Below, one piece after another: positions 1 to 64,000 of a stretch of 64,000 bases of DNA. A program made the translations under genes and the position numbers. The DNA is from an uncultured bacterium. Its GTDB lineage: Bacteria > Verrucomicrobiota > Kiritimatiellia > CAIKKV01 > CAITUY01. Within the stretch, counting starts at the first letter, position 1, and the number at the start of each line of letters is the position of its first letter. Below the pieces are notes generated by a model. The model had not been told where the DNA came from. It ran no database searches and saw only the letters and a program-made list of their open reading frames with translations. The stretch is taken from positions 62,001-126,000 of the forward strand of contig CAIVSY010000078.1 in NCBI GenBank assembly GCA_903908715.1, given 5' to 3'.

Positions 1-1
1 G

Positions 2-661
2 GACGAAATCCGCGAATCCCTCGCCGAGCCGTTAAGCCCCATCGCCTGGCAGGGTACGCCGCGGATCGCGCTCCTGCCGGGAAGCCGCACACAGGAAATC
101 CGCCGGATTCTGCCTTGTCTCTGCGCGGCCGCGGCCCGGATCGGGCAGACACTCCCGGGCGCATCTTTCGCCATCCCGACGCCCGCTCCCGATACCGCGA
201 AACTGGTGGAGGCCATCCTGGCCGGCCTGCCGGAAAAACCGGAACGCTTGACCATCGTGCCGGGCGGCACACGCCAGGTCCTGCGTCAGGCCCGCGCCGC
301 TCTCGTGACTTCCGGGACCGCCACCCTGGAGGCGGCACTGCTGATGTGCCCCACCGTTGTGGTCTATCGCACGTCCCCGCTGACCTACTTCCTGGGCCGG
401 CGACTCGTGCGGGTCCCGTACATCGGGATTGTCAACGTCATTGCCGGACGGAAGATCTGCCCCGAATGCATCCAGCAGGAAGCCACCGCCGAAAAGCTGG
501 CTTCCGAACTGATCCCCCTTCTGGAGGAGGGGCGGCCGCGCCAGGAAATGCTCCGCGGATTCGAGGAGGTCACTGAACTTCTGGGAAAAGGCGGCGCTGC
601 AGGCCGGGCGGCGGCCATCATCGCCGCCTCGCTGGATTCACCCACGCCGGACAAAAGGTGA
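2..661 (+). CDS. lpxB: Lipid-A-disaccharide synthase, C-terminal part (truncated by window start)
   Basis: Frame-2 translation DEIRESLAEPLSPIAWQGTPRIALLPGSRTQEI... continuing into the 206..661 ORF (TSGTATLEAALLMCPTVVVYRTSPLTYFLGRRLVRVPYIGIVNVIAG), typical of LpxB. Confidence 0.93.
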   Translation, partial: DEIRESLAEPLSPIAWQGTPRIALLPGSRTQEIRRILPCLCAAAARIGQTLPGASFAIPTPAPDTAKLVEAILAGLPEKPERLTIVPGGTRQVLRQARAALVTSGTATLEAALLMCPTVVVYRTSPLTYFLGRRLVRVPYIGIVNVIAGRKICPECIQQEATAEKLASELIPLLEEGRPRQEMLRGFEEVTELLGKGGAAGRAAAIIAASLDSPTPDKR

Positions 662-1977
662 ATGGAATCATGCCGGCTTTAACCCTCACCTTGTGCTCGT
701 TTGCCATCATCCTGCTGCTCAGCCGGCTGAAGGCCCCACTCTGGGCCGCGATCTCAACCGGCACCATCGCCCTTGGCCTCTTCTTCGGAGCCACCCCCCT
801 GGAGATCGCCCGCGTCGCCTTCACCGGCGCCACGCGAAGCACCTCTATCGGCCTGCTCCTCGTCATGGCCTTGCTGATGGCTTTCTCGGAATCACTCCGG
901 CAGACCGGGCGACTGGAAAAGGTCGTCGAGTCCGTCAACGCCTTCTTCCGCCGCCCGGCCATTACCCTCGCCGCCCTGCCCGCACTGATCGGCCTGCTCC
1001 CGATGCCGGGCGGCGCTCTTTTCTCCGCCCCAATGGTGCGCCAGGCAGCCGGCGAAAAACCGCCGGACGGGAATCTCCTCTCCGCCCTGAATTACTGGTG
1101 GCGGCATATCTGGGAACACTGGTGGCCCATGTATCCCGGCGTAATCCTGGCCATGACCCTCACCAGCAGCAGCCTCATGGAATTCATCGCCTATCAATTC
1201 CCGCTTTGCCTTGGCATGGCCCTCACCGGCCTGCTCATCGTCCGCTCCCTGCATCCGGACATGCATCGAGTGCTGCCCCCTGCACCCCCGGGAACCTTCC
1301 GCAGGCTCGTCACGGCCATCGCACCAATTGGTTGCGTCCTGGTTCTCTGGTTCGCTGCGGATTTCGGCATCAAGACAGGAGCCCGCCTGCAACCGGTCCG
1401 GTTCCAGGCCCTGTCCCCAGGCCTGCAACAACTGGCAACCAAGTTTGCGCCCCTGCTCCTGGGCCTTGTGGGCAGTCTCGTCGTAACCCTGGTTCCAAGC
1501 CGCCTCCCATTCCGCAAAGTCATCCGCCTGTTCGGCGGCAAGGAAACCCTCCCCCTGCTCGGACTCGTGCTGAGCGTCATGATCTACCAGCAGATGTTGA
1601 CCCATGTGAACGCGGCCCAGCGAATCGGACAGGAATTGACCGACCGCAATGTCCCCCTGACTTCTGTGGTCATTGCCCTGCCGTTCATCGCCGGAATGCT
1701 GACCGGCATTGCCTTTGGATTTGTCGGCGTCAGCTTTCCGATCGTCCTGAGCCTGGTTGCCGGCATACCCGACACCCCGATGCGGCCTTATGTTGTTCTG
1801 GCCTATGCCAGCGGGCACATCGGAATGATGCTAAGCCCGATCCATCTTTGTTACGTGGTCAGCAACCGGTATTTCGGCGCCTCCTTCGGTTCCACGTACC
1901 GGTATATCGGCCTGCCCAGCCTGCTGATGGCCCTTCTGGCCGGCGCCTACTTCCTGATCCTCCGGTGGACCCTCTAG
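658..1977 (+). CDS. DUF401-family integral membrane protein
   Basis: 439 aa polytopic protein with LLPMPGGALFSAPMV and NYWWRHIWEHWWPMYPGVILA motifs; start overlaps lpxB stop. Confidence 0.8.
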   Translation: MNGIMPALTLTLCSFAIILLLSRLKAPLWAAISTGTIALGLFFGATPLEIARVAFTGATRSTSIGLLLVMALLMAFSESLRQTGRLEKVVESVNAFFRRPAITLAALPALIGLLPMPGGALFSAPMVRQAAGEKPPDGNLLSALNYWWRHIWEHWWPMYPGVILAMTLTSSSLMEFIAYQFPLCLGMALTGLLIVRSLHPDMHRVLPPAPPGTFRRLVTAIAPIGCVLVLWFAADFGIKTGARLQPVRFQALSPGLQQLATKFAPLLLGLVGSLVVTLVPSRLPFRKVIRLFGGKETLPLLGLVLSVMIYQQMLTHVNAAQRIGQELTDRNVPLTSVVIALPFIAGMLTGIAFGFVGVSFPIVLSLVAGIPDTPMRPYVVLAYASGHIGMMLSPIHLCYVVSNRYFGASFGSTYRYIGLPSLLMALLAGAYFLILRWTL

Positions 1978-2760
1978 CGCCCCATCCCAGACGTCGCTGA
2001 CACGGTCCTTGGCAGACAGTTTGACCGCCACATGCGTCATCCCGCGCTTGCGCAATGCATCGTTCACCGCAGCCAGAGCAAGCTCAGGGCGGTTGCACTG
2101 GTCGCTCAAATGCGCGAGAAAAACCACCCGCAGATGCGGTCCCGCAATTTCTGCAATCAGGTCCGCCGCATGCTCGTTGCTCAAGTGGCCCTGACGGCTG
2201 AAAATCCGCTGTTTCAGGTGCCACGGCCGATCGGCATTCTTGAGCAGCAGTTCATCGTGGTTGGACTCGATCACCAGCGCATTACAGGCACGGAGCCGCT
2301 CCCGGATGAGGCCGGTCACCATACCCATATCGGTCACCACACCCACGCGGCATCCCTCATGCAGAATCACAAACCCGACGGGATCGTAGGCATCATGAGG
2401 CACCGAGAAAGGTTCGACACGCAGGTCACCGATAGCAAACGGAGACCCCGGAGTGAAGATATTCCACGAAAGCTTGTCTGCGCCAGGCCGCGCCTCCAAC
2501 CCCTGGATGGTACCGCTGTTGGCAAACAGGGCGACCCGGCCGCCTCGGTACAGCGCCGTCAAACCCGCAGTATGGTCACTGTGCTCATGCGTCAGGCAGA
2601 TCGCCTGGATGGCTTCGCCCGCCACACCAATCTCACCCAGCCGCCGGACGGTTTCCCGGCCGCTGAAGCCCGCATCGACAAGGATTGCCGTGCTGGGGGA
2701 TGCCACAAGCGTGCAGTTCCCGCTGCTGCTGCTGCCAAGAACACAAACCCGCAAAGACAT
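1831..2760 (-). CDS. MBL-fold metallo-hydrolase (YycJ/WalJ-like)
   Basis: MSLRVCVLGSSSSGNCTLV...LTHEHSDHTAGL...; start placed at MSLRV; C-terminus antisense to the 3' end of the DUF401 gene. Confidence 0.85.
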   Translation of the reverse strand: MSLRVCVLGSSSSGNCTLVASPSTAILVDAGFSGRETVRRLGEIGVAGEAIQAICLTHEHSDHTAGLTALYRGGRVALFANSGTIQGLEARPGADKLSWNIFTPGSPFAIGDLRVEPFSVPHDAYDPVGFVILHEGCRVGVVTDMGMVTGLIRERLRACNALVIESNHDELLLKNADRPWHLKQRIFSRQGHLSNEHAADLIAEIAGPHLRVVFLAHLSDQCNRPELALAAVNDALRKRGMTHVAVKLSAKDRVSDVWDGALEGPPEDQEVGAGQKGHQQAGQADIPVRGTEGGAEIPVADHVTKMDRA

Positions 2761-2859
2761 AAGGAATCCAACCAAAAGGGATTTGAAAAAGGGAATGTTA
2801 CCTCAGGCGCCCTCGCCGCCGCCATCTCTTTTTCCGTCGGCGTCGCAGCCCCTCAACCA

Positions 2860-3045
2860 AGCCGGAGCGATTCAATTCAAAACACCCTCACCTCTCTCCC
2901 GTCAAGGGAGCGGGAATTCAGGATCGTTGCAACGCCCCTGAGTCATCACCTCCTGATGACAACATGAAAGGAGTCGTTGCACCTCTCCCCTTGCGAAAGA
3001 GGATTAAGGTGAGGGAACTGCTCCCGCCAACTGAATCGCTCCGGC
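2860..3045. repeat. Composite inverted-repeat (REP/MITE-like) element
   Basis: Outer arms AGCCGGAGCGATTCA (2860-2874) and TGAATCGCTCCGGCT (3031-3045), inner CCCTCACC / GGTGAGGG, central GTCATCA-CCTCC-TGATGAC palindrome (2942-2960). Confidence 0.6.
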
Positions 3046-3171
3046 TAAGACAGGGACGGATCACCTGTGTCCACCGAAGCCACTTGGGCGTTCTGGCGAT
3101 TCCCTCAACCTGCCATCTTCTTTTCTCTCTCCCTGGCAAAGGCGGAGAGCCGTCCGCCCAAGGCAGGAACA

Positions 3172-4278
3172 TCAGGCCTTCTGGGGACTCCGGATATTCG
3201 TGAGGATCTCGTAGGGGATTGTCTGGCACCATCGGGCCAGTTCATCCGCCCACAATGTTTCCGGCCCCTGCTGCCCGATCAGCACAACCTCATCCCCCTC
3301 CCTGACATCCGTTTCAGGCCCGAGGTCGACAGTGGCAAAGTTCATGCTGACACGTCCGACCACACGCATGCGCCGACCACGGATCAGCACCACACCCTTG
3401 TTGCTCATAAGGCGCGGGAATCCATCCGAATAACCGACATCAATAATGGCCAGACAGGTCGGCTCCACCGTGGTGTAGGTCCCAAGGTAACCCACCGATA
3501 CACCTGCGGGCATTCTTCTCACGCTCACCACGCGGGTCTTCCACTGCAGGCAGGGCTTCGTGTGTACCCGCAAGCCGGCCAGCCTCCCACTGTAACCGTA
3601 GGCAAGAATCCCGAGCCGCACACCATCCATATCCCACTCCGGATGCAGGAGGAACGCCACGCTGTTGGCAATATGCCGGAACAAGCCGGTCAGACCGGCC
3701 GCCTCCAGTTCCTGAGCAACCCGGTGGAACCGCGCGGCCTGTGCCTCCGCCTGCCGCCCTCCGGGTTGTCCGGCGGAGGCAAAGTGGGTACAGAGCCCCT
3801 GGATCAGAAGCCCGCCCGCCCCCTGCAAGCGCAGGATGATGGATGCCGCTTCCTCCCACTGAACCCCGAACCGACCCATTCCCGTATCGATCTTGATGTG
3901 ACAGGGCAGTTCCATGCCGCGCCTGCGCGCTTCCTCGCCCAGCGCCATCGCCTGGCTCTCGCTGACCAGCACCGGCACAATCCGTCGCTCCATAAGAACG
4001 CAGGCATCCTCCGGCCAGACCGCCCCAAGCAGAAGAATCTGGGCCGCAGGCAGGAAGGGTCGCAAAGCAAGCGCCTCATCCATCCGGGCCACCATGAAAC
4101 GCCGTACGCCTGACTCAAACGCATGCCGGGCCACGGCCTCCATGCCATGCCCGTAGGCGTTGGCCTTGACGACAAGGATGCATTCGGACCGCCCCGCTAT
4201 GGCTTCCCGCATCCCTTCAAGATTTTGCTTCAGGATCTCACAATCCAGTTCCGTCCACGCATTCTGCCGCACGCTCAT
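3172..4278 (-). CDS. alr: Alanine racemase
   Basis: LVVKANAYGHGMEAVARHA (PLP-lysine motif), KIDTGMGRFG, RVSMNFATVDLG. Confidence 0.95.
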   Translation of the reverse strand: MSVRQNAWTELDCEILKQNLEGMREAIAGRSECILVVKANAYGHGMEAVARHAFESGVRRFMVARMDEALALRPFLPAAQILLLGAVWPEDACVLMERRIVPVLVSESQAMALGEEARRRGMELPCHIKIDTGMGRFGVQWEEAASIILRLQGAGGLLIQGLCTHFASAGQPGGRQAEAQAARFHRVAQELEAAGLTGLFRHIANSVAFLLHPEWDMDGVRLGILAYGYSGRLAGLRVHTKPCLQWKTRVVSVRRMPAGVSVGYLGTYTTVEPTCLAIIDVGYSDGFPRLMSNKGVVLIRGRRMRVVGRVSMNFATVDLGPETDVREGDEVVLIGQQGPETLWADELARWCQTIPYEILTNIRSPQKA

Positions 4279-4333
4279 CCCTCACAACCTTCCCTGCTCG
4301 ACAACCGCCAAACCTTCACAGCCCGATGGTGGT

Positions 4334-4759
4334 TCAACCTTCCACCGCACCCCGGGCTCCTTGGCCCGGCGCCGGCAGATTCAAACGGCTGACACGAATC
4401 GGATAGCGGAGCTTGATGTCCCCATCGAGAAGAATCTCCACCCAGTAGATCCCCTCCACCTCCAACCGTGTATTCAGGAAGAACTGCACATTGGTCGAAA
4501 ACGCCTCCGGCGCGTCAAGCTTGACAGGCACCTCCTTGCTTTCCGAAATCACGGTCGTGCCGTCCGCTCCAATCAGCCGCGTCCGCTCCTGGTAGATCCC
4601 CTGCCCGCAGCACCAGCGGTTGACAATGCAGATCCGCGCGAATACTGCCGGATAAGCCGGCAATGCAATCCCGTCAAACAGGCCGATGAGAATGAACTTT
4701 CCGGACCGCTCCTGGCGGACATCATCGCACAACACACTCATTTGCAGGTCCGGAATCAT
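4334..4759 (-). CDS. Conserved hypothetical protein (DUF6941-like)
   Basis: MIPDLQMSVLCDDVRQERSGKFILIGLFDGI..; start overlaps the stop of the upstream acyltransferase gene. Confidence 0.6.
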   Translation of the reverse strand: MIPDLQMSVLCDDVRQERSGKFILIGLFDGIALPAYPAVFARICIVNRWCCGQGIYQERTRLIGADGTTVISESKEVPVKLDAPEAFSTNVQFFLNTRLEVEGIYWVEILLDGDIKLRYPIRVSRLNLPAPGQGARGAVEG

Positions 4760-5601
4760 ACGCCCTCCTGGATTCTGATTTCTCCGCCCCATTCCCTCAG
4801 ATGCGACCCCACCCACTCCACCACGGCCTCGTGGGCCTCCCGCCCTGTTGCAGACGCCGCCAGGGGTGCGCCGAAGGCAATCTGAACCACCTTACGGTTG
4901 TCAATGTATCCCAGGTCTTTGAAAACCCGCCCGTTGCCCATGAAATCGGTCTTGAGCGCCACCGGGATCACCGGAACCCCCGCCTTGGACGCCAGCTTGA
5001 CACCAAGCGAATTAAAAGCCGACACATCAAACACCGCCGACCGCGTCGCCTGGGGAAAAATCACCACCGAAATCCCCGACTGCAGCATCTCCTGCCCGCG
5101 CGTCAGCACAACCTTCAGGTCATCACGCGGATTGGCACGCCCCACGGCGATATGCTTGACCGACCGCATAATAGGGCCGAAAACGGGATATTGCAGGAGG
5201 CTTTCCTTGACCACAAAGGCCACGTCCTTGAACGGCAAGATCAACCCCGGCAGGAGCAGTGTCTCCAGCGTACTCATGTGGTTGCCGACAAAAACCACGG
5301 GGCCCGGCACCGACGCCAGATGCTCCAGCCCTGTAACCAATACCTTGCCGCCTGCCCCCTCCACAGCCCGCAACGAGGCAAAAGATCTGCCGCCATAGGC
5401 CTCCAGGTCAAACGTCCCCCGCCGGATGGACTTCCGCGCCACGACGTACACCAGGAGAACCCGGACGTGAAAGCAGAACGAACGCAACCAGCCCACCGGC
5501 CCGAAACCAAACCAGCCCCGGAAGGCCCCCGTTTCGTACCGATTCCTTTCCCGGATTTCCTCCGCGAATTCCCGGAAACTCCCAGCTCTGCCAGACGACA
5601 T
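4756..5601 (-). CDS. Lysophospholipid acyltransferase (PlsC-like, 1-acyl-glycerol-3-phosphate acyltransferase family)
   Basis: VFVGNHMSTLETLLLP (NHx4(D/E)-like), VVIFPQATRS, GVPVIPVAL. Confidence 0.87.
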   Translation of the reverse strand: MSSGRAGSFREFAEEIRERNRYETGAFRGWFGFGPVGWLRSFCFHVRVLLVYVVARKSIRRGTFDLEAYGGRSFASLRAVEGAGGKVLVTGLEHLASVPGPVVFVGNHMSTLETLLLPGLILPFKDVAFVVKESLLQYPVFGPIMRSVKHIAVGRANPRDDLKVVLTRGQEMLQSGISVVIFPQATRSAVFDVSAFNSLGVKLASKAGVPVIPVALKTDFMGNGRVFKDLGYIDNRKVVQIAFGAPLAASATGREAHEAVVEWVGSHLREWGGEIRIQEGV

Positions 5602-5771
5602 GTCATTCTCCCGCAATGTTGCGCGCCGATACTTACCACCTCGCCACCTCCGCCGCAAGCCTGCTCTCATCCTGCAGGCGGAATTCCCCTTCTTGCCGCA
5701 TCCGCCGGGGAGGCAACGCTCTTGTGTTCCTGCCGGTTGTGTGCCATAGTGCTCCTGAAGAGCCAGCGGAC

Positions 5772-7721
5772 ATGAAGCAGCATAAACAGAGCGAAACGGG
5801 GGAAGCTTCGGCCCGGATCCTCATTGTCGAGGATGAGGCAATCGTCGCCAAGGATATTTCACTTTCGCTCCGGAACCTCCGCTATCATGTGGTCGGCATT
5901 GCGGCCACCGGCGAGGAGGCCATCGGCAAGGCCGCCACCTCAAACCCCGATATCATCCTCATGGATATCCGTCTTGCAGGCAGTATGGATGGCATCGAAA
6001 CCGCGCGCGAAATCCACAAGACGCAGAAAATTCCCGTTGTCTTCCTCACCGCACATGCCGATCAGGCCACCCTGAACCGCGCCAAAACCATCGCGCCCTT
6101 CGGCTATCTGGTGAAGCCTTTCGCGGAGCGGGAACTGGAGGCCGCCCTCGAAACCGCCCTCTACCGCGCATCCATGGAGCGCAAGCTGAATGACCAGCGC
6201 CTCTGGTTCGAATCCGTCCTGAACTGCATCGGGGATGCCGTCATCGCCGCCGACGTGAACGGCTTGGTCACCTTCATAAACCCGGCAGGCGAATACCTCA
6301 CCGGATGGAAACGCGACAAGGCCATTGGGCGGGAACTCGCCGAAGTCTTCCATACCGTCGATGAACAGACCCGCCAGCAGGTCGAAGCCCCTGAAATGCG
6401 GGCCCTGCACGGCGACGTTTCCCTCCCCGAGGAAACGGAAGACATGCTCCTCGTCGCACGCGAGGGACAGGAGCGCCCGATCACCAGCACCGTGTCGCCC
6501 ATCAACGATACCAACGGCAACCTCCTGGGAATCGTGGCCGTTTTCCGCGATCTCACCGCTCGCAGGCAGTCGGAGCGCAGGGCCATGAACCGTCAGAAAA
6601 TGGAAGCCCTGGGTAAACTCTCGAGCAATATCGCCCACGACTTCAACAACATCATCAGCCTGGTCGCCGGATATGCCACCTCCATGCAGGAATACCTCCT
6701 GCCGGATTCCCGTGCTTGCGAGGATGTCAAACGCATCCTCACCGCCGTGGAGCATGCAGGCACACTCAGCAAGCGGATCCTGAACGTGGCACGCGCCAGC
6801 GATGCCGAAGGCACTCTCGCCATCCGACCGGTCCTCCTCAGCGACGCCGTCCGCGGCGCCACCAATCTCCTGCGGGGCACCCTGGACACCAAAGGCATCG
6901 CCATCAAGGATAACGTCCCCGACAAAAGTCCCCGGGTCACCGTGGACCGGGACCAGTTCATAGACATTCTCGTGGATATCGTACTCAATTCCGCGGAGGC
7001 CATGCCGAAGGGTGGCACCATCACACTCGACACCCGTTCGTTCAAACTCGGCCGCGAGGACCGCAAGCTGAATCCCCGGGCCAAGCCCGGCCCCTATGCG
7101 GTCCTCCGGATCCGCGATTCAGGCAAGGGCATGTCGCACGAGACCCTTGACCGGATCTTTGAACCTTTCTTTACCACCAAGCCGGACGAAAACCACGTCG
7201 GACTGGGTTTGTCGGTCGTCTATAACGCTATTCAGCGATATGGGGGCTGGATCCGCGTATCCAGCAAACAGGACCGGGGGACCACATTCAACATCTATCT
7301 GCCCGTAGGAGTACCGGAGGAAACCGTGACCACTGCAACCACTACCGCATCCCAGACCATCCTCATCGTGGATGACGATGAAAGCACACGCAGGGAACTC
7401 CATCTGATTCTCAAGCAGGCCGGATTCAAGATCCTGACCGCGGCAGACGGCAAGGAGGCGGTCTCCCTCTATAGTCTTCACGCCTCCAAGATCAACCTGA
7501 CCATACTCGATGTCATCATGCCAGGAATGGACGGACGTCAGGTATTCGAGGAAATTACACGGATTAACCCATCCGCTATTGTCCTTATGCTGAGCGGATT
7601 CTCCCGCGAATACGTTCGCAGCTACCTGCCGGGCGGCCCCTGGCGCTTCATCCAGAAACCGTTCGAAGCGGAACAGATTGTCAGCACCACCCGCCGACTC
7701 CTGGAACAGAAACCCACATGA
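5772..7721 (+). CDS. Hybrid sensor histidine kinase, REC-PAS-HisKA-HATPase-REC
   Basis: N-terminal REC (ILIVEDEAIVAKD...ILMDIRLAG..PVVFLTAH..GYLVKPF), PAS, H-box SSNIAHDFNNIISLVAGY, ATPase boxes (RDSGKGM, GLGLSVVYNAI), C-terminal REC (ILIVDDDES...LDVIMPGMDG). Confidence 0.93.
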   Translation: MKQHKQSETGEASARILIVEDEAIVAKDISLSLRNLRYHVVGIAATGEEAIGKAATSNPDIILMDIRLAGSMDGIETAREIHKTQKIPVVFLTAHADQATLNRAKTIAPFGYLVKPFAERELEAALETALYRASMERKLNDQRLWFESVLNCIGDAVIAADVNGLVTFINPAGEYLTGWKRDKAIGRELAEVFHTVDEQTRQQVEAPEMRALHGDVSLPEETEDMLLVAREGQERPITSTVSPINDTNGNLLGIVAVFRDLTARRQSERRAMNRQKMEALGKLSSNIAHDFNNIISLVAGYATSMQEYLLPDSRACEDVKRILTAVEHAGTLSKRILNVARASDAEGTLAIRPVLLSDAVRGATNLLRGTLDTKGIAIKDNVPDKSPRVTVDRDQFIDILVDIVLNSAEAMPKGGTITLDTRSFKLGREDRKLNPRAKPGPYAVLRIRDSGKGMSHETLDRIFEPFFTTKPDENHVGLGLSVVYNAIQRYGGWIRVSSKQDRGTTFNIYLPVGVPEETVTTATTTASQTILIVDDDESTRRELHLILKQAGFKILTAADGKEAVSLYSLHASKINLTILDVIMPGMDGRQVFEEITRINPSAIVLMLSGFSREYVRSYLPGGPWRFIQKPFEAEQIVSTTRRLLEQKPT

Positions 7722-8908
7722 GCCCAACCCATCCGGCCCATGGCCTGCTGACAGGAATGGATGTCTTGCTTACGGAGTTCCCGGACTGGATCCGGAACGC
7801 CCGTATCGGCCTGGTCAGCCACCAGGCTGCCGTGGATCAGTCGGGGCGCACCAGCGCAGAAAGGCTCCACGAATGTCCGGGAGTCAGACTATCGGCCTTG
7901 TTCGGGCCTGAGCATGGGTTTAGCGGTGTCGCACTGGCGGGGGAATCAACCCGGGATGAGCGCCACGGGGACTGGAATATCCCGGTCTACTCGCTGTATG
8001 GAGAATCCCGTTCCCCTTCCCCTGAATCACTGGAGTCCCTCGATCTCCTGGTCGTGGAACTGCAGGACCTCGGGGCCAGACCGTACACCTATGTTTCCAC
8101 CTTGCGCCTGGTCCTGGAGGCCGCGTCCAAGGCACGCAAGCCTGTCATCGTGGCGGATCGCCCAATCCCCCTGGCATCACAGTCGGACGGCCCTTTCCTG
8201 GATCCGCGCTATGCCTCGTTTGTCGCCCTCATCCCCACCCCCATGCAGTACGGCATGACACAGGCGGAAACCGCCCTCTATCTGCGCGAAACCCTGCAAC
8301 TGGACCTGGATCTGCGCGTAGCCCCCATGCGGAATTATCACCGCAACCCGGTGCCGGAAAACCATTGGCCCCGCTGGGTCCCCCCCTCACCCCGCATCCG
8401 CTCCTGGTCCTCAGCCTGCCTGTTTTCCGCGACCGTCTTCGGCGAGGCGCTCCCCGCTATCGACTACGGGTCAGGGTCCGAACTCGCCTTCCAGGTCGTC
8501 GGCGCCCCGTGGCTGAACGCAAACGCCCTTTGCAGGAGCTTCAATGAGGATGCGGCGGAGGGCGTCATCCTGACCCCCTGTCGCTATCTGTCCGCTTCCG
8601 GCGCCTACAGGGGACAGGAACTGGAAGGCGCCCGCCTGACCATCCGGAACCCCCAGTCCTTCCGCCCGGTAACCACTTCCGTCATCCTGCTCGACCATAT
8701 CCACCGCAACGATTCCGAAAACCGCCTGTGGACCGCGCCGGATACAAGACCGGATTGGTTTGACAAGCTCTACGGAACCCATACTGTTCGAAAAGCCCTC
8801 CAGGCCGGGACACCGGGAAGAATTCTCGCTCAATCATGGAACCCTGATCTGGCGGCCTTCGGAATCCTTCGGTCCAGGCACCTGCTGTACTCCGGGGGGA
8901 ACGCATGA
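7718..8908 (+). CDS. namZ: DUF1343 / NamZ-like exo-beta-N-acetylmuramidase
   Basis: GLVSHQAAVDQSGRTS, LFGPEHGFSGVALAGE, DLLVVELQDLGARPYTYVSTL; ATGA overlap with the upstream kinase gene. Confidence 0.85.
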   Translation: MSPTHPAHGLLTGMDVLLTEFPDWIRNARIGLVSHQAAVDQSGRTSAERLHECPGVRLSALFGPEHGFSGVALAGESTRDERHGDWNIPVYSLYGESRSPSPESLESLDLLVVELQDLGARPYTYVSTLRLVLEAASKARKPVIVADRPIPLASQSDGPFLDPRYASFVALIPTPMQYGMTQAETALYLRETLQLDLDLRVAPMRNYHRNPVPENHWPRWVPPSPRIRSWSSACLFSATVFGEALPAIDYGSGSELAFQVVGAPWLNANALCRSFNEDAAEGVILTPCRYLSASGAYRGQELEGARLTIRNPQSFRPVTTSVILLDHIHRNDSENRLWTAPDTRPDWFDKLYGTHTVRKALQAGTPGRILAQSWNPDLAAFGILRSRHLLYSGGNA

Positions 8909-10824
8909 AGCCCCCGGACAAAGCCGTCATCCTGGCTGCCGGTTACGGCGAGCGCCTCCTGCCCCTGACACGGGTGCGCCCCAAGCCGCTGGTGCCGATC
9001 TGGGGCAAACCCGTTCTCCGGCATGCGATGGAAATGCTGCGAAGCTGGGGTGTGCGGGATGTCCTCGTGAACGCCCATTACCATGCAGGCGCCCTTCTGG
9101 AATACCTGCGCAGCCATCCTGTACCCGGCCTCCGGATTCAGATCTCCTTTGAACCGGAAATCCTTGGCACAGGCGGCCCGCTGGTCCGGGCCCGCTGGTT
9201 CACCGGCATGGAACCGTTCTGGATGATGAACGCCGATGTTCTTGCCGATGTCAACCCGGCCGCGTTCCGCCGGGCCTTCACCCGGAAGAACGTCATCGCC
9301 GCCCTTTGGATGCACCCGTCCCGCGGGCCCCGCACCGTGGAGATCACGCGGGATACCATCCGATCGTTCCACAGCCGGAATCCGGGCTCACCGGGCACCT
9401 GCACATTCTGCGGTCTCCAGCTTCTGTCCCCCCGTATCCTGCAGTACCTGCCTCCATCAGGTTTTTCAAGCATCATCCAGGCTTATGAAAAGGCCTTGCA
9501 GTCGGGCGAACGGATCGCCCCGATTGTCACCCCGGACGCGTTCTGGGCCGACATCGGTACTCCCGCATCCTATCTGGAGGCCCATTCAGAAATCCGAAGC
9601 GCGGCCCGACGGGGACAATCCGGCGCCCGCCTGTTCTCCGCGGCATCCTGCCGTTCCACCGGCAAGATCTGGATCGCCACCGAAGGCAACGTGACCCTCT
9701 CGCCACAGGCCCGGCTATGGAATTCGGTCGTGTGGGACCGCGCCGTCATCGGCCCCCGGGCCGATATCCGCAACGCCATCATCACAGGACCGGCAACGGT
9801 AAATGAACCACTGGAATACATGGCACTACCCGCCGCCGGGCTTGGGGATGAAACCTTGGACAGCCTTCTTCGGGAGCTGGGATGGGACCCTGCCGCCACC
9901 GTCCTGAATCCCCTGCCCCCGCGCGGATCCGCGCGCTCCTTCACCCGCCTGCTCCAGGGTCGGCGGCGCGCCATTCTCATACGGTACAGCACCGAAAGGC
10001 CGGAAAACGCCTTCTACGCCGGTCACGCCCGCTTTCTCGCAAGGCACAGCGTACGCGTCCCCGCTGTACTCGCAGACCATCCCGAGGCAAACCTCTGCAT
10101 ACTGGAAGATGCCGGCCATGACAGCATCGAATCGCTCGCTCCGTCCCTCTCCCCGGCCCGCCTTCGCACGCTGTACCTCCGCACACTGGAGGCGGTTTTG
10201 CGCTTGCATGGACCCGCCACCCGCGCCGCCGCCCGAACACGCATGGAACTGTGCCCGGCCTTTGACCGGCGCCTTTTCCTCTGGGAACACAACCTGTTCT
10301 GCGAGGAATTCCTGCAACGCCACTGCAAACTGCCAAGAGTCGCCATCACAAACGCCCGCGCGGAACTCGAAAACCTGCTTCCCACCCTGCTGGCCGCCCC
10401 ACCGGTCCTTCTGCACAGGGACCTGCAATCGAGCAATGTCCTTGTCGTACGGGGGCAGCCGGTGCTGATCGATTTCCAGGGCATGCGGTTCGGTCCGGCC
10501 GCCTATGATCTGGCGTCCCTTTTCCATGACCCGTATGTCAACCTGCCGGAATCCCTGGTGCAGGAACTGCTCGGGATCTACATTCAGAATACCCCGGACG
10601 GGAACCGGCGCAGGGCAGAACTGCCGGTAGCCGCAGCCCAGCGGCTCGCCCAGGCTCTGGGCGCCTATGGCCGCCTCGGGCACAACCCGGCTACGGCAGG
10701 ATTCCTGCGCCATATCCCCGCGGGAGTCCGCCAGTTCCTTGCCGCAGCCCGCAGCACAGGATTGCTGCCAGGGCTATGCCGGACCCTCGAACGCTGGCAA
10801 GATGAACAGGAGCCGCGCCAATGA
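8905..10824 (+). CDS. Fused nucleotidyltransferase (MurU-like) and aminoglycoside-phosphotransferase-family kinase (AmgK-like)
   Basis: N-terminus AVILAAGYGERLLPLTRVRPKPLVPIWGKPVL; middle hexapeptide-like region; C-terminus LLHRDLQSSNVLVVRGQPVLIDFQGMRFGPAAYDLASL (APH fold). Confidence 0.85.
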   Translation: MKPPDKAVILAAGYGERLLPLTRVRPKPLVPIWGKPVLRHAMEMLRSWGVRDVLVNAHYHAGALLEYLRSHPVPGLRIQISFEPEILGTGGPLVRARWFTGMEPFWMMNADVLADVNPAAFRRAFTRKNVIAALWMHPSRGPRTVEITRDTIRSFHSRNPGSPGTCTFCGLQLLSPRILQYLPPSGFSSIIQAYEKALQSGERIAPIVTPDAFWADIGTPASYLEAHSEIRSAARRGQSGARLFSAASCRSTGKIWIATEGNVTLSPQARLWNSVVWDRAVIGPRADIRNAIITGPATVNEPLEYMALPAAGLGDETLDSLLRELGWDPAATVLNPLPPRGSARSFTRLLQGRRRAILIRYSTERPENAFYAGHARFLARHSVRVPAVLADHPEANLCILEDAGHDSIESLAPSLSPARLRTLYLRTLEAVLRLHGPATRAAARTRMELCPAFDRRLFLWEHNLFCEEFLQRHCKLPRVAITNARAELENLLPTLLAAPPVLLHRDLQSSNVLVVRGQPVLIDFQGMRFGPAAYDLASLFHDPYVNLPESLVQELLGIYIQNTPDGNRRRAELPVAAAQRLAQALGAYGRLGHNPATAGFLRHIPAGVRQFLAAARSTGLLPGLCRTLERWQDEQEPRQ

Positions 10825-11180
10825 AACATCCGTGGATCCAAGCCCTGCACAGGGTTGCCGCCCCGATCCGAAAACTGATCGTCTTCACCATCGGAACCAC
10901 CGTGGTACTCATCGGGATCGCAACCATTGTCCTGCCGGGCCCGGCCTCACTGATCATTCCTGCCGGCCTGGCGATCCTGGCAATCGAGTTTGTGTGGGCC
11001 CGCCGTCTTCTGAAGCACACCAAGGATATGATGGCCTCTGCCGCCAATAAGGTCGGAATGGGTCGGTTTTTCAGCTCCCGCCAGCCCCCGTCTGACCCCG
11101 CTTCAGCGCCTGATACCGCTCCGTGTACCGAGCCCCCATCTGCGACTCGCGATGGTCAAAACCAAAAGCCCTCCGCTTGA
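10821..11180 (+). CDS. PGPGW-domain small transmembrane protein
   Basis: IVLPGPASLIIPAGLAILAIEFVWARRLLK; ATGA overlap with the upstream gene. Confidence 0.75.
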   Translation: MKHPWIQALHRVAAPIRKLIVFTIGTTVVLIGIATIVLPGPASLIIPAGLAILAIEFVWARRLLKHTKDMMASAANKVGMGRFFSSRQPPSDPASAPDTAPCTEPPSATRDGQNQKPSA

Positions 11181-12963
11181 CCGCCAGCACCGGCGGCGCC
11201 TGAATCCGCTTGGCGACGCCCAAGCCCTGGTACAGGTTCCACCATCGTTCAAGATCCGCAATGAATTCGGCAGGCGTCGCAAACAGCTCCCCGATCCGCC
11301 CGTCCCAGCCAATCCGCGGCTCCAGAACCCCGCTCTGGTACCACTCCAGGATCTCCTCCGGGGTGACACGGTTCCACGACTCCACCCAGCTCCGGAAAAG
11401 GCAGTCATGATAGGGATAGACAAGCGGATCCCCCTTGCCTTCATCCACAGCCTGGGCCGCACTCAACTCGGCCGAGGGCGTCACCGTGAACACTCCCTCC
11501 GGCAGAACCGCCTCGTCGTACACGTGCGTGTTCAGGTGCCGGCCGAGTGCGTACACCTCGCCCTTCCACAAGTCCGCGATGTTCGCCAGATAACCGCCAA
11601 GATCCCCGTACAGGGTCGTGTAACCGACCGTCAACTCGCTCTTGTTCGCATTACAGGTAAAGACACCCCCGAAGGCCGCCGCCATGGCCGAAAGAACCCG
11701 CGCAACCCGGTCCCTCGCCTGCACGTTTTCCATCACGGTATCCGTGAGCCCCAGCCGCCTCTTCTTCCCGGGCCAGGCGATTTCCACGCCATCCAACTGG
11801 CGTTGCGTCAGCCGGACGCTCTCCTCAATCGGCACTTCGACATAGCCGCACCCGAGATTAGCGGCAAGCGCGCGGGCCAACCCGATGGTCGTGCCGGAAT
11901 TGAAACGGCTCGGCATATTGACAAGCAGGATCTGGTCGGGCGGCAGGATCTGCCGGTATAACGACGCCACAACAGCCGAGTCAATTCCACCGGATGCCCC
12001 AACCACCACGCGGTCGGCCCCGCATTGCCGGAGAAATCGCTCCGTTCCATACAGAAGGGCCTTCGCCAGGGTGGCGATGTTGTCGCGCACCGGCGGAACC
12101 GGGCCGCCGAAGAAACCCGTACCCGCTCTGGGCAGATCAACATCCAGCGTCCCTTCTTCAAAGGCCGCCGGCCCCTCCAATACATTCCCGGACCCGTCAT
12201 ACACACACGAGGACCCGTCAAAAGTGAACACCGTCTTCCCGTTGTTCTGGATACCGGTCTTGTTGACATACACAACCGGTCGCTTGACCGCAGCCGCAGC
12301 CGCCGTGAACACCCGGTGGCGCTTGTGGTTCTTGTCGAACGTGAAGGGTGAGGCACTGGCGTTGACCAGGAAATCCACACCCTTGGCCGCCAGGATCCGC
12401 AAGGGCGAAACCCCGTAGTCCGTATCCCATCCGTCCTCACATAGCATGGCCCCAACGCGCCAGTCCCCGATCCGGACAGGCGCGATCAGCGATTCGACCG
12501 TACAACCAAGCTCCCGGGCAAGCTTGCGCGTATCAAAGAAGTGACGGCTGTCGTCGAACTCGCGGTAGTTCGGCATGAGCGTCTTGATGACAAACGGATA
12601 GGGACCGCCCTCGGGACCGAGGAAACGTCCGCCGGCAGCCACAAAGCAGGCGTTGTACTTGCGAACCCGCCCATCCTCATTATGCTTGTGCCAGTCCAGC
12701 CCCACATTGCCGAACAGGATCACGATATCCCGGCTGGCCTCGCGCAGAAGCTCACCGCACGCCTCGCATTCCCGCAGGAAGGCGGGCCGTTCCCACTCGT
12801 CGCCCAGCAGGTATCCCGGAACCGCCATCTCTGGGAAGACGACGGCATCCCGGACCGCCTCGCGAGCCCGCGCCACGCTTTCCAGCATGCGATCGACATT
12901 CTCCCTCGGCCGCCCGGGAAGGACCTCGAACTGGACCACTCGAATGCGTAGAACTTGCGACAT
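11071..12963 (-). CDS. nadE: Glutamine-dependent NAD+ synthase
   Basis: N-terminal nitrilase domain (VVFPEMAVPGYLLGDEW, LCEDGW), C-terminal NAD synthase (VVGASGGIDSAVVASL, GKGDPLVYPYHDC). Confidence 0.94.
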   Translation of the reverse strand: MSQVLRIRVVQFEVLPGRPRENVDRMLESVARAREAVRDAVVFPEMAVPGYLLGDEWERPAFLRECEACGELLREASRDIVILFGNVGLDWHKHNEDGRVRKYNACFVAAGGRFLGPEGGPYPFVIKTLMPNYREFDDSRHFFDTRKLARELGCTVESLIAPVRIGDWRVGAMLCEDGWDTDYGVSPLRILAAKGVDFLVNASASPFTFDKNHKRHRVFTAAAAAVKRPVVYVNKTGIQNNGKTVFTFDGSSCVYDGSGNVLEGPAAFEEGTLDVDLPRAGTGFFGGPVPPVRDNIATLAKALLYGTERFLRQCGADRVVVGASGGIDSAVVASLYRQILPPDQILLVNMPSRFNSGTTIGLARALAANLGCGYVEVPIEESVRLTQRQLDGVEIAWPGKKRRLGLTDTVMENVQARDRVARVLSAMAAAFGGVFTCNANKSELTVGYTTLYGDLGGYLANIADLWKGEVYALGRHLNTHVYDEAVLPEGVFTVTPSAELSAAQAVDEGKGDPLVYPYHDCLFRSWVESWNRVTPEEILEWYQSGVLEPRIGWDGRIGELFATPAEFIADLERWWNLYQGLGVAKRIQAPPVLAVKRRAFGFDHRESQMGARYTERYQALKRGQTGAGGS

Positions 12964-13268
12964 GGAAACCCTTTCTGCAACGTTGAATCGTACCGTGTGG
13001 CTCAAGTCGCTGTCGAGCCCGTAAATCTCCCCTTACAGACGGACGCGGAACCGATGCGTGACCGTACAACGACAGATTCTTCGATCCACGCCATGGGATA
13101 CGGACTTGCCCTCCTCACGGCATGGCGCAGCACCGGGACTCCGGACGACAATGCGGGAAGAATCGCTGTTGTGTTTCAGCAGCCGAACCCTTTGCCGAGC
13201 CGCTCGATTCCATGGCGTTCACAATGACAGGCCCGGAACGTCCCGTGGCCGGCCCATCGAACGCCACA

Positions 13269-16200
13269 TCAGCGTTCGCGCCGCAGGTTGAGCGTCATGG
13301 CTTCCCCGGCTTCCCCGAGCGTCATTGTCAGCGTGTTGAGATCGGGCGAGACGGTCATCTTGACCTCGTTCTCCTTGCCGGGATTCAGCGTGACAAGATG
13401 GCCCCGGATGAACCCCGAAAACCGGTTCGACTCGGTCATCTCGTCGGCCTTGATGGACATGTCTGCCGTGATGTTGTTTCCGGACTGAACGATGACACAT
13501 CGGACCGTCATGCTTTGCCCCCCTTCGCTGAGGGTTTGCGAAAATGTGCCGTTCAGCGAGGGTGCGGAAGCGGATTGTGCCGGCGGGGGCGACTTGGGCT
13601 GCAACGGCGTCGCCGGCGCCCGGGGTGGCACAGGTTTTTCCGGGGTGGGCACGGTCTTGGCGGCTGGGGGTAATGCGGGTGTGGCCGGCTTGGGGGCCGG
13701 ACGCGACGCTGTGTTGACCGGGGCCGCCGGGGTGGGTGCCGTAGAAGCGGCTGCCCCGGATTTGGCGGCTCCCGTGTTGGTCGTTGGCCTGGCCGTGGAC
13801 CAGACGGCATCAGTCACTTGCTTGACGGAGAGCCACGCCTCCAACTTGTCCAGATAGGCACGGCGCTCTGACGTTTCCTTGAGGGCCAGGCTCTGCTTGA
13901 ACTTCGCGGCGGCGCCCTTGTAGTTGGCGGCATCATACAAGGTACGCCCCTCCGCCCAAAGTGCGTCCGCCTTCGCGCCGGACTCGGAACCGGCGATCTT
14001 CTGTTCCAGCAGGGAAATATGCTTTTCAAGGGCGGGATCCGGCCAATAACCAAGACTCTCCCTGTACTTGGCCACTGCCCTGCCCAATTCGTTCTTCTCC
14101 TGGAACGCAGCCCCTTCGGCGCGGAGCTGACGCGCCTTTTCCTTACGGCCCATGCGATCGGTGAGTTCCGCGATGCGTTGCTGGACGACGGAATCAGGCC
14201 GGATGGCGAGCGCCTGGCGGAACTTTTCGACCGCCTCGAACAGCTTGTCCTGCTTCTGGAGAGCCTCCCCTTCGGCGATAAACCGGGCTCGGTCGCTTTC
14301 CCTTTCATTCGCGGCCGCAACGGCACGCTCATACGCGGAAGCCGCGTCCTTGACCGGTGCATACCGCGGATGCATCTGGCGAGCCTTGTCCAGCGCGGCG
14401 GCGGCCGACGCAAGATCAGGCTTCCGCAAGGCGTCGTTGACTTGTGCGACGTACTGCAGGACCTGCTGGCGTTCGGTGGTCCATTTCGCTTGCAGGCTGG
14501 GTGCCTCCGTGTTTTTCGGATCCAGTGCGGCGGCTTCCCCGGCGAGGGAGAGGCCTTCCTCGAGGCGTCCTTCGGCCACAGCCGATTGCGCCTGGGCCAG
14601 CTTGGCGCCGGCCCCGGAAATCATCGGCTTCCCTGGGTCGGCAGCGACGGAGAGCTGTCCTGCGCCCGTGCCGAGTTCGATGCCGCGGTCGTCCTTGATC
14701 CTGACGGCAAGGCTGTAGGTGCCCGGCTGGCTGGCATTGACGCGTGTTTCCCTGCTGGCCGGGCTGTAGACGGAGCAGCCCTCGGGCGAGGCGCTCCATT
14801 CGTAGCGCACGGTGCGCGGGCACTGCGGGTTCACGGTGGCGGCGAAGAAGACTTCCTGGTGCACGACGGTGCCGGACTGCACCTCGACCAGGCCCTTGGC
14901 CTGTTCACTCCACACGCGCGGCTTCGGTCCCGAGTGGCGCGGGCCGGTGACGTTGACCTGGTACGGTCGGGCGGTGAGGGAGGCCTTGGCTTCGCCGAGG
15001 TCGTCGCCATGGTGTTGAAGCCTGGCCATGGCCCTGATGGCGATAGTTCGGGTATCGAGCGAGTAGAAGGTAACCTCGCGCGAGTCCTTGGATTCGCCGA
15101 TCTGTTTGGCGTTCGAGGGCAGTTCCCAGCGGCAATCCAGCTCCGGCAGTTCGGGCGTGACGGTGAGCTTCACGGTTACGTCCTCACCGACCAGCGGGTC
15201 AGCCGGGGTGCATTCCAGGGCAATCTTGGGCGGGACGACTTCGACCTCGACGGGTTCTGACGAGGCGACGGTTTTCATGGTGCCGCCTTCCTTGCGCAGG
15301 ACGTCAACCCATATGCGTGTTTTCTGTGGCCTAAGGAACCGGGCGGTTGTGGCCGCCGCGCCGGCACGGCCGGTGAATTCGACTTCAGGGTGCGGCTGCC
15401 AGGAGAACTCGAGGCCTTCCTGTGGGGCGGCCTTACCACCCTGCTGGACCGTGGCGGTCAGGTTAGCCGTGGTGCCTACGGGCACGGGCTGCCCCGGGAT
15501 GCCGGACACGCTCACCGTGAGCTCGCCAACGGTGAAGGTTGCCGTTGCCTCGCCGATCGCGCGGCCCTTGGCGCCGGTGACCTTGACGGAAACCTTGAAC
15601 GATCCGTTGCCCTTGGCAGTAAATTCCGCGCCGGATTCCGAGGATGTGTCGACGCCGGTCCAGGCGTAGGAAAGGGGATGGTCGTCCAGCAGCGCATTGG
15701 AGACCAGGGCCTTGAGCTTGACGGTTTCGCCGGGGGAGAGCTGGGTGGAGTCGGGCACAAGGTTCAGCGAGACGGTAGAGCCCGTTGCCGGGGTCCAGCC
15801 GCAGGCCGATGGGGAGGGGGCATTTTCGGGTTGGCCGTTGTAACCGTCATTCCATCCCTTGAGCCAGGCATTCACGATGATGGGGTCGTGGGTGCAGACA
15901 GCGGTGGTCGGGGAGGAAGGCGGTGCAGTTTTGATTTCCGGACCTTTGATCATGACCAGAGCTCCGGAGGCATCGTGGCCATACGTAGCGTTGTGGATCC
16001 TTTTCATGCCGTCATTAACCTTCGCAACGTTTCCAAGATGGTAGCCATCCTTGTAGGCGTTTTCGACCCAACGCCTGACAGCCCCTTCGCCGGAGACGAT
16101 GTAGAGCTCCTGCACGGCGCCGAATTCCTTGACGGCTCTGGCCTTCAGTTGCAGGTAGGCGTCCTGCAGTTCCTTGAGGGCTGGCGCGGCGCCATTGTCG

Positions 16201-19200
16201 TAGCCACGGAGGAACGCGAGGCCGAGGACAGGGTTGTGGGCGTGGCGAGGGAGGGTGAAGCGCCAGTCGTAGACGCCGGACATCTTTGCCGTCTTGGCCT
16301 CACCGGCGATCATGCTGCCGTCGGCGTAGGCGGCGGCGATTTCTGCGGCGGAAGCCGTGGGGACCGCGTCCTGCTTGGGTGGCTGAGTGCCGGGCGGTGA
16401 CGTTTTGTCCGTCTTTGGTGGCGTGCTGGTTGGCGGCGTGTCGCCCTGCTTCGTCGAGCCGCCTGTGCCGCCTTCCGGCGGGGGCGGCGGCTGGCGTTCG
16501 TCGCCGATGTCGATCACGTGTGTTGCCCGTGCCAGAATCCGGCGGGAACGTCCTTCCCCAATCACGGCGCGGGCATCGAACTCATAGTGTCCCGGGCGGC
16601 TGGTGTCCATGCGCAACGTTCCCCCGGTTTCGTAGACGACGTCGTTGACCGTCCATTCGATCCAGGCGTCCTTCCTGAGGCGTTCGGCGGCCGGTGCGAG
16701 CGCGCGGATTTCCGCTAGGATTGAGACTTCGGCGTTTACCTTGGCGCTGGCGGGGCCCTTGACGGCGACGGCGAGCAGGGCCGCGGGGTCGCTGACGGTG
16801 ACGGTGTGGCGTGCGGAGGCGGTTTTCGCATCCCCGTTCGCGGGCTGGAATGTGCCGCGCAACTCGACATCGTAGGAGCCGCGGTTCAGCCGGCCAAGAT
16901 CGAGCCGTTGGCCGACGGCGTTGCGTTTGCCGTTGAGGAACCACTCCAGTTTGACCGTTTCGCGTGAGGCGGAGGGTATTCCGACGGCCGTGCCAGACAG
17001 GGCGACGCTGTCGCCCTCGATGTACTGGGACTCGCCGGTAATGTTCACCGCAAAGCCATCGCCAGAGACCTCGAACTCGACGGTCTTCGATGCGACCGGC
17101 TGGGGTTGCCCATTGGCGTCCTCGACCAGGAGTATCAGTTTGACCGACGCGGCACCGGACATGGGGGCCACCACGTCGGCCGAGTAGGCCTGCTGGCTGC
17201 GGACCGTGCAGTTCTTTCCGCTCCAGTCAAGGCGTGTCCCGGTGTTGTAGAAACGCTCGGGAATATCCGCGGTGAACTTCACGGTCGCGCCGGGCCCCGG
17301 TTTCTTCGGCTCCATGCTGACGCTCAGGAGGTCGTCCGGCATGCTCACGCGCACGGTGCGCTGGACGACGCCCTTGACCTTCTCCCTGCCTGAACGCTCG
17401 ACGGTGGCGGAGAGGGTTGCCGGCGGGAGTTTGTTGGCGGCAAAGCGCAGTTTTTCGCCGGCGGCATCGGTCGGCATGAACGTGCCGGCAGGCGTGGCGC
17501 TCCAACGGATGGTAAAGGGGTTGTCCTGGTGTTCCTTGGCCAGGGTTGGATCCGAGAAGCGCAGTTCCACGTCGGCGGCCTCGTCGAGCACCAGCGGGGC
17601 GGGGGAGACCACGATCGTGGACCCCTTGTTGAGGCGTCGGTTGAAATCCGCATTGAGGTTGTAGAGGGCGCGGACCTTTTCAAGGGCGGCCTCGTATTCC
17701 TCGAAATACTTTGAGCCCTCGGGAGGCTGGGCCGAGTCCGATTCATCGAGGGCGGTTCGCCAGGGGAATACGACCGAGGCGAGCAGATCAAACGCCTGGG
17801 CGTCGATGGTATCGGCAGGGTCCGGAGCGGAGCCCTTGATCCTCGTGATATCCCCCGTGATGCGGCTCAAGGCCGAGGCGAATCCGGCGCGGGACTGTTC
17901 GGACTTGCGGGTTTCCTGCTCCATATCGCCGCTCCAGGAGAAGCCAAGAACCCGGGTCCGTGCGAAGCCGGTGCGGGTCCGGATGGTTTCCGGAATCTCC
18001 ACGTTCCTGTCGTAGATGGATTTGTAGGCGGCATAGGCCTTTTCCCAGTATTGTCCGCTGGTCAGCCTCTTTTCCTCCTTTGTATCGGTCGCCCCGAAAA
18101 CCGCGCTGTCGCTGGCATTGGCGAGGGCGGTGGCCTTTTCGCGGACGATGTCCACAAGGTTGACGCCCAGGGGGGAACCGCGCAAGGCTTCCAGGTTCTT
18201 CTGCAACTCCTCCAGCTTTGGCGCCAGGTCGTTCTCGGCGTTCAGGGTGGCGTACTTCTGCTCCGCCATGGCGATGAGCTGGGGAACCATCCACTCCTGC
18301 AGGACAACGTCCTTGCGCTTTTCCACCTGGTCCTTCAGGTTCTGGTAAAGTTTGGCCCAGGGCTTGCCCTTGTCGCTTTCCGCGATGTACTCAAAGCCGC
18401 CCATCCAGATGAGATATCCGCCCAAAAAGTACCTGGACGCCTCCTCCCAGTTGATGGCGTCGAGGTGGGACTGCACGGCCGCGCGCATCTGGGCGAGGGC
18501 CGGATCGTTGGCCAGGTAGTGGGAGTTGAAGACGTTAAAGGCCTTTTCAGAGAGGTTGTTGATCCAGTACTCCTTACCGGGGACCGCATGCTTGACGCGG
18601 ACCGCCTTGGTCTCGAACAACCACTTATAGACCTGGTCCCTGGCGATGGTGTCGCCACCGGGCAATTCCAGGCGCTTGAGGCGGTAGCTGTTTCCCTCCT
18701 TTTCAAAGGCACCGTTATAGGTCAGGACATCGACAAGGCCTTCACTCTCGTTCTGGAGCTGGACGGCGCCGCCAACCGTCCAGGACATGACAAGGACATC
18801 ACCCGCCAGCACAAAGGGCCAGGCCGGGGTGAAGTAGAGCGCCTCCTTGGCGAACATGAGCGCCGTACCTGCGGTGATGCCCTCGCAGCCGGCTTTCTTG
18901 ACGGCCATGCCCATAGGGACGAAATCAATGATGACGAAGGCGGCGCTGCTGAGGTCCTTCATGTCGCCCTTCTGCCATTCGGAATACATGGCGTAGAGGA
19001 CAAACGGTGCGTTGGCGACGGCCTCGATGGCGAATTTTGAGCCGGTTTCGCTGGCCAGTAGTTTCCAGAGGAACGAATCGCCCTTCGTATCGGCGAGCAT
19101 CTTCTGGAGTTGCCTGGCGCTTTCCCCGCCGGTGGTTCCAGCCATGCGTTCGCTGCCGACTTCGGCGAGGAGTTGGCGGGTCTTTGTGCCACCAACTCCG

Positions 19201-20648
19201 GCTTCCTTCATGCCGGCGACGAGGCCCTCGGCGGAACCGGCCCTGACCCATGTGTTGACTCCACGGGCGATGCCGTCCTCCGCCGCTGCGGCGGTGAGCG
19301 TGCCGGCGTCCACAGCGGCCGTATAGAGCACCTTGTAGAGGAGCGAGACGCTGTCCGCCCCGGATCCGCCCAGGGCCTTGAGCATGCCGGGGATGACGTC
19401 CTGGATGATGCGGCCGTGTCCCGACGAGTGCAGGAGGGAGAAGCCGGCGGCCAGTTCGTGGATCATGCGGCGCAGCTCGGGGTGGCGGGCGATATTGACG
19501 GCGCCCTTGCCGGCTTCCCGCTCGGCCTGGCGGACCATTTGCTGAACCTTGCGGCAGGTGCTCAGCATCACGGATTCGAAGGCATCCAGTTGGAGCGTCA
19601 TCAGGTCATGGCGCCGGAGCAGCGCGCGGGCGGCGTTACCGCTCTTGTCCTTGTAGGCGGCCATGAGCTGTTCGCCCATCTCCTGGAAGTAGGAGGACTG
19701 CCGCCCCCCCATACTGGCGGCATCGCCGAAAGAACCGGCCGCCTGCATGGAGGCGTAGATGCGGAGCAGGTATTTCACCTGCTCCCGCTCCGAAAGGTTC
19801 GGATGGAGCATCTGGCGCGTGCAACTGGTGTACATGGTCAGGGGGCCGAACCGCTTGAGATCCGAGGCGATCTGCGCCATGTCCATGATTTCCGCCAGGG
19901 TGCTGCCACCGTTCTTCTGGACGTAGTCAGCCAGGGTGATGGCAACCGGCTTCAGGGCTCCCCCTTCACGCTGCAAAATGATGGCACCGCCCTTCTCGAC
20001 CATCTCCTGCTTGATTTTACCGAAGCCGGCGGCCCCGACAAAGGCGTCGGGATCCTGGATCTGCTTGACCAGCAGGTCGTAACTGGTGGCATCGGGAATC
20101 GGCGACATGGCAAAGCCCTTGCACCGGGCGTTTCTGAGTTTGCGGGCATCCTTCAGTTCATTGAAACGGCGGGCGGCTTCCTCACCGCGGGGACCGAGAA
20201 AGGAGATGTCGTCATCCGAGTTCAGCAAATCATACCGTCCTTCGGAAGGCGCCTGTCCGGACAGGTTCATGTGGCGGTCGCCGGAAGAACCCGTCCGGAT
20301 GACCGCTTCGACGCCATCCCCCATTTCGGAGGCCACCTGGGCGGCCAGTTCCTCGGCCAGCTTCATCTGGCGCCGGTCCACCGATTGAAACACCTTGCGC
20401 ATAAAGGCCTCGCCCTGGCTCCCGCCGCCGCCGATCCGGATCGCCTCCTGCTTGAAGAGGGTACGAATCGCGGGGTCGTTGCGATCCACCATTGCCTGAA
20501 GGGAATCGATGAGATCAGGCGTCAGCCCGGAGGTCTTCCCCTGCTCCAGCAACTGCAGGACGGATGGAGGCAGGTCGGCGGCCTGCAGCAGCACGGGCGA
20601 TAACGCGATGGCGATCGTGAGAAGAACGGAACGGCGCGGGTGTTTCAT
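13269..20648 (-). CDS. Giant (~2,459 aa) secreted multidomain protein: signal peptide, helical N-terminus, Ig/PKD-like domains, Pro-rich linkers, TPR-like region, small C-terminal beta domain
   Basis: Uninterrupted ORF; MKHPRRSVLLTIAIALSPVLLQAAD signal peptide; repeated Ig/PKD-like segments; TPR-like helices (RFIAEGEALQKQDKLFEAVEKFRQALAIRPDS); Pro-rich segments PPPPPEGGTGG.. and PAPKPATPALPPAAK.. Confidence 0.85.
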   Translation of the reverse strand: MKHPRRSVLLTIAIALSPVLLQAADLPPSVLQLLEQGKTSGLTPDLIDSLQAMVDRNDPAIRTLFKQEAIRIGGGGSQGEAFMRKVFQSVDRRQMKLAEELAAQVASEMGDGVEAVIRTGSSGDRHMNLSGQAPSEGRYDLLNSDDDISFLGPRGEEAARRFNELKDARKLRNARCKGFAMSPIPDATSYDLLVKQIQDPDAFVGAAGFGKIKQEMVEKGGAIILQREGGALKPVAITLADYVQKNGGSTLAEIMDMAQIASDLKRFGPLTMYTSCTRQMLHPNLSEREQVKYLLRIYASMQAAGSFGDAASMGGRQSSYFQEMGEQLMAAYKDKSGNAARALLRRHDLMTLQLDAFESVMLSTCRKVQQMVRQAEREAGKGAVNIARHPELRRMIHELAAGFSLLHSSGHGRIIQDVIPGMLKALGGSGADSVSLLYKVLYTAAVDAGTLTAAAAEDGIARGVNTWVRAGSAEGLVAGMKEAGVGGTKTRQLLAEVGSERMAGTTGGESARQLQKMLADTKGDSFLWKLLASETGSKFAIEAVANAPFVLYAMYSEWQKGDMKDLSSAAFVIIDFVPMGMAVKKAGCEGITAGTALMFAKEALYFTPAWPFVLAGDVLVMSWTVGGAVQLQNESEGLVDVLTYNGAFEKEGNSYRLKRLELPGGDTIARDQVYKWLFETKAVRVKHAVPGKEYWINNLSEKAFNVFNSHYLANDPALAQMRAAVQSHLDAINWEEASRYFLGGYLIWMGGFEYIAESDKGKPWAKLYQNLKDQVEKRKDVVLQEWMVPQLIAMAEQKYATLNAENDLAPKLEELQKNLEALRGSPLGVNLVDIVREKATALANASDSAVFGATDTKEEKRLTSGQYWEKAYAAYKSIYDRNVEIPETIRTRTGFARTRVLGFSWSGDMEQETRKSEQSRAGFASALSRITGDITRIKGSAPDPADTIDAQAFDLLASVVFPWRTALDESDSAQPPEGSKYFEEYEAALEKVRALYNLNADFNRRLNKGSTIVVSPAPLVLDEAADVELRFSDPTLAKEHQDNPFTIRWSATPAGTFMPTDAAGEKLRFAANKLPPATLSATVERSGREKVKGVVQRTVRVSMPDDLLSVSMEPKKPGPGATVKFTADIPERFYNTGTRLDWSGKNCTVRSQQAYSADVVAPMSGAASVKLILLVEDANGQPQPVASKTVEFEVSGDGFAVNITGESQYIEGDSVALSGTAVGIPSASRETVKLEWFLNGKRNAVGQRLDLGRLNRGSYDVELRGTFQPANGDAKTASARHTVTVSDPAALLAVAVKGPASAKVNAEVSILAEIRALAPAAERLRKDAWIEWTVNDVVYETGGTLRMDTSRPGHYEFDARAVIGEGRSRRILARATHVIDIGDERQPPPPPEGGTGGSTKQGDTPPTSTPPKTDKTSPPGTQPPKQDAVPTASAAEIAAAYADGSMIAGEAKTAKMSGVYDWRFTLPRHAHNPVLGLAFLRGYDNGAAPALKELQDAYLQLKARAVKEFGAVQELYIVSGEGAVRRWVENAYKDGYHLGNVAKVNDGMKRIHNATYGHDASGALVMIKGPEIKTAPPSSPTTAVCTHDPIIVNAWLKGWNDGYNGQPENAPSPSACGWTPATGSTVSLNLVPDSTQLSPGETVKLKALVSNALLDDHPLSYAWTGVDTSSESGAEFTAKGNGSFKVSVKVTGAKGRAIGEATATFTVGELTVSVSGIPGQPVPVGTTANLTATVQQGGKAAPQEGLEFSWQPHPEVEFTGRAGAAATTARFLRPQKTRIWVDVLRKEGGTMKTVASSEPVEVEVVPPKIALECTPADPLVGEDVTVKLTVTPELPELDCRWELPSNAKQIGESKDSREVTFYSLDTRTIAIRAMARLQHHGDDLGEAKASLTARPYQVNVTGPRHSGPKPRVWSEQAKGLVEVQSGTVVHQEVFFAATVNPQCPRTVRYEWSASPEGCSVYSPASRETRVNASQPGTYSLAVRIKDDRGIELGTGAGQLSVAADPGKPMISGAGAKLAQAQSAVAEGRLEEGLSLAGEAAALDPKNTEAPSLQAKWTTERQQVLQYVAQVNDALRKPDLASAAAALDKARQMHPRYAPVKDAASAYERAVAAANERESDRARFIAEGEALQKQDKLFEAVEKFRQALAIRPDSVVQQRIAELTDRMGRKEKARQLRAEGAAFQEKNELGRAVAKYRESLGYWPDPALEKHISLLEQKIAGSESGAKADALWAEGRTLYDAANYKGAAAKFKQSLALKETSERRAYLDKLEAWLSVKQVTDAVWSTARPTTNTGAAKSGAAASTAPTPAAPVNTASRPAPKPATPALPPAAKTVPTPEKPVPPRAPATPLQPKSPPPAQSASAPSLNGTFSQTLSEGGQSMTVRCVIVQSGNNITADMSIKADEMTESNRFSGFIRGHLVTLNPGKENEVKMTVSPDLNTLTMTLGEAGEAMTLNLRRER

Positions 20649-20756
20649 TGTTGACTCACTCTGTTGTGGATGGAAAAACCCACCGCATAGGCGGCGCATG
20701 CAAGCCTCGACAGAGAGGGTCACCCCGTGATCGCGAAGGCATCCCCCTTCTGTTGA

Positions 20757-21527
20757 CTACAGAACCGGAGGCGGCGGAAGCGCGGAGTCCGACTTCCGGG
20801 GAACGGCCGGTGCTGGGGTGTCTGACTCCTTTTGCCGGGTGGCTGGAACAGAAGCGGACCACGCTTCAGGCTTCACACGGCGCAGGTTCGCGGCAATGGC
20901 CTCAACGCAGGACTTAAAGGTAATCTCCTTCGCCGTGGCAATCCCGGAATCCATGCCCCAGGCGCGCTCCCCGGCGCCGGCCGGAACAGGGATCCAGCCG
21001 GTGGGCAGGATGGAGAGCCAACTGACATCGGTCCGGCTGAAGGTCACCGGCCGGGCCAGGGCTTGGTTGGCGGCGGGGATCGAGGAGCGGGTTTCCACCG
21101 AATACGTTTCCTTGTCGGTGCTCCGAAGGGGGATAAGGGTCAGGGTGAGGCACGAGACACAGGCGGCACCGTCATCCACACCGGCTTCATTGTTGATTCC
21201 AGTGATGGTGACCTGAAGCGGAACTGCATCGGGAGCCTTGGAGAAGGTCTTGGGGTAGAGTTTCATGGCGACATTCATCATGTCATCGCTCAAGGAGGCC
21301 CGCGTAATGGGATAACTGGCGAAGGGCGAAAGCGCATCCTGTGCCATGTTGGTCAGAACCACATACCTCACATCGGTCAGGTTGAACGTGACGGGGGCAG
21401 GAATGGGCCGCCCCGTGGGGGCCAGGGAGGCATCAATGCGAAAGGAGGCGCACCCCGTGCTCATGGCGGCCAGGATAACGACGGCGATGGCTGAAAAAAT
21501 CCTGTTACATAGCAATGCATGGCTCAT
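20757..21527 (-). CDS. Hypothetical lipoprotein
   Basis: MSHALLCNRIFSAIAVVILAAMSTGCASF: signal peptide with lipobox; lies upstream of and co-directional with the giant gene. Confidence 0.75.
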   Translation of the reverse strand: MSHALLCNRIFSAIAVVILAAMSTGCASFRIDASLAPTGRPIPAPVTFNLTDVRYVVLTNMAQDALSPFASYPITRASLSDDMMNVAMKLYPKTFSKAPDAVPLQVTITGINNEAGVDDGAACVSCLTLTLIPLRSTDKETYSVETRSSIPAANQALARPVTFSRTDVSWLSILPTGWIPVPAGAGERAWGMDSGIATAKEITFKSCVEAIAANLRRVKPEAWSASVPATRQKESDTPAPAVPRKSDSALPPPPVL

Positions 21528-21739
21528 GGCGTGCCTCCTTGACAAGTGCTGCAAGGTTGCACTATTTCACGGGCGTTTTCAACGGATATTCCAGATGGAT
21601 ACTCTCCGGGTTTTCACTTCCTTCCCACACTCTGCCGCAAAACGACTGCGGAGTGCGCAGCCCCGACAATCCCACAGTCCCGCAACAGTCCCGAAAATGC
21701 ACTTGACTCCTTCCATGGTATTCTGACAATATCCCGGCA

Positions 21740-21859
21740 ATGAATGAGAGCAAACCCATCGCAACCGTCCTCGACAACGCAGTCGTAGTTCTGCGGACGG
21801 CAGGGGTGTACCTTGGTTTGGTACTGGTACGGCCCCCGCGGTGGGAGGGTGACTGCTGA
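21740..21859 (+). CDS. Branched-chain amino acid leader peptide (39 aa; MNESKPIATVLDNAVVVLRTAGVYLGLVLVRPPRWEGDC)
   Basis: Short ORF with 13/39 Val/Leu/Ile residues, directly before a terminator and ilvB; its 3' codons contain a strand complementary to the terminator 5' arm. Confidence 0.8.
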   Translation: MNESKPIATVLDNAVVVLRTAGVYLGLVLVRPPRWEGDC

Positions 21860-21896
21860 TAACCAGCTTGTTACCCGGCTCCAAAAAACCCACCGC
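21838..21896 (+). promoter_or_regulatory. Antiterminator alternative pairing (GCGGTGGG 21838-21845 with CCCACCGC 21889-21896)
   Basis: 8-nt GCGGTGGG in the leader-peptide 3' codons is identical to the terminator 3' arm, so it can compete for CCCACCGC. Confidence 0.75.
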
Positions 21897-21916
21897 AAAA
21901 AGCGGTGGGTTTTTTT
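21883..21916 (+). terminator. Attenuator terminator upstream of ilvB
   Basis: AAAAAACCCACCGC-aaaaa-GCGGTGGGTTTTTTT: GC stem plus T run. Confidence 0.9.
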
Positions 21917-21960
21917 GTTGGGATGCATATAATCGGACGATCGACAGGAGGAGGCAAGGA

Positions 21961-23679
21961 ATGAGAACAGGTGCAAAGTGCGTGGTGGATGCAATCCGGG
22001 ATGCCGGAGTGAAGACCGTCTTCGGGCTGCCGGGCGGAACCGTGCTGGACATTTTCGCCGAACTGTATCATGCGCCGTTCGAGTTCTTTCTCGTCCGCCA
22101 TGAACAGGGCGCCACCCATATGGCCGACGGATATGCCCGGGCAACCGGCAAGCCGGGTTGCTGCATCGTGACCTCCGGCCCCGGCGCGACCAATGCTGTC
22201 ACAGGCCTTGCCACGGCCAACATGGACGGCATTCCCATGGTCTGCATCTCCGGCCAGGTCCCCTCCTCCATGATCGGCAACGACGCATTCCAGGAGGCCG
22301 ACACCGTCGGCATCACCCGCGCGGTGACCAAACATAACTATCTCGTCCGCAGAACGGATGATATACCGGCCATCATTGCCGAAGCGTTCCAGATCGCCAA
22401 GAGCGGACGCCCCGGCCCCGTCCTCGTGGATATCCCGAAGGATGTCCAGCGCGGCAAGACGGAAGCCACCTTTTCCGGCACGGTCAACCGGCGCGGGATG
22501 AAACCCATCTACGAGGGCCAGCCCCGGCAAATCGCAAAACTGGCCAAAGCCATGAATTCCGCGCGCAAGCCGGTCATTCTCGCCGGCGGCGGCGTGATCG
22601 CCGGCGGCGCCTCCGCGGAACTGACTGCCCTGGCCCGCAAGGCGAAAATCCCCGTGACAACCACCCTCATGGGCATCGGAGGATTCCCGGACACGGATCC
22701 GCTGGCCCTGCGCATGCCGGGCATGCACGGCAGCGTGGCCGCCAACAGCGCCATCAGCGAATGCGATCTTATCATCTCCGTGGGCGCCCGTTTCGACGAT
22801 CGCGTCACAGGAAAGATCTCCGAGTTCGCCCCGCACGCCATCAAGGCGCATATTGATATCGACCCTTCCGCCATATCCAAGAGCGTGGTCGTGGATCTTC
22901 CCGTCATCGGGCACGTCAAGCCCGTCCTGCGGGAACTCATCAAGCTGATCGAACCGGCGGACCGCCGGGAATGGCTGGCCCGGTGCCGTAAGTGGTGCAC
23001 CGAATCGCCCTTCGCCTATGACGCGAAGGAAACCCAGCTTCTCCCGCAATTCGTCATCGAGAAGATCAGCGAGGTGACCCGCGGGGACGCGATCATCGTG
23101 ACGGATGTCGGCCAGCACCAGATGTGGGCGGCCCACTTCTACCAGTATACGAAGCCGCGCACGTTCATCTCGTCGGGCGGGCTCGGCACCATGGGCTTCG
23201 GACTCCCGGCGGCGATCGGCGCCCAGGCGGCCTGCCGCAACCGGAACGTGGTGACCATCGCCGGCGACGGAAGCATCCAGATGAACTTCCAGGAACTGGT
23301 GGTGGCCGTGGAACACGACCTGCCCATTACCGTTGTGATCCTCAACAACGGCTATCTCGGCATGGTCCGGCAATGGCAGGAAATGTTCTACCGCAAGGAA
23401 TACTCCGCCGTCCGCCTGGCGCAGAATGACCGCGCCCGGAACGAGAAGATCGCGGAACGCCCGCCGGCCTACCTGCCGGACTTTGTCAAGCTGGCCGAGG
23501 CTCACGGCGCGGTCGGAATGCGCGTGACCCGGAAGAACGAAGTCACCTCCGCCCTGCGGAAGTCCTTCGCGATCCGGCGCCCCGTCGTTGTGGAGTGCAT
23601 CGTCAAGCCGGACGAGAACGTGTACCCGATGGTTCCTCCGGGGGCCTCGCTGACCGAAATGCTCCAGAGCATTGCATAA
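21961..23679 (+). CDS. ilvB: Acetolactate synthase large subunit
   Basis: GAKCVVDAIRDAGVKTVFGLPGGTVLDIF, GDGSIQMNFQELVVAVEHDLPITVVILNNGYLGMVRQWQ; SD AGGAGG upstream. Confidence 0.97.
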   Translation: MRTGAKCVVDAIRDAGVKTVFGLPGGTVLDIFAELYHAPFEFFLVRHEQGATHMADGYARATGKPGCCIVTSGPGATNAVTGLATANMDGIPMVCISGQVPSSMIGNDAFQEADTVGITRAVTKHNYLVRRTDDIPAIIAEAFQIAKSGRPGPVLVDIPKDVQRGKTEATFSGTVNRRGMKPIYEGQPRQIAKLAKAMNSARKPVILAGGGVIAGGASAELTALARKAKIPVTTTLMGIGGFPDTDPLALRMPGMHGSVAANSAISECDLIISVGARFDDRVTGKISEFAPHAIKAHIDIDPSAISKSVVVDLPVIGHVKPVLRELIKLIEPADRREWLARCRKWCTESPFAYDAKETQLLPQFVIEKISEVTRGDAIIVTDVGQHQMWAAHFYQYTKPRTFISSGGLGTMGFGLPAAIGAQAACRNRNVVTIAGDGSIQMNFQELVVAVEHDLPITVVILNNGYLGMVRQWQEMFYRKEYSAVRLAQNDRARNEKIAERPPAYLPDFVKLAEAHGAVGMRVTRKNEVTSALRKSFAIRRPVVVECIVKPDENVYPMVPPGASLTEMLQSIA

Positions 23680-23692
23680 AGGAAGTCGAATC

Positions 23693-24190
23693 ATGAACAG
23701 CAACAACCAGCACATCCGGAAACACATCATTACCGCCCTGGTGGAGAACCAGCCCGGCGTCCTCGCGCGCATCGTGGGCCTCATCTCCGGCCGCGGCTAC
23801 AACATCGAAAGCCTGAACGTCGGACCGACACAGGATTCCACCGTGTCACGCCTGACCATGCTGGTCCCGGGTGACGACCGGGTCCTGGAACAGGTCACCA
23901 AGCAACTCGACAAGCTGGTGGACGTCATCAAGGTGACCGACCTGACCCGCGAAACATTCCTCAACCGGGAATGTATCCTGGTCCGGGTGGCGGCGACGCG
24001 GAAAACGCGCTCGGAAATCATCGAGCTGGCCGATGTGTTCGGCTGCCAGGTGATCGCCGTGCGGGCCAACTCGATGGTGCTTCAACTGGTCGGGGAACAG
24101 GATATCGTGACGGATTTCCTCGAGCTGATGAAACCGTTCCGGATTCTCGATGTCTCCAGATCCGGAGTCATCGCCATGGCTTCGGAGTAA
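23693..24190 (+). CDS. ilvN: Acetolactate synthase small subunit (ACT domain)
   Basis: ITALVENQPGVLARIVGLISGRGYNIESLNVGPT. Confidence 0.95.
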   Translation: MNSNNQHIRKHIITALVENQPGVLARIVGLISGRGYNIESLNVGPTQDSTVSRLTMLVPGDDRVLEQVTKQLDKLVDVIKVTDLTRETFLNRECILVRVAATRKTRSEIIELADVFGCQVIAVRANSMVLQLVGEQDIVTDFLELMKPFRILDVSRSGVIAMASE

Positions 24191-24235
24191 GCGGATCGGA
24201 CGCACAACAGGAAGGCCTCCATCGGGAGAGAGAAC

Positions 24236-25801
24236 ATGACGGAATCACGCGACAAGAACCGGGTCATTATTTTCGACACGACCCTCCGCGACGGCGAACA
24301 GGCCCCGGGGGCGAGCTTGAACCACCGCGAGAAGATCGAGATCGCCCATGCCCTGGCTGCGCTGAACGTGGATGTGATCGAGGCGGGATTCCCCATCGCT
24401 TCGCCCGGGGATTTCGCCGCCGTCAAGGCTGTGGCCGAACAGGTCAGGGGCCCCGTGATCGCCGGGCTGGCGCGCTGCGTGGAGAAGGATATCGATCGTT
24501 GTGCCGAGGCCGTGTGCGCGGGCCCGCGCCCCCGCATCCACGTGTTCCTGGCCACGTCGGCGATCCATCGGAAGTTCAAGCTCCGCAAGGCGCGCAGCGA
24601 AATCATCCGTCAGGCCGTCGCCATGGTCAAGTACGCCCGCCGCCGCTGTGCCGATGTGGAATTCAGCGCCGAGGATGCCGCCCGCACGGAACCGGATTTT
24701 CTCGCCCAGGTGGTGGAGGCCGTCATTGATGCCGGCGCCGGAACGGTGAACATCCCGGACACTGTCGGCTACGCGATTCCCAACCAGTACGGCGAACTCA
24801 TCGCCGGCCTGTACGAAACCGTGCCGAATATCCACAAGGCCGTGATCAGCGTGCACTGCCACAATGACCTCGGCCTGGCCGTCGCCAACTCCATCGCCGC
24901 GGTCCAGAACGGGGCCCGCGCCGTGGAATGCACCATTAACGGGCTCGGGGAACGCGCCGGCAACTGCGCCCTCGAGGAATTCGTCATGGCCCTGCGCACC
25001 CGGGCCGACGCCTTCCATCTCCACACCCAGATCAACACACGCGAAATCCACCGCGTGAGCCGCATGGTCAGCCGGATGACCGGCATTGCCGTGCAGCGCA
25101 ACAAGGCCATCGTGGGCGCCAATGCCTTTGCCCACGAGGCCGGAGTCCACCAGGACGGCATCCTCAAGGACCGCCGCACCTACGAAATTATGCGCCCGGA
25201 GGATATCGGAATTGAAGGCTCGGACCTTGTTCTCGGCAAGCATTCCGGGCGCCATGCCTTCCGCGACAAGCTGACCCGCATGGGCATGACCCTCTCGGAT
25301 TCCGAAATCGAGGCCGCCTACAACCGGTTCATCGAACTCGCGGACAAGAAGAAGCATATCTATGACGACGACCTGCTCTCCATCGCGCGGGAGCAGATGG
25401 ACGAAATGCCGAACGCCTACCTGCTCGATTACCTGCACGTCTCGGCCGGGACCGGAACGATCCCCACCGCAACCCTGCGCCTGAAGCGCGGCACCCACGT
25501 TTCCCAGGATGCGGGCTGCGGCGACGGGCCCGTCGACGCCGCCCTGAAAACCATCGACCGCATCACCCGCATCCGCGGCCGCCTGCTGGATTTCTCCCTG
25601 CAGGCCATCACCGTGGGCAAGGACGCCATGGGCGAAGTCACCGTACGGGTCCAGTTCGGCAAGGAAATCGTCAGCGCCAAGGCCGCCAGCACCGACATCG
25701 TCGAGGCCGGCGCCAAGGCCTACCTCTCCTGCGTGAACCGGCTGCTCTTCAACCGCGCCCTGCGGAAAGCTGCTTCGCGGAAGGGAACCCCCAACCCATG
25801 A
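24236..25801 (+). CDS. leuA: 2-isopropylmalate synthase
   Basis: IIFDTTLRDGEQAPGASL, SVHCHNDLGLAVANSIAAV, NKAIVGANAFAHEAGVHQDGILKD; C-terminal LeuA regulatory domain. Confidence 0.97.
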   Translation: MTESRDKNRVIIFDTTLRDGEQAPGASLNHREKIEIAHALAALNVDVIEAGFPIASPGDFAAVKAVAEQVRGPVIAGLARCVEKDIDRCAEAVCAGPRPRIHVFLATSAIHRKFKLRKARSEIIRQAVAMVKYARRRCADVEFSAEDAARTEPDFLAQVVEAVIDAGAGTVNIPDTVGYAIPNQYGELIAGLYETVPNIHKAVISVHCHNDLGLAVANSIAAVQNGARAVECTINGLGERAGNCALEEFVMALRTRADAFHLHTQINTREIHRVSRMVSRMTGIAVQRNKAIVGANAFAHEAGVHQDGILKDRRTYEIMRPEDIGIEGSDLVLGKHSGRHAFRDKLTRMGMTLSDSEIEAAYNRFIELADKKKHIYDDDLLSIAREQMDEMPNAYLLDYLHVSAGTGTIPTATLRLKRGTHVSQDAGCGDGPVDAALKTIDRITRIRGRLLDFSLQAITVGKDAMGEVTVRVQFGKEIVSAKAASTDIVEAGAKAYLSCVNRLLFNRALRKAASRKGTPNP

Positions 25802-26664
25802 AATCCCTCAGCGGACATACGAAGCCCTTCGCCGTCCTCGGCCACCCGATCGGGCATACCCTCTCGCCTGTCATGCATAACGCGGCCCTCGAGGCGTTGG
25901 GGATCGACGGCATCTATCTTGCGTTCGACGTGCATCCGGAGCGGCTGATGCAGGTCCTCGCCGCCATGCGGGATATGGGATTCCGGGGCGTGAACCTGAC
26001 CGTTCCCCTGAAGGAGGTCGCTTTCCGGTCTCTGGCGGACCTGGACGATTCCGCCCGCCGGCTGGGCGCCGTGAACACGGTGGAATTCACCCCGTCGGGA
26101 TTACGGGGCCACAACACGGACGGCAAGGGATTCCTGCGGGCGCTGAAGGATGCCTTTGGATCCTCCACCAAGGGACAATCGATGTTTGTCCTGGGCTGCG
26201 GCGGAGCCGGACGGGCCGTCGCCATCACGTCCGCGGTCGAGGGATGCGCCAGGATCATCCTGGCGGATGTCGATCCGGTGCGCTGCGAAAACGTCGCCCG
26301 GGAAATCCGCACCCTGGCGCCCGAGGTCCCCGTTGAACTGGCGGGAGCGGAACGGAGTCAGTGGGCTGTCGCGGCTGCCGCCTGCAGCCTCGTTGTGCAG
26401 GCCTCGCCCGTCGGCATGAAACCCGACGACCCTCCGCCCTTGCCCCCGTCGGCCTTCCGTCCCGGCCAGCGGGCGTTCGACCTGGTGTATAACCTGCCGG
26501 ACACGTCCTTCACCCGGACCGCAACCGGCGCAGGGGCAAAGGCTGTGAACGGCTTGGGCATGCTGCTGCACCAGGGCGCGGAGGCCTTGACAATCTGGAC
26601 CGGCATCCCCGCCCCTGTGGAGATCATGCGGAACGCCCTTGAGGGCGCGTTGTACCACGCGTGA
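25798..26664 (+). CDS. aroE: Shikimate dehydrogenase
   Basis: VLGHPIGHTLSPVMHNAAL, GVNLTVPLKE, GAVNTVEF, NTDGKGFLRAL; ATGA overlap with leuA. Confidence 0.96.
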   Translation: MKSLSGHTKPFAVLGHPIGHTLSPVMHNAALEALGIDGIYLAFDVHPERLMQVLAAMRDMGFRGVNLTVPLKEVAFRSLADLDDSARRLGAVNTVEFTPSGLRGHNTDGKGFLRALKDAFGSSTKGQSMFVLGCGGAGRAVAITSAVEGCARIILADVDPVRCENVAREIRTLAPEVPVELAGAERSQWAVAAAACSLVVQASPVGMKPDDPPPLPPSAFRPGQRAFDLVYNLPDTSFTRTATGAGAKAVNGLGMLLHQGAEALTIWTGIPAPVEIMRNALEGALYHA

Positions 26665-26668
26665 GTGT

Positions 26669-27799
26669 ATGCTGATCGGCTTCCTTGTCGTTGCCTTGTC
26701 GCTGTACGCGGCCATGCACGCGTACCTGTACCGCCTTGTCGCCCGGGCATTCCCCCTGACACTTCCGGCGCGGATCGCACTGTTTCTCTGGTTCCTGTTG
26801 TGTATCGCCATGCCGTTTGCCGGCCGTATCCTGGACCATAACGGCCATGCGGGCCTCTCTCGCGCCATCAATATCCCCGCCTATCTGTGGCTGGCCTGGA
26901 GCTTCTGGGGCTGTGTGGCTGGCGGGTGCCTGGACCTATGGAACGGAGTATTCCGCCGGTGGCGACTTCCGCCCCGGGCCCATCTTGCGGTTGTTACGGT
27001 CCTTGTGGCGCTCGCCACATTCCTGGGAACCCTGGAGGCTTCCCGCCCCTGTATCCGCCGCCTGGATTTCACGGCAAAGACATTCGCCACCGGTTCCACC
27101 CCCCTGCGAATCCTGCATCTCTCCGATATCCACCTCGGCACCATCCGGACTTCCGCATGGAACCGGACACTCATCCGCCGCGTATCGGAACTCCGTCCCG
27201 ACCTGATCCTGATGACAGGCGACTTCATCGACTCCTCCGCACGCAACATCGGTCCCCTGGCCCGCGCCTGGGCGGATGTCCAGCCCCCTTTCGGGAAATA
27301 CGCCGTACTCGGAAACCACGAATTCTATGCCGGCCTCGCGGATGCCCTCCGCCTCCACGACACGGCCGGATTCCGGCTCCTCCGGGGCAGCGGGGTTGAT
27401 ATCGGGGACACACTCCATCTGCACGGGGTCGATGATGTGGCGGGTGTTTTCCAGGGACTGCCGGCCGAAACCAGCGAAAGAGGGCTTCTGACCGTTCCCC
27501 CGGGGCGTTTCACCCTGCTTCTCAAACACCAGCCCAGGATCGACCCCTTGTCCGTCGACCGGTTTGACCTGCAACTCTCCGGGCATACGCATGGCGGCCA
27601 GATATTTCCTTTCCGCCCGATTGTCGCCCTGTTCTATCCTCTGACATACGGCCTCTTTGAAATCAGTCCGCGTTCCCGATTGTCGGTCAGCCGCGGCGCG
27701 GGCACATGGGGCCCCCCGCTAAGGCTGTTCGCTCCGCCGGAAATCACACTCATCACACTGCACCCGCCGGCGCCCCCGGGCCTTTCCCGGGCGGATTGA
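26669..27799 (+). CDS. Membrane-anchored metallophosphoesterase
   Basis: N-terminal TM helices; ILHLSDIHLGT, DLILMTGDFID, VLGNHEFY, LSGHTHGGQI. Confidence 0.9.
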   Translation: MLIGFLVVALSLYAAMHAYLYRLVARAFPLTLPARIALFLWFLLCIAMPFAGRILDHNGHAGLSRAINIPAYLWLAWSFWGCVAGGCLDLWNGVFRRWRLPPRAHLAVVTVLVALATFLGTLEASRPCIRRLDFTAKTFATGSTPLRILHLSDIHLGTIRTSAWNRTLIRRVSELRPDLILMTGDFIDSSARNIGPLARAWADVQPPFGKYAVLGNHEFYAGLADALRLHDTAGFRLLRGSGVDIGDTLHLHGVDDVAGVFQGLPAETSERGLLTVPPGRFTLLLKHQPRIDPLSVDRFDLQLSGHTHGGQIFPFRPIVALFYPLTYGLFEISPRSRLSVSRGAGTWGPPLRLFAPPEITLITLHPPAPPGLSRAD

Positions 27800-27854
27800 C
27801 CTCGATCTGCGGCTGTGATAGAGACTCCTGCGCATCCAGGCGCTAAAGAAAAAA

Positions 27855-29228
27855 ATGACCGGCAAACCACCCATTCACCTCATCCACCATCTGCGCCGCA
27901 TCACCCTGGCAGGCATGCTCTTCATGATCTACCTGCCTTGCGTGTCCTCCCCGGTCACAACGGACTTCTTCCGCTCACTCGGCGCCACGGAGTTCCACTT
28001 CGGCCTGCTGAGCGGCCTGCCGATGATCACCATCCTCTTCCAGTTCGTGGGTGCCCATGTGGCCAATCACGTCCGCCACCGCCGCCCGTTGTTCATGCAA
28101 CTCGCCATCGCCGGACGGCTCCTTTACCTGCCTGTGGCATTCCTCCCGCTGCTGCCATTCTTCCCGCGCCCAGCCCTTGTTCCCACCCAGATCGCCCTGA
28201 TCACCATCGGAGCCGCCCTTCAAACCATAACCCACCCGATGTGGATGAGTTGGATGGGCGACCTGATCCCCAAGCGGATCCTGAGCCGTTACTGGGCCAA
28301 CAAGCAGCGCTACCTCACACTGACCATGATGGCCTCATCCCTCGCCATCACCGCCACAACCTTCTGGCTGCACGGATTCTCCGCACAAACCCTCTTCACT
28401 GTGCTCGCCGTGATCGGTTCCACCGCCGCGATCTCCGATATCCTCCTGTACTTCAACGTTTACGAGCCGCCGAATACCACCATCACGACCCCCCCGTGGA
28501 ACTCCCTGCGCGAACCCCTGCAGGATCGTAACTACCTCCAATTCATGCGGTTCCTTTGCTTCTTCAGCGGGGTCAGCACTTTTGCCGCGGTCTTCATGCA
28601 AATCTACACCCTGAAAATGCTTCACGTGCCCCTCTGGCTGACAACCCTGCTGTGGTGTACACCCAGCCTGGGCTACGCCGTCATTTCCCCGCTGTGGGGC
28701 CGGCTGACCGATCGCTACGGCAGCCGGCCTGTCTTGCGGGTTTGCGTGGCCATGAAGCCGACCATCGCCGCCGTGTTCCTCCTCGTCACACCCGAATGGG
28801 CGCCTCCCGTCCTGGCGATCGCCCTCTTTCTCGACAGTTTCATGAACGCCGGCATCGAACTCTCCGTCAACAGCTATATGCTGAAGATGGCCCCGCGTGA
28901 GAATCGTCCGATGTTCATCGCCATGACAAACAGCCTGTCCGGGCTCGCCGCCGGACTGGCGGCCATCCTTGGCGGTCTCTTCCTGCGCCAAACCGCGGGA
29001 TTCTCCCTGGATTTCGCAGGCCGGGAGTGGAACCACTACCAGCTCATTTTCCTCATCAGTTTCGTATTGCGGTTCCCCTGCGTCTATCTGGCAGGCAAGT
29101 TGCATGAGCCTTCCAGCGCCAGTTCCCGGGTCGTGCTCGAACACCTGATGACCCTCTGGCCCATGCGGGCCCTGGTTCTCCCGGTCGATATCTACCGGCG
29201 TATCCGCGGCGGCAACCCGACCCCTTGA
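27855..29228 (+). CDS. MFS-type transporter
   Basis: 457 aa polytopic protein, about 12 hydrophobic segments, SPLWGRLTDRYGSRPVLR. Confidence 0.8.
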   Translation: MTGKPPIHLIHHLRRITLAGMLFMIYLPCVSSPVTTDFFRSLGATEFHFGLLSGLPMITILFQFVGAHVANHVRHRRPLFMQLAIAGRLLYLPVAFLPLLPFFPRPALVPTQIALITIGAALQTITHPMWMSWMGDLIPKRILSRYWANKQRYLTLTMMASSLAITATTFWLHGFSAQTLFTVLAVIGSTAAISDILLYFNVYEPPNTTITTPPWNSLREPLQDRNYLQFMRFLCFFSGVSTFAAVFMQIYTLKMLHVPLWLTTLLWCTPSLGYAVISPLWGRLTDRYGSRPVLRVCVAMKPTIAAVFLLVTPEWAPPVLAIALFLDSFMNAGIELSVNSYMLKMAPRENRPMFIAMTNSLSGLAAGLAAILGGLFLRQTAGFSLDFAGREWNHYQLIFLISFVLRFPCVYLAGKLHEPSSASSRVVLEHLMTLWPMRALVLPVDIYRRIRGGNPTP

Positions 29229-29295
29229 CGGGCGGAGTCATGCTCGTGAAACCATTCACCTTGACCATTCCCGCGGAATCCTTCATCTTGCGCCC

Positions 29296-29754
29296 ATGCG
29301 AAACGAACTGGGAGCCTTCTTCTGCAACCCCGTCTTCTGGGCGGGATTTTGCGGCTGGATGATTGCCTCACTCCTCAAGATGGCCTCCAATCTCCGCCGC
29401 ACCGGCAAGATCGACTTCCAGTACCTGGTGGCCCTCGGCGGCATGCCTAGCGCCCATTCCGCCATGGTCAGCGGGCTCGCAACCGCTGTCGGCATACAGA
29501 ACGGCTTCGGCAGTACGCTGTTTGTGGTAACCCTGGCATTCGCCGTGGTGGTCATGTTCGATGCGTCCACCGTGCGCCGCGCCACCGGGCTCCAGGCACG
29601 CCTGCTGAATCAGATCGTGGACGAGATCTTTCAGCAGCACCATTTATCGACCCAGAAACTCAGGGAAATCCTCGGTCATACCCGGCTGGAGGTTTTTGCC
29701 GGCATGCTGGTGGGAGTGGCGGCGGGTATCGCTGTCAGCCTTTCGTTCCGATGA
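29296..29754 (+). CDS. Divergent PAP2 family protein
   Basis: GGMPSAHSAMVSGLATAVG, FDASTVRRATGLQA, LGHTRLEVFAGMLVG. Confidence 0.88.
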   Translation: MRNELGAFFCNPVFWAGFCGWMIASLLKMASNLRRTGKIDFQYLVALGGMPSAHSAMVSGLATAVGIQNGFGSTLFVVTLAFAVVVMFDASTVRRATGLQARLLNQIVDEIFQQHHLSTQKLREILGHTRLEVFAGMLVGVAAGIAVSLSFR

Positions 29755-29762
29755 ACCCCAGC

Positions 29763-29951
29763 CTACTCCTCCAGCGAAATCGCCCTGACATAGCAGTTCT
29801 CACAGGCTTCGCGACAGGATTCCTCGGATACCGACGGCACCACATCCACAATCACCTCAGCCACTTCGTCAACAACTTCGAACACATCCGGACAGAACTC
29901 CGCACACAGCCCGCATCCCGTACACTTACGCTCGTCCACCATGGCTTTCAT
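29763..29951 (-). CDS. Ferredoxin
   Basis: 62 aa; CTGCGLCAEFCPDVFEV plus a second Cys cluster CREACENCYVRAI. Confidence 0.85.
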   Translation of the reverse strand: MKAMVDERKCTGCGLCAEFCPDVFEVVDEVAEVIVDVVPSVSEESCREACENCYVRAISLEE

Positions 29952-30092
29952 GCATTCTCGACTCCGTTAACATTCTAGCATCCCGGCCGGGGAAGTCCAG
30001 CTGACGGAGAACGGCAGGGATAGGAGCGGGTCGCCGTTGACACACCTGCAACATCATGGCAGTATTTTTGGAACGGAAGGAAGGGATTCCTT

Positions 30093-30599
30093 ATGTCTGT
30101 TCTAATCGGCATGTCCATCGCAATCAAGGGTAAGAAGCATGACCTTCTGCAGGAAGAGTCTTTCATAGGACGAAACCCCCAGAATCATATCGTCGTGGAT
30201 GACTCTTCCGTTTCAGGGCGTCACTGCAGCATCCTGCGGGAGGACCGGAAGTATACCCTTGTGGATCTGGGATCCACGAATGGAACACGCCTGAATGGCG
30301 AATCCGTCATCAAGGCACGCCTGCGGCCGAAGGACATCATTCAGGTGGGGGGAATCGAATTCATGTTTGACGGGCAGGATGTGGAAATCCAGGAAACCAC
30401 AGCCAGCGAAACAACCCGGATTGAAGTATCGCCCGAGCCCGCAACGGAATCGCCCGTGCTTTCCGACTCGTTTCACACAGCATCCCCCTTTGGAACCCGT
30501 CGCGACAGTCGCAAGTCCTGGGCGATTATCATCAGCGTCCTTGGTTTCCTTGTCCTGCTCGCCCTTGTATACTTCATGAAGAATATTTTCGAATCCTGA
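30093..30599 (+). CDS. FHA-domain protein with C-terminal TM anchor
   Basis: FIGRNPQNHIVVDDSSVSGRHCSI...LVDLGSTNGTRLNG; C-terminal WAIIISVLGFLVLLALVYFM. Confidence 0.87.
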   Translation: MSVLIGMSIAIKGKKHDLLQEESFIGRNPQNHIVVDDSSVSGRHCSILREDRKYTLVDLGSTNGTRLNGESVIKARLRPKDIIQVGGIEFMFDGQDVEIQETTASETTRIEVSPEPATESPVLSDSFHTASPFGTRRDSRKSWAIIISVLGFLVLLALVYFMKNIFES

Positions 30600-30611
30600 C
30601 AGACCGTCCGG

Positions 30612-31310
30612 ATGTCCCGCAACTTCCACAGACCGTCGGCCGCGTACGGAATGACGCTCGTCGAGATATTGGTCGCGGTATCGGTTTCCACCCTGGTTGT
30701 CACGGTTGCATTGACTGTATACTTCACCTTTTCCCGATCTTTCCGCGGATTGGACGCTGCGCGGCATCAGTCAGCGCTTGCCGCCATAGAGATTCTGCAG
30801 ACGGATCTCCTCTCCTGCATGCAAGCCGCCTTCAGCAATATCCCTCCGTTTGAACTGCAAACCAAGGTCTCAGGCGACCGCCAGCCGCTTTTTTCAACAC
30901 TCGCGTTCTGCTCCGGTGAAGCCCTGATCCAGCAGGCAGAAAGCGGACAATTGTCCGTTTATCATCGTCGTTATGCAATCCATGGGGATGGGACTAATTC
31001 CCAGCTGAACTGCGAATCTGCCTGTCTGTGGGGACCGAATGCCATGGAATTGCCATCTTCGAACACGATCATGCGAGGTGTGACACAATTCGAGGTCAAT
31101 GCCCTAGTCGCAGACCATTGGACAAACCAATGGCGTTCCACAGCCACAATCCGGTGTCCTCGTGCCGCAAGGATACGCATGGACTGGCAAGAAGGCGGAA
31201 GGACCGGCTCGATTTCACGGATCATTTTCATACCAGCCGGGAACAGCATCCCCGCACCGCGGCACAATCAACGTAATAGCGGCGCCACGGCATCGGCAAA
31301 CCGGCAATAG
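30612..31310 (+). CDS. Prepilin-type N-terminal cleavage/methylation protein (pseudopilin-like)
   Basis: GMTLVEILVAVSVSTLVVTVALTVYF class III signal. Confidence 0.82.
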   Translation: MSRNFHRPSAAYGMTLVEILVAVSVSTLVVTVALTVYFTFSRSFRGLDAARHQSALAAIEILQTDLLSCMQAAFSNIPPFELQTKVSGDRQPLFSTLAFCSGEALIQQAESGQLSVYHRRYAIHGDGTNSQLNCESACLWGPNAMELPSSNTIMRGVTQFEVNALVADHWTNQWRSTATIRCPRAARIRMDWQEGGRTGSISRIIFIPAGNSIPAPRHNQRNSGATASANRQ

Positions 31311-31326
31311 ATTGCTCGAGGGCCGC

Positions 31327-32091
31327 TTATTCCTGCAAGGCCGGCTTGGAGAAATCTCGCAAGGAAGTTCCCGAGCTGTCAAAGATAACAATCATCTTGT
31401 CCCTTGAAAGCCGCAGCAAAGCCCGGGCGTCCTTGTCGTAGTCCCACTCCCATGTTGCACGCCGCCCATCGCTGGCAAATGAGGTGCTGTTGCGAATGTC
31501 CCCCGGAAAACCGATCCGGCTTACCACCCGTAAACCATTAAGGAAGGGAGAAACCTTCTGGCTGACGGCGGTATCCTCCGGATCGGGCAGCATTTCCGTC
31601 TTCCCCATCCCGGGCAGGCTGATGACCAGCTTGCAGGAACTCGTTCCTGCACCCGAAAGCGACACTCCAAGACTGTCAAGAAACGGCTGCCGCAAGAGCG
31701 TTTCCAGTCGGGTGAACTTGATCGACAAGTCCACATTGCGCCAACCGCCGGAGGAGCGGGTCTGGATCTTGGACAACTCAATTCCCTGGACTTCCAGCGC
31801 CTTGAAACGCTGGCGTATTCGATCCTCGTCAAACAGGTACGGGATATCCTGCGCCCGGTCAACCAACGACCCACCTTGCGGACGAGCCGCCTTTTCAAGG
31901 TCAAGGGAGACATTGCGGCTCATTTCCATCTGCCGGATCATGTGCAACGGGATGCCGTAGACAAGCCGCCACGTCCCTGATCCGTCGGATGCCACATCCA
32001 AAGTGGAGTCTATCTTAATGCATCCCGTCAGCAGCAAGCCGCTCAGCAGCGGCAGGATCACGAACCAGGCAGATCCCGGACGGTCTCTCAT
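31327..32091 (-). CDS. Hypothetical lipoprotein
   Basis: LLSGLLLTGCIKIDSTLDVASDGSGTW; ATGA overlap with upstream gene. Confidence 0.72.
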   Translation of the reverse strand: MRDRPGSAWFVILPLLSGLLLTGCIKIDSTLDVASDGSGTWRLVYGIPLHMIRQMEMSRNVSLDLEKAARPQGGSLVDRAQDIPYLFDEDRIRQRFKALEVQGIELSKIQTRSSGGWRNVDLSIKFTRLETLLRQPFLDSLGVSLSGAGTSSCKLVISLPGMGKTEMLPDPEDTAVSQKVSPFLNGLRVVSRIGFPGDIRNSTSFASDGRRATWEWDYDKDARALLRLSRDKMIVIFDSSGTSLRDFSKPALQE

Positions 32092-32396
32092 GGCCGGACT
32101 CCAGCCGGTGCGTTTGTAGCCGGGAACCGGAAAATCGTCTCGCCCGGCTTGGCCATCCCCTTTTCCCTCGCCAATCGCTCGACAAATTCCGGATCGGTCC
32201 GAAATCGCTGCTGCCTGTCATTCAGGTCACGGACCCGGGCTTCCAGCCGGGAATTACCTTCCTCAAGACTGCGTTTTCGCCGTTGAAGCTCCTGGTAGTT
32301 GTGCGCCCGGGGAACAAAAACACAGATGATCGCGATCACACAGCAAATGATCACGACCATCCACGCAAAGCGGTATAACATCACCCAGAAGTTCAC
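32088..32396 (-). CDS. FtsB/DivIC-like septum formation initiator
   Basis: One TM plus coiled coil (YQELQRRKRSLEEGNSRLEARVRDLNDRQQRFRTDPEFVERLAREKGMAKPGETIFRFP); directly downstream of eno. Confidence 0.82.
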   Translation of the reverse strand: MNFWVMLYRFAWMVVIICCVIAIICVFVPRAHNYQELQRRKRSLEEGNSRLEARVRDLNDRQQRFRTDPEFVERLAREKGMAKPGETIFRFPATNAPAGVRP

Positions 32397-32441
32397 GAAA
32401 CCGCTCCACCCGATCCTACCCCGCCGACCATGGCGGTCAAA

Positions 32442-32480
32442 CCGTCACCGGAACCTCCGAACCCGGGGCCCCGGTGACGG
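32442..32480 (-). terminator. Hairpin downstream of eno
   Basis: Perfect 10-bp stem CCGTCACCGG / CCGGTGACGG, 19-nt loop; no strong U-tract. Confidence 0.4.
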
Positions 32481-32490
32481 ATATAAGCCT

Positions 32491-33816
<1,326 letters not shown>

Positions 33817-33893
33817 TTATCTGGAGGCACAACATACGGCACCAAGCCCGCTTTTTCAAGGAAATCAAGACGGGGAATTCAAGCGGATCCCGA

Positions 33894-36800
33894 TCAAGGA
33901 GCCAAGCGAACCTTCAAGCGGAGGAATTCCCTATCGCCGCCCGGGGTATTGGTATAAACAATCGCATCCCCTGTCCCCGGAATATTGGTAAAGGCGGTGC
34001 TATGCCAATCGGCTCCCAAGTCATCAACAGCCTCAATGTCGTACAGCCTTCCTTCGCGCGTCGACCACGAGACTGTCAGGCCATTCGGCGGATTCAGCAG
34101 AACCGTGCTGACCCCGAACCGGCCCGACAAGGGAGTTGGCACCGCGGGATCCGTGCCGGCAACATATTCATTGCCATCAGACACCCCGTCGCCATCGCTA
34201 TCGGACTGCCAGGGAGCGCACCCGCACTCCCCCTCAAGAGAGTCGGGCAACCCGTCTCGATCCGAATCCATGGCGGTGTCAAAAATCCTTGCCGAGCCGC
34301 AGCCGTTGTCATCCGGGGCACCCACCATTGCCGTTTGTCGGTATAGATTCACCGCATGCCCGAAATGATCCGCCGCGGCCGCATCCGGGGCAACGAGTTT
34401 CGCCTGCTGCATCCAATTGGAGCCACTGCGCACGAAGACGTAGGCAGCACCGGCATCCTCACCGCCCATATTGTGTCCACGCGCCCCAATCACAACCTGC
34501 CCCTCGGATGCCGCTAGTGAATATCCGAAATTGTCTCCTGCGTTTCCATCCTCAGGGCAAACATAGGCCTGACAGGACCAGTTGGTCCCTTCCCCTACGT
34601 AGGCATAAGCGGCACCCGCCCCTGCTCCATAATCGGTGTTCCGATAAGGAGCCCCACACCAAACCGTCCTGCCCTTGACTGCGACGGACCAGCCAAAAAA
34701 CGGATTCCCGGATGGCGCCAATGGTCCGGGGAAACATGCCTTATGGACCCAGCTAGTCCCCGCTGCAGTATATACATGCACGTTGCCTATCGTTTGTACT
34801 CCGTTGGTGTTATGGTACGGCGCACCGACCACAATCGTACCGCCGTCCAGAGCCACCGCACTTCCGAACCGGTCTCCCGCCTGGGGATCCGGAGCGACAA
34901 GGCGCGCCTCGAGCGCCCAGTTCGTACCCAATCGGCGATAGACATACGCAGCACCGGCAAAAGATCCGACACCATCGGCATACTCCATGCAGGCACCAAC
35001 CACCGTTAAATTTGTGCTTAACGCCACAGCACACCCGAATTGGTCGTTCGTCACCCCACCGGGGGCCTGGAACCGGGCCTGAAGGTTCCAGTTTGTTCCT
35101 GACCGCGTATAAACGTAGGCTGCGCCAAGGTCACTGAGGGACTCCAGATCGATCTTTGGACATCCCACAATCGCAGTATCTTGAAACAACGCCACTGAAG
35201 ATCCGAACCAATCATAGGCAGAAGCATCGGGAGGCATGAGAGTCGCCTCGGGCACCCAACTGGCACCAACTCGGGCAAAGACCTCGACCGATCCGGCATA
35301 GTCCCCCGCAGGCGTATCATCTTGCGGCACCCCAACAATTGCCCGGTCGTTGTATATGGCCACAGCCCTGCCAAATTGGTCATTATATTCCCCTCCGGCA
35401 GGCTGCAGGCAAACGGCGGGCGCATTGGAACTGAATTGCACCAGGAGCGTAACCTCGCCGGTCGCCACCCCACCATTCCCGTCTGAAATGGCATAGGTGA
35501 AATGGTCGAGGCCGTGGAACTCTTGAGCCGACTCATAGGCAAGATTGGTCCAGCCGGGCTGAATGACGACAGACCCGTATACCGGGTCCGTAACTCCTGT
35601 CAGCTGCAGGGGATCGTTTTCGGAGTCAGCATCATTGGACAGGACCCGCAAAACAACCACCCCGTTGGTCAGCACAAAATAGTCAGAGGCCACCGTTGGC
35701 GCATCATTGCAGGCCGTAACCGCAACCTCCACCCGGCCGGTATCAGTTCCGCCCTGCCCATCACGGATGACATACGAAAACGAGTCTGCGCCATAAAAGT
35801 TGTCGGCAGGAGTGTAAAGCAGATTTGTGTTGCCCGCAGACACCTGAACCGCTCCATGTGCCGGAGAGGTCACGGAAAAGACGGTGATTGGGTCACCATC
35901 CACGTCCACGTCGTTGACCACAGCATGGATCAGGATGGGAGTATCCTCCATGGTTTCCACACTGTCATCCACGGCCTGGGGCGGATCATTGGCCTTGATC
36001 ACGACCACCGCAACCGTCGCGGTATCACTGGCGCCATAGGGGTCCGCGCTGACATAGGTAAATGTATCCGTGCCGTAGTATTCAGCTGTTGGCTCATAGA
36101 GCAGGTTTGTGGATCCCGGCTGAATGGTGACAGTGCCGTGGGCGGGAGTTGTTGCACTGCCAACCTGTAGGGCATCGCCATCCGGATCCGCATCATTGGC
36201 AAGCACAGGGATGAGTACCGGCGTGTTTTCGGCCGTGGATGCGTCATCGTTCGCCGCAACGGGCGGAGCATTCGTGCGTCCGGAAAAGAAATAAGTTGCA
36301 CCGCTACAGTAGCCAAAAGGGCTGGCACCGTTGGCGCCCACCAGCACAGTATCGGCATAAACCGCCGCCGAGCAGCCAAATGAATCAAAGTTTGTCCCCG
36401 CAATGGCGTACAGCGTCGTCTCACGGACCCAGTTGGTTCCCAGCCGGGAAAAAACATCCGCCTTCCCCGTTTGAGCACAAGCGGGACTTCCGGCAAATTT
36501 CGCCCCGACAATCGCCCGATTCCCATGCAAGGCAACGGAAGATCCAAACCGATCATTGCCCGTGTAGGGCAAGGCCGTCAGCTTCGCCTGTTGTGCCCAG
36601 TTTGTTCCCGTACGTGTGAAAACATACGCCGCCCCGGCGTAACTCCCCTTGTTCTGCGCACCAATAATAGCCAGATCACCCGAGAGGGAAACCGACTCGC
36701 CAAAATAATCCGTTGCCGCCGGATCAGCCGCCGTTAGCTTTGCCTGCTGTACCCAGTTGGTCCCACTGCGCACAAACACATAAGCCGATCCGCCATCCGT

Positions 36801-37523
36801 TGCCCCTGTGAGGTCATCCATGCATGCGCCAACAAGGATGGTATCCCCGTCAATCGATACAGCGCGTCCAAAAGCATCCAGGTTCTGTGTATCACTGCCA
36901 CGCAGTTTGACACCCCGCACCCAGTTTGTTCCGCTTTGCATGAAAACATAAGCCGCTCCCAGGTTGCCTTCCGCCCCGACCACTAACGTGGTCTGATACA
37001 AACCGACGGAAAAACCGAAATGATCATAGGCGGTTGCAGTCCACGGAGTAACTCTCGCCTGCTGCACCCACCCCGCTCCGATCTTGGCGAAAACATAAAC
37101 CGTTCCCACGTCCTGCGTCGTGCCATGGTTGTCCATATAGGCACCCGCTGCCAATATATCCCCGGCAAGAGCCACTGAATAACCAAAATAATCTTCATTG
37201 GTCGTGTCACCGCCGCACAATATGGCAGTCTGCGACCAATTAGTCCCTGCCCCCTCAAGAACAAAGACCGCACCGCCATAACTCACCGGGATACTGTGCT
37301 GGTATGCGCCGACCACCGCACGGTTTGAACTCAGCGCTACCGAAGTTCCGAAGTAGGAGGAATTCGTGATCCCAATTCCGGTAACCCGCGCCTGCGGCCA
37401 GTCTGCCAGAACCGTAACCGGGAGATGAGCCTGCTGTTCAGCCGACGCACGCCAAACCAGGAAGGGCAGCACACATAGCCAGCAAAAGAGCCGACATCTG
37501 TTTAGCCGAAAGAAGACACTCAT
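33894..37523 (-). CDS. Secreted FG-GAP / cadherin-like repeat protein with Ca-binding (TSP3-like) and C-terminal beta domain
   Basis: Signal peptide from MSVFFRLNRCRLFCWLCVLPFLVWRASA; 7 FG-GAP-like repeats, 3 cadherin-like repeats (..NDADPDGD..HGTV..Y.G.D.FTY..), 7 more FG-GAP-like repeats, DSDRDGLPDSLEG..DSDGDGVSDGNEYVAGTDP. Confidence 0.88.
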   Translation of the reverse strand: MSVFFRLNRCRLFCWLCVLPFLVWRASAEQQAHLPVTVLADWPQARVTGIGITNSSYFGTSVALSSNRAVVGAYQHSIPVSYGGAVFVLEGAGTNWSQTAILCGGDTTNEDYFGYSVALAGDILAAGAYMDNHGTTQDVGTVYVFAKIGAGWVQQARVTPWTATAYDHFGFSVGLYQTTLVVGAEGNLGAAYVFMQSGTNWVRGVKLRGSDTQNLDAFGRAVSIDGDTILVGACMDDLTGATDGGSAYVFVRSGTNWVQQAKLTAADPAATDYFGESVSLSGDLAIIGAQNKGSYAGAAYVFTRTGTNWAQQAKLTALPYTGNDRFGSSVALHGNRAIVGAKFAGSPACAQTGKADVFSRLGTNWVRETTLYAIAGTNFDSFGCSAAVYADTVLVGANGASPFGYCSGATYFFSGRTNAPPVAANDDASTAENTPVLIPVLANDADPDGDALQVGSATTPAHGTVTIQPGSTNLLYEPTAEYYGTDTFTYVSADPYGASDTATVAVVVIKANDPPQAVDDSVETMEDTPILIHAVVNDVDVDGDPITVFSVTSPAHGAVQVSAGNTNLLYTPADNFYGADSFSYVIRDGQGGTDTGRVEVAVTACNDAPTVASDYFVLTNGVVVLRVLSNDADSENDPLQLTGVTDPVYGSVVIQPGWTNLAYESAQEFHGLDHFTYAISDGNGGVATGEVTLLVQFSSNAPAVCLQPAGGEYNDQFGRAVAIYNDRAIVGVPQDDTPAGDYAGSVEVFARVGASWVPEATLMPPDASAYDWFGSSVALFQDTAIVGCPKIDLESLSDLGAAYVYTRSGTNWNLQARFQAPGGVTNDQFGCAVALSTNLTVVGACMEYADGVGSFAGAAYVYRRLGTNWALEARLVAPDPQAGDRFGSAVALDGGTIVVGAPYHNTNGVQTIGNVHVYTAAGTSWVHKACFPGPLAPSGNPFFGWSVAVKGRTVWCGAPYRNTDYGAGAGAAYAYVGEGTNWSCQAYVCPEDGNAGDNFGYSLAASEGQVVIGARGHNMGGEDAGAAYVFVRSGSNWMQQAKLVAPDAAAADHFGHAVNLYRQTAMVGAPDDNGCGSARIFDTAMDSDRDGLPDSLEGECGCAPWQSDSDGDGVSDGNEYVAGTDPAVPTPLSGRFGVSTVLLNPPNGLTVSWSTREGRLYDIEAVDDLGADWHSTAFTNIPGTGDAIVYTNTPGGDREFLRLKVRLAP

Positions 37524-37658
37524 GGTCCGAAGTTTAGTAATGAATCGTCCGTGTCTCAACAACAATAGTTGCAGGATCCGGCAGGCTGAACCCAGCCATT
37601 CCGCTCGACACCTGCGCCACGTTGGGCTATACATCCAGACATCTATGGAGGACCCAGC

Positions 37659-38687
37659 ATGAAACTCCTCGTAACCGGGGGCGCGGGATTCATCGGCAGT
37701 AATTTCGCGCGATACATCCTTGCCAACCATCCGGACGATTCTGTCGTAAACCTGGATGCGCTGACCTACGCCGGCAACCTCGAGAATCTGGCGGATGTCC
37801 AGGACAATCCCCGTTACACATTTATTCATGGAGACATCACATCCCACCGCGACATTTCCAAGGCCTTCCGGGAACACCCCATTGACGTAATCGTCAACTT
37901 CGCAGCCGAAAGCCATGTTGACCGCAGCCTGCACATGGGCCCCCGAGCCTTCATCCAGACCAATATCCTTGGCACCCAGCTGCTTCTTGATGCGGCCCGA
38001 AAACATAAGATCCAGCGATTTCTCCAGGTTTCAACCGATGAGGTCTACGGCAGCCTGGGACCCGCCGGAGCCTTTACAGAGGAAACCCCTCTGCAACCGA
38101 ACAACCCTTATGCGGCCACCAAGGCCGGCGCCGATTGCATGGTCCGCGCAGCAACTCATTCCCACGGCTTGGATTGCGTCATCACACGCTGCTCGAACAA
38201 CTTCGGACCCTATCAGTTCCCGGAGAAACTTATCCCACTCATGATTTCCACGGCCCTCGAGGACAAGCCGCTCCCCGTGTACGGGGATGGCCTCCATGTG
38301 CGCGACTGGATCTACGTTGCGGATCATTGTGCCGGAATTGATGCGGCCCTGAGGAAAGGCAAGTCCGGCGAGGTATATAATCTGGGCGGCAACTACGATG
38401 TCCCGAACATCCAGATAGTGAAAGGCATCCTGAAAATCCTGTCCAAACCGGAAAGCCTGATCACCTTCGTCAAGGATCGCCCTGGCCATGACCGGCGTTA
38501 CGCGATGAACAGTTCAAAGGCCCAACACGAACTCGGATGGAAACCCGCCCACCATTTCGAAGACGCCCTGAAAACGACGGTTGAGTGGTATGTAGGCCAC
38601 CCTGCGTGGTGGCAACGGATACGCAGCGGCGAATATCGCGAAGCGTATGAGAAACTTTACGGGTGGCGCAATGAGCAATGCCGTTAG
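37659..38687 (+). CDS. rfbB: dTDP-glucose 4,6-dehydratase
   Basis: MKLLVTGGAGFIGSNFARYIL, FAAESHVDRS, STDEVYGSLG, NNFGPYQFPEKLIP, KDRPGHDRRYAMN. Confidence 0.96.
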   Translation: MKLLVTGGAGFIGSNFARYILANHPDDSVVNLDALTYAGNLENLADVQDNPRYTFIHGDITSHRDISKAFREHPIDVIVNFAAESHVDRSLHMGPRAFIQTNILGTQLLLDAARKHKIQRFLQVSTDEVYGSLGPAGAFTEETPLQPNNPYAATKAGADCMVRAATHSHGLDCVITRCSNNFGPYQFPEKLIPLMISTALEDKPLPVYGDGLHVRDWIYVADHCAGIDAALRKGKSGEVYNLGGNYDVPNIQIVKGILKILSKPESLITFVKDRPGHDRRYAMNSSKAQHELGWKPAHHFEDALKTTVEWYVGHPAWWQRIRSGEYREAYEKLYGWRNEQCR

Positions 38688-39243
38688 CCCGTCCGCCAAC
38701 CACAACTTGAAACCCTTGCCGGAACACACAATCAGTTCCCGCCTGGCCTTTTCCGGCCGGCTCCTGAAAGTTGAAGTGCTCGATGTGGAACTTGAACCGG
38801 GCGTGCGGGCGACACGGGAGATCATCCGTCACCCCGGCGCCGTCGCCGTGATTGCCGAGTGCCCCGGCAAGCGTTTCGTGCTAGTACGCCAGTTCCGGAA
38901 GGCGACCGAGCAGGCCCTGCTGGAAATCGTCGCCGGCGGACTGGAACCCAACGAATCCCCTGAGAACTGCGCTCGCAGGGAAGTCCTCGAGGAAACCGGG
39001 CATGAGGTTATCACCTTGCGCCGCCTCGGCTCCATTTATCCCACGCCGGGCTATAACAGCGAAATCATCCACCTTTTCCACGCCAATGTCTCGGCGGGAC
39101 GGGCCACTCATCATAAAGGAGACCACGACGAGCGCATATGCGTGGAGTATTTCTCCCGGCAGGAAGTGGAAACCCTCATCCGGCAAGGCGCGATTCCAGA
39201 CGCAAAAACCCTTTCCGCATGGCTCCTTTTCTCCATGCCGTAA
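38671..39243 (+). CDS. NUDIX hydrolase (ADP-ribose pyrophosphatase-like)
   Basis: Nudix box GGLEPNESPENCARREVLEETGHEV. Confidence 0.9.
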   Translation: MSNAVSPSANHNLKPLPEHTISSRLAFSGRLLKVEVLDVELEPGVRATREIIRHPGAVAVIAECPGKRFVLVRQFRKATEQALLEIVAGGLEPNESPENCARREVLEETGHEVITLRRLGSIYPTPGYNSEIIHLFHANVSAGRATHHKGDHDERICVEYFSRQEVETLIRQGAIPDAKTLSAWLLFSMP

Positions 39244-39291
39244 GATTATCATTGCGACATAAGGGTCAAATGAGCCAACATCCGGAAGATC

Positions 39292-39921
39292 ATGGAAGAT
39301 CTGGCTGCCAATAACCGCATCGGAATCCTTGGAGGCACCTTCAACCCGGTCCACATGGGACACCTCATCCTCGCCCAGGATGCCATGGAGCATTTTGAGT
39401 TGGGGCGTATCCTGTTCATGCCTTGTTCCCGTCCACCCCACAAACCCGACCGCGATCTTCTGCCTGCCGAGCACCGGATAGCCATGCTGGAGGCCGCAAT
39501 CGAAGGAGATCTTCGCTTCCAGGTTTCAAGAATGGAAACCGACCGCGATGGAATATCCTTTACCATCGACACGGCCCGCGAACTACACCGATTGCACCCG
39601 GCAGCGGAAATCACCTTCATCCTCGGCGCCGATTCACTTCTTGAATTACACCTGTGGAAGGATGTCCATGAACTGCTCGCCCTTTGCCGATTCGTGACAT
39701 TCACCCGCCCTGGCGCAGAATATGCGTCTCTCCAGGAAGCAGATCTCCATCTGCCCGCGTCCTCCCAGGAACGGCTTAAATCCTGCATCCGGATCGGACA
39801 TACAGCCGATATTTCTTCAACCGACATCCGTTACAGGGTCGCGGAAGGCCTCGCAATCCGTTACCTTGTGCATCCAGCTGTGGAAATGTACATTGCTGAG
39901 CATTCGCTCTACAGGAGATGA
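39292..39921 (+). CDS. nadD: Nicotinate-nucleotide adenylyltransferase
   Basis: IGILGGTFNPVHMGHLILAQDAME, ISSTDIRYRVAEGLAIRYLVHPAVEMYI. Confidence 0.95.
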   Translation: MEDLAANNRIGILGGTFNPVHMGHLILAQDAMEHFELGRILFMPCSRPPHKPDRDLLPAEHRIAMLEAAIEGDLRFQVSRMETDRDGISFTIDTARELHRLHPAAEITFILGADSLLELHLWKDVHELLALCRFVTFTRPGAEYASLQEADLHLPASSQERLKSCIRIGHTADISSTDIRYRVAEGLAIRYLVHPAVEMYIAEHSLYRR

Positions 39922-39926
39922 TTCTG

Positions 39927-40262
39927 ATGGAAAGTCTAGATATGGCGCGCCATGCGCGGGAAGCCCTCCTCTCAAAGAAGGCGTCCGGGGTTCTGGTTCT
40001 TGATGTGCGGAAGATATCCCCCGTGACGGACTATTACGTCCTGGCATCCGGAGCCACCGCTCCGCAATTGAAGGCGATGGCCAACGCCGTCCACCGGCAA
40101 TTCAAGGACGCTGGCACCCATCATTTCCGACGTTCCGGCATGCCGGAAGACGGTTGGATGGTACTCGACTATGTCGATGTGGTCATCCACATCTTTCTGA
40201 AGGAAGTCCGCGAGTATTATGCCATCGAAGAGTTGTGGGCAGATGCTCCTCACGTTGAGTAA
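39927..40262 (+). CDS. rsfS: Ribosome silencing factor
   Basis: LDVRKISPVTDYYVLASGATAPQLKAMANAV, GWMVLDYVDVVIHIFLKEVREYYAIEELWADA. Confidence 0.93.
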   Translation: MESLDMARHAREALLSKKASGVLVLDVRKISPVTDYYVLASGATAPQLKAMANAVHRQFKDAGTHHFRRSGMPEDGWMVLDYVDVVIHIFLKEVREYYAIEELWADAPHVE

Positions 40263-40794
40263 CCCCCTCCCCGAATTCCGCCGCGAAATCCATGTCCAAC
40301 CCTTGCGTGGCAAGGATTTGTTCCGCAAGGGTCTCCAGGTCCGCGGTTGGCCATACGGATTGTGCATCCTCCTCCGGATCGATATCACCTTGCGTCATGG
40401 CATACATAAACTCGCTGACCGCAGCAATGCGTCTGCCGAGGGGCGTCTGTGCCGGCTGCCTATTCCCGGATAAGACCCGCAAAGACGTCCAGACTCCAAG
40501 ACAAAGCACAAGGCCTGCAGCGAGTGACAGCGTCATCCGCATGTAACGGATTCTTTCAAGGCCTCCAACCAAGCCCCGCTGCCGAGCCCCTGCCGCCAAG
40601 ACCCTTTCAATCAAGGCAGACGAGGCAATCGGGGCCGAATCCTGAATCATTCCTTTCAGTTGAGATATATCCGAAGCGTACGTTCGACACGCCGGGCAAC
40701 CAGCCAGATGATTCTCCTTGTCCCTGCACCGATTCGCACCCAGTTCACCGGCGTCATCCAAGAGTATTGCCTTTCTTGCATCCTGACAGTTCAT
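40183..40794 (-). CDS. Zinc-finger anti-sigma factor-like protein (single TM)
   Basis: MNCQDARKAI..NHLAGCPACRTY motif; TM MTLSLAAGLVLCLGVW; ATGA overlap with upstream sigma gene. Confidence 0.75.
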   Translation of the reverse strand: MNCQDARKAILLDDAGELGANRCRDKENHLAGCPACRTYASDISQLKGMIQDSAPIASSALIERVLAAGARQRGLVGGLERIRYMRMTLSLAAGLVLCLGVWTSLRVLSGNRQPAQTPLGRRIAAVSEFMYAMTQGDIDPEEDAQSVWPTADLETLAEQILATQGLDMDFAAEFGEGVTQREEHLPTTLRWHNTRGLPSERCG

Positions 40795-41390
40795 TGAAGT
40801 TCTCCCTTCAAGGCTATCTTTCCCAAGCGCTTCCTCAAACTCGCCACCGCATACTGCATTCGTGCCAAGACCGTATTGATCGAAACCTTCTGCAACCGGG
40901 CAATTTCCCTGAAGGAACATTCTGCATTCATTCGCATAAGGAAGACTTCTCTCTGTTCAGCCGGCAGGGCAGAAACAGCCTCACCCACAAGAACCGCCAT
41001 ATCCCTCCGGCCTGCCTCCACTTCAGGAGTCACCCGATCATCCGCCATACAATCGCGCAATCTAACCCCTTCCATCCCTTCCACTTCCGCATCAATGCTG
41101 ATATGATTCTTTGCTCTTCTCAATCGATCGACAACCAGATTCCTTGTTAACTGGAACAACCAGCCACGGAAATTACCCTTCCTGTATTCCGCTGCATTAC
41201 GAATCACCTTCATCCACACTTCCTGAAAGATCTCGTCGGAATCCTGACTGTTCCCAACCATCTGATTAATAGTTCCATAGAGCATTCTGCGATACCGACC
41301 TACCAGCACAGCCAAGGCACTTGTATCCCCCCGCACGTATGCCCCCAGCAATTCCTCATCACCCAATTCCTCTTGATCACTCCTCTCCAT
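40791..41390 (-). CDS. ECF-type RNA polymerase sigma factor
   Basis: Sigma region 2 (DSDEIFQEVWMKVIRNAAEYRKGNFRGWLFQLTRNLVVDRLRR) and region 4 (LPAEQREVFLMRMNAECSFREIARLQKVSINTVLARMQYAVASLRKRL). Confidence 0.92.
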   Translation of the reverse strand: MERSDQEELGDEELLGAYVRGDTSALAVLVGRYRRMLYGTINQMVGNSQDSDEIFQEVWMKVIRNAAEYRKGNFRGWLFQLTRNLVVDRLRRAKNHISIDAEVEGMEGVRLRDCMADDRVTPEVEAGRRDMAVLVGEAVSALPAEQREVFLMRMNAECSFREIARLQKVSINTVLARMQYAVASLRKRLGKIALKGELQ

Positions 41391-41469
41391 ACGTACTCCG
41401 CATGCATCTATTCACAATAAACGGATCAAACTGCTCGATTATTTTATAGAATTTTATGGAATTTACAGG

Positions 41470-41497
41470 TTGACTTGCCCAAGGCGACGGTTATTAT
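41470..41497 (+). promoter_or_regulatory. Sigma-70-type promoter upstream of rpsT
   Basis: TTGACT - 16 nt - TATTAT. Confidence 0.55.
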
Positions 41498-41548
41498 AGC
41501 GCGGTTTTTGACCCATACAGGGTAACAGTGTAGCAAGGAAACAGAACT

Positions 41549-41812
41549 ATGCCGAATATCAAGAGTGCAGCCAAGCGCGCAGTGCAGGCAGAAAAACGCC
41601 GTCTGCGGAACCGTAGCACAAAGAGCGCCATCGCCACCGCCAAACGCACCTTCCAGACAGCCGTGCAGTCGAAGGACAAGAGCAAGGCGTTCCAAGCGTT
41701 CCAATCCCTTTGTTCGGTCCTCGACAAGTCTGCGAAGAGAGGCATTATCATGAAGAACACCGCCGATCGCGGAAAGGCGCGGGCCTCGGCCGCCTTGACC
41801 AAGATAGCCTGA
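41549..41812 (+). CDS. rpsT: 30S ribosomal protein S20
   Basis: MPNIKSAAKRAVQAEKRRLRNRSTKSAIATAKRTF..RGIIMKNTADRGKARASAAL. Confidence 0.96.
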   Translation: MPNIKSAAKRAVQAEKRRLRNRSTKSAIATAKRTFQTAVQSKDKSKAFQAFQSLCSVLDKSAKRGIIMKNTADRGKARASAALTKIA

Positions 41813-41828
41813 TCCGGAGCCTTCAGAC

Positions 41829-41873
41829 AAACGCCGTGCGGCACATCGAGCCAGCACGGCGTTTATTTTTTCC
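41829..41873 (+). terminator. Rho-independent terminator of rpsT
   Basis: AAACGCCGTGC / GCACGGCGTTT perfect 11-bp stem followed by ATTTTTT. Confidence 0.9.
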
Positions 41874-41912
41874 TTTGGAGTCCCCGCGCGCCGTCCATCC
41901 AGATTCCCGGCC

Positions 41913-42434
41913 TCACCAATACTCCACGACTGTCCGAACAATGCGATGGGCAAGATCAGCCGCCGCATCCGGCAGGGCATCACGACGGGCACTGGGCAGA
42001 TCCGCCAGCGCCTCAAAATCCTTGTATCCCTCAACCTTCGAATTCCTGGCCAGAACCTCCTGGCCAGGCAGTTTCTTCCACACGACATCGGCCACAAGCG
42101 TCAACCGGTATTCTTTCGCCGTAGTGGTCCTTTCGGAGCGGTAACGCAACGGTGTCAGGGTATATTTCTTCAAAGTCACCTCCACCACCGTATCGGCCGT
42201 GGCGCGATCGCTGACCTTGAGGGATCCATCCTTCTGGAATTCCTGAATCGCGGCGCTGGTTGTCAATGTTTCCAGCCCCGGCTCTCCCGTCTCGTTCATG
42301 AATACCGGAACTGCAACAGAATGAACGCCCGGAGGAAGATTGTTCCCCAGTTTGTAACCAATACATCCCGACGAAAAGAGACCGGCAGCCAGCCACACAA
42401 CCCCGACCGCCAAAAGACTTAAAATTCTCCTCAT
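41913..42434 (-). CDS. LptE-like LPS assembly lipoprotein
   Basis: Lipobox SSGCIGYKLG; VHSVAVPVFMNETGEPGLE..; DTVVEVTLKKYTLTPLRYRSERTTTAKEYRLTL. Confidence 0.78.
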   Translation of the reverse strand: MRRILSLLAVGVVWLAAGLFSSGCIGYKLGNNLPPGVHSVAVPVFMNETGEPGLETLTTSAAIQEFQKDGSLKVSDRATADTVVEVTLKKYTLTPLRYRSERTTTAKEYRLTLVADVVWKKLPGQEVLARNSKVEGYKDFEALADLPSARRDALPDAAADLAHRIVRTVVEYW

Positions 42435-43426
42435 GGCTTTCTCCTGCTAAGTTGCTCAATCCGCACCCGGGCCTTTTCCGCTAATTCCGAATGGGGAAAA
42501 CGCCTGACAAAATCCTCATATGCCTGCAAGGCAGCCTCCGGCTTCCGGGCCAACTCATCATAATACCGCGCCCTCTCATAGACAAGCGTGGCAAGCCGTG
42601 TGTTCAAGGTGCGAAGATAGGTCTCCGCAGTAGATACGTCGGGACTTGAAGGATACGCCCGGATAAAAGCAGACAGCGCGGCTCGAGCGGCGTTCAAGGC
42701 ATTTTCATCATTCCGTCTTTGATCGGAAAGCCGATAAAGGGCACAGGACTCGCGAAACGCCGCTTGCCGCGCCCATTCACTGGATGGATATCGGTTCTGC
42801 AGAACTTCATACGCGGCAATGGCCTCCTCTTCCTCCTCATTCATTTCGTGGATGCGCCCGATATTGAACTGGGCCTCCGGCGCCTTCTCCCAGGAAGGCG
42901 CATTCCGGATGATCTGCTCAAATAACGGAATCGCCCGCTCAGGCGATGAAAATCCAGGGATGAAGAGTAACTTTCCCACCCGGGCATGCATTATGTAACT
43001 GGCAATCTGGAATTGCAGGCCCAACACCTCGGGATAGGCAAACTGTCCGGGATAGTTGTCCACAAGGTACTGATATTCCTCAAACGCGGCCTCGTACTTA
43101 CCGCGTTTTTGCTGGACCTTGGCCAGAGCCAACTGCGCCGAAGCAGCGCGCTGCGAATCCGGCCATGCATACACCATCGCCTGATAAGCGTTAGCCGCCT
43201 TACGCAACCGGTTGTGCTGGTAATACTCGTACGCAAGCTTCTCCTGGGCAAGGTCGGTCGCGCGGGAGGGCTTCCGATACCAGTGCACCCCCCGCTTGAT
43301 GCGTGCTTTGCCCACGTCTTCACCGGAACGGGTTTCATCCGTAAGCGATGTATCATACCCCGCCGCGAACGACAGGGGAACCCCGATACACATCCAAACG
43401 GCTATAAGAAAACGAATCCTTCGCAT
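42431..43426 (-). CDS. BamD-like TPR protein
   Basis: Signal peptide plus TPR-like repeats (KLAYEYYQHNRLRKAANAYQAMVYAWPDSQRAASAQLALAKVQQKRGKYEAAFEEYQYLVDNYP); ATGA overlap with the lptE-like gene. Confidence 0.78.
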   Translation of the reverse strand: MRRIRFLIAVWMCIGVPLSFAAGYDTSLTDETRSGEDVGKARIKRGVHWYRKPSRATDLAQEKLAYEYYQHNRLRKAANAYQAMVYAWPDSQRAASAQLALAKVQQKRGKYEAAFEEYQYLVDNYPGQFAYPEVLGLQFQIASYIMHARVGKLLFIPGFSSPERAIPLFEQIIRNAPSWEKAPEAQFNIGRIHEMNEEEEEAIAAYEVLQNRYPSSEWARQAAFRESCALYRLSDQRRNDENALNAARAALSAFIRAYPSSPDVSTAETYLRTLNTRLATLVYERARYYDELARKPEAALQAYEDFVRRFPHSELAEKARVRIEQLSRRKP

Positions 43427-43524
43427 GATGCCGCGTACTGTAGGGGGGGCACACCAACGCGGTCAAGAACTTTGGTTTTCAACACATCACCCGAACCGTA
43501 TAATAGAAGCGGAGTCGATACCGA

Positions 43525-45669
43525 ATGAAACCCCGTCGCACATACCGGATTCACGGAATGGATTGCGCTGAAGAAGTGGAATCCCTGAAAGCCACTGTCG
43601 GCAAATTGCCGGGCGTGACAAACCTGACCTTCAACCTGCTGAACGGCTCCATGTCTCTGGACCTGAATGAGGACTGTGGCGATCCCGAAATTCTCGAAGC
43701 GGTCCGCCGCTCTGGATTACGTGCGGAACCTTGCGAAGCCGGAATGGAACCGGTCATTCGGGAAACAACATTCTGGGAACGGCGCGGCCGTCTTCTGACA
43801 TGTCTTGGAAGCGCCGGCTTCCTCGCGTTAGGCATCTGCCAGTGCGGATGGATCAGCCTAATCCCCGGATCCGACCCATTCCCAATAACGCCTGCCTGCC
43901 TGGCTAGCCTGCTGGCCTCCACCATACTGGGCATGTGGCATATCATTCCCAAGGCCGCCGCATCCGCTGCCGGCCTGCGACCGGACATGAACCTCCTGAT
44001 GACAATCGCCATTCTGGGAGCACTGGCCTTGGGTGACTGGCTGGAAGCCGCCTCGACCTCATTCCTGTTCGCCATTGCCCTCTGGCTGGAATCCTGGAGC
44101 CTCTCAAGATCACGCCACGCCCTGCAAACCCTTTCCCGGCTTTCTCCGGCAACCGCACGCCGGATATCCCCAGACGATGGCAAGATCAACGTCTTGCCGG
44201 TGAAACAGGTTCCCGTCGGAGCGTCTGTCATCGTCCCGCCCGGCGAACGAATTCCGATGGATGGGGAAGTCATCGAGGGCGAAGGATCGGTGAATGAGTC
44301 CCCCCTCACCGGGGAATCCATTCCGGTTGCAAAGACCCCTGGCAGTCTCGTCTATGCAGGAACGATCAACAACGAGCATACCCTGTCGCTACGGGTTTTG
44401 AAACCCGCGTCGGAAACATTCCTGTCGCATATTATCCGAATGGTGGAAGAAGCGGAGAATCGTCGCGCGCCTGTGGAACAGTGGATCGACCGTTTTGCTC
44501 ACCGTTACACTCCGCTGATGATTGTTGTGGCCCTCCTGATCGCCCTGCTCCCCCCGTTGATCATCAACGCACCCTGGGCCACTTGGTTCAATCGGGCTTT
44601 GATTACCCTCGTCATTGCATGCCCTTGCGCCCTGGTTATCTCAACCCCCGTGGGGATCATAGCCGGAATAACCGCCGCCGCCCGTCACGGCGTCCTTATC
44701 AAAGGGGGCATCTATCTGGAAACCGCCGCCCGCATCAAGGCTCTCGCCATTGACAAGACCGGCACACTGACCTGTGGTGAACCGTCCGTTCAGAACGTGT
44801 TGCCCATGCAGGGATATACCTCAAGGCAAGTGCTGGCACTGGCGGCGGGTTTGGAAGCATTATCCAACCATCCACTCGCAAGGGCCATACAGAAAGCAGC
44901 CCATGAAGCCGGCATTCCTCTCTGCCCCGTGGAATCCTTTGCCATCCTGCCCGGCAAGGGGGCCACAGGTCAAAAGGGTGGAGTTCCACACTGGATCGGC
45001 AGCCATCGCCTGCTTCACGAAAAAAACGCTGAAACACCGGAGATTCATGAACTTATCGTCCGCCTGGAGGACGCCGGCCACTCGGTTGTCATCCTGGGCT
45101 GCAACCACCATGTCATCGGTATCCTCAGTATAGCTGATACCGTGAGATCCCAGGCAACTCCCATGGTCAAAGCCTTGCATGACATCAGCATCACACCCAT
45201 CATCCTGTTGACAGGAGACAACGAAGGAACAGCTTCGGCCATCGCCCGCCAGACAGGGGTCGATACCTATCATGCCGAATTGCTTCCGGATGACAAGATG
45301 CACTGCATCCATCGGATGGCATCGGAATATGGCGTCACCGCAATGGTAGGTGATGGAATCAACGATGCCCCCGCCATGGCGGCATCAAGCCTGGGCATCG
45401 TGATGGGAGCTGCCGGATCGGATACAGCAATCGAAAGCGCGGATATCGCCTTGATGAAAGATGACCTGCTGAAGATCCCCTGGCTCATTACCCATGCCCG
45501 GCGCGTCATGAAGACAATTCAAGCCAATGTTGCATTCGCCATTGGCATTAAATTGCTGATCCTCATTCTCTCAATCGGCGGCTTGGCAACCTTATGGATG
45601 GCCATTGCCGCCGATACCGGCGCAACCCTCTGCGTGGTCCTCTGGAGTCTGCGCCTGCTCAGGACCTGA
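43525..45669 (+). CDS. Heavy-metal (Zn/Cd/Pb-type) P1B-ATPase
   Basis: HMA motif GMDCAEE, CPC motif ACPCALVIS, DKTGTLTCGE, GDGINDAPAMA. Confidence 0.95.
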   Translation: MKPRRTYRIHGMDCAEEVESLKATVGKLPGVTNLTFNLLNGSMSLDLNEDCGDPEILEAVRRSGLRAEPCEAGMEPVIRETTFWERRGRLLTCLGSAGFLALGICQCGWISLIPGSDPFPITPACLASLLASTILGMWHIIPKAAASAAGLRPDMNLLMTIAILGALALGDWLEAASTSFLFAIALWLESWSLSRSRHALQTLSRLSPATARRISPDDGKINVLPVKQVPVGASVIVPPGERIPMDGEVIEGEGSVNESPLTGESIPVAKTPGSLVYAGTINNEHTLSLRVLKPASETFLSHIIRMVEEAENRRAPVEQWIDRFAHRYTPLMIVVALLIALLPPLIINAPWATWFNRALITLVIACPCALVISTPVGIIAGITAAARHGVLIKGGIYLETAARIKALAIDKTGTLTCGEPSVQNVLPMQGYTSRQVLALAAGLEALSNHPLARAIQKAAHEAGIPLCPVESFAILPGKGATGQKGGVPHWIGSHRLLHEKNAETPEIHELIVRLEDAGHSVVILGCNHHVIGILSIADTVRSQATPMVKALHDISITPIILLTGDNEGTASAIARQTGVDTYHAELLPDDKMHCIHRMASEYGVTAMVGDGINDAPAMAASSLGIVMGAAGSDTAIESADIALMKDDLLKIPWLITHARRVMKTIQANVAFAIGIKLLILILSIGGLATLWMAIAADTGATLCVVLWSLRLLRT

Positions 45670-45693
45670 ACAGGCGCAGCGGCAACTCCGCTC

Positions 45694-46284
45694 TTACTTC
45701 GCATGCCGGGCCAGGTAACTTGCAACGCCTTCGGCTGTCGGCTTCATCGCGTCTTCCCCCTGACGCCAATTGGCCGGGCAGACCTCCCCGTGCTCCTCGG
45801 TGTACTGCAATGCATCCAGGGTGCGGAGCATTTCATCCACGCTTCGCCCGATCGGCAGGTCATTAACCAGCTGATGCCGAACGACCCCATGCGTGTCGAT
45901 AAGAAACATCCCGCGCAAGGCAACCGAGTCATTCAGCAACACGTCATAAGCCCTGGCAATCTTCTTGTCGAGATCTGCCACCAGCGGGAATTGGATTTCG
46001 CCAATCCCCCCCTTGTTGCGGGGGGTCAACCGCCAGTGATAGTGGGAGAACTGGGAATCAACCGAAACCCCGATCAGCACCGAGTTCTTTTCATGGAAAC
46101 GTTTGACAGCCTTGTCAAAGGCAATGATCTCGGAAGGGCAGACAAAAGTGAAATCCAGTGGATAGAATAGCAGAACCACGTATTTCCCCCGGTACGACGA
46201 GAGCTTCAGTTCATTAATCGAATTGTCCGGGAAAACCGCCTGTGCCGTGAAATCCGGCGCCTCTTTTGTCACTAATACAGCCAT
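45694..46284 (-). CDS. 2-Cys peroxiredoxin (AhpC/TSA family)
   Basis: VVLLFYPLDFTFVCPSEIIAFDKAVKRF; resolving Cys in GEVCPANWRQGEDAM. Confidence 0.95.
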   Translation of the reverse strand: MAVLVTKEAPDFTAQAVFPDNSINELKLSSYRGKYVVLLFYPLDFTFVCPSEIIAFDKAVKRFHEKNSVLIGVSVDSQFSHYHWRLTPRNKGGIGEIQFPLVADLDKKIARAYDVLLNDSVALRGMFLIDTHGVVRHQLVNDLPIGRSVDEMLRTLDALQYTEEHGEVCPANWRQGEDAMKPTAEGVASYLARHAK

Positions 46285-46395
46285 ACGATCCTCCTGTTTT
46301 CTTTGCTGACTTCCCACTCATCGAGATCCGGACCTACCCGAATCTCACTGCGTACAAATATGCCACCTAAACAGTCGCATTAGCAAATTCTTTTT

Positions 46396-46827
46396 TCAGC
46401 GGAACGGGTCACATTGCTCGCAGGCGGATAATCGGTCAAACGTGGCAACCTTCATCCGATTCTGCAAGTCGTTCTGCAGTTCGCCCAACGCCTTCCCGAT
46501 CGGACACCCCTTTGAACGCCCGCAAATCGCAGGATCGCGCACGCAGGCACTCAAATCCACACTTTCAGGCGCCATGGCGTTTACGACATCCAGCATCGAT
46601 ATCTTGGAAGGAGAACGCGCCAACCGTAACCCACCACTCTTCCCCCTTCGACTCACAATCAATCCCTTCGCGACCATACGGCCTGCAATCTTCCTCAAAA
46701 ACCGATACGGAATACCCATTCCCTGAGCAATGACACCAACCGAAACATGGTCCCCACCCCCATTCTTCCAACCCCGGCTCAAAGCCAGGATCACCCTCAT
46801 CCCATAATCCGCTTCCCGTGTAATCAT
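46396..46827 (-). CDS. Rrf2-family transcriptional regulator with Cys cluster
   Basis: MITREADYGMRVILALS, IPYRFLRKIAGRMVAKGLIVSRRGKSGGLRLAR, SACVRDPAICGRSKGCPIG (C-x6-C-x5-C) and C-terminal CEQC. Confidence 0.92.
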   Translation of the reverse strand: MITREADYGMRVILALSRGWKNGGGDHVSVGVIAQGMGIPYRFLRKIAGRMVAKGLIVSRRGKSGGLRLARSPSKISMLDVVNAMAPESVDLSACVRDPAICGRSKGCPIGKALGELQNDLQNRMKVATFDRLSACEQCDPFR

Positions 46828-47090
46828 TCATCTCCTCCGCCAATATTGACACTTGGAAAGTAGTAAATTTCCGTCACATTGCAAATCGTTTCTTGCCGAC
46901 GCCCGTTTTCCCGGACCTGTCGCATTGGCCTCCATAGCGCGCTACACCCGGAAAACCCAGCACCGCATCTACCCAGAATTTCCTTGCATTGGGCGCGCGT
47001 AATTCCCATACTACACCCCTTTTTCCCGCGAAGGTCAATCCCACTGGATTAGAATCGGATGGCTTGCGGGAAGTGTGGAAAGGTTGAAAC

Positions 47091-49175
47091 ATGGACGAAC
47101 AAGTACCCCTTTCGAATTTGCGCAACATCGGCATCATGGCCCATATTGATGCGGGCAAGACCACCGTAAGCGAGCGGATCCTCTATTTTTCAGGAAAAAC
47201 TCATAAGCTGGGCGAAGTGCACGACGGAGCAGCCACCATGGATTGGATGGTGCAGGAGCAGGAACGCGGCATAACCATCACTTCCGCCGCCACAACCACC
47301 TCCTGGAGGGATCACCGCATCTCAGTAATCGACACCCCCGGACACGTGGACTTTACTGCCGAAGTCGAGCGGAGCCTCCGAGTTCTGGATGGCGCAATCG
47401 CCCTCTTCTGCGCAGTGGGCGGCGTGCAACCCCAGTCTGAACAAGTCTGGCGCCAAAGCGAGAAATACAATGTCCCCAAGATCGCGTTCATCAACAAGAT
47501 GGATCGCGTCGGAGCCGATTTCTTCGGTGTTGTCGAGGAAATCCAGAATATCCTGGGCGCCAACGCTGTCCCTGTCGTTGTGCCGATTGGAGCGGAAGAT
47601 ACCTTCAGCGGCATCATCGACCTCGTCAAGATGAAGGCCGTCTATTACAACGAAGCGGACCGCGGCCGAACCTGGTCCGAAGAGGAGATTCCTGCCGACA
47701 AGATCGAGAAAGCCAGGAAATGGCGCGCGAACCTGGTGGAAAAGTGTGCCGAACAGTGCGATACTCTTCTGGAAAAGTTCCTGGAGACAGGTGATCTGTC
47801 GGAAGAGGAGATCAGCAGCATTATCCGCAAGGCAACCATTGCCCGGCGTGTGATTCCCGTCTACTGCGGCTCTGCCTTCAAGAACAAGGGCATCCAGCGC
47901 CTGCTCGACGGCATCGTGGATTACCTCCCATCCCCGGCCGATATCCCGCCCGTCATCGGGCAAGTTGGCGAAGGGGAAGTCCATCGGGCCCATTCTGCCG
48001 AGGAACCGTTTTCCGCCCTTGCCTTCAAGATCATGTCGGACAAGCACATGGGCAAACTTACCTACATGCGAGTTTATTCAGGCAAGATCAATGCCGGAAC
48101 AGTGGTTTATAACAGCACACAACAGAAGGAGCAGCGCATTGGACGCCTCCTCCGTATGCATGCGAACCGCCAGGAATCCATCGAGTCCGCCCAGTGCGGG
48201 GATATCGTTGCGGTTGTCGGCCTGCAGCACACCAAAACAGGCGACACCCTCTGTTGCGTGGATAACCCCATTCTACTCGAGTCCATCGAGTTCCCTTCGC
48301 CCGTAATGTCCATCAGCATCGCGCCGGAGAGCCGGGCGGATGACGAAAAGCTCGGACACGCCCTGCATGCACTGGCGGATGAGGACCCGACGTTTGTCGT
48401 GGGGTTTGACGATGAAACCAAGGAAACCATTATCTCAGGCATGGGCGAGTTGCATCTGGAGATCCTGGTCGACCGGATGAAACGCGAATTCGGTGTCGCC
48501 GCGAAAATTGGCCGCCCGGAAGTGGCCTACCGCGAAACCGGAACGACCGATTCCGATGGGCAGTACAAGCATGTTAAGCAGTCCGGCGGCCGCGGACAAT
48601 ATGCGCATGTCTGCCTGAAGCTGGAACCGCTGGATCCTGGTCAGGGCTTTGAGTTCGTCAATGAAGTCCGGGGCGGACGCATCCCTCAGCAGTTCATTCC
48701 AGCCGTTGAGAAGGGCGTTGTGAAGGCCATGACCAAGGGACCTGTGGCCGGATATCCCGTTGTCGATATGCGTGTTACGGTGTACGACGGGACCTATCAC
48801 GAGGTGGATTCAAACGAGTTCGCCTTCATTGAGGCGGCCCGCGCCGGTTTCGCCCAGCTGTTCCTCGAGACCCGGCCCGAACTTCTGGAACCGGTAATGT
48901 CCGTGGAAGTCGTGACACCCGAGGAATTCATGGGATCCGTTTCAGGGTCGATCTGCCAGCGGCGAGGCCGCATTGAAAGCATGGATGAGCAGGGCGAATA
49001 CAAGGTGGTCCGTGGCTTTGTCCCGCTGAGCGAGATGTTCGGCTACGCAAATACTGTGCGGACCATCTCTCAAGGACGTGCCTCGTTCACTATGCACTTC
49101 GAGCATTACGAAGCGGTCCCCTTCGCGCTGGCCGAGGAAATCGTGGCGAAGCGCAAGGAAGCAAAGAAGGTCTGA
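47091..49175 (+). CDS. fusA: Elongation factor G
   Basis: [43 protein letters not shown], full-length EF-G. Confidence 0.97.
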
Positions 49176-49995
49176 TCTGGCAGGCGGGGCACAAATGCGT
49201 GCCCCTCTGCCCGACAACCATTCGCTCAATGGACTTGCCACAACGAGGGCACGGCTGACCTGTGCGACGGAATACGTGCAAACGGCTCCGATTCCGCCCT
49301 TGCCTTCCGTCGGGACTCTTGAAGTTCGGCCTGCCGTTCCCCAACGAAGTTCCGCGGTTTCGAATCCCCTGCCGCAATACCCGTCCAATCGCCTTGTGCA
49401 AGGATTGAACCTCGCGGTCGGATAAATCGGCCGCGCAGCGGCAGGGATGAATCCCTGCAGCCCACAAGGCCTCATCCACATAAATATTCCCCAAGCCGGC
49501 CAGAAATGTTTGATCCAGTAAAAGCGGTTTCAACTGGCGACGGTGAAGCCGCAGCTGCTCCCCTAGCCAAGCCTCTGTAAAAACAGCGCTAAGGGGCTCA
49601 GGACCCAACCGGCCCAACACTTCTGCGGGGTTCCCGACCAGCATCCAACGGCCGAATTTCCGCGGGTCCACGAAATCGAGCCAACGTCCGTCCTCCAGTC
49701 GCAACGACAACCTCGTCGCAGCATGGCAACCTGATTCCGGCTCCAGATAAATCCGGCCGCTCATCCGCAGATGTGCGAGAAGGTACATCTCGTTGTCCAT
49801 ACGGAAAACCAGGTATTTAGCCCTTCGCACGATGGAAAGAATACGCCGCCCCGGAACGATGCGAAGAAATTGGTTGCGTCCAGCGGCCTCCACAACACCC
49901 GGCCAGCCAAGCACCACATCCACGATCCGGCAACCCGGAACCCTTCGCCGACACAGGTCCCGTACAATCGTTTCAACCTCTGGGAGTTCCGGCAT
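49090..49995 (-). CDS. mutM: Formamidopyrimidine-DNA glycosylase
   Basis: [38 protein letters not shown], zinc finger [25 protein letters not shown]. Confidence 0.95.
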
Positions 49996-50749
49996 GCCCA
50001 CCCCCCCTGAAATCCCGTCGCGGAAACCCCGGTCCACGCCCGAAACCCCTTCCATACCCGGGCCGCCGGGGCCTACCGCCTGTATCGCCTTCCCCCTGCC
50101 CCCTGTAACGCTCCGGAAACGAGGAGCGCCGGTCCTGTTGCATCATCCTCTCCCGGAACTCACGGTTCAAACGCTTCCGGTGATCCGCAAGTTGACGAAC
50201 CATCGTCTCGGTCATGCGCCCCAGCGCGACATCCAAGGCCATGCTTAGCCCGCATCGCGTTTGGTCCATCAGGTCACTCATGCACTGGATGACCTTGCCG
50301 TATTCGCCAACGGTCCTTGTTCGCACCGGCAACAACTCGCCATTCTCATCCCTCCGCTGCTCGGCCTGCAACAGGAGTTGCAGGACCTTGGTCAACTCCC
50401 GCTGCGACCATTGCCCTGGCGGCAGGCGCGGCAGAAGTTCCACCGCCAACAGATGGGAAGCATACGGCAACAGGGTTTGTAGCCGGTCAAGCGGGATCCT
50501 TTGGTCCAGAACAGCAGCAGGCAATTCCTTGCAGCGCGAAGCCGCATCCAGCAGGCGGGCCTCGGCAAGGGTAATACGTCGCTCAGCAATGGCGAGCGCA
50601 ACCCAAGGCGCAATGTTCATCTCTTGCACAAGCCCAACCGCACGCTCCCCAATCGCACGGGTTCCTCCACGATCCATGGCTTGCTGCACAAGCGCCTCCG
50701 CCCAACGTCGGGATCGTCCTTTCTCATGCCTGTCATCGGTTCCATTCAT
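49973..50749 (-). CDS. Hypothetical protein with Arg/Gly-rich C-terminus
   Basis: 258 aa ORF overlapping the mutM start by 23 nt; tail [33 protein letters not shown]. Confidence 0.7.
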   Translation of the reverse strand: MNGTDDRHEKGRSRRWAEALVQQAMDRGGTRAIGERAVGLVQEMNIAPWVALAIAERRITLAEARLLDAASRCKELPAAVLDQRIPLDRLQTLLPYASHLLAVELLPRLPPGQWSQRELTKVLQLLLQAEQRRDENGELLPVRTRTVGEYGKVIQCMSDLMDQTRCGLSMALDVALGRMTETMVRQLADHRKRLNREFRERMMQQDRRSSFPERYRGQGEGDTGGRPRRPGYGRGFGRGPGFPRRDFRGGGHAGTPRG

Positions 50750-50863
50750 GATCTACATATCCTGCGTTGAGGAACAAGCCATGTCGAGAGAGAAAACATA
50801 CGGAAATATGCAACTTAATCTTCTGGCCTTTCAGCCTTAAAGTAGGATACAATTCTCGTTTTG

Positions 50864-52288
50864 ATGAACATACCACAAATCATACAGGGAGGAATGGGGG
50901 CTGGGGTTTCCAATTGGCGCCTGGCACAAGCCGTGTCAAGACTTGGGCAATTGGGAGTCGTTTCCGGTACCGCCCTCGATCAGGTACTGGTGCGGCGCCT
51001 TCAGGACGGCGACCCCGACGGGGCCGTTCGAAGGGCATTGAAGGCCTTCCCTTTCCGACGTATGGCCGATCGCATCCTGCAGACCTACTTCATAGCTGGC
51101 GGAAAGGCGCCGGGATCCCCCTATGCCACAACTCCCATGCTGACCCAGAAGGGCGAACGGGGCGCACAAGAACTGTGCATTGCCGGAAACTTCACCGAAA
51201 TATTCCTGGCACGGGAAGGGCATAATAACCCTGTGGGAATCAACTACCTGGAAAAGATCCAGCTACCCCACCTGCCCTCTCTCTATGGCGCTATGCTGGC
51301 TGGAGTCGCAGTCGTGATCATGGGCGCAGGAATACCAATGACGATCCCTTCCGTCCTGGACGCATTGGCAAATCATCAACCTGCAACCTACCCCCTGACC
51401 GTTTCAGGCGCCGCGGCTACCGAACAATGGTGTTCCTCGTTTACGCCTCTGGATTTCCACGAGAGCCAGGAACCTCCTGCCGTGACAAAACCTGCGTTCC
51501 TACCCATCGTTGCATCGAACCTGCTCGCCAATGTCATGATCCGCAAGGCAACCGGGCCCATCGCCGGATTCATTGTTGAAGGTCCTTGTGCGGGTGGCCA
51601 TAACGCGCCTCCGCGCGGCACCGCAAAGTTCACCGATGACGGACAGCCTGTCTACGGCCCCCGGGATGTTGTGGATCTTGCCGCGCTTAAAGCAATGGGC
51701 TTGCCTTTTTGGCTGGCAGGGGGCTACGGATCCAACGAGCAGTTCCGCAAGGCACTCGAACTCGGAGCCACAGGCATTCAGGTCGGCACGGCCTTTGCCC
51801 TCTGCATGGAATCAGGGCTCCTACCCGAAATCCGGCAGGCACTGGTTCGGAAAGCCCTCGACGGAACGGCAACTGTGCGAACGGATCCGCTTGCCTCACC
51901 AACCGGTTTCCCATTCAAGGTTGCCGCCTTGGAAGGCGCACTCTCGGATGCGGCCATCTACCGGAACCGGCCGCGCATCTGCAATCTCGGCTTTCTCCGT
52001 GAAGCCTACCGTAGAGCCGACGGCTCTCTTGGCTACCGCTGCCCCGCGGAACCGGAAGCCGCATTTGTCGCAAAAGGAGGCGAACCGGTTGACACGGAAG
52101 GACGCGTCTGCCTCTGTAATGCACTGATCGCCAATGTGGGTATGCCGCAACGCCTCCGCGACGGGTCAACTGAACCGTGCCTGATTACCTTGGGCGATGA
52201 CTTCTCCGGCATCGCTCGGTTCTGCCGGAACGGCAATCCTGATTTTACCGCCGCGGATGTCATCCACACCCTCCTGGGCGTCGCCTGA
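50864..52288 (+). CDS. Nitronate monooxygenase-family flavoprotein (2-nitropropane dioxygenase-like)
   Basis: IIQGGMGAGVSNWRLAQAVSRLGQLGVVSGTAL, VEGPCAGGHNAPPRG, ELGATGIQVGTAFALCMESG. Confidence 0.9.
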   Translation: MNIPQIIQGGMGAGVSNWRLAQAVSRLGQLGVVSGTALDQVLVRRLQDGDPDGAVRRALKAFPFRRMADRILQTYFIAGGKAPGSPYATTPMLTQKGERGAQELCIAGNFTEIFLAREGHNNPVGINYLEKIQLPHLPSLYGAMLAGVAVVIMGAGIPMTIPSVLDALANHQPATYPLTVSGAAATEQWCSSFTPLDFHESQEPPAVTKPAFLPIVASNLLANVMIRKATGPIAGFIVEGPCAGGHNAPPRGTAKFTDDGQPVYGPRDVVDLAALKAMGLPFWLAGGYGSNEQFRKALELGATGIQVGTAFALCMESGLLPEIRQALVRKALDGTATVRTDPLASPTGFPFKVAALEGALSDAAIYRNRPRICNLGFLREAYRRADGSLGYRCPAEPEAAFVAKGGEPVDTEGRVCLCNALIANVGMPQRLRDGSTEPCLITLGDDFSGIARFCRNGNPDFTAADVIHTLLGVA

Positions 52289-52414
52289 ACGGATAGTCGC
52301 CGCCGTTCCCTTCCTGGCCACAGGCTGCCGCCCGCTCCCACAACACCGCCAATCCCTCTTGACAATAGAGCTTGAATCGCAAAAATCAGGTCCAACTCAA
52401 GAAGGAGCCATCCA

Positions 52415-52996
52415 ATGAAAACAAACGTAGTGGTGCTGTTTTTTTCAGGAGCCGGACACACGCAGAAAATGGCAGAGGCCGTGGCAAGGGGAGCGGCATC
52501 GATCCCTGGCGTACAGACAAGCACGATCGCCATCAAGGGGGATGACATCACCCAGGGCCGATGGAAAAACGACGCGACTCTAGCTCAACTGGATGCCGCA
52601 GATGCCATCATTTTCGGAACCCCAACATATATGGGCGGGCCTGCGGCACAGTTCAAGGCCTTTGCCGACAGCACTAGTGAACGCTGGTTCCACAGGAATT
52701 GGAAAAACAAACTGGCGACAGGCTTCACCGTTTCGGCCGGTCCAAGCGGAGATAAACTCAGCACCCTTTTCTATCTCTTCACCTTATCCATGCAACACGG
52801 AATGATCTGGATCAGCCAGGGCGAAACGCCCTTTAACGATAAGGGGATCAACCGCCTAGGCAGTTACAGCGGAGCCATGGGGCAGGCCTTTACTGAGCCC
52901 GCCGAGGTGGCCCCAAATTCACAGGACCTATTAACCGGCGAAACTCTGGGTCAGCGCGTCGCGGAGGCGGCAGTCAGATGGAAGAGGGGCGCCTGA
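52415..52996 (+). CDS. Flavodoxin-family NAD(P)H:quinone oxidoreductase (WrbA-like)
   Basis: VVVLFFSGAGHTQKMAEAVARGA, DAIIFGTPTYMGGPAAQFKAFAD. Confidence 0.88.
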   Translation: MKTNVVVLFFSGAGHTQKMAEAVARGAASIPGVQTSTIAIKGDDITQGRWKNDATLAQLDAADAIIFGTPTYMGGPAAQFKAFADSTSERWFHRNWKNKLATGFTVSAGPSGDKLSTLFYLFTLSMQHGMIWISQGETPFNDKGINRLGSYSGAMGQAFTEPAEVAPNSQDLLTGETLGQRVAEAAVRWKRGA

Positions 52997-53006
52997 AACG
53001 CCCCTC
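52984..53006. terminator. Hairpin between convergent genes
   Basis: GAGGGGCG-cctgaaa-CGCCCCTC perfect 8-bp stem between converging stops; no clear T-tract. Confidence 0.5.
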
Positions 53007-53019
53007 CGAAACCTCCTGC

Positions 53020-53523
53020 TCAGTCGCTTTCAATCTGGATTGTCTTCCTCTTTACCTGTGCAGAGTCCTTCTTCGGGATTTTCACGGTCAGAACACCCTT
53101 CTTGAAACACGCCTTCGCCTTCTCGCTTTCCGTATCGCATGGTATCGAGATCGTCCTCAGGAACGATCCATAAGCTTGTTCCCGGGTGTACCAATTCCGC
53201 CCCTCCTCCTGCTCTTTCTTGCGTTCACCCCGAATCGTGAGGGTGTTCTCATCCATATCAACTGAAATCTCCTTCTCGTCCATCCCAGGCAAATCAGCCG
53301 AGACAATAACCTCCTTCTCGTTCTCCGAAACATCCACCTTGGGACTGAAGGGCATAGCCCCCAGATCAAGCCCGCTCCACCGCAAGGCAGGCAAGTCGGC
53401 AAGAAAATCATCAAATAGACGATTCATCTCCCGCTGGAACGAGTGAAAGGTATCAACCTCTCCGCGCCGAACGGGTAATTCCCGACTGCGATTCAATCTC
53501 GGAACCAGATCTCTAATGCTCAT
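53020..53523 (-). CDS. Hsp20/alpha-crystallin small heat shock protein (third in operon)
   Basis: PKVDVSENEKEVIVSADLPGMDEKEISVDMDENTLTIRGER..YGSFLRTISIP..FKKGVLTVKIPK. Confidence 0.93.
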   Translation of the reverse strand: MSIRDLVPRLNRSRELPVRRGEVDTFHSFQREMNRLFDDFLADLPALRWSGLDLGAMPFSPKVDVSENEKEVIVSADLPGMDEKEISVDMDENTLTIRGERKKEQEEGRNWYTREQAYGSFLRTISIPCDTESEKAKACFKKGVLTVKIPKKDSAQVKRKTIQIESD

Positions 53524-53593
53524 GGCAAGCCCTCCTACTGATGTACTCATATCTTCAGTCTGCCGGCATCCCCGCCGGCTATACCTTACGGAT

Positions 53594-54016
53594 TCAGCCA
53601 TCAATCATGATCTTCCGTGGCTGAACCGCCCTACGCTTCGGCAATGAAACCACCACAACCCCGTGATGAATGCGCGCCTTGATACCCTCCACCTGCACAA
53701 TGTCCGGCAACACAAAAACCCGCCGGTACTGTTTAGGCCAGTACTCCCGCCCGGCAAGCTCAAACCCATCCGGCACATCCACTCGGACCTGTCCTTCCAG
53801 AGTCAAAACATTCCTCTCAACCGTCACCTCCAGTGATTTCGGCTCCACACCGGGCATATCTGCCACCAGCCAGAACCCGTCTTGTGATTCCCCTAAATCC
53901 ACAGCCGGCGTACTGTGCATTCGCGCCTCGCGCAACCGGCTACCCCCTGCCGCCGGGTTGGAAGGAATGCGATCCCTCACCGATTCATCCTCTTGTCTTG
54001 TGATAGTTCCCGTCAT
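53594..54016 (-). CDS. Hsp20-family small heat shock protein (second in operon)
   Basis: VDLGESQDGFWLVADMPGVEPKSLEVTVERNVLTLEGQ..HHGVVVVSLPKR. Confidence 0.9.
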   Translation of the reverse strand: MTGTITRQEDESVRDRIPSNPAAGGSRLREARMHSTPAVDLGESQDGFWLVADMPGVEPKSLEVTVERNVLTLEGQVRVDVPDGFELAGREYWPKQYRRVFVLPDIVQVEGIKARIHHGVVVVSLPKRRAVQPRKIMIDG

Positions 54017-54032
54017 CTCCTTCTCCTCCTTC

Positions 54033-54485
54033 CTAAGCCTCAATAGCCACCCTTCTCGGCTTTTCCTCGGGAACCCTGGGGACCGTTATCCTCAGAATCC
54101 CATTCCTATACTGTGCCTTGATCCGTTCTCCATCGACCCGGAATGGCAGTCTTATCGAACGGGTAAATTGCCCACCCAACCGTTCTCGCATCAGATAAGT
54201 ACCCCCCTTGGTAAGTTCGCACTCATCAAGCTTGCCTCTGACTTTCAAGATGTCCCCGAGCATCGAAACCTCCAATTCCTCCTGTTTCGCGCCAGGTATC
54301 TCGACATCAACCACCAACCCCTCGGCAGACGACCAGATATTCATGGCCGGATACTCAACTGCCCCCTGCTTCAAATGCACACTCCAAGGTTGCTTGCTTA
54401 ACAAACAATTCATCCGACCCTGCATCGACTCCAGATCGTCCAGTATGGACCATGGCACTCTCCTCATTGTCAACAATTCGACCAT
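54033..54485 (-). CDS. Hsp20-family small heat shock protein (first in operon)
   Basis: PAMNIWSSAEGLVVDVEIPGAKQEELEVSMLGDILKVRGK..YRNGILRITVPR. Confidence 0.9.
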   Translation of the reverse strand: MVELLTMRRVPWSILDDLESMQGRMNCLLSKQPWSVHLKQGAVEYPAMNIWSSAEGLVVDVEIPGAKQEELEVSMLGDILKVRGKLDECELTKGGTYLMRERLGGQFTRSIRLPFRVDGERIKAQYRNGILRITVPRVPEEKPRRVAIEA

Positions 54486-54547
54486 TTGAACCTCCTTGCT
54501 TTAATTGTTCATCACTCCAGAATATTTTTACTTTCGGATTTTGTCTT

Positions 54548-54563
54548 AGCATCACCCATGCCA
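54548..54563 (-). promoter_or_regulatory. Putative sigma-54 (-24/-12) promoter of the sHSP operon
   Basis: Minus strand TGGCATGGGTGATGCT vs TGGCACGNNNNTTGCW: GG and GC correctly spaced, 2 mismatches. Confidence 0.55.
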
Positions 54564-54706
54564 ACTATTGACAACCAGAACCACAACATCATCTAGTCAT
54601 TGACTATTAATTGCTTACAACGTATATGACATTGCATTTCCAGAAAACGAAATACAGTATGAAGCGTCTTTCTGTCGCTATCGTCGCAATAGAACATGAG
54701 TCATTA

Positions 54707-54723
54707 TGTCTCTTTTTGAGACA
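54707..54723. promoter_or_regulatory. Palindrome TGTCTC-N5-GAGACA, candidate enhancer/activator site
   Basis: Perfect 6+6 inverted repeat in AT-rich intergenic DNA ~150 nt upstream of the putative sigma-54 promoter. Confidence 0.35.
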
Positions 54724-54799
54724 ATAGTACCCGCATGCAACTAGATGGAGTTAACAAGTGAATGCAAGTCTTGAAAATAAATCCAGACTTGGGATGTTA

Positions 54800-56086
54800 T
54801 CAGGGATGCAGCGTGGAAATCGCCTGCTCAAGAACCTCTGCGGCATGATTGGCATCGATCTCGGATAGCAGCAAAGGTGGCTGAATGCGAATAACATTTG
54901 CATAAGGACCACCTACGCCAAACAGAACTCCCTTTTCACGGCAAAGCGACCGCACTTTTCCAGCTTCGCGGGTTGCAGGTGTACGGTTTTCATCCTTTAC
55001 CAGTTCTAGTCCAATCATCAATCCCAACCCCCTCACATCCCCGACCATAGCGCATCGGCGCTGAAACGCCTGAAGCCGCTCGATCATGCCTGCACCAACC
55101 TGGGCGGCACGCCCTGGAAGATCGTTAGACAACAGGACATCGATGTTCGCCAACGCTGCCGCACAACTAACCGGATTCCCGCCAAACGTGGATAAATGAT
55201 CCCCGGGTGTGAAGGCATCCGCCACTTCCGGGCGCGCAATAAACGCACTGAGCGGGAATCCATCCGCTATACCCTTGGCCATGCAAAGAATGTCCGGCTC
55301 AACGGAATAATGCTCCACGGCAAAAAGCTTTCCTGTCCGCCCGAAACCGCTTTGAACCTCATCGGCTATGAACAGCGCTCCATCATCCCGCACGATCTCG
55401 ACGACTTTCGGCAGATACTCTGGAGGCGGAACAATAATCCCGCCTTCACCCATAACAGGTTCAGCGATGAAAGCCGCCACATCCCCACTGGTCTGACACT
55501 CCAGGACATGCTTCATGCAGTCCGCACAAGCCACACCACACCCCGGATACTTGAGCTTCAAGGGACACCGGTAACAATAAGGCGCAGGCGCAAACGCGAC
55601 ACCGGACAAGTACGGACCAGCCCCCTTCTTCCTGCCCCGTGTTCCGGAAACCGACAATGCCCCGACTGTACGTCCATGAAAACCATGAGTCAATGCGACA
55701 ACCTCTTTGCGCTTCGTAAATTGTTTTGCAAGGCGGATCGCCCCCTCAACCGCCTCTGCCCCGCTGCTGCCGAAGAAACTTTTCCGCAGGCCTCCACGGG
55801 TAATTTCCGCCAGACGCCTGGCCAGTTCACCAACAGGCGGGCTGTAATAAACATAGGCGCCACAGTGGATAAACTTATCCATCTGAACCTTTGCTGCCGA
55901 CACGACTTCAGGATGGCAATGGCCCGCATTGACAACCGCGATGCCGCTGAAACAATCGAGATACTCCCGACCGTCGCGCCCAACCATCACACAGCCGTAG
56001 GCATGATCCACTTCGACTGGCTCGAAGCCCGCAACCATGCTGGTGATCAGATATTCATCGTAAAGATCCTTAGTCTTCACACGCAT
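54800..56086 (-). CDS. Class-III aminotransferase (acetylornithine/4-aminobutyrate type)
   Basis: DCFSGIAVVNAGHCHPEVV, FGSSGAEAVEGAIRLAKQFT, LFIADEVQSGFGRTGKLFAVEHYSVEPDILCMAKGIADGFPLSAFI. Confidence 0.93.
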   Translation of the reverse strand: MRVKTKDLYDEYLITSMVAGFEPVEVDHAYGCVMVGRDGREYLDCFSGIAVVNAGHCHPEVVSAAKVQMDKFIHCGAYVYYSPPVGELARRLAEITRGGLRKSFFGSSGAEAVEGAIRLAKQFTKRKEVVALTHGFHGRTVGALSVSGTRGRKKGAGPYLSGVAFAPAPYCYRCPLKLKYPGCGVACADCMKHVLECQTSGDVAAFIAEPVMGEGGIIVPPPEYLPKVVEIVRDDGALFIADEVQSGFGRTGKLFAVEHYSVEPDILCMAKGIADGFPLSAFIARPEVADAFTPGDHLSTFGGNPVSCAAALANIDVLLSNDLPGRAAQVGAGMIERLQAFQRRCAMVGDVRGLGLMIGLELVKDENRTPATREAGKVRSLCREKGVLFGVGGPYANVIRIQPPLLLSEIDANHAAEVLEQAISTLHP

Positions 56087-56121
56087 CTCCCGCCCCTGAA
56101 CACATCATCGGGCAACCGCAC

Positions 56122-57267
56122 TCAATAGCGCCCGTACTCCAACGCCGCATCGAACATAGCAACTACATTTTCTGGCGGAACATTCGGCTGTATGTTGTGT
56201 ACAGGATTAAAAACAAACCCTCCGTCCGGCGCCAGATCCCGCATCCGGCGCCTTACCTCGGCACGAATATCCTCGGTACTTCCATAGGGCAGAACCTTCT
56301 GCGTGTCGCAACCACCCCCCCAAAAACAAAGGTTCTTCCCGTATCGCCGCTTCAGTTCCGCCGTATCCATGCCTGCAGCTGAAACCTGGACCGGATTCAA
56401 AACATCCACCCCAATCTCAACCAGGTCATCCAGCAAAGGCATGACCGCACCGCACGTGTGGTAACAGATCTTCGCCCGAGTGTGCTCCCTGATGACGGAA
56501 ATAATCCGGGCTTGCCTCGGCTTGATCAGTTCCCTGTAGAGTGACGGACTGATCAAGGGCCCATTCTGACCAGCCAGGTCATCCGCTGCAAAATGCACAT
56601 CCAGCCACTCCCCGACCTCCGAAAGGAACATCCGCTGTGCGGCGCAAATCGTATCACAAAGCCGGTCCAGGAACGCTTCGGCAAAATCACGCTCGACCAC
56701 CAGGTCCATGAGCCCGTTTTCCATTCCGCGCACACGAAAAAGCTGATTGAACAAATCGTGTCCGCATGGAGCCATCCCGAAAAACGCCTTGTCGCTTTGC
56801 GCTCTACGCGACTTCACAGCATCCCTCAATCCCTTGTAGCGGGCCAGGTCCGCCGGATCAGGCCACGGCATCCCGGATAAATCATCCAGCGAAGCGTCCG
56901 GCAACGGAAACTCCTGCCAGTCATAATAATGACATCCCGGCGGCTGCCTTAACGTAGCACCGAAGTCGTCCTGAAAGGACATCCCTCCATCCGCACCCCT
57001 GACAATGGAAACGGATCGGGACGGCGGATTGGCAAGAACCGGGACCACATCAATCCCGAAGCGCTCGATCATATCATCGTCCACGACAGCAATCTGCTGC
57101 ACAAATTCAAGGATTCGGGCCGGCCGCCGGGCCAATCCAAGGTACTGCCGGACGGCAGAATACGTCGAAAGCGCAATAGAGGTCACCACCGATCCCCCAA
57201 GGTCAATCGGCACACGGTCGGGTTTCTGGTGGTGTAGCGCCAGTAAGACGCGTTCCTGCGAAGTCAT
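56122..57267 (-). CDS. Uroporphyrinogen decarboxylase (URO-D) family protein
   Basis: MTSQERVLLALHHQKPDRVPIDLGGS, YHTCGAVMPLLDDLVEIGVDVLNPVQVSAAGMD, GGCDTQKVLPYGSTEDIRAEVRRRM. Confidence 0.88.
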   Translation of the reverse strand: MTSQERVLLALHHQKPDRVPIDLGGSVVTSIALSTYSAVRQYLGLARRPARILEFVQQIAVVDDDMIERFGIDVVPVLANPPSRSVSIVRGADGGMSFQDDFGATLRQPPGCHYYDWQEFPLPDASLDDLSGMPWPDPADLARYKGLRDAVKSRRAQSDKAFFGMAPCGHDLFNQLFRVRGMENGLMDLVVERDFAEAFLDRLCDTICAAQRMFLSEVGEWLDVHFAADDLAGQNGPLISPSLYRELIKPRQARIISVIREHTRAKICYHTCGAVMPLLDDLVEIGVDVLNPVQVSAAGMDTAELKRRYGKNLCFWGGGCDTQKVLPYGSTEDIRAEVRRRMRDLAPDGGFVFNPVHNIQPNVPPENVVAMFDAALEYGRY

Positions 57268-57399
57268 CTAGGCCTCCTGACAGCAATCTAGCACAGGAAT
57301 ACCGACGGGTCCACCAACTCATGCAGCATAGGTCAGGCTCCGTTTTCGCCCGCGAAGGGCACAACCCCCGTCCTTTTCCCGGTGATGCAAGCCAGGCGA

Positions 57400-58599
57400 T
57401 CAGCCCTTTGAAATACCGCTCCCGGATGACGGACCAGATTCAGGACGGCGCCTCGCCTCCTCTTCAAGCGCCTTCAAGGCTGCCTTGACAAACCCAAAAC
57501 CAATCCTCGGAAGCCAGTACTCGTTGATTTCGATAACCACGGCATCCCGGCCCCGAAGTTCAGCCGGAATGTCCAGACGCCCACGATCCAGCGGCTCATC
57601 AACGTCCGCAGGGTAACCGAACCGCCGGTTAAAATAATAGAATGTATCCCGCTTCCGATAGAGGCCCGCCTCATCCAGGATACGGGTCAAGGTCAGGACA
57701 AAGCTATCACCGACAAACAGGATATCGGGAAGCGGATCCGACCGCGAAGTTCGCAGCACCGGATGCGTCTGCGTACCGGCAAAACGTTGACTGCTCCAAA
57801 GATTTAGCAATTGCCCAAGATCGTTGTCCGTGGCCCAAACCACATCATTCGTCAGAACCCCGGTCACCTCCAGAACGGGCATTGCCCTCCCTGTCTGCCG
57901 CCCAAGGGCATTAAGGATTTCTCCTGTTACACGTGCCGCTGCATAATGATTCCAATGTGTTCCTCCTTTGGAAAACATGGATGGCGCCCTCTCGCTCTTC
58001 CACCTGCGGAACAAGGCATTCACATCCATATGTTGGATCCCGTATTCCTGCAATAACGGAACCATGTCCTCCCGTGCACTTCGCTTGGCGGGACGGCCCC
58101 CTACATCCACCCATTCCGGCAGGAATTCCGGCAGGATCTCCGCCTTGCTGGGCGCAATAACCAGAAGGAAGGCTATCCCCCGCTCCGCAAGGGCATCCTG
58201 AAGGGCTCGGACCCCCTCACAGACATCCCGCAGTTCCTTCTGCCTTCTTTGTCGCGGAGCATGGAACGCATCCACATACACTTTCTCGAATAGCACCCCT
58301 TCACGACCTTGCACAACCTTGGTGCCTGTACCGGCAAATTTGCGGAACAATACATTGTGTATCTGATTATACGTTCGCACCATCCATCCGCGAAGTCCGA
58401 CTTTGGCATTAAACCAGGGCTCGAATCTTTCCTGCAGGGATCCATCCCACCACGCAAGGGCGTGGAAACGAGGTTCCGCCGGGGTCTTCTCCACACCCGC
58501 CAAGGGCATTTCCGGCAACCAATGGAATACGGTCTGGCTGAGCGGGAACAGCAGCAGCAGACTGAACAGGACAATCACAATATACAGCCAGACTCTCAC
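57400..58599 (-). CDS. AlgJ/AlgX-like O-acetyltransferase (SGNH-like)
   Basis: WWDGSLQERFEPWFNAKVGLRGWMVRTYNQIHNVLF, VVQGREGVLFEK, FSKGGTHWNHYAA, DILFVGDSFVLTL. Confidence 0.85.
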   Translation of the reverse strand: MRVWLYIVIVLFSLLLLFPLSQTVFHWLPEMPLAGVEKTPAEPRFHALAWWDGSLQERFEPWFNAKVGLRGWMVRTYNQIHNVLFRKFAGTGTKVVQGREGVLFEKVYVDAFHAPRQRRQKELRDVCEGVRALQDALAERGIAFLLVIAPSKAEILPEFLPEWVDVGGRPAKRSAREDMVPLLQEYGIQHMDVNALFRRWKSERAPSMFSKGGTHWNHYAAARVTGEILNALGRQTGRAMPVLEVTGVLTNDVVWATDNDLGQLLNLWSSQRFAGTQTHPVLRTSRSDPLPDILFVGDSFVLTLTRILDEAGLYRKRDTFYYFNRRFGYPADVDEPLDRGRLDIPAELRGRDAVVIEINEYWLPRIGFGFVKAALKALEEEARRRPESGPSSGSGISKG

Positions 58600-58612
58600 A
58601 ACATTTCACCCA

Positions 58613-60052
58613 CTAAAAACGGAAATAGATGAACGGATTGAAATTACTGGTGGCTAGAGCCACGATGGACAGCACAAGCAGAATCAGGGCGACACTTCCT
58701 TGCACAAGGAACCTCGCACGGCGTGACGGTACAACCACCGGCTCGTCACACCAGGAGAACAGCGCCGGGCGCCAGGCTGGACCAAAGCAAATCCCTGCCG
58801 CCAGGATCATGATCACCAGGTGCCTCGCATCGAAGCAACCCTGCAGGCCCGCCAGCACCGGATCGGCACCCCGTGTACCCGACATACACCCAAGGAACTG
58901 GAACGCATAAACAAGATCAGGAGACCGGAAGAATACCCAACCGAACAATACGAGGATGAATGTCCCTGAAATGGAAAGCCAGCGAGGCATTCGGCCAAGC
59001 CCTGTGCCCGAAAGCAATTTGTCGAGACACAGGAAAAGTCCGTGATACGCCCCCCATGCCACAAAGTTCCATGCCGCACCGTGCCAGAAACCCGAAACCA
59101 GAAAAACCAACCAAAGATTCACATAGGTCCTTGCAACACCTTTGCGGTTTCCACCTAGAGGAACATACAGGTATTCCCTCATGAAATTTGACAAGGAAAT
59201 GTGCCATCGCCGCCAGAATTCCGTAAAACTGGATGAAATATACGGGCGGTTGAAATTTTCCAGGAACTCAATCCCCAGCATCCGGCCTAAGCCGATCGCC
59301 ATATCGGAATACCCGGAAAAGTCAAAATACAATTGGAACGCATATGCGAGAATACCCACCCACGCCGCGCCGCAGCCCAACACCCCCGCCTTCTGCCCGA
59401 AAATACCGTCGGCTGTTTCAGCAAGCACGTTGGCCACCAGCACCTTCTTGGCCAACCCGACACAGAAGCGAATGACTCCAGCATAAAACCGTTCAGCAGT
59501 ATGATCCCGGTCACGCAACTGCATCGCCACATCGTGATACCGCACAATCGGACCGGCAATCAGTTGCGGATACAGCACCACGTACAGCAGGTAGTCGCAA
59601 AAGCCCTGCGCAGCCGGCGCCACCCCTCGATATACATCCACCAGATAGCTGATCTTCTGAAAGGTAAAGAAGGAAATCCCGATAGGCAGGATAACCGCTG
59701 CCCAGGACATCCCGGAAATCCCCAGCAACGCCAACAAGCCGTTACACTGCTCCACAAGGAAATTGGCGTACTTGAAATAAAGAAGCAAACCCACATTGGC
59801 CACAAGCCCCACGGCTAACCACAGGCGTCGACTCCTCGGATATGCCGCGGAATGATCCAGACGTTGTCCAACCACAAAATCAAGGAAACTGGATCCCAGC
59901 AGAACCAGAACAAATCGTGGCGCACCCCAGGCATAAAACAGCAGACTTACCGCCAGTGCCATGGCATTCCGCACCGTTCTCGGGGACAAATAGTACAACA
60001 GAAGGGTCAGAGGAAGGAAGGCCAGCAGGAATGTAAGAGAGCTGAAAACCAT
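58613..60052 (-). CDS. MBOAT-family O-acyltransferase (AlgI-like)
   Basis: MVFSSLTFLLAFLPLTLLLYYL, FDFSGYSDMAIGLGRMLGIEFLENFNRPY, FWRRWHISLSNFMREYLYVPLGGNRKG, SGFWHGAAWNFVAWGAYHG. Confidence 0.93.
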   Translation of the reverse strand: MVFSSLTFLLAFLPLTLLLYYLSPRTVRNAMALAVSLLFYAWGAPRFVLVLLGSSFLDFVVGQRLDHSAAYPRSRRLWLAVGLVANVGLLLYFKYANFLVEQCNGLLALLGISGMSWAAVILPIGISFFTFQKISYLVDVYRGVAPAAQGFCDYLLYVVLYPQLIAGPIVRYHDVAMQLRDRDHTAERFYAGVIRFCVGLAKKVLVANVLAETADGIFGQKAGVLGCGAAWVGILAYAFQLYFDFSGYSDMAIGLGRMLGIEFLENFNRPYISSSFTEFWRRWHISLSNFMREYLYVPLGGNRKGVARTYVNLWLVFLVSGFWHGAAWNFVAWGAYHGLFLCLDKLLSGTGLGRMPRWLSISGTFILVLFGWVFFRSPDLVYAFQFLGCMSGTRGADPVLAGLQGCFDARHLVIMILAAGICFGPAWRPALFSWCDEPVVVPSRRARFLVQGSVALILLVLSIVALATSNFNPFIYFRF

Positions 60053-60060
60053 ACAGCCTC

Positions 60061-61275
60061 TCAAGTCCCGCGGAAAAGCAATCGCATCAAGGCATCGGTA
60101 CGCATTTCACCAAGGGCTCCACCCGGACATTCCAACTCGCTGTAGGCAGGCACTCCATCCGAACTCATCCCCGGCATGCTGACTGAAACAGGAACCGGCG
60201 TCCGGGTATGCTTGCCCAGCCGTAACGGCACCGGGTGGTCCGGCAATATGGCGTACGCTGCCCGCGGGCCGACAGCCTGCATCACGGGCACAATAATCCG
60301 TGCGTCAAAATCCTCAATGGCCTTGATCTTCAGTTCAAGATTCTGCTCGTGCGAAACCTCGTCGATCGCTTCCACATGAATGTACACAAAATCATGCCGC
60401 TTGAGCGCATCCACTGCTGCGCGTGCCTTCCCCTCATAATTAGTATCGACATAGCCTGTCGCACCCGGAACGGATATCGCCTCCATGCCGAGAAGTCGCC
60501 CCAGCCCCATGATCACATCCACCGCACTGATCACAGCGCCTGAGACACCATACTTGTCCTGGATCTTCCGCATGGCGCCGGCCCGGCCGCCACTCCACGG
60601 CCAGATTCCATTCACCATGCCTTTCCCCTCCGCCTTGCGTTTCCGGTTGACCTCATGCTGCTCCAGGACAGCCGGCGCTTCCTCCACCAACTTCCTCAAA
60701 AGAGCCGCCGTTGCGGCCCCTTCCGGAGCACTCGGTTCAGGCATATGATCGGCAACACGTTGCCCATGGTTGTCATCCGGCTTGTCCGCCTTTATCCTGG
60801 GTGAATATTGCTCACCGGAAAGGACAAGGATATTCCGGTAGCTCACCCCGGAATAGAAACGGACGCCCGGCGCCCCAAACGTTTCATTCAGAACCTGAAT
60901 CAGCGCAGCCGCATCCTCTTGCGCCACGTGACCGCCAGAGAAGTCCTTCAGCACCCCGCTCACAACACTCGTGAGATTGACCCGAAACGCCGTGTCATTG
61001 GCGCCCAGCGGAATACCCCGACCGGCCGCCTCCAAAGGGCCGCGCCCGCAATACTCCGCCGACAGGTCGCAGCCGAGCACGGACATATTCGCCACTTCAC
61101 TGCTCGTCGGGAATCCTTCCGGAAGAGTCATCAAAGTACCAGAGCGCCCCTCGCGGGCAATCCGGTCCATCCCGGGCGTTTTCGCCACCTGAAGTGGCGT
61201 CCGCCCGCCAAGCTCCGGAATCGGCTCATCAGCCATCCCATCGCCCAGGAAAACAACGGTCTTCCAGTCGCTCAT
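60061..61275 (-). CDS. apgM: Cofactor-independent phosphoglycerate mutase (ApgM family)
   Basis: VVFLGDGMADEPIPELGGRTPLQVAKTPGMDRIAREGRSGTLMTLPEGFPTSSEVANMSVLGCD. Confidence 0.93.
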   Translation of the reverse strand: MSDWKTVVFLGDGMADEPIPELGGRTPLQVAKTPGMDRIAREGRSGTLMTLPEGFPTSSEVANMSVLGCDLSAEYCGRGPLEAAGRGIPLGANDTAFRVNLTSVVSGVLKDFSGGHVAQEDAAALIQVLNETFGAPGVRFYSGVSYRNILVLSGEQYSPRIKADKPDDNHGQRVADHMPEPSAPEGAATAALLRKLVEEAPAVLEQHEVNRKRKAEGKGMVNGIWPWSGGRAGAMRKIQDKYGVSGAVISAVDVIMGLGRLLGMEAISVPGATGYVDTNYEGKARAAVDALKRHDFVYIHVEAIDEVSHEQNLELKIKAIEDFDARIIVPVMQAVGPRAAYAILPDHPVPLRLGKHTRTPVPVSVSMPGMSSDGVPAYSELECPGGALGEMRTDALMRLLFRGT

Positions 61276-61300
61276 ACCTTGCCTGACAATCTCTCAAACG

Positions 61301-61888
61301 CTACTTGCGGCGTACAGACTTGATCGTAATTGATTCAAGAGGGACGTCTCTCATCCCGCTGCGGACGCCGGTCGCCACTCCGGCAATCTTATCCACCACA
61401 TCCATTCCTCCCACAACCCTGGCGAAAACCGCATATCCATAATCCCGGCTCCCGTGATTAAGGAAATCATTGTTCACAACATTGATGAAAAACTGGGAAG
61501 TGGCGCTATCCACCACTGAAGTCCTCGCCATGGACAACGTCCCGCGATCGTTCTTCAGTCCATTTTTGGCTTCGTTCTGAATGGGCGGCCGCGTGGATTT
61601 CTGGTGCATGGCGGAATCGAAACCGCCCCCCTGAATCATGAAACCGGGAATCACGCGGTGGAATATGGTGCCGTCATAGAAACCTGCATCAATATATGCG
61701 AGGAAATTACTGACCGAAACCGGCGCCTTGTCGGCCAGCAGCTCAATTTCCACATTTCCCATCGAGGTCTCCATCACCACCACATTTACTGCATCCGTCG
61801 CCATGTTATCTCCCTCCGTCATTCTGCAGCCAGCCACCAAGCCGGCCATAATAATATTACCACACACACAAACAAGCTTCCCGATCAT
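61301..61888 (-). CDS. Cyclophilin-type peptidyl-prolyl isomerase (probable lipoprotein)
   Basis: Lipobox [60 protein letters not shown]. Confidence 0.92.
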
Positions 61889-61937
61889 CGCATCACTCGC
61901 TCCTTTGTGCCTCCGCGCTTTCCACTGCCATCCACAT

Positions 61938-63017
61938 TCAGCGCTTCACCCGCGCGTTGCCCTGCCAGATGCTCCAGATCTGCTCCTCATCTGCCGGTTG
62001 GGCATAGTCGGTCAACAACGTCGTCGCCAGCGCTCCGCTTGCCCATCCAAACTGGACCCACTTTTCCGGTTCCCATCCCTTAAGAATGCCGTATAGTAGT
62101 CCGCCCACAAAACCGTCGCCGCCGCCAATGCGGTCCAGCACGCCGATTTCCTTGGGCTCCACCACGTGCCACTGGTCGCCGGCTGCCATAATGGCGCCCC
62201 AGAGATGCTGGTTCACGCTGACCACCTCGCGCAGCGTGGTGGCAAACACCGACGCGTTGGGAAAAGCCTTCTTCACCCGTCGGATCATTTCCTTGAAACC
62301 GTCAATCTTGGACGCCAACCCCCTGCCGCCTGCATCGGGACCCTCGATGCCCAGACACAATTGAAAATCCTCCTCGTTGCCGACAAGGATATCTGCCACA
62401 CCGGCAATCTCGGTAAAAATCCCTCGCAGTTCCTTTTCGCGCCCTTTCCAGAACGAGGCCCGGTAGTTCAAATCAAACGAAATCCGGGTGCCATGCTTCT
62501 TCGCCGCCCGGGCCAGTTCCAGACAAAACGTTCCCGTCTCGGGCGACAAGGCGCCCACCAAACCGGACAAGTGTATAAGTTGCACGCCTTCTTTGCCAAA
62601 GATCCGCTCCAAGTCAAAATCCTTCACGTTGAGTGTGCGCCCCACCTCGCCGGCGCGATCGTTCCACACACGGGGACCACGGGAACCGCAACCGCTGTCG
62701 GCAATGTTGATCTGGTGTCGGTATCCCCACGGACCACCCTGATCCACTTCCTTGCCCTCATAGTCCATATGACGGCTGGCCAGATTGTCCTTGATAAGCT
62801 GGGCGATCGGGCTGCCTTTGACAAACGTCGTGAGGATCTTGACAGGCAATCCGAGATACGAGGCCACACTGGCCACGTTGGATTCCGCGCTGGTCACCTG
62901 GATCATGTAGTTGGTGCTGGCATGCACAGGCTGCCCGCTTGCGGGCGTCAAACGAACTCCCATGCTGGTCGGAATGACCAGTGCATATTTGCACTTGTCA
63001 CGCAATTGCAGTTTCAT
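61938..63017 (-). CDS. PfkB-family sugar kinase (2-keto-3-deoxygluconate kinase-like)
   Basis: [46 protein letters not shown]. Confidence 0.87.
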
Positions 63018-63183
63018 CCTGATCCCCTCTTTGCTTTCTGAACGGTCCATGCAGTTTGCCATGCCCGATGTTGCAGGTCAAAAAAACAATGCTCCCGGAA
63101 TACATTCTGCCCTTAACCTCCCGGAGCAGTCAGGCCGACGGCGGACGGGCCATGCAATTTTCCGCGCAGGCATGACGGCAGCC

Positions 63184-63804
63184 TCAAGCCCCGAAATGTG
63201 CAACCAAATCTGCTGGTTTCCTCAGCAGGATATCGGGTCTGGCAGCTTTCAGCCGCGCTTCGCAATGCCACCCCCATCCCGCGGCCACCGTCATAACCCC
63301 CGCCGCCTTCCCTTCCTTGATATCCCCACATGTGTCGCCCACATACCAGGCTGACACTCCGGGAAACCGATGCAGGACCATCCGGATCTTTTCAACCTTG
63401 CTGGTACCCTTATCGGCTCCCAAGACATCTTCGACCCCCTGGATGCCATGGAGTTCGATCATGCCCCGAACAGTCGAACTCAGGTTGGAGGTGACAACCA
63501 CAATATGATTGGATTTCATAAGTGAACGGACCACCGGCTGAATCCCCTCAAAAAAACGGCAATCAGCGCACTGCGCCACACGCTTCCCAAGCGCGGCCAT
63601 GAAAAGTCCTACCTTGGCCATCGGGAGGCCTAAAATCTCTAATCCTTCGTACATGTTGGTATCGAATATCCGCAAAAACTGCTCATCCGTCATTGGCGAT
63701 GTCATGCCGGACTCTGACCAAGCCGCCGTAACCGCCGCCCGGAATGGAACCAGGGAATCCGCAATCACGCCATCAAAATCAAAGATCAACAATCTTTCCT
63801 TCAT
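63184..63804 (-). CDS. HAD-family hydrolase (phosphoglycolate phosphatase-like)
   Basis: LLIFDFDGVIADSLVPF, VVTSNLSS, WYVGDTCGDIKEGKAAGV. Confidence 0.88.
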   Translation of the reverse strand: MKERLLIFDFDGVIADSLVPFRAAVTAAWSESGMTSPMTDEQFLRIFDTNMYEGLEILGLPMAKVGLFMAALGKRVAQCADCRFFEGIQPVVRSLMKSNHIVVVTSNLSSTVRGMIELHGIQGVEDVLGADKGTSKVEKIRMVLHRFPGVSAWYVGDTCGDIKEGKAAGVMTVAAGWGWHCEARLKAARPDILLRKPADLVAHFGA

Positions 63805-63862
63805 CTTTCTGCCCCCTCCTGCATTTCACCTCTTTTATCCCCCGGTTGGCCGTCATCCCAGA

Positions 63863-64000
63863 CTACCGCCATTCATGCTTTGGATAACGCCGTTGAAGCT
63901 CCTTCTTGACCTTGGGATAACCCTCCTTCCAGAAGGTTGTCAAATCCGACGTAACCTGTACGGGCCGGAAATTCGGCGCAAGAACCTGAATGACCACGGT
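63863..64000 (-). CDS. hrpB: ATP-dependent helicase HrpB, C-terminal end (truncated by window end)
   Basis: Minus-strand translation TVVIQVLAPNFRPVQVTSDLTTFWKEGYPKVKKELQRRYPKHEWR*, typical HrpB C-terminus. Confidence 0.85.
   Translation of the reverse strand, partial: TVVIQVLAPNFRPVQVTSDLTTFWKEGYPKVKKELQRRYPKHEWR

What the first reader, a model, noticed from the sequence alone, without database searches (positions are those of the whole stretch)
5772..11180. Sensor-coupled MurNAc-recycling module: four genes chained by ATGA overlaps
A REC-PAS-HK-REC sensor, a NamZ-like (DUF1343) exo-muramidase, a fused MurU/AmgK-like protein and a PGPGW membrane protein are linked by exact 4-nt ATGA overlaps at 7718-7721, 8905-8908 and 10821-10824. 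NamZ is known to release MurNAc from peptidoglycan fragments. AmgK and MurU convert MurNAc to MurNAc-1-P and then UDP-MurNAc, bypassing de novo synthesis and fosfomycin. Placing a hybrid sensor kinase first in the same translationally coupled unit suggests a sensing-plus-salvage system. Family names and overlaps are visible; the regulatory link is inference.
Basis: partly seen in the sequence, partly recalled or inferred. Interest (0 to 1): 0.75.

Follow-up and report, generated by a model that had tools for sequence, protein, structure and literature searches.

The report
Cytosolic NamZ with fused MurU–AmgK salvage enzyme
A group of little-studied bacteria (Kiritimatiellota) appears to recycle a cell-wall sugar by an unusual route, with the sugar-releasing enzyme inside the cell next to one fused enzyme that recharges the sugar; the sensor gene in front of them is a local addition whose role is unproven.

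Summary
In detail: four same-strand genes (hybrid kinase, NamZ, NTP-transferase–APH fusion, PGPGW) are joined by exact 4-nt ATGA overlaps. The interpretation splits. Well supported: NamZ and the fusion form one module. Across 117 genomes of this Kiritimatiellota class they are present or absent together (86 both, 24 neither, 7 discordant), adjacent in 24 of 85. The fusion's best family models are MurU and AmgK, below curated cut-offs, with catalytic motifs invariant in 60 copies. Canonical AnmK and AmpG are undetected in the class and MurQ nearly so, while MurA and MurC are present in nearly all; NamZ therefore looks like the MurNAc source. New here: 54 of 56 sampled class NamZ proteins form one fully supported clade without an evident signal peptide, whereas most sampled NamZ of other classes of the phylum have one. 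This points to a cytosolic exo-muramidase, unlike the extracellular or periplasmic NamZ of Bacillus and Tannerella. Weakly supported: the sensor. It is linked in only 6 genomes of one order, absent from a sister genus that keeps the module, and retained in one genome that lost the module from the same locus. PGPGW recurs in one other genome. Most likely: a NamZ-fed UDP-MurNAc salvage variant. Nothing was tested biochemically.

The parts
5772..7721 (+). Hybrid histidine kinase, REC-PAS-HisKA-HATPase-REC, 649 aa, no transmembrane segment, catalytic motifs present
   Evidence: Pfam; motifs and hydropathy; start choice by relatives
7718..7721 (+). ATGA stop/start overlap, kinase to NamZ
   Evidence: sequence; -4 overlap recurs in relatives
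7718..8908 (+). NamZ-family exo-beta-N-acetylmuramidase (NamZ_N + NamZ_C), no evident signal peptide, PEHG motif at residues 64-67
   Evidence: Pfam; PDB relatives 4k05, 4jja; N-terminus; invariants; tree
8905..8908 (+). ATGA stop/start overlap, NamZ to fusion
   Evidence: sequence; recurs in relatives
8905..10824 (+). Fused sugar-1-phosphate nucleotidyltransferase (MurU-like) and APH-type sugar kinase (AmgK-like), 639 aa
   Evidence: Pfam, NCBIfam, conserved motifs in 60 orthologues
8920..9597 (+). NTP_transferase domain (residues 6-231), best model MurU
9598..9804 (+). Linker (about residues 232-300) resembling the start of the repeat region of GDP-mannose pyrophosphorylases; assignment is inference
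   Evidence: PDB alignment of residues 6-290 to 7d72_K
9928..10599 (+). APH kinase domain (residues 342-565), best model AmgK; HRD...N and DxQ motifs
10821..10824 (+). ATGA stop/start overlap, fusion to PGPGW
   Evidence: sequence
10821..11180 (+). Small PGPGW membrane protein; probably co-transcribed but not a conserved member
   Evidence: Pfam; hydrophobic stretch and a relative only in L038/G003

Best explanation
namZ and the fusion make a UDP-MurNAc salvage module. Peptidoglycan fragments with MurNAc at the non-reducing end (for example MurNAc-GlcNAc from endo-glucosaminidases) enter the cell; NamZ, in the cytosol, releases free MurNAc; the kinase half phosphorylates it to MurNAc-1-P and the nucleotidyltransferase half makes UDP-MurNAc for MurC, bypassing MurA/MurB. 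Shown by computation: gene order, family assignments, shared presence/absence, absence of a signal peptide, lack of detected AnmK/AmpG and near-lack of MurQ, presence of MurC/MurA. Inferred: substrate, cytosolic location, importer, flux. In this order the genes are probably co-transcribed with a hybrid kinase; whether it senses or controls the pathway is not shown.
For: Profile over 117 genomes: 86 both, 3 fusion only, 4 NamZ only, 24 neither (Fisher p about 1e-17, not corrected for phylogeny); within-genus joint absences in f10/g14 (G020, G037 against G048) and f15/g19 (G070). Adjacent on the same strand in 24 of 85 genomes, ten families. AnmK: no convincing hit in the class; MurQ over cut-off in 3 of 117; AmpG over cut-off in none; MurC in all, MurA in 114; E. 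coli rings as a positive control in these searches. No signal peptide in class NamZ, present in most out-of-class NamZ; 54-row clade, support 100/100; PEHG and other invariants kept. MurU and AmgK are the best models for the two halves. MurU shares PGTxTFxG and WxDxGT with the fusion; T167, G170, W214, D216, G218, H504, D506, N511, D523, Q525 are invariant in 60 copies. The AmgK/MurU route to UDP-MurNAc is experimental in Pseudomonas and supported in Caulobacter (PMC5371407, PMC13046382).
Against: Family scores are below curated cut-offs, and GDP-mannose pyrophosphorylases align about as well to the first domain. Fusions at 28-36% identity occur in other classes of the phylum, several in genomes without detected NamZ, so the fusion does not always need NamZ. 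No importer was identified. Absence of a signal peptide is not proof of cytosolic location. Incomplete assemblies can create false absences. No usable structure model.
Confidence: 0.62

Rival explanations
1. One reading: the hybrid kinase senses cell-wall state or a salvage intermediate and controls the coupled salvage genes.
For: Kinase-namZ-fusion order with -4 overlaps kept in six genomes of three families at 34-61% identity; kinase has an intact H-box and phospho-acceptor sites.
Against: Module without kinase in G001, G004, G005, G006; kinase without module in the same place in G011; relatives next to an ABC transporter in G035 and G019; no output domain and no dedicated response regulator in the unit.
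Confidence: 0.2
2. The fusion makes another nucleotide sugar (for example UDP-GlcNAc from the GlcNAc that NamZ also frees, or a GDP- or CDP-sugar), and NamZ linkage reflects general amino-sugar use.
For: AmgK is named a MurNAc/GlcNAc kinase in NCBIfam; mannose-1-P guanylyltransferases and archaeal GlmU score close to MurU; fusions exist without NamZ elsewhere in the phylum.
Against: MurU and AmgK are the top models for the two halves independently; PGTxTFxG is shared with MurU and not with mannose enzymes; NamZ co-occurrence in the class.
Confidence: 0.22
3. NamZ is exported by a non-Sec route or leaves by lysis, and acts outside as in Bacillus; the fusion salvages imported free MurNAc.
For: Characterised NamZ enzymes are extracellular or periplasmic (PMC13204101, PMC10465942).
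Against: Signal peptide consistently missing from one 54-member clade while sampled relatives outside mostly have it.
Confidence: 0.12

Closest known systems
Pseudomonas/Caulobacter anabolic recycling route (AnmK-MupP-AmgK-MurU)
   Same: Predicted AmgK and MurU steps giving UDP-MurNAc and bypassing MurA/MurB (PMC5371407, PMC13046382)
   Different: Here AmgK and MurU are one polypeptide; AnmK and AmpG are not detected; NamZ is the proposed MurNAc source; MupP was not tested
Tannerella forsythia MurNAc scavenging (NamZ1/NamZ2, MurT, AmgK, MurU)
   Same: NamZ-type enzymes release MurNAc that ends in UDP-MurNAc (PMC7670621, PMC10465942)
   Different: Tannerella muramidases are described as periplasmic and it lacks MurA/B; here NamZ has no signal peptide, MurA is present, and NamZ and the fusion are adjacent genes
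Bacillus subtilis NamZ
   Same: Same two-domain NamZ family
   Different: Described as extracellular in the Gram-positive route (PMC13204101); B. subtilis uses the etherase route (established knowledge), here MurQ is nearly absent
CckA-like hybrid histidine kinases
   Same: PAS-HisKA-HATPase-REC with HDFNN H-box; best NCBIfam hits include CckA
   Different: Extra N-terminal REC, no membrane segment, scores far below CckA cut-offs

Membership tests
NamZ exo-beta-N-acetylmuramidase family | NamZ_N and NamZ_C domains above curated cut-off | tested here: met
   205 and 100 bits against 26.9 and 25
NamZ exo-beta-N-acetylmuramidase family | Conserved PEHG region with the likely catalytic glutamate | tested here: met
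   P64 E65 H66 G67 at least 95% conserved in and out of class; the catalytic role is recalled, the original paper was not held
NamZ exo-beta-N-acetylmuramidase family | Export signal, as in characterised members (a property of known members, not a definition of the fold family) | tested here: not met
   No evident signal peptide in class NamZ, present in most out-of-class controls
NamZ exo-beta-N-acetylmuramidase family | Release of MurNAc from the non-reducing end | not testable with these tools
   Needs enzyme assay
MurU | NCBIfam equivalog score above cut-off (250 bits) | tested here: not met
   103.7 bits, best of all models
MurU | Nucleotidyltransferase signature, Mg-binding Asp, WxDxGT and PGTxTFxG | tested here: met
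   Alignment to 4y7t and conservation in 60 orthologues
AmgK | NCBIfam equivalog score above cut-off (550 bits) | tested here: not met
   73.4 bits, best model
AmgK | APH fold with catalytic HRD...N and metal DxQ | tested here: met
   APH 6e-19; invariant H504, D506, N511, D523
AmgK/MurU | Activity on MurNAc and MurNAc-1-P | not testable with these tools
   Needs enzyme assay
Pseudomonas-type anabolic recycling | AnmK feeding the route | tested here: not met
   Only three short partial hits in 117 genomes, two barely over cut-off, none in the window's genome
Sensor-coupled operon | Kinase co-occurs with namZ-fusion in relatives | tested here: inconclusive
   Linked in six genomes of one order, separable both ways

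The most novel reading that the evidence does not exclude
A class-wide peptidoglycan salvage route with no AnmK, AmpG or (nearly) MurQ: MurNAc-GlcNAc-type fragments are imported whole, cut in the cytosol by a relocated NamZ, and the MurNAc is channelled through one bifunctional kinase-uridylyltransferase, with a phosphorelay kinase tuning it in one order.
Probability: 0.3. Interest if true: 0.7.

Novelty: new variant of a known kind. Interest (0 to 1): 0.5.

Why it matters
If true, a whole class of Kiritimatiellota recycles MurNAc by a route that differs from the E. coli, Pseudomonas and Tannerella schemes in where MurNAc is released and in what enters the cell. It predicts an unknown importer of MurNAc-containing fragments, gives a direct path from NamZ to UDP-MurNAc, and adds a gene-level marker for peptidoglycan turnover in a poorly cultured group. 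The fused enzyme would be a convenient one-pot MurNAc to UDP-MurNAc catalyst. It also shows how a lineage-specific regulator can be taken for a core part when one genome is read.

Tried and rejected
AlphaFold model of the fusion from a three-sequence alignment: mean pLDDT 36, discarded, no fold search run. NagZ search: no hit over cut-off in 117 genomes, many weaker GH3-type hits that cannot be told apart. Single-protein scan of genome contigs gave three relatives, useful only for naming the group. The original NamZ paper (PMC8054146) is not held. Weak MurQ hits (about 1e-4 to 1e-27) rejected as partial matches inside other proteins, probably SIS-domain proteins (the SIS reading is inference). 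PGPGW considered as a fourth core member and rejected. Recurrent neighbours of the fusion in other loci (a sigma-70 factor, an Mfd-like helicase, a Ham1-family protein, an RlmL-like methyltransferase, tRNA-modification and tRNA-synthetase genes) look like housekeeping genes and were not taken as pathway members. Literature searches found no description of a MurU-AmgK fusion or a cytosolic NamZ in the held library, which covers only part of the literature.

Full report
Observation. The three ATGA overlaps are exact and at the stated coordinates. The four ORFs are as described, and Pfam confirms the domains: Response_reg, PAS, HisKA, HATPase_c, Response_reg; NamZ_N and NamZ_C; NTP_transferase and APH; PGPGW. 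The fusion's best NCBIfam models are MurU for the first half and AmgK for the second, also when the halves are scanned apart, but at 104 and 73 bits against cut-offs of 250 and 550. The window lies in a 3.05 Mb, 118-contig genome, 91% complete. Named relatives of its NamZ are a PVC-group bacterium and a Kiritimatiellae bacterium, so the window is placed in Kiritimatiellota by inference.

NamZ and the fusion belong together. The fusion occurs through the class: 89 of 117 genomes by my threshold. NamZ was found in 90 of 117. Both are present in 86, neither in 24, with 3 and 4 discordant; restricted to genomes of at least 80% completeness the table is 82, 3, 2, 21. The Fisher p-value (about 1e-17) ignores shared ancestry, but joint absence recurs inside genera whose other members have both (G020 and G037 against G048; G070 in g19). 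The two genes lie next to each other on the same strand in 24 of 85 genomes in ten families, often with a 4-nt overlap. A wider phylum draw shows exceptions, for example G246 with a fusion and no NamZ hit, and G292 with NamZ and only a weak fusion hit.

Surrounding pathway. MurC is found in all genomes and MurA in 114 of 117, including the window's genome, so peptidoglycan synthesis is present and salvage is an addition. AnmK is essentially absent: three short partial hits, none in the window's genome. MurQ passes its cut-off in 3 of 117 and AmpG in none. The same searches ring in E. coli among the control genomes. NagZ could not be settled. With AnmK, AmpG and MurQ missing or rare, NamZ is the plausible source of free MurNAc.

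A cytosolic NamZ clade. In the class, coding starts shortly before the conserved core and no Sec-type hydrophobic segment is evident. The measure is a simple hydropathy scan of in-frame upstream sequence; in the few high-scoring cases, L036 and L063, the stretch lies upstream of the nearest ATG. In 20 NamZ loci of other classes of the phylum most carry a typical signal peptide; L140 and L150 do not. A maximum-likelihood tree separates 54 of 56 class sequences from all out-of-class ones with 100/100 support; two class sequences, L101 and L126, fall on the other side. The PEHG region and other invariants are kept. Characterised NamZ enzymes are extracellular in Gram-positives (PMC13204101), and the N-acetylmuramidases of Tannerella are described as periplasmic (PMC10465942). 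Cytosolic location is inference from sequence.

The fusion. In 60 class copies the nucleotidyltransferase and kinase motifs are nearly or fully invariant, including N109/D111, T167-F168-x-G170, W214-x-D216-x-G218, H504-R-D506, N511 and D523-x-Q525. The PGTxTFxG stretch is shared with MurU (4y7t) and not with mannose-1-phosphate guanylyltransferases, which otherwise align equally well. Full-length relatives at 28-36% identity exist in other classes of the phylum, partly in genomes without detected NamZ. The fused architecture is therefore older or wider than the NamZ link.

The sensor. Full-length relatives of the kinase precede namZ-fusion in G002, G003, G013, G012 and G016, besides the window, each with a -4 overlap option. 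That is a conserved operon inside one order. It is not a fixed pair: genus g2 (G001, G004, G005, G006) has namZ-fusion without it, and G011 has the kinase at 50% identity directly followed by nadE at 67% identity, 36 nt apart, with namZ, fusion and the full PGPGW gene gone. Since the window and G003 also have nadE after the module, this looks like an in-place loss with the kinase kept. In G035 and G019 a relative follows an ABC transporter gene (PF16949); in G036 and G014 other genes. The kinase has no membrane segment and no DNA-binding output. A regulatory role is possible and untested.

PGPGW. A relative near the fusion was found only in G003. It is probably a passenger.

Judgement. The most likely reading is a variant of the known AmgK/MurU salvage route with a cytosolic NamZ as the entry enzyme and a fused kinase-uridylyltransferase. 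What is shown is gene content, order, conservation and signal-peptide status. Substrate, location, import and regulation are inferred. I rate it a new variant of a known kind.

Noticed in passing
L095 (G011:C23), about 5100-8936: Kinase relative and nadE side by side with namZ, fusion and PGPGW missing: an apparent in-place loss of the salvage module with the kinase kept.
   Followed up: yes
L096 (G035) and L097 (G019): Kinase relatives directly downstream of a PF16949 putative ABC transporter gene in two families, suggesting another role for this kinase type.
   Followed up: partly
G016, G088, G095 (search hits only): No or only a weak MurA match although NamZ and fusion are present; could be MurNAc-dependent strains or assembly gaps.
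   Followed up: no
L101 (G075) and L126 (G097): Two class NamZ sequences fall with the out-of-class clade, possibly transferred genes.
   Followed up: partly
window 11071-11180: The PGPGW gene and the convergent nadE ORF overlap tail to tail by about 110 bases; the same convergence is seen in G003.
   Followed up: partly
window 13269-20723: A very long ORF (2484 aa, minus strand) that reads as a large repeat-containing protein; not studied.
   Followed up: no
window 3172-5670, minus strand: Alanine racemase, a DUF6941 protein and an acyltransferase lie divergently upstream of the kinase.
   Followed up: no
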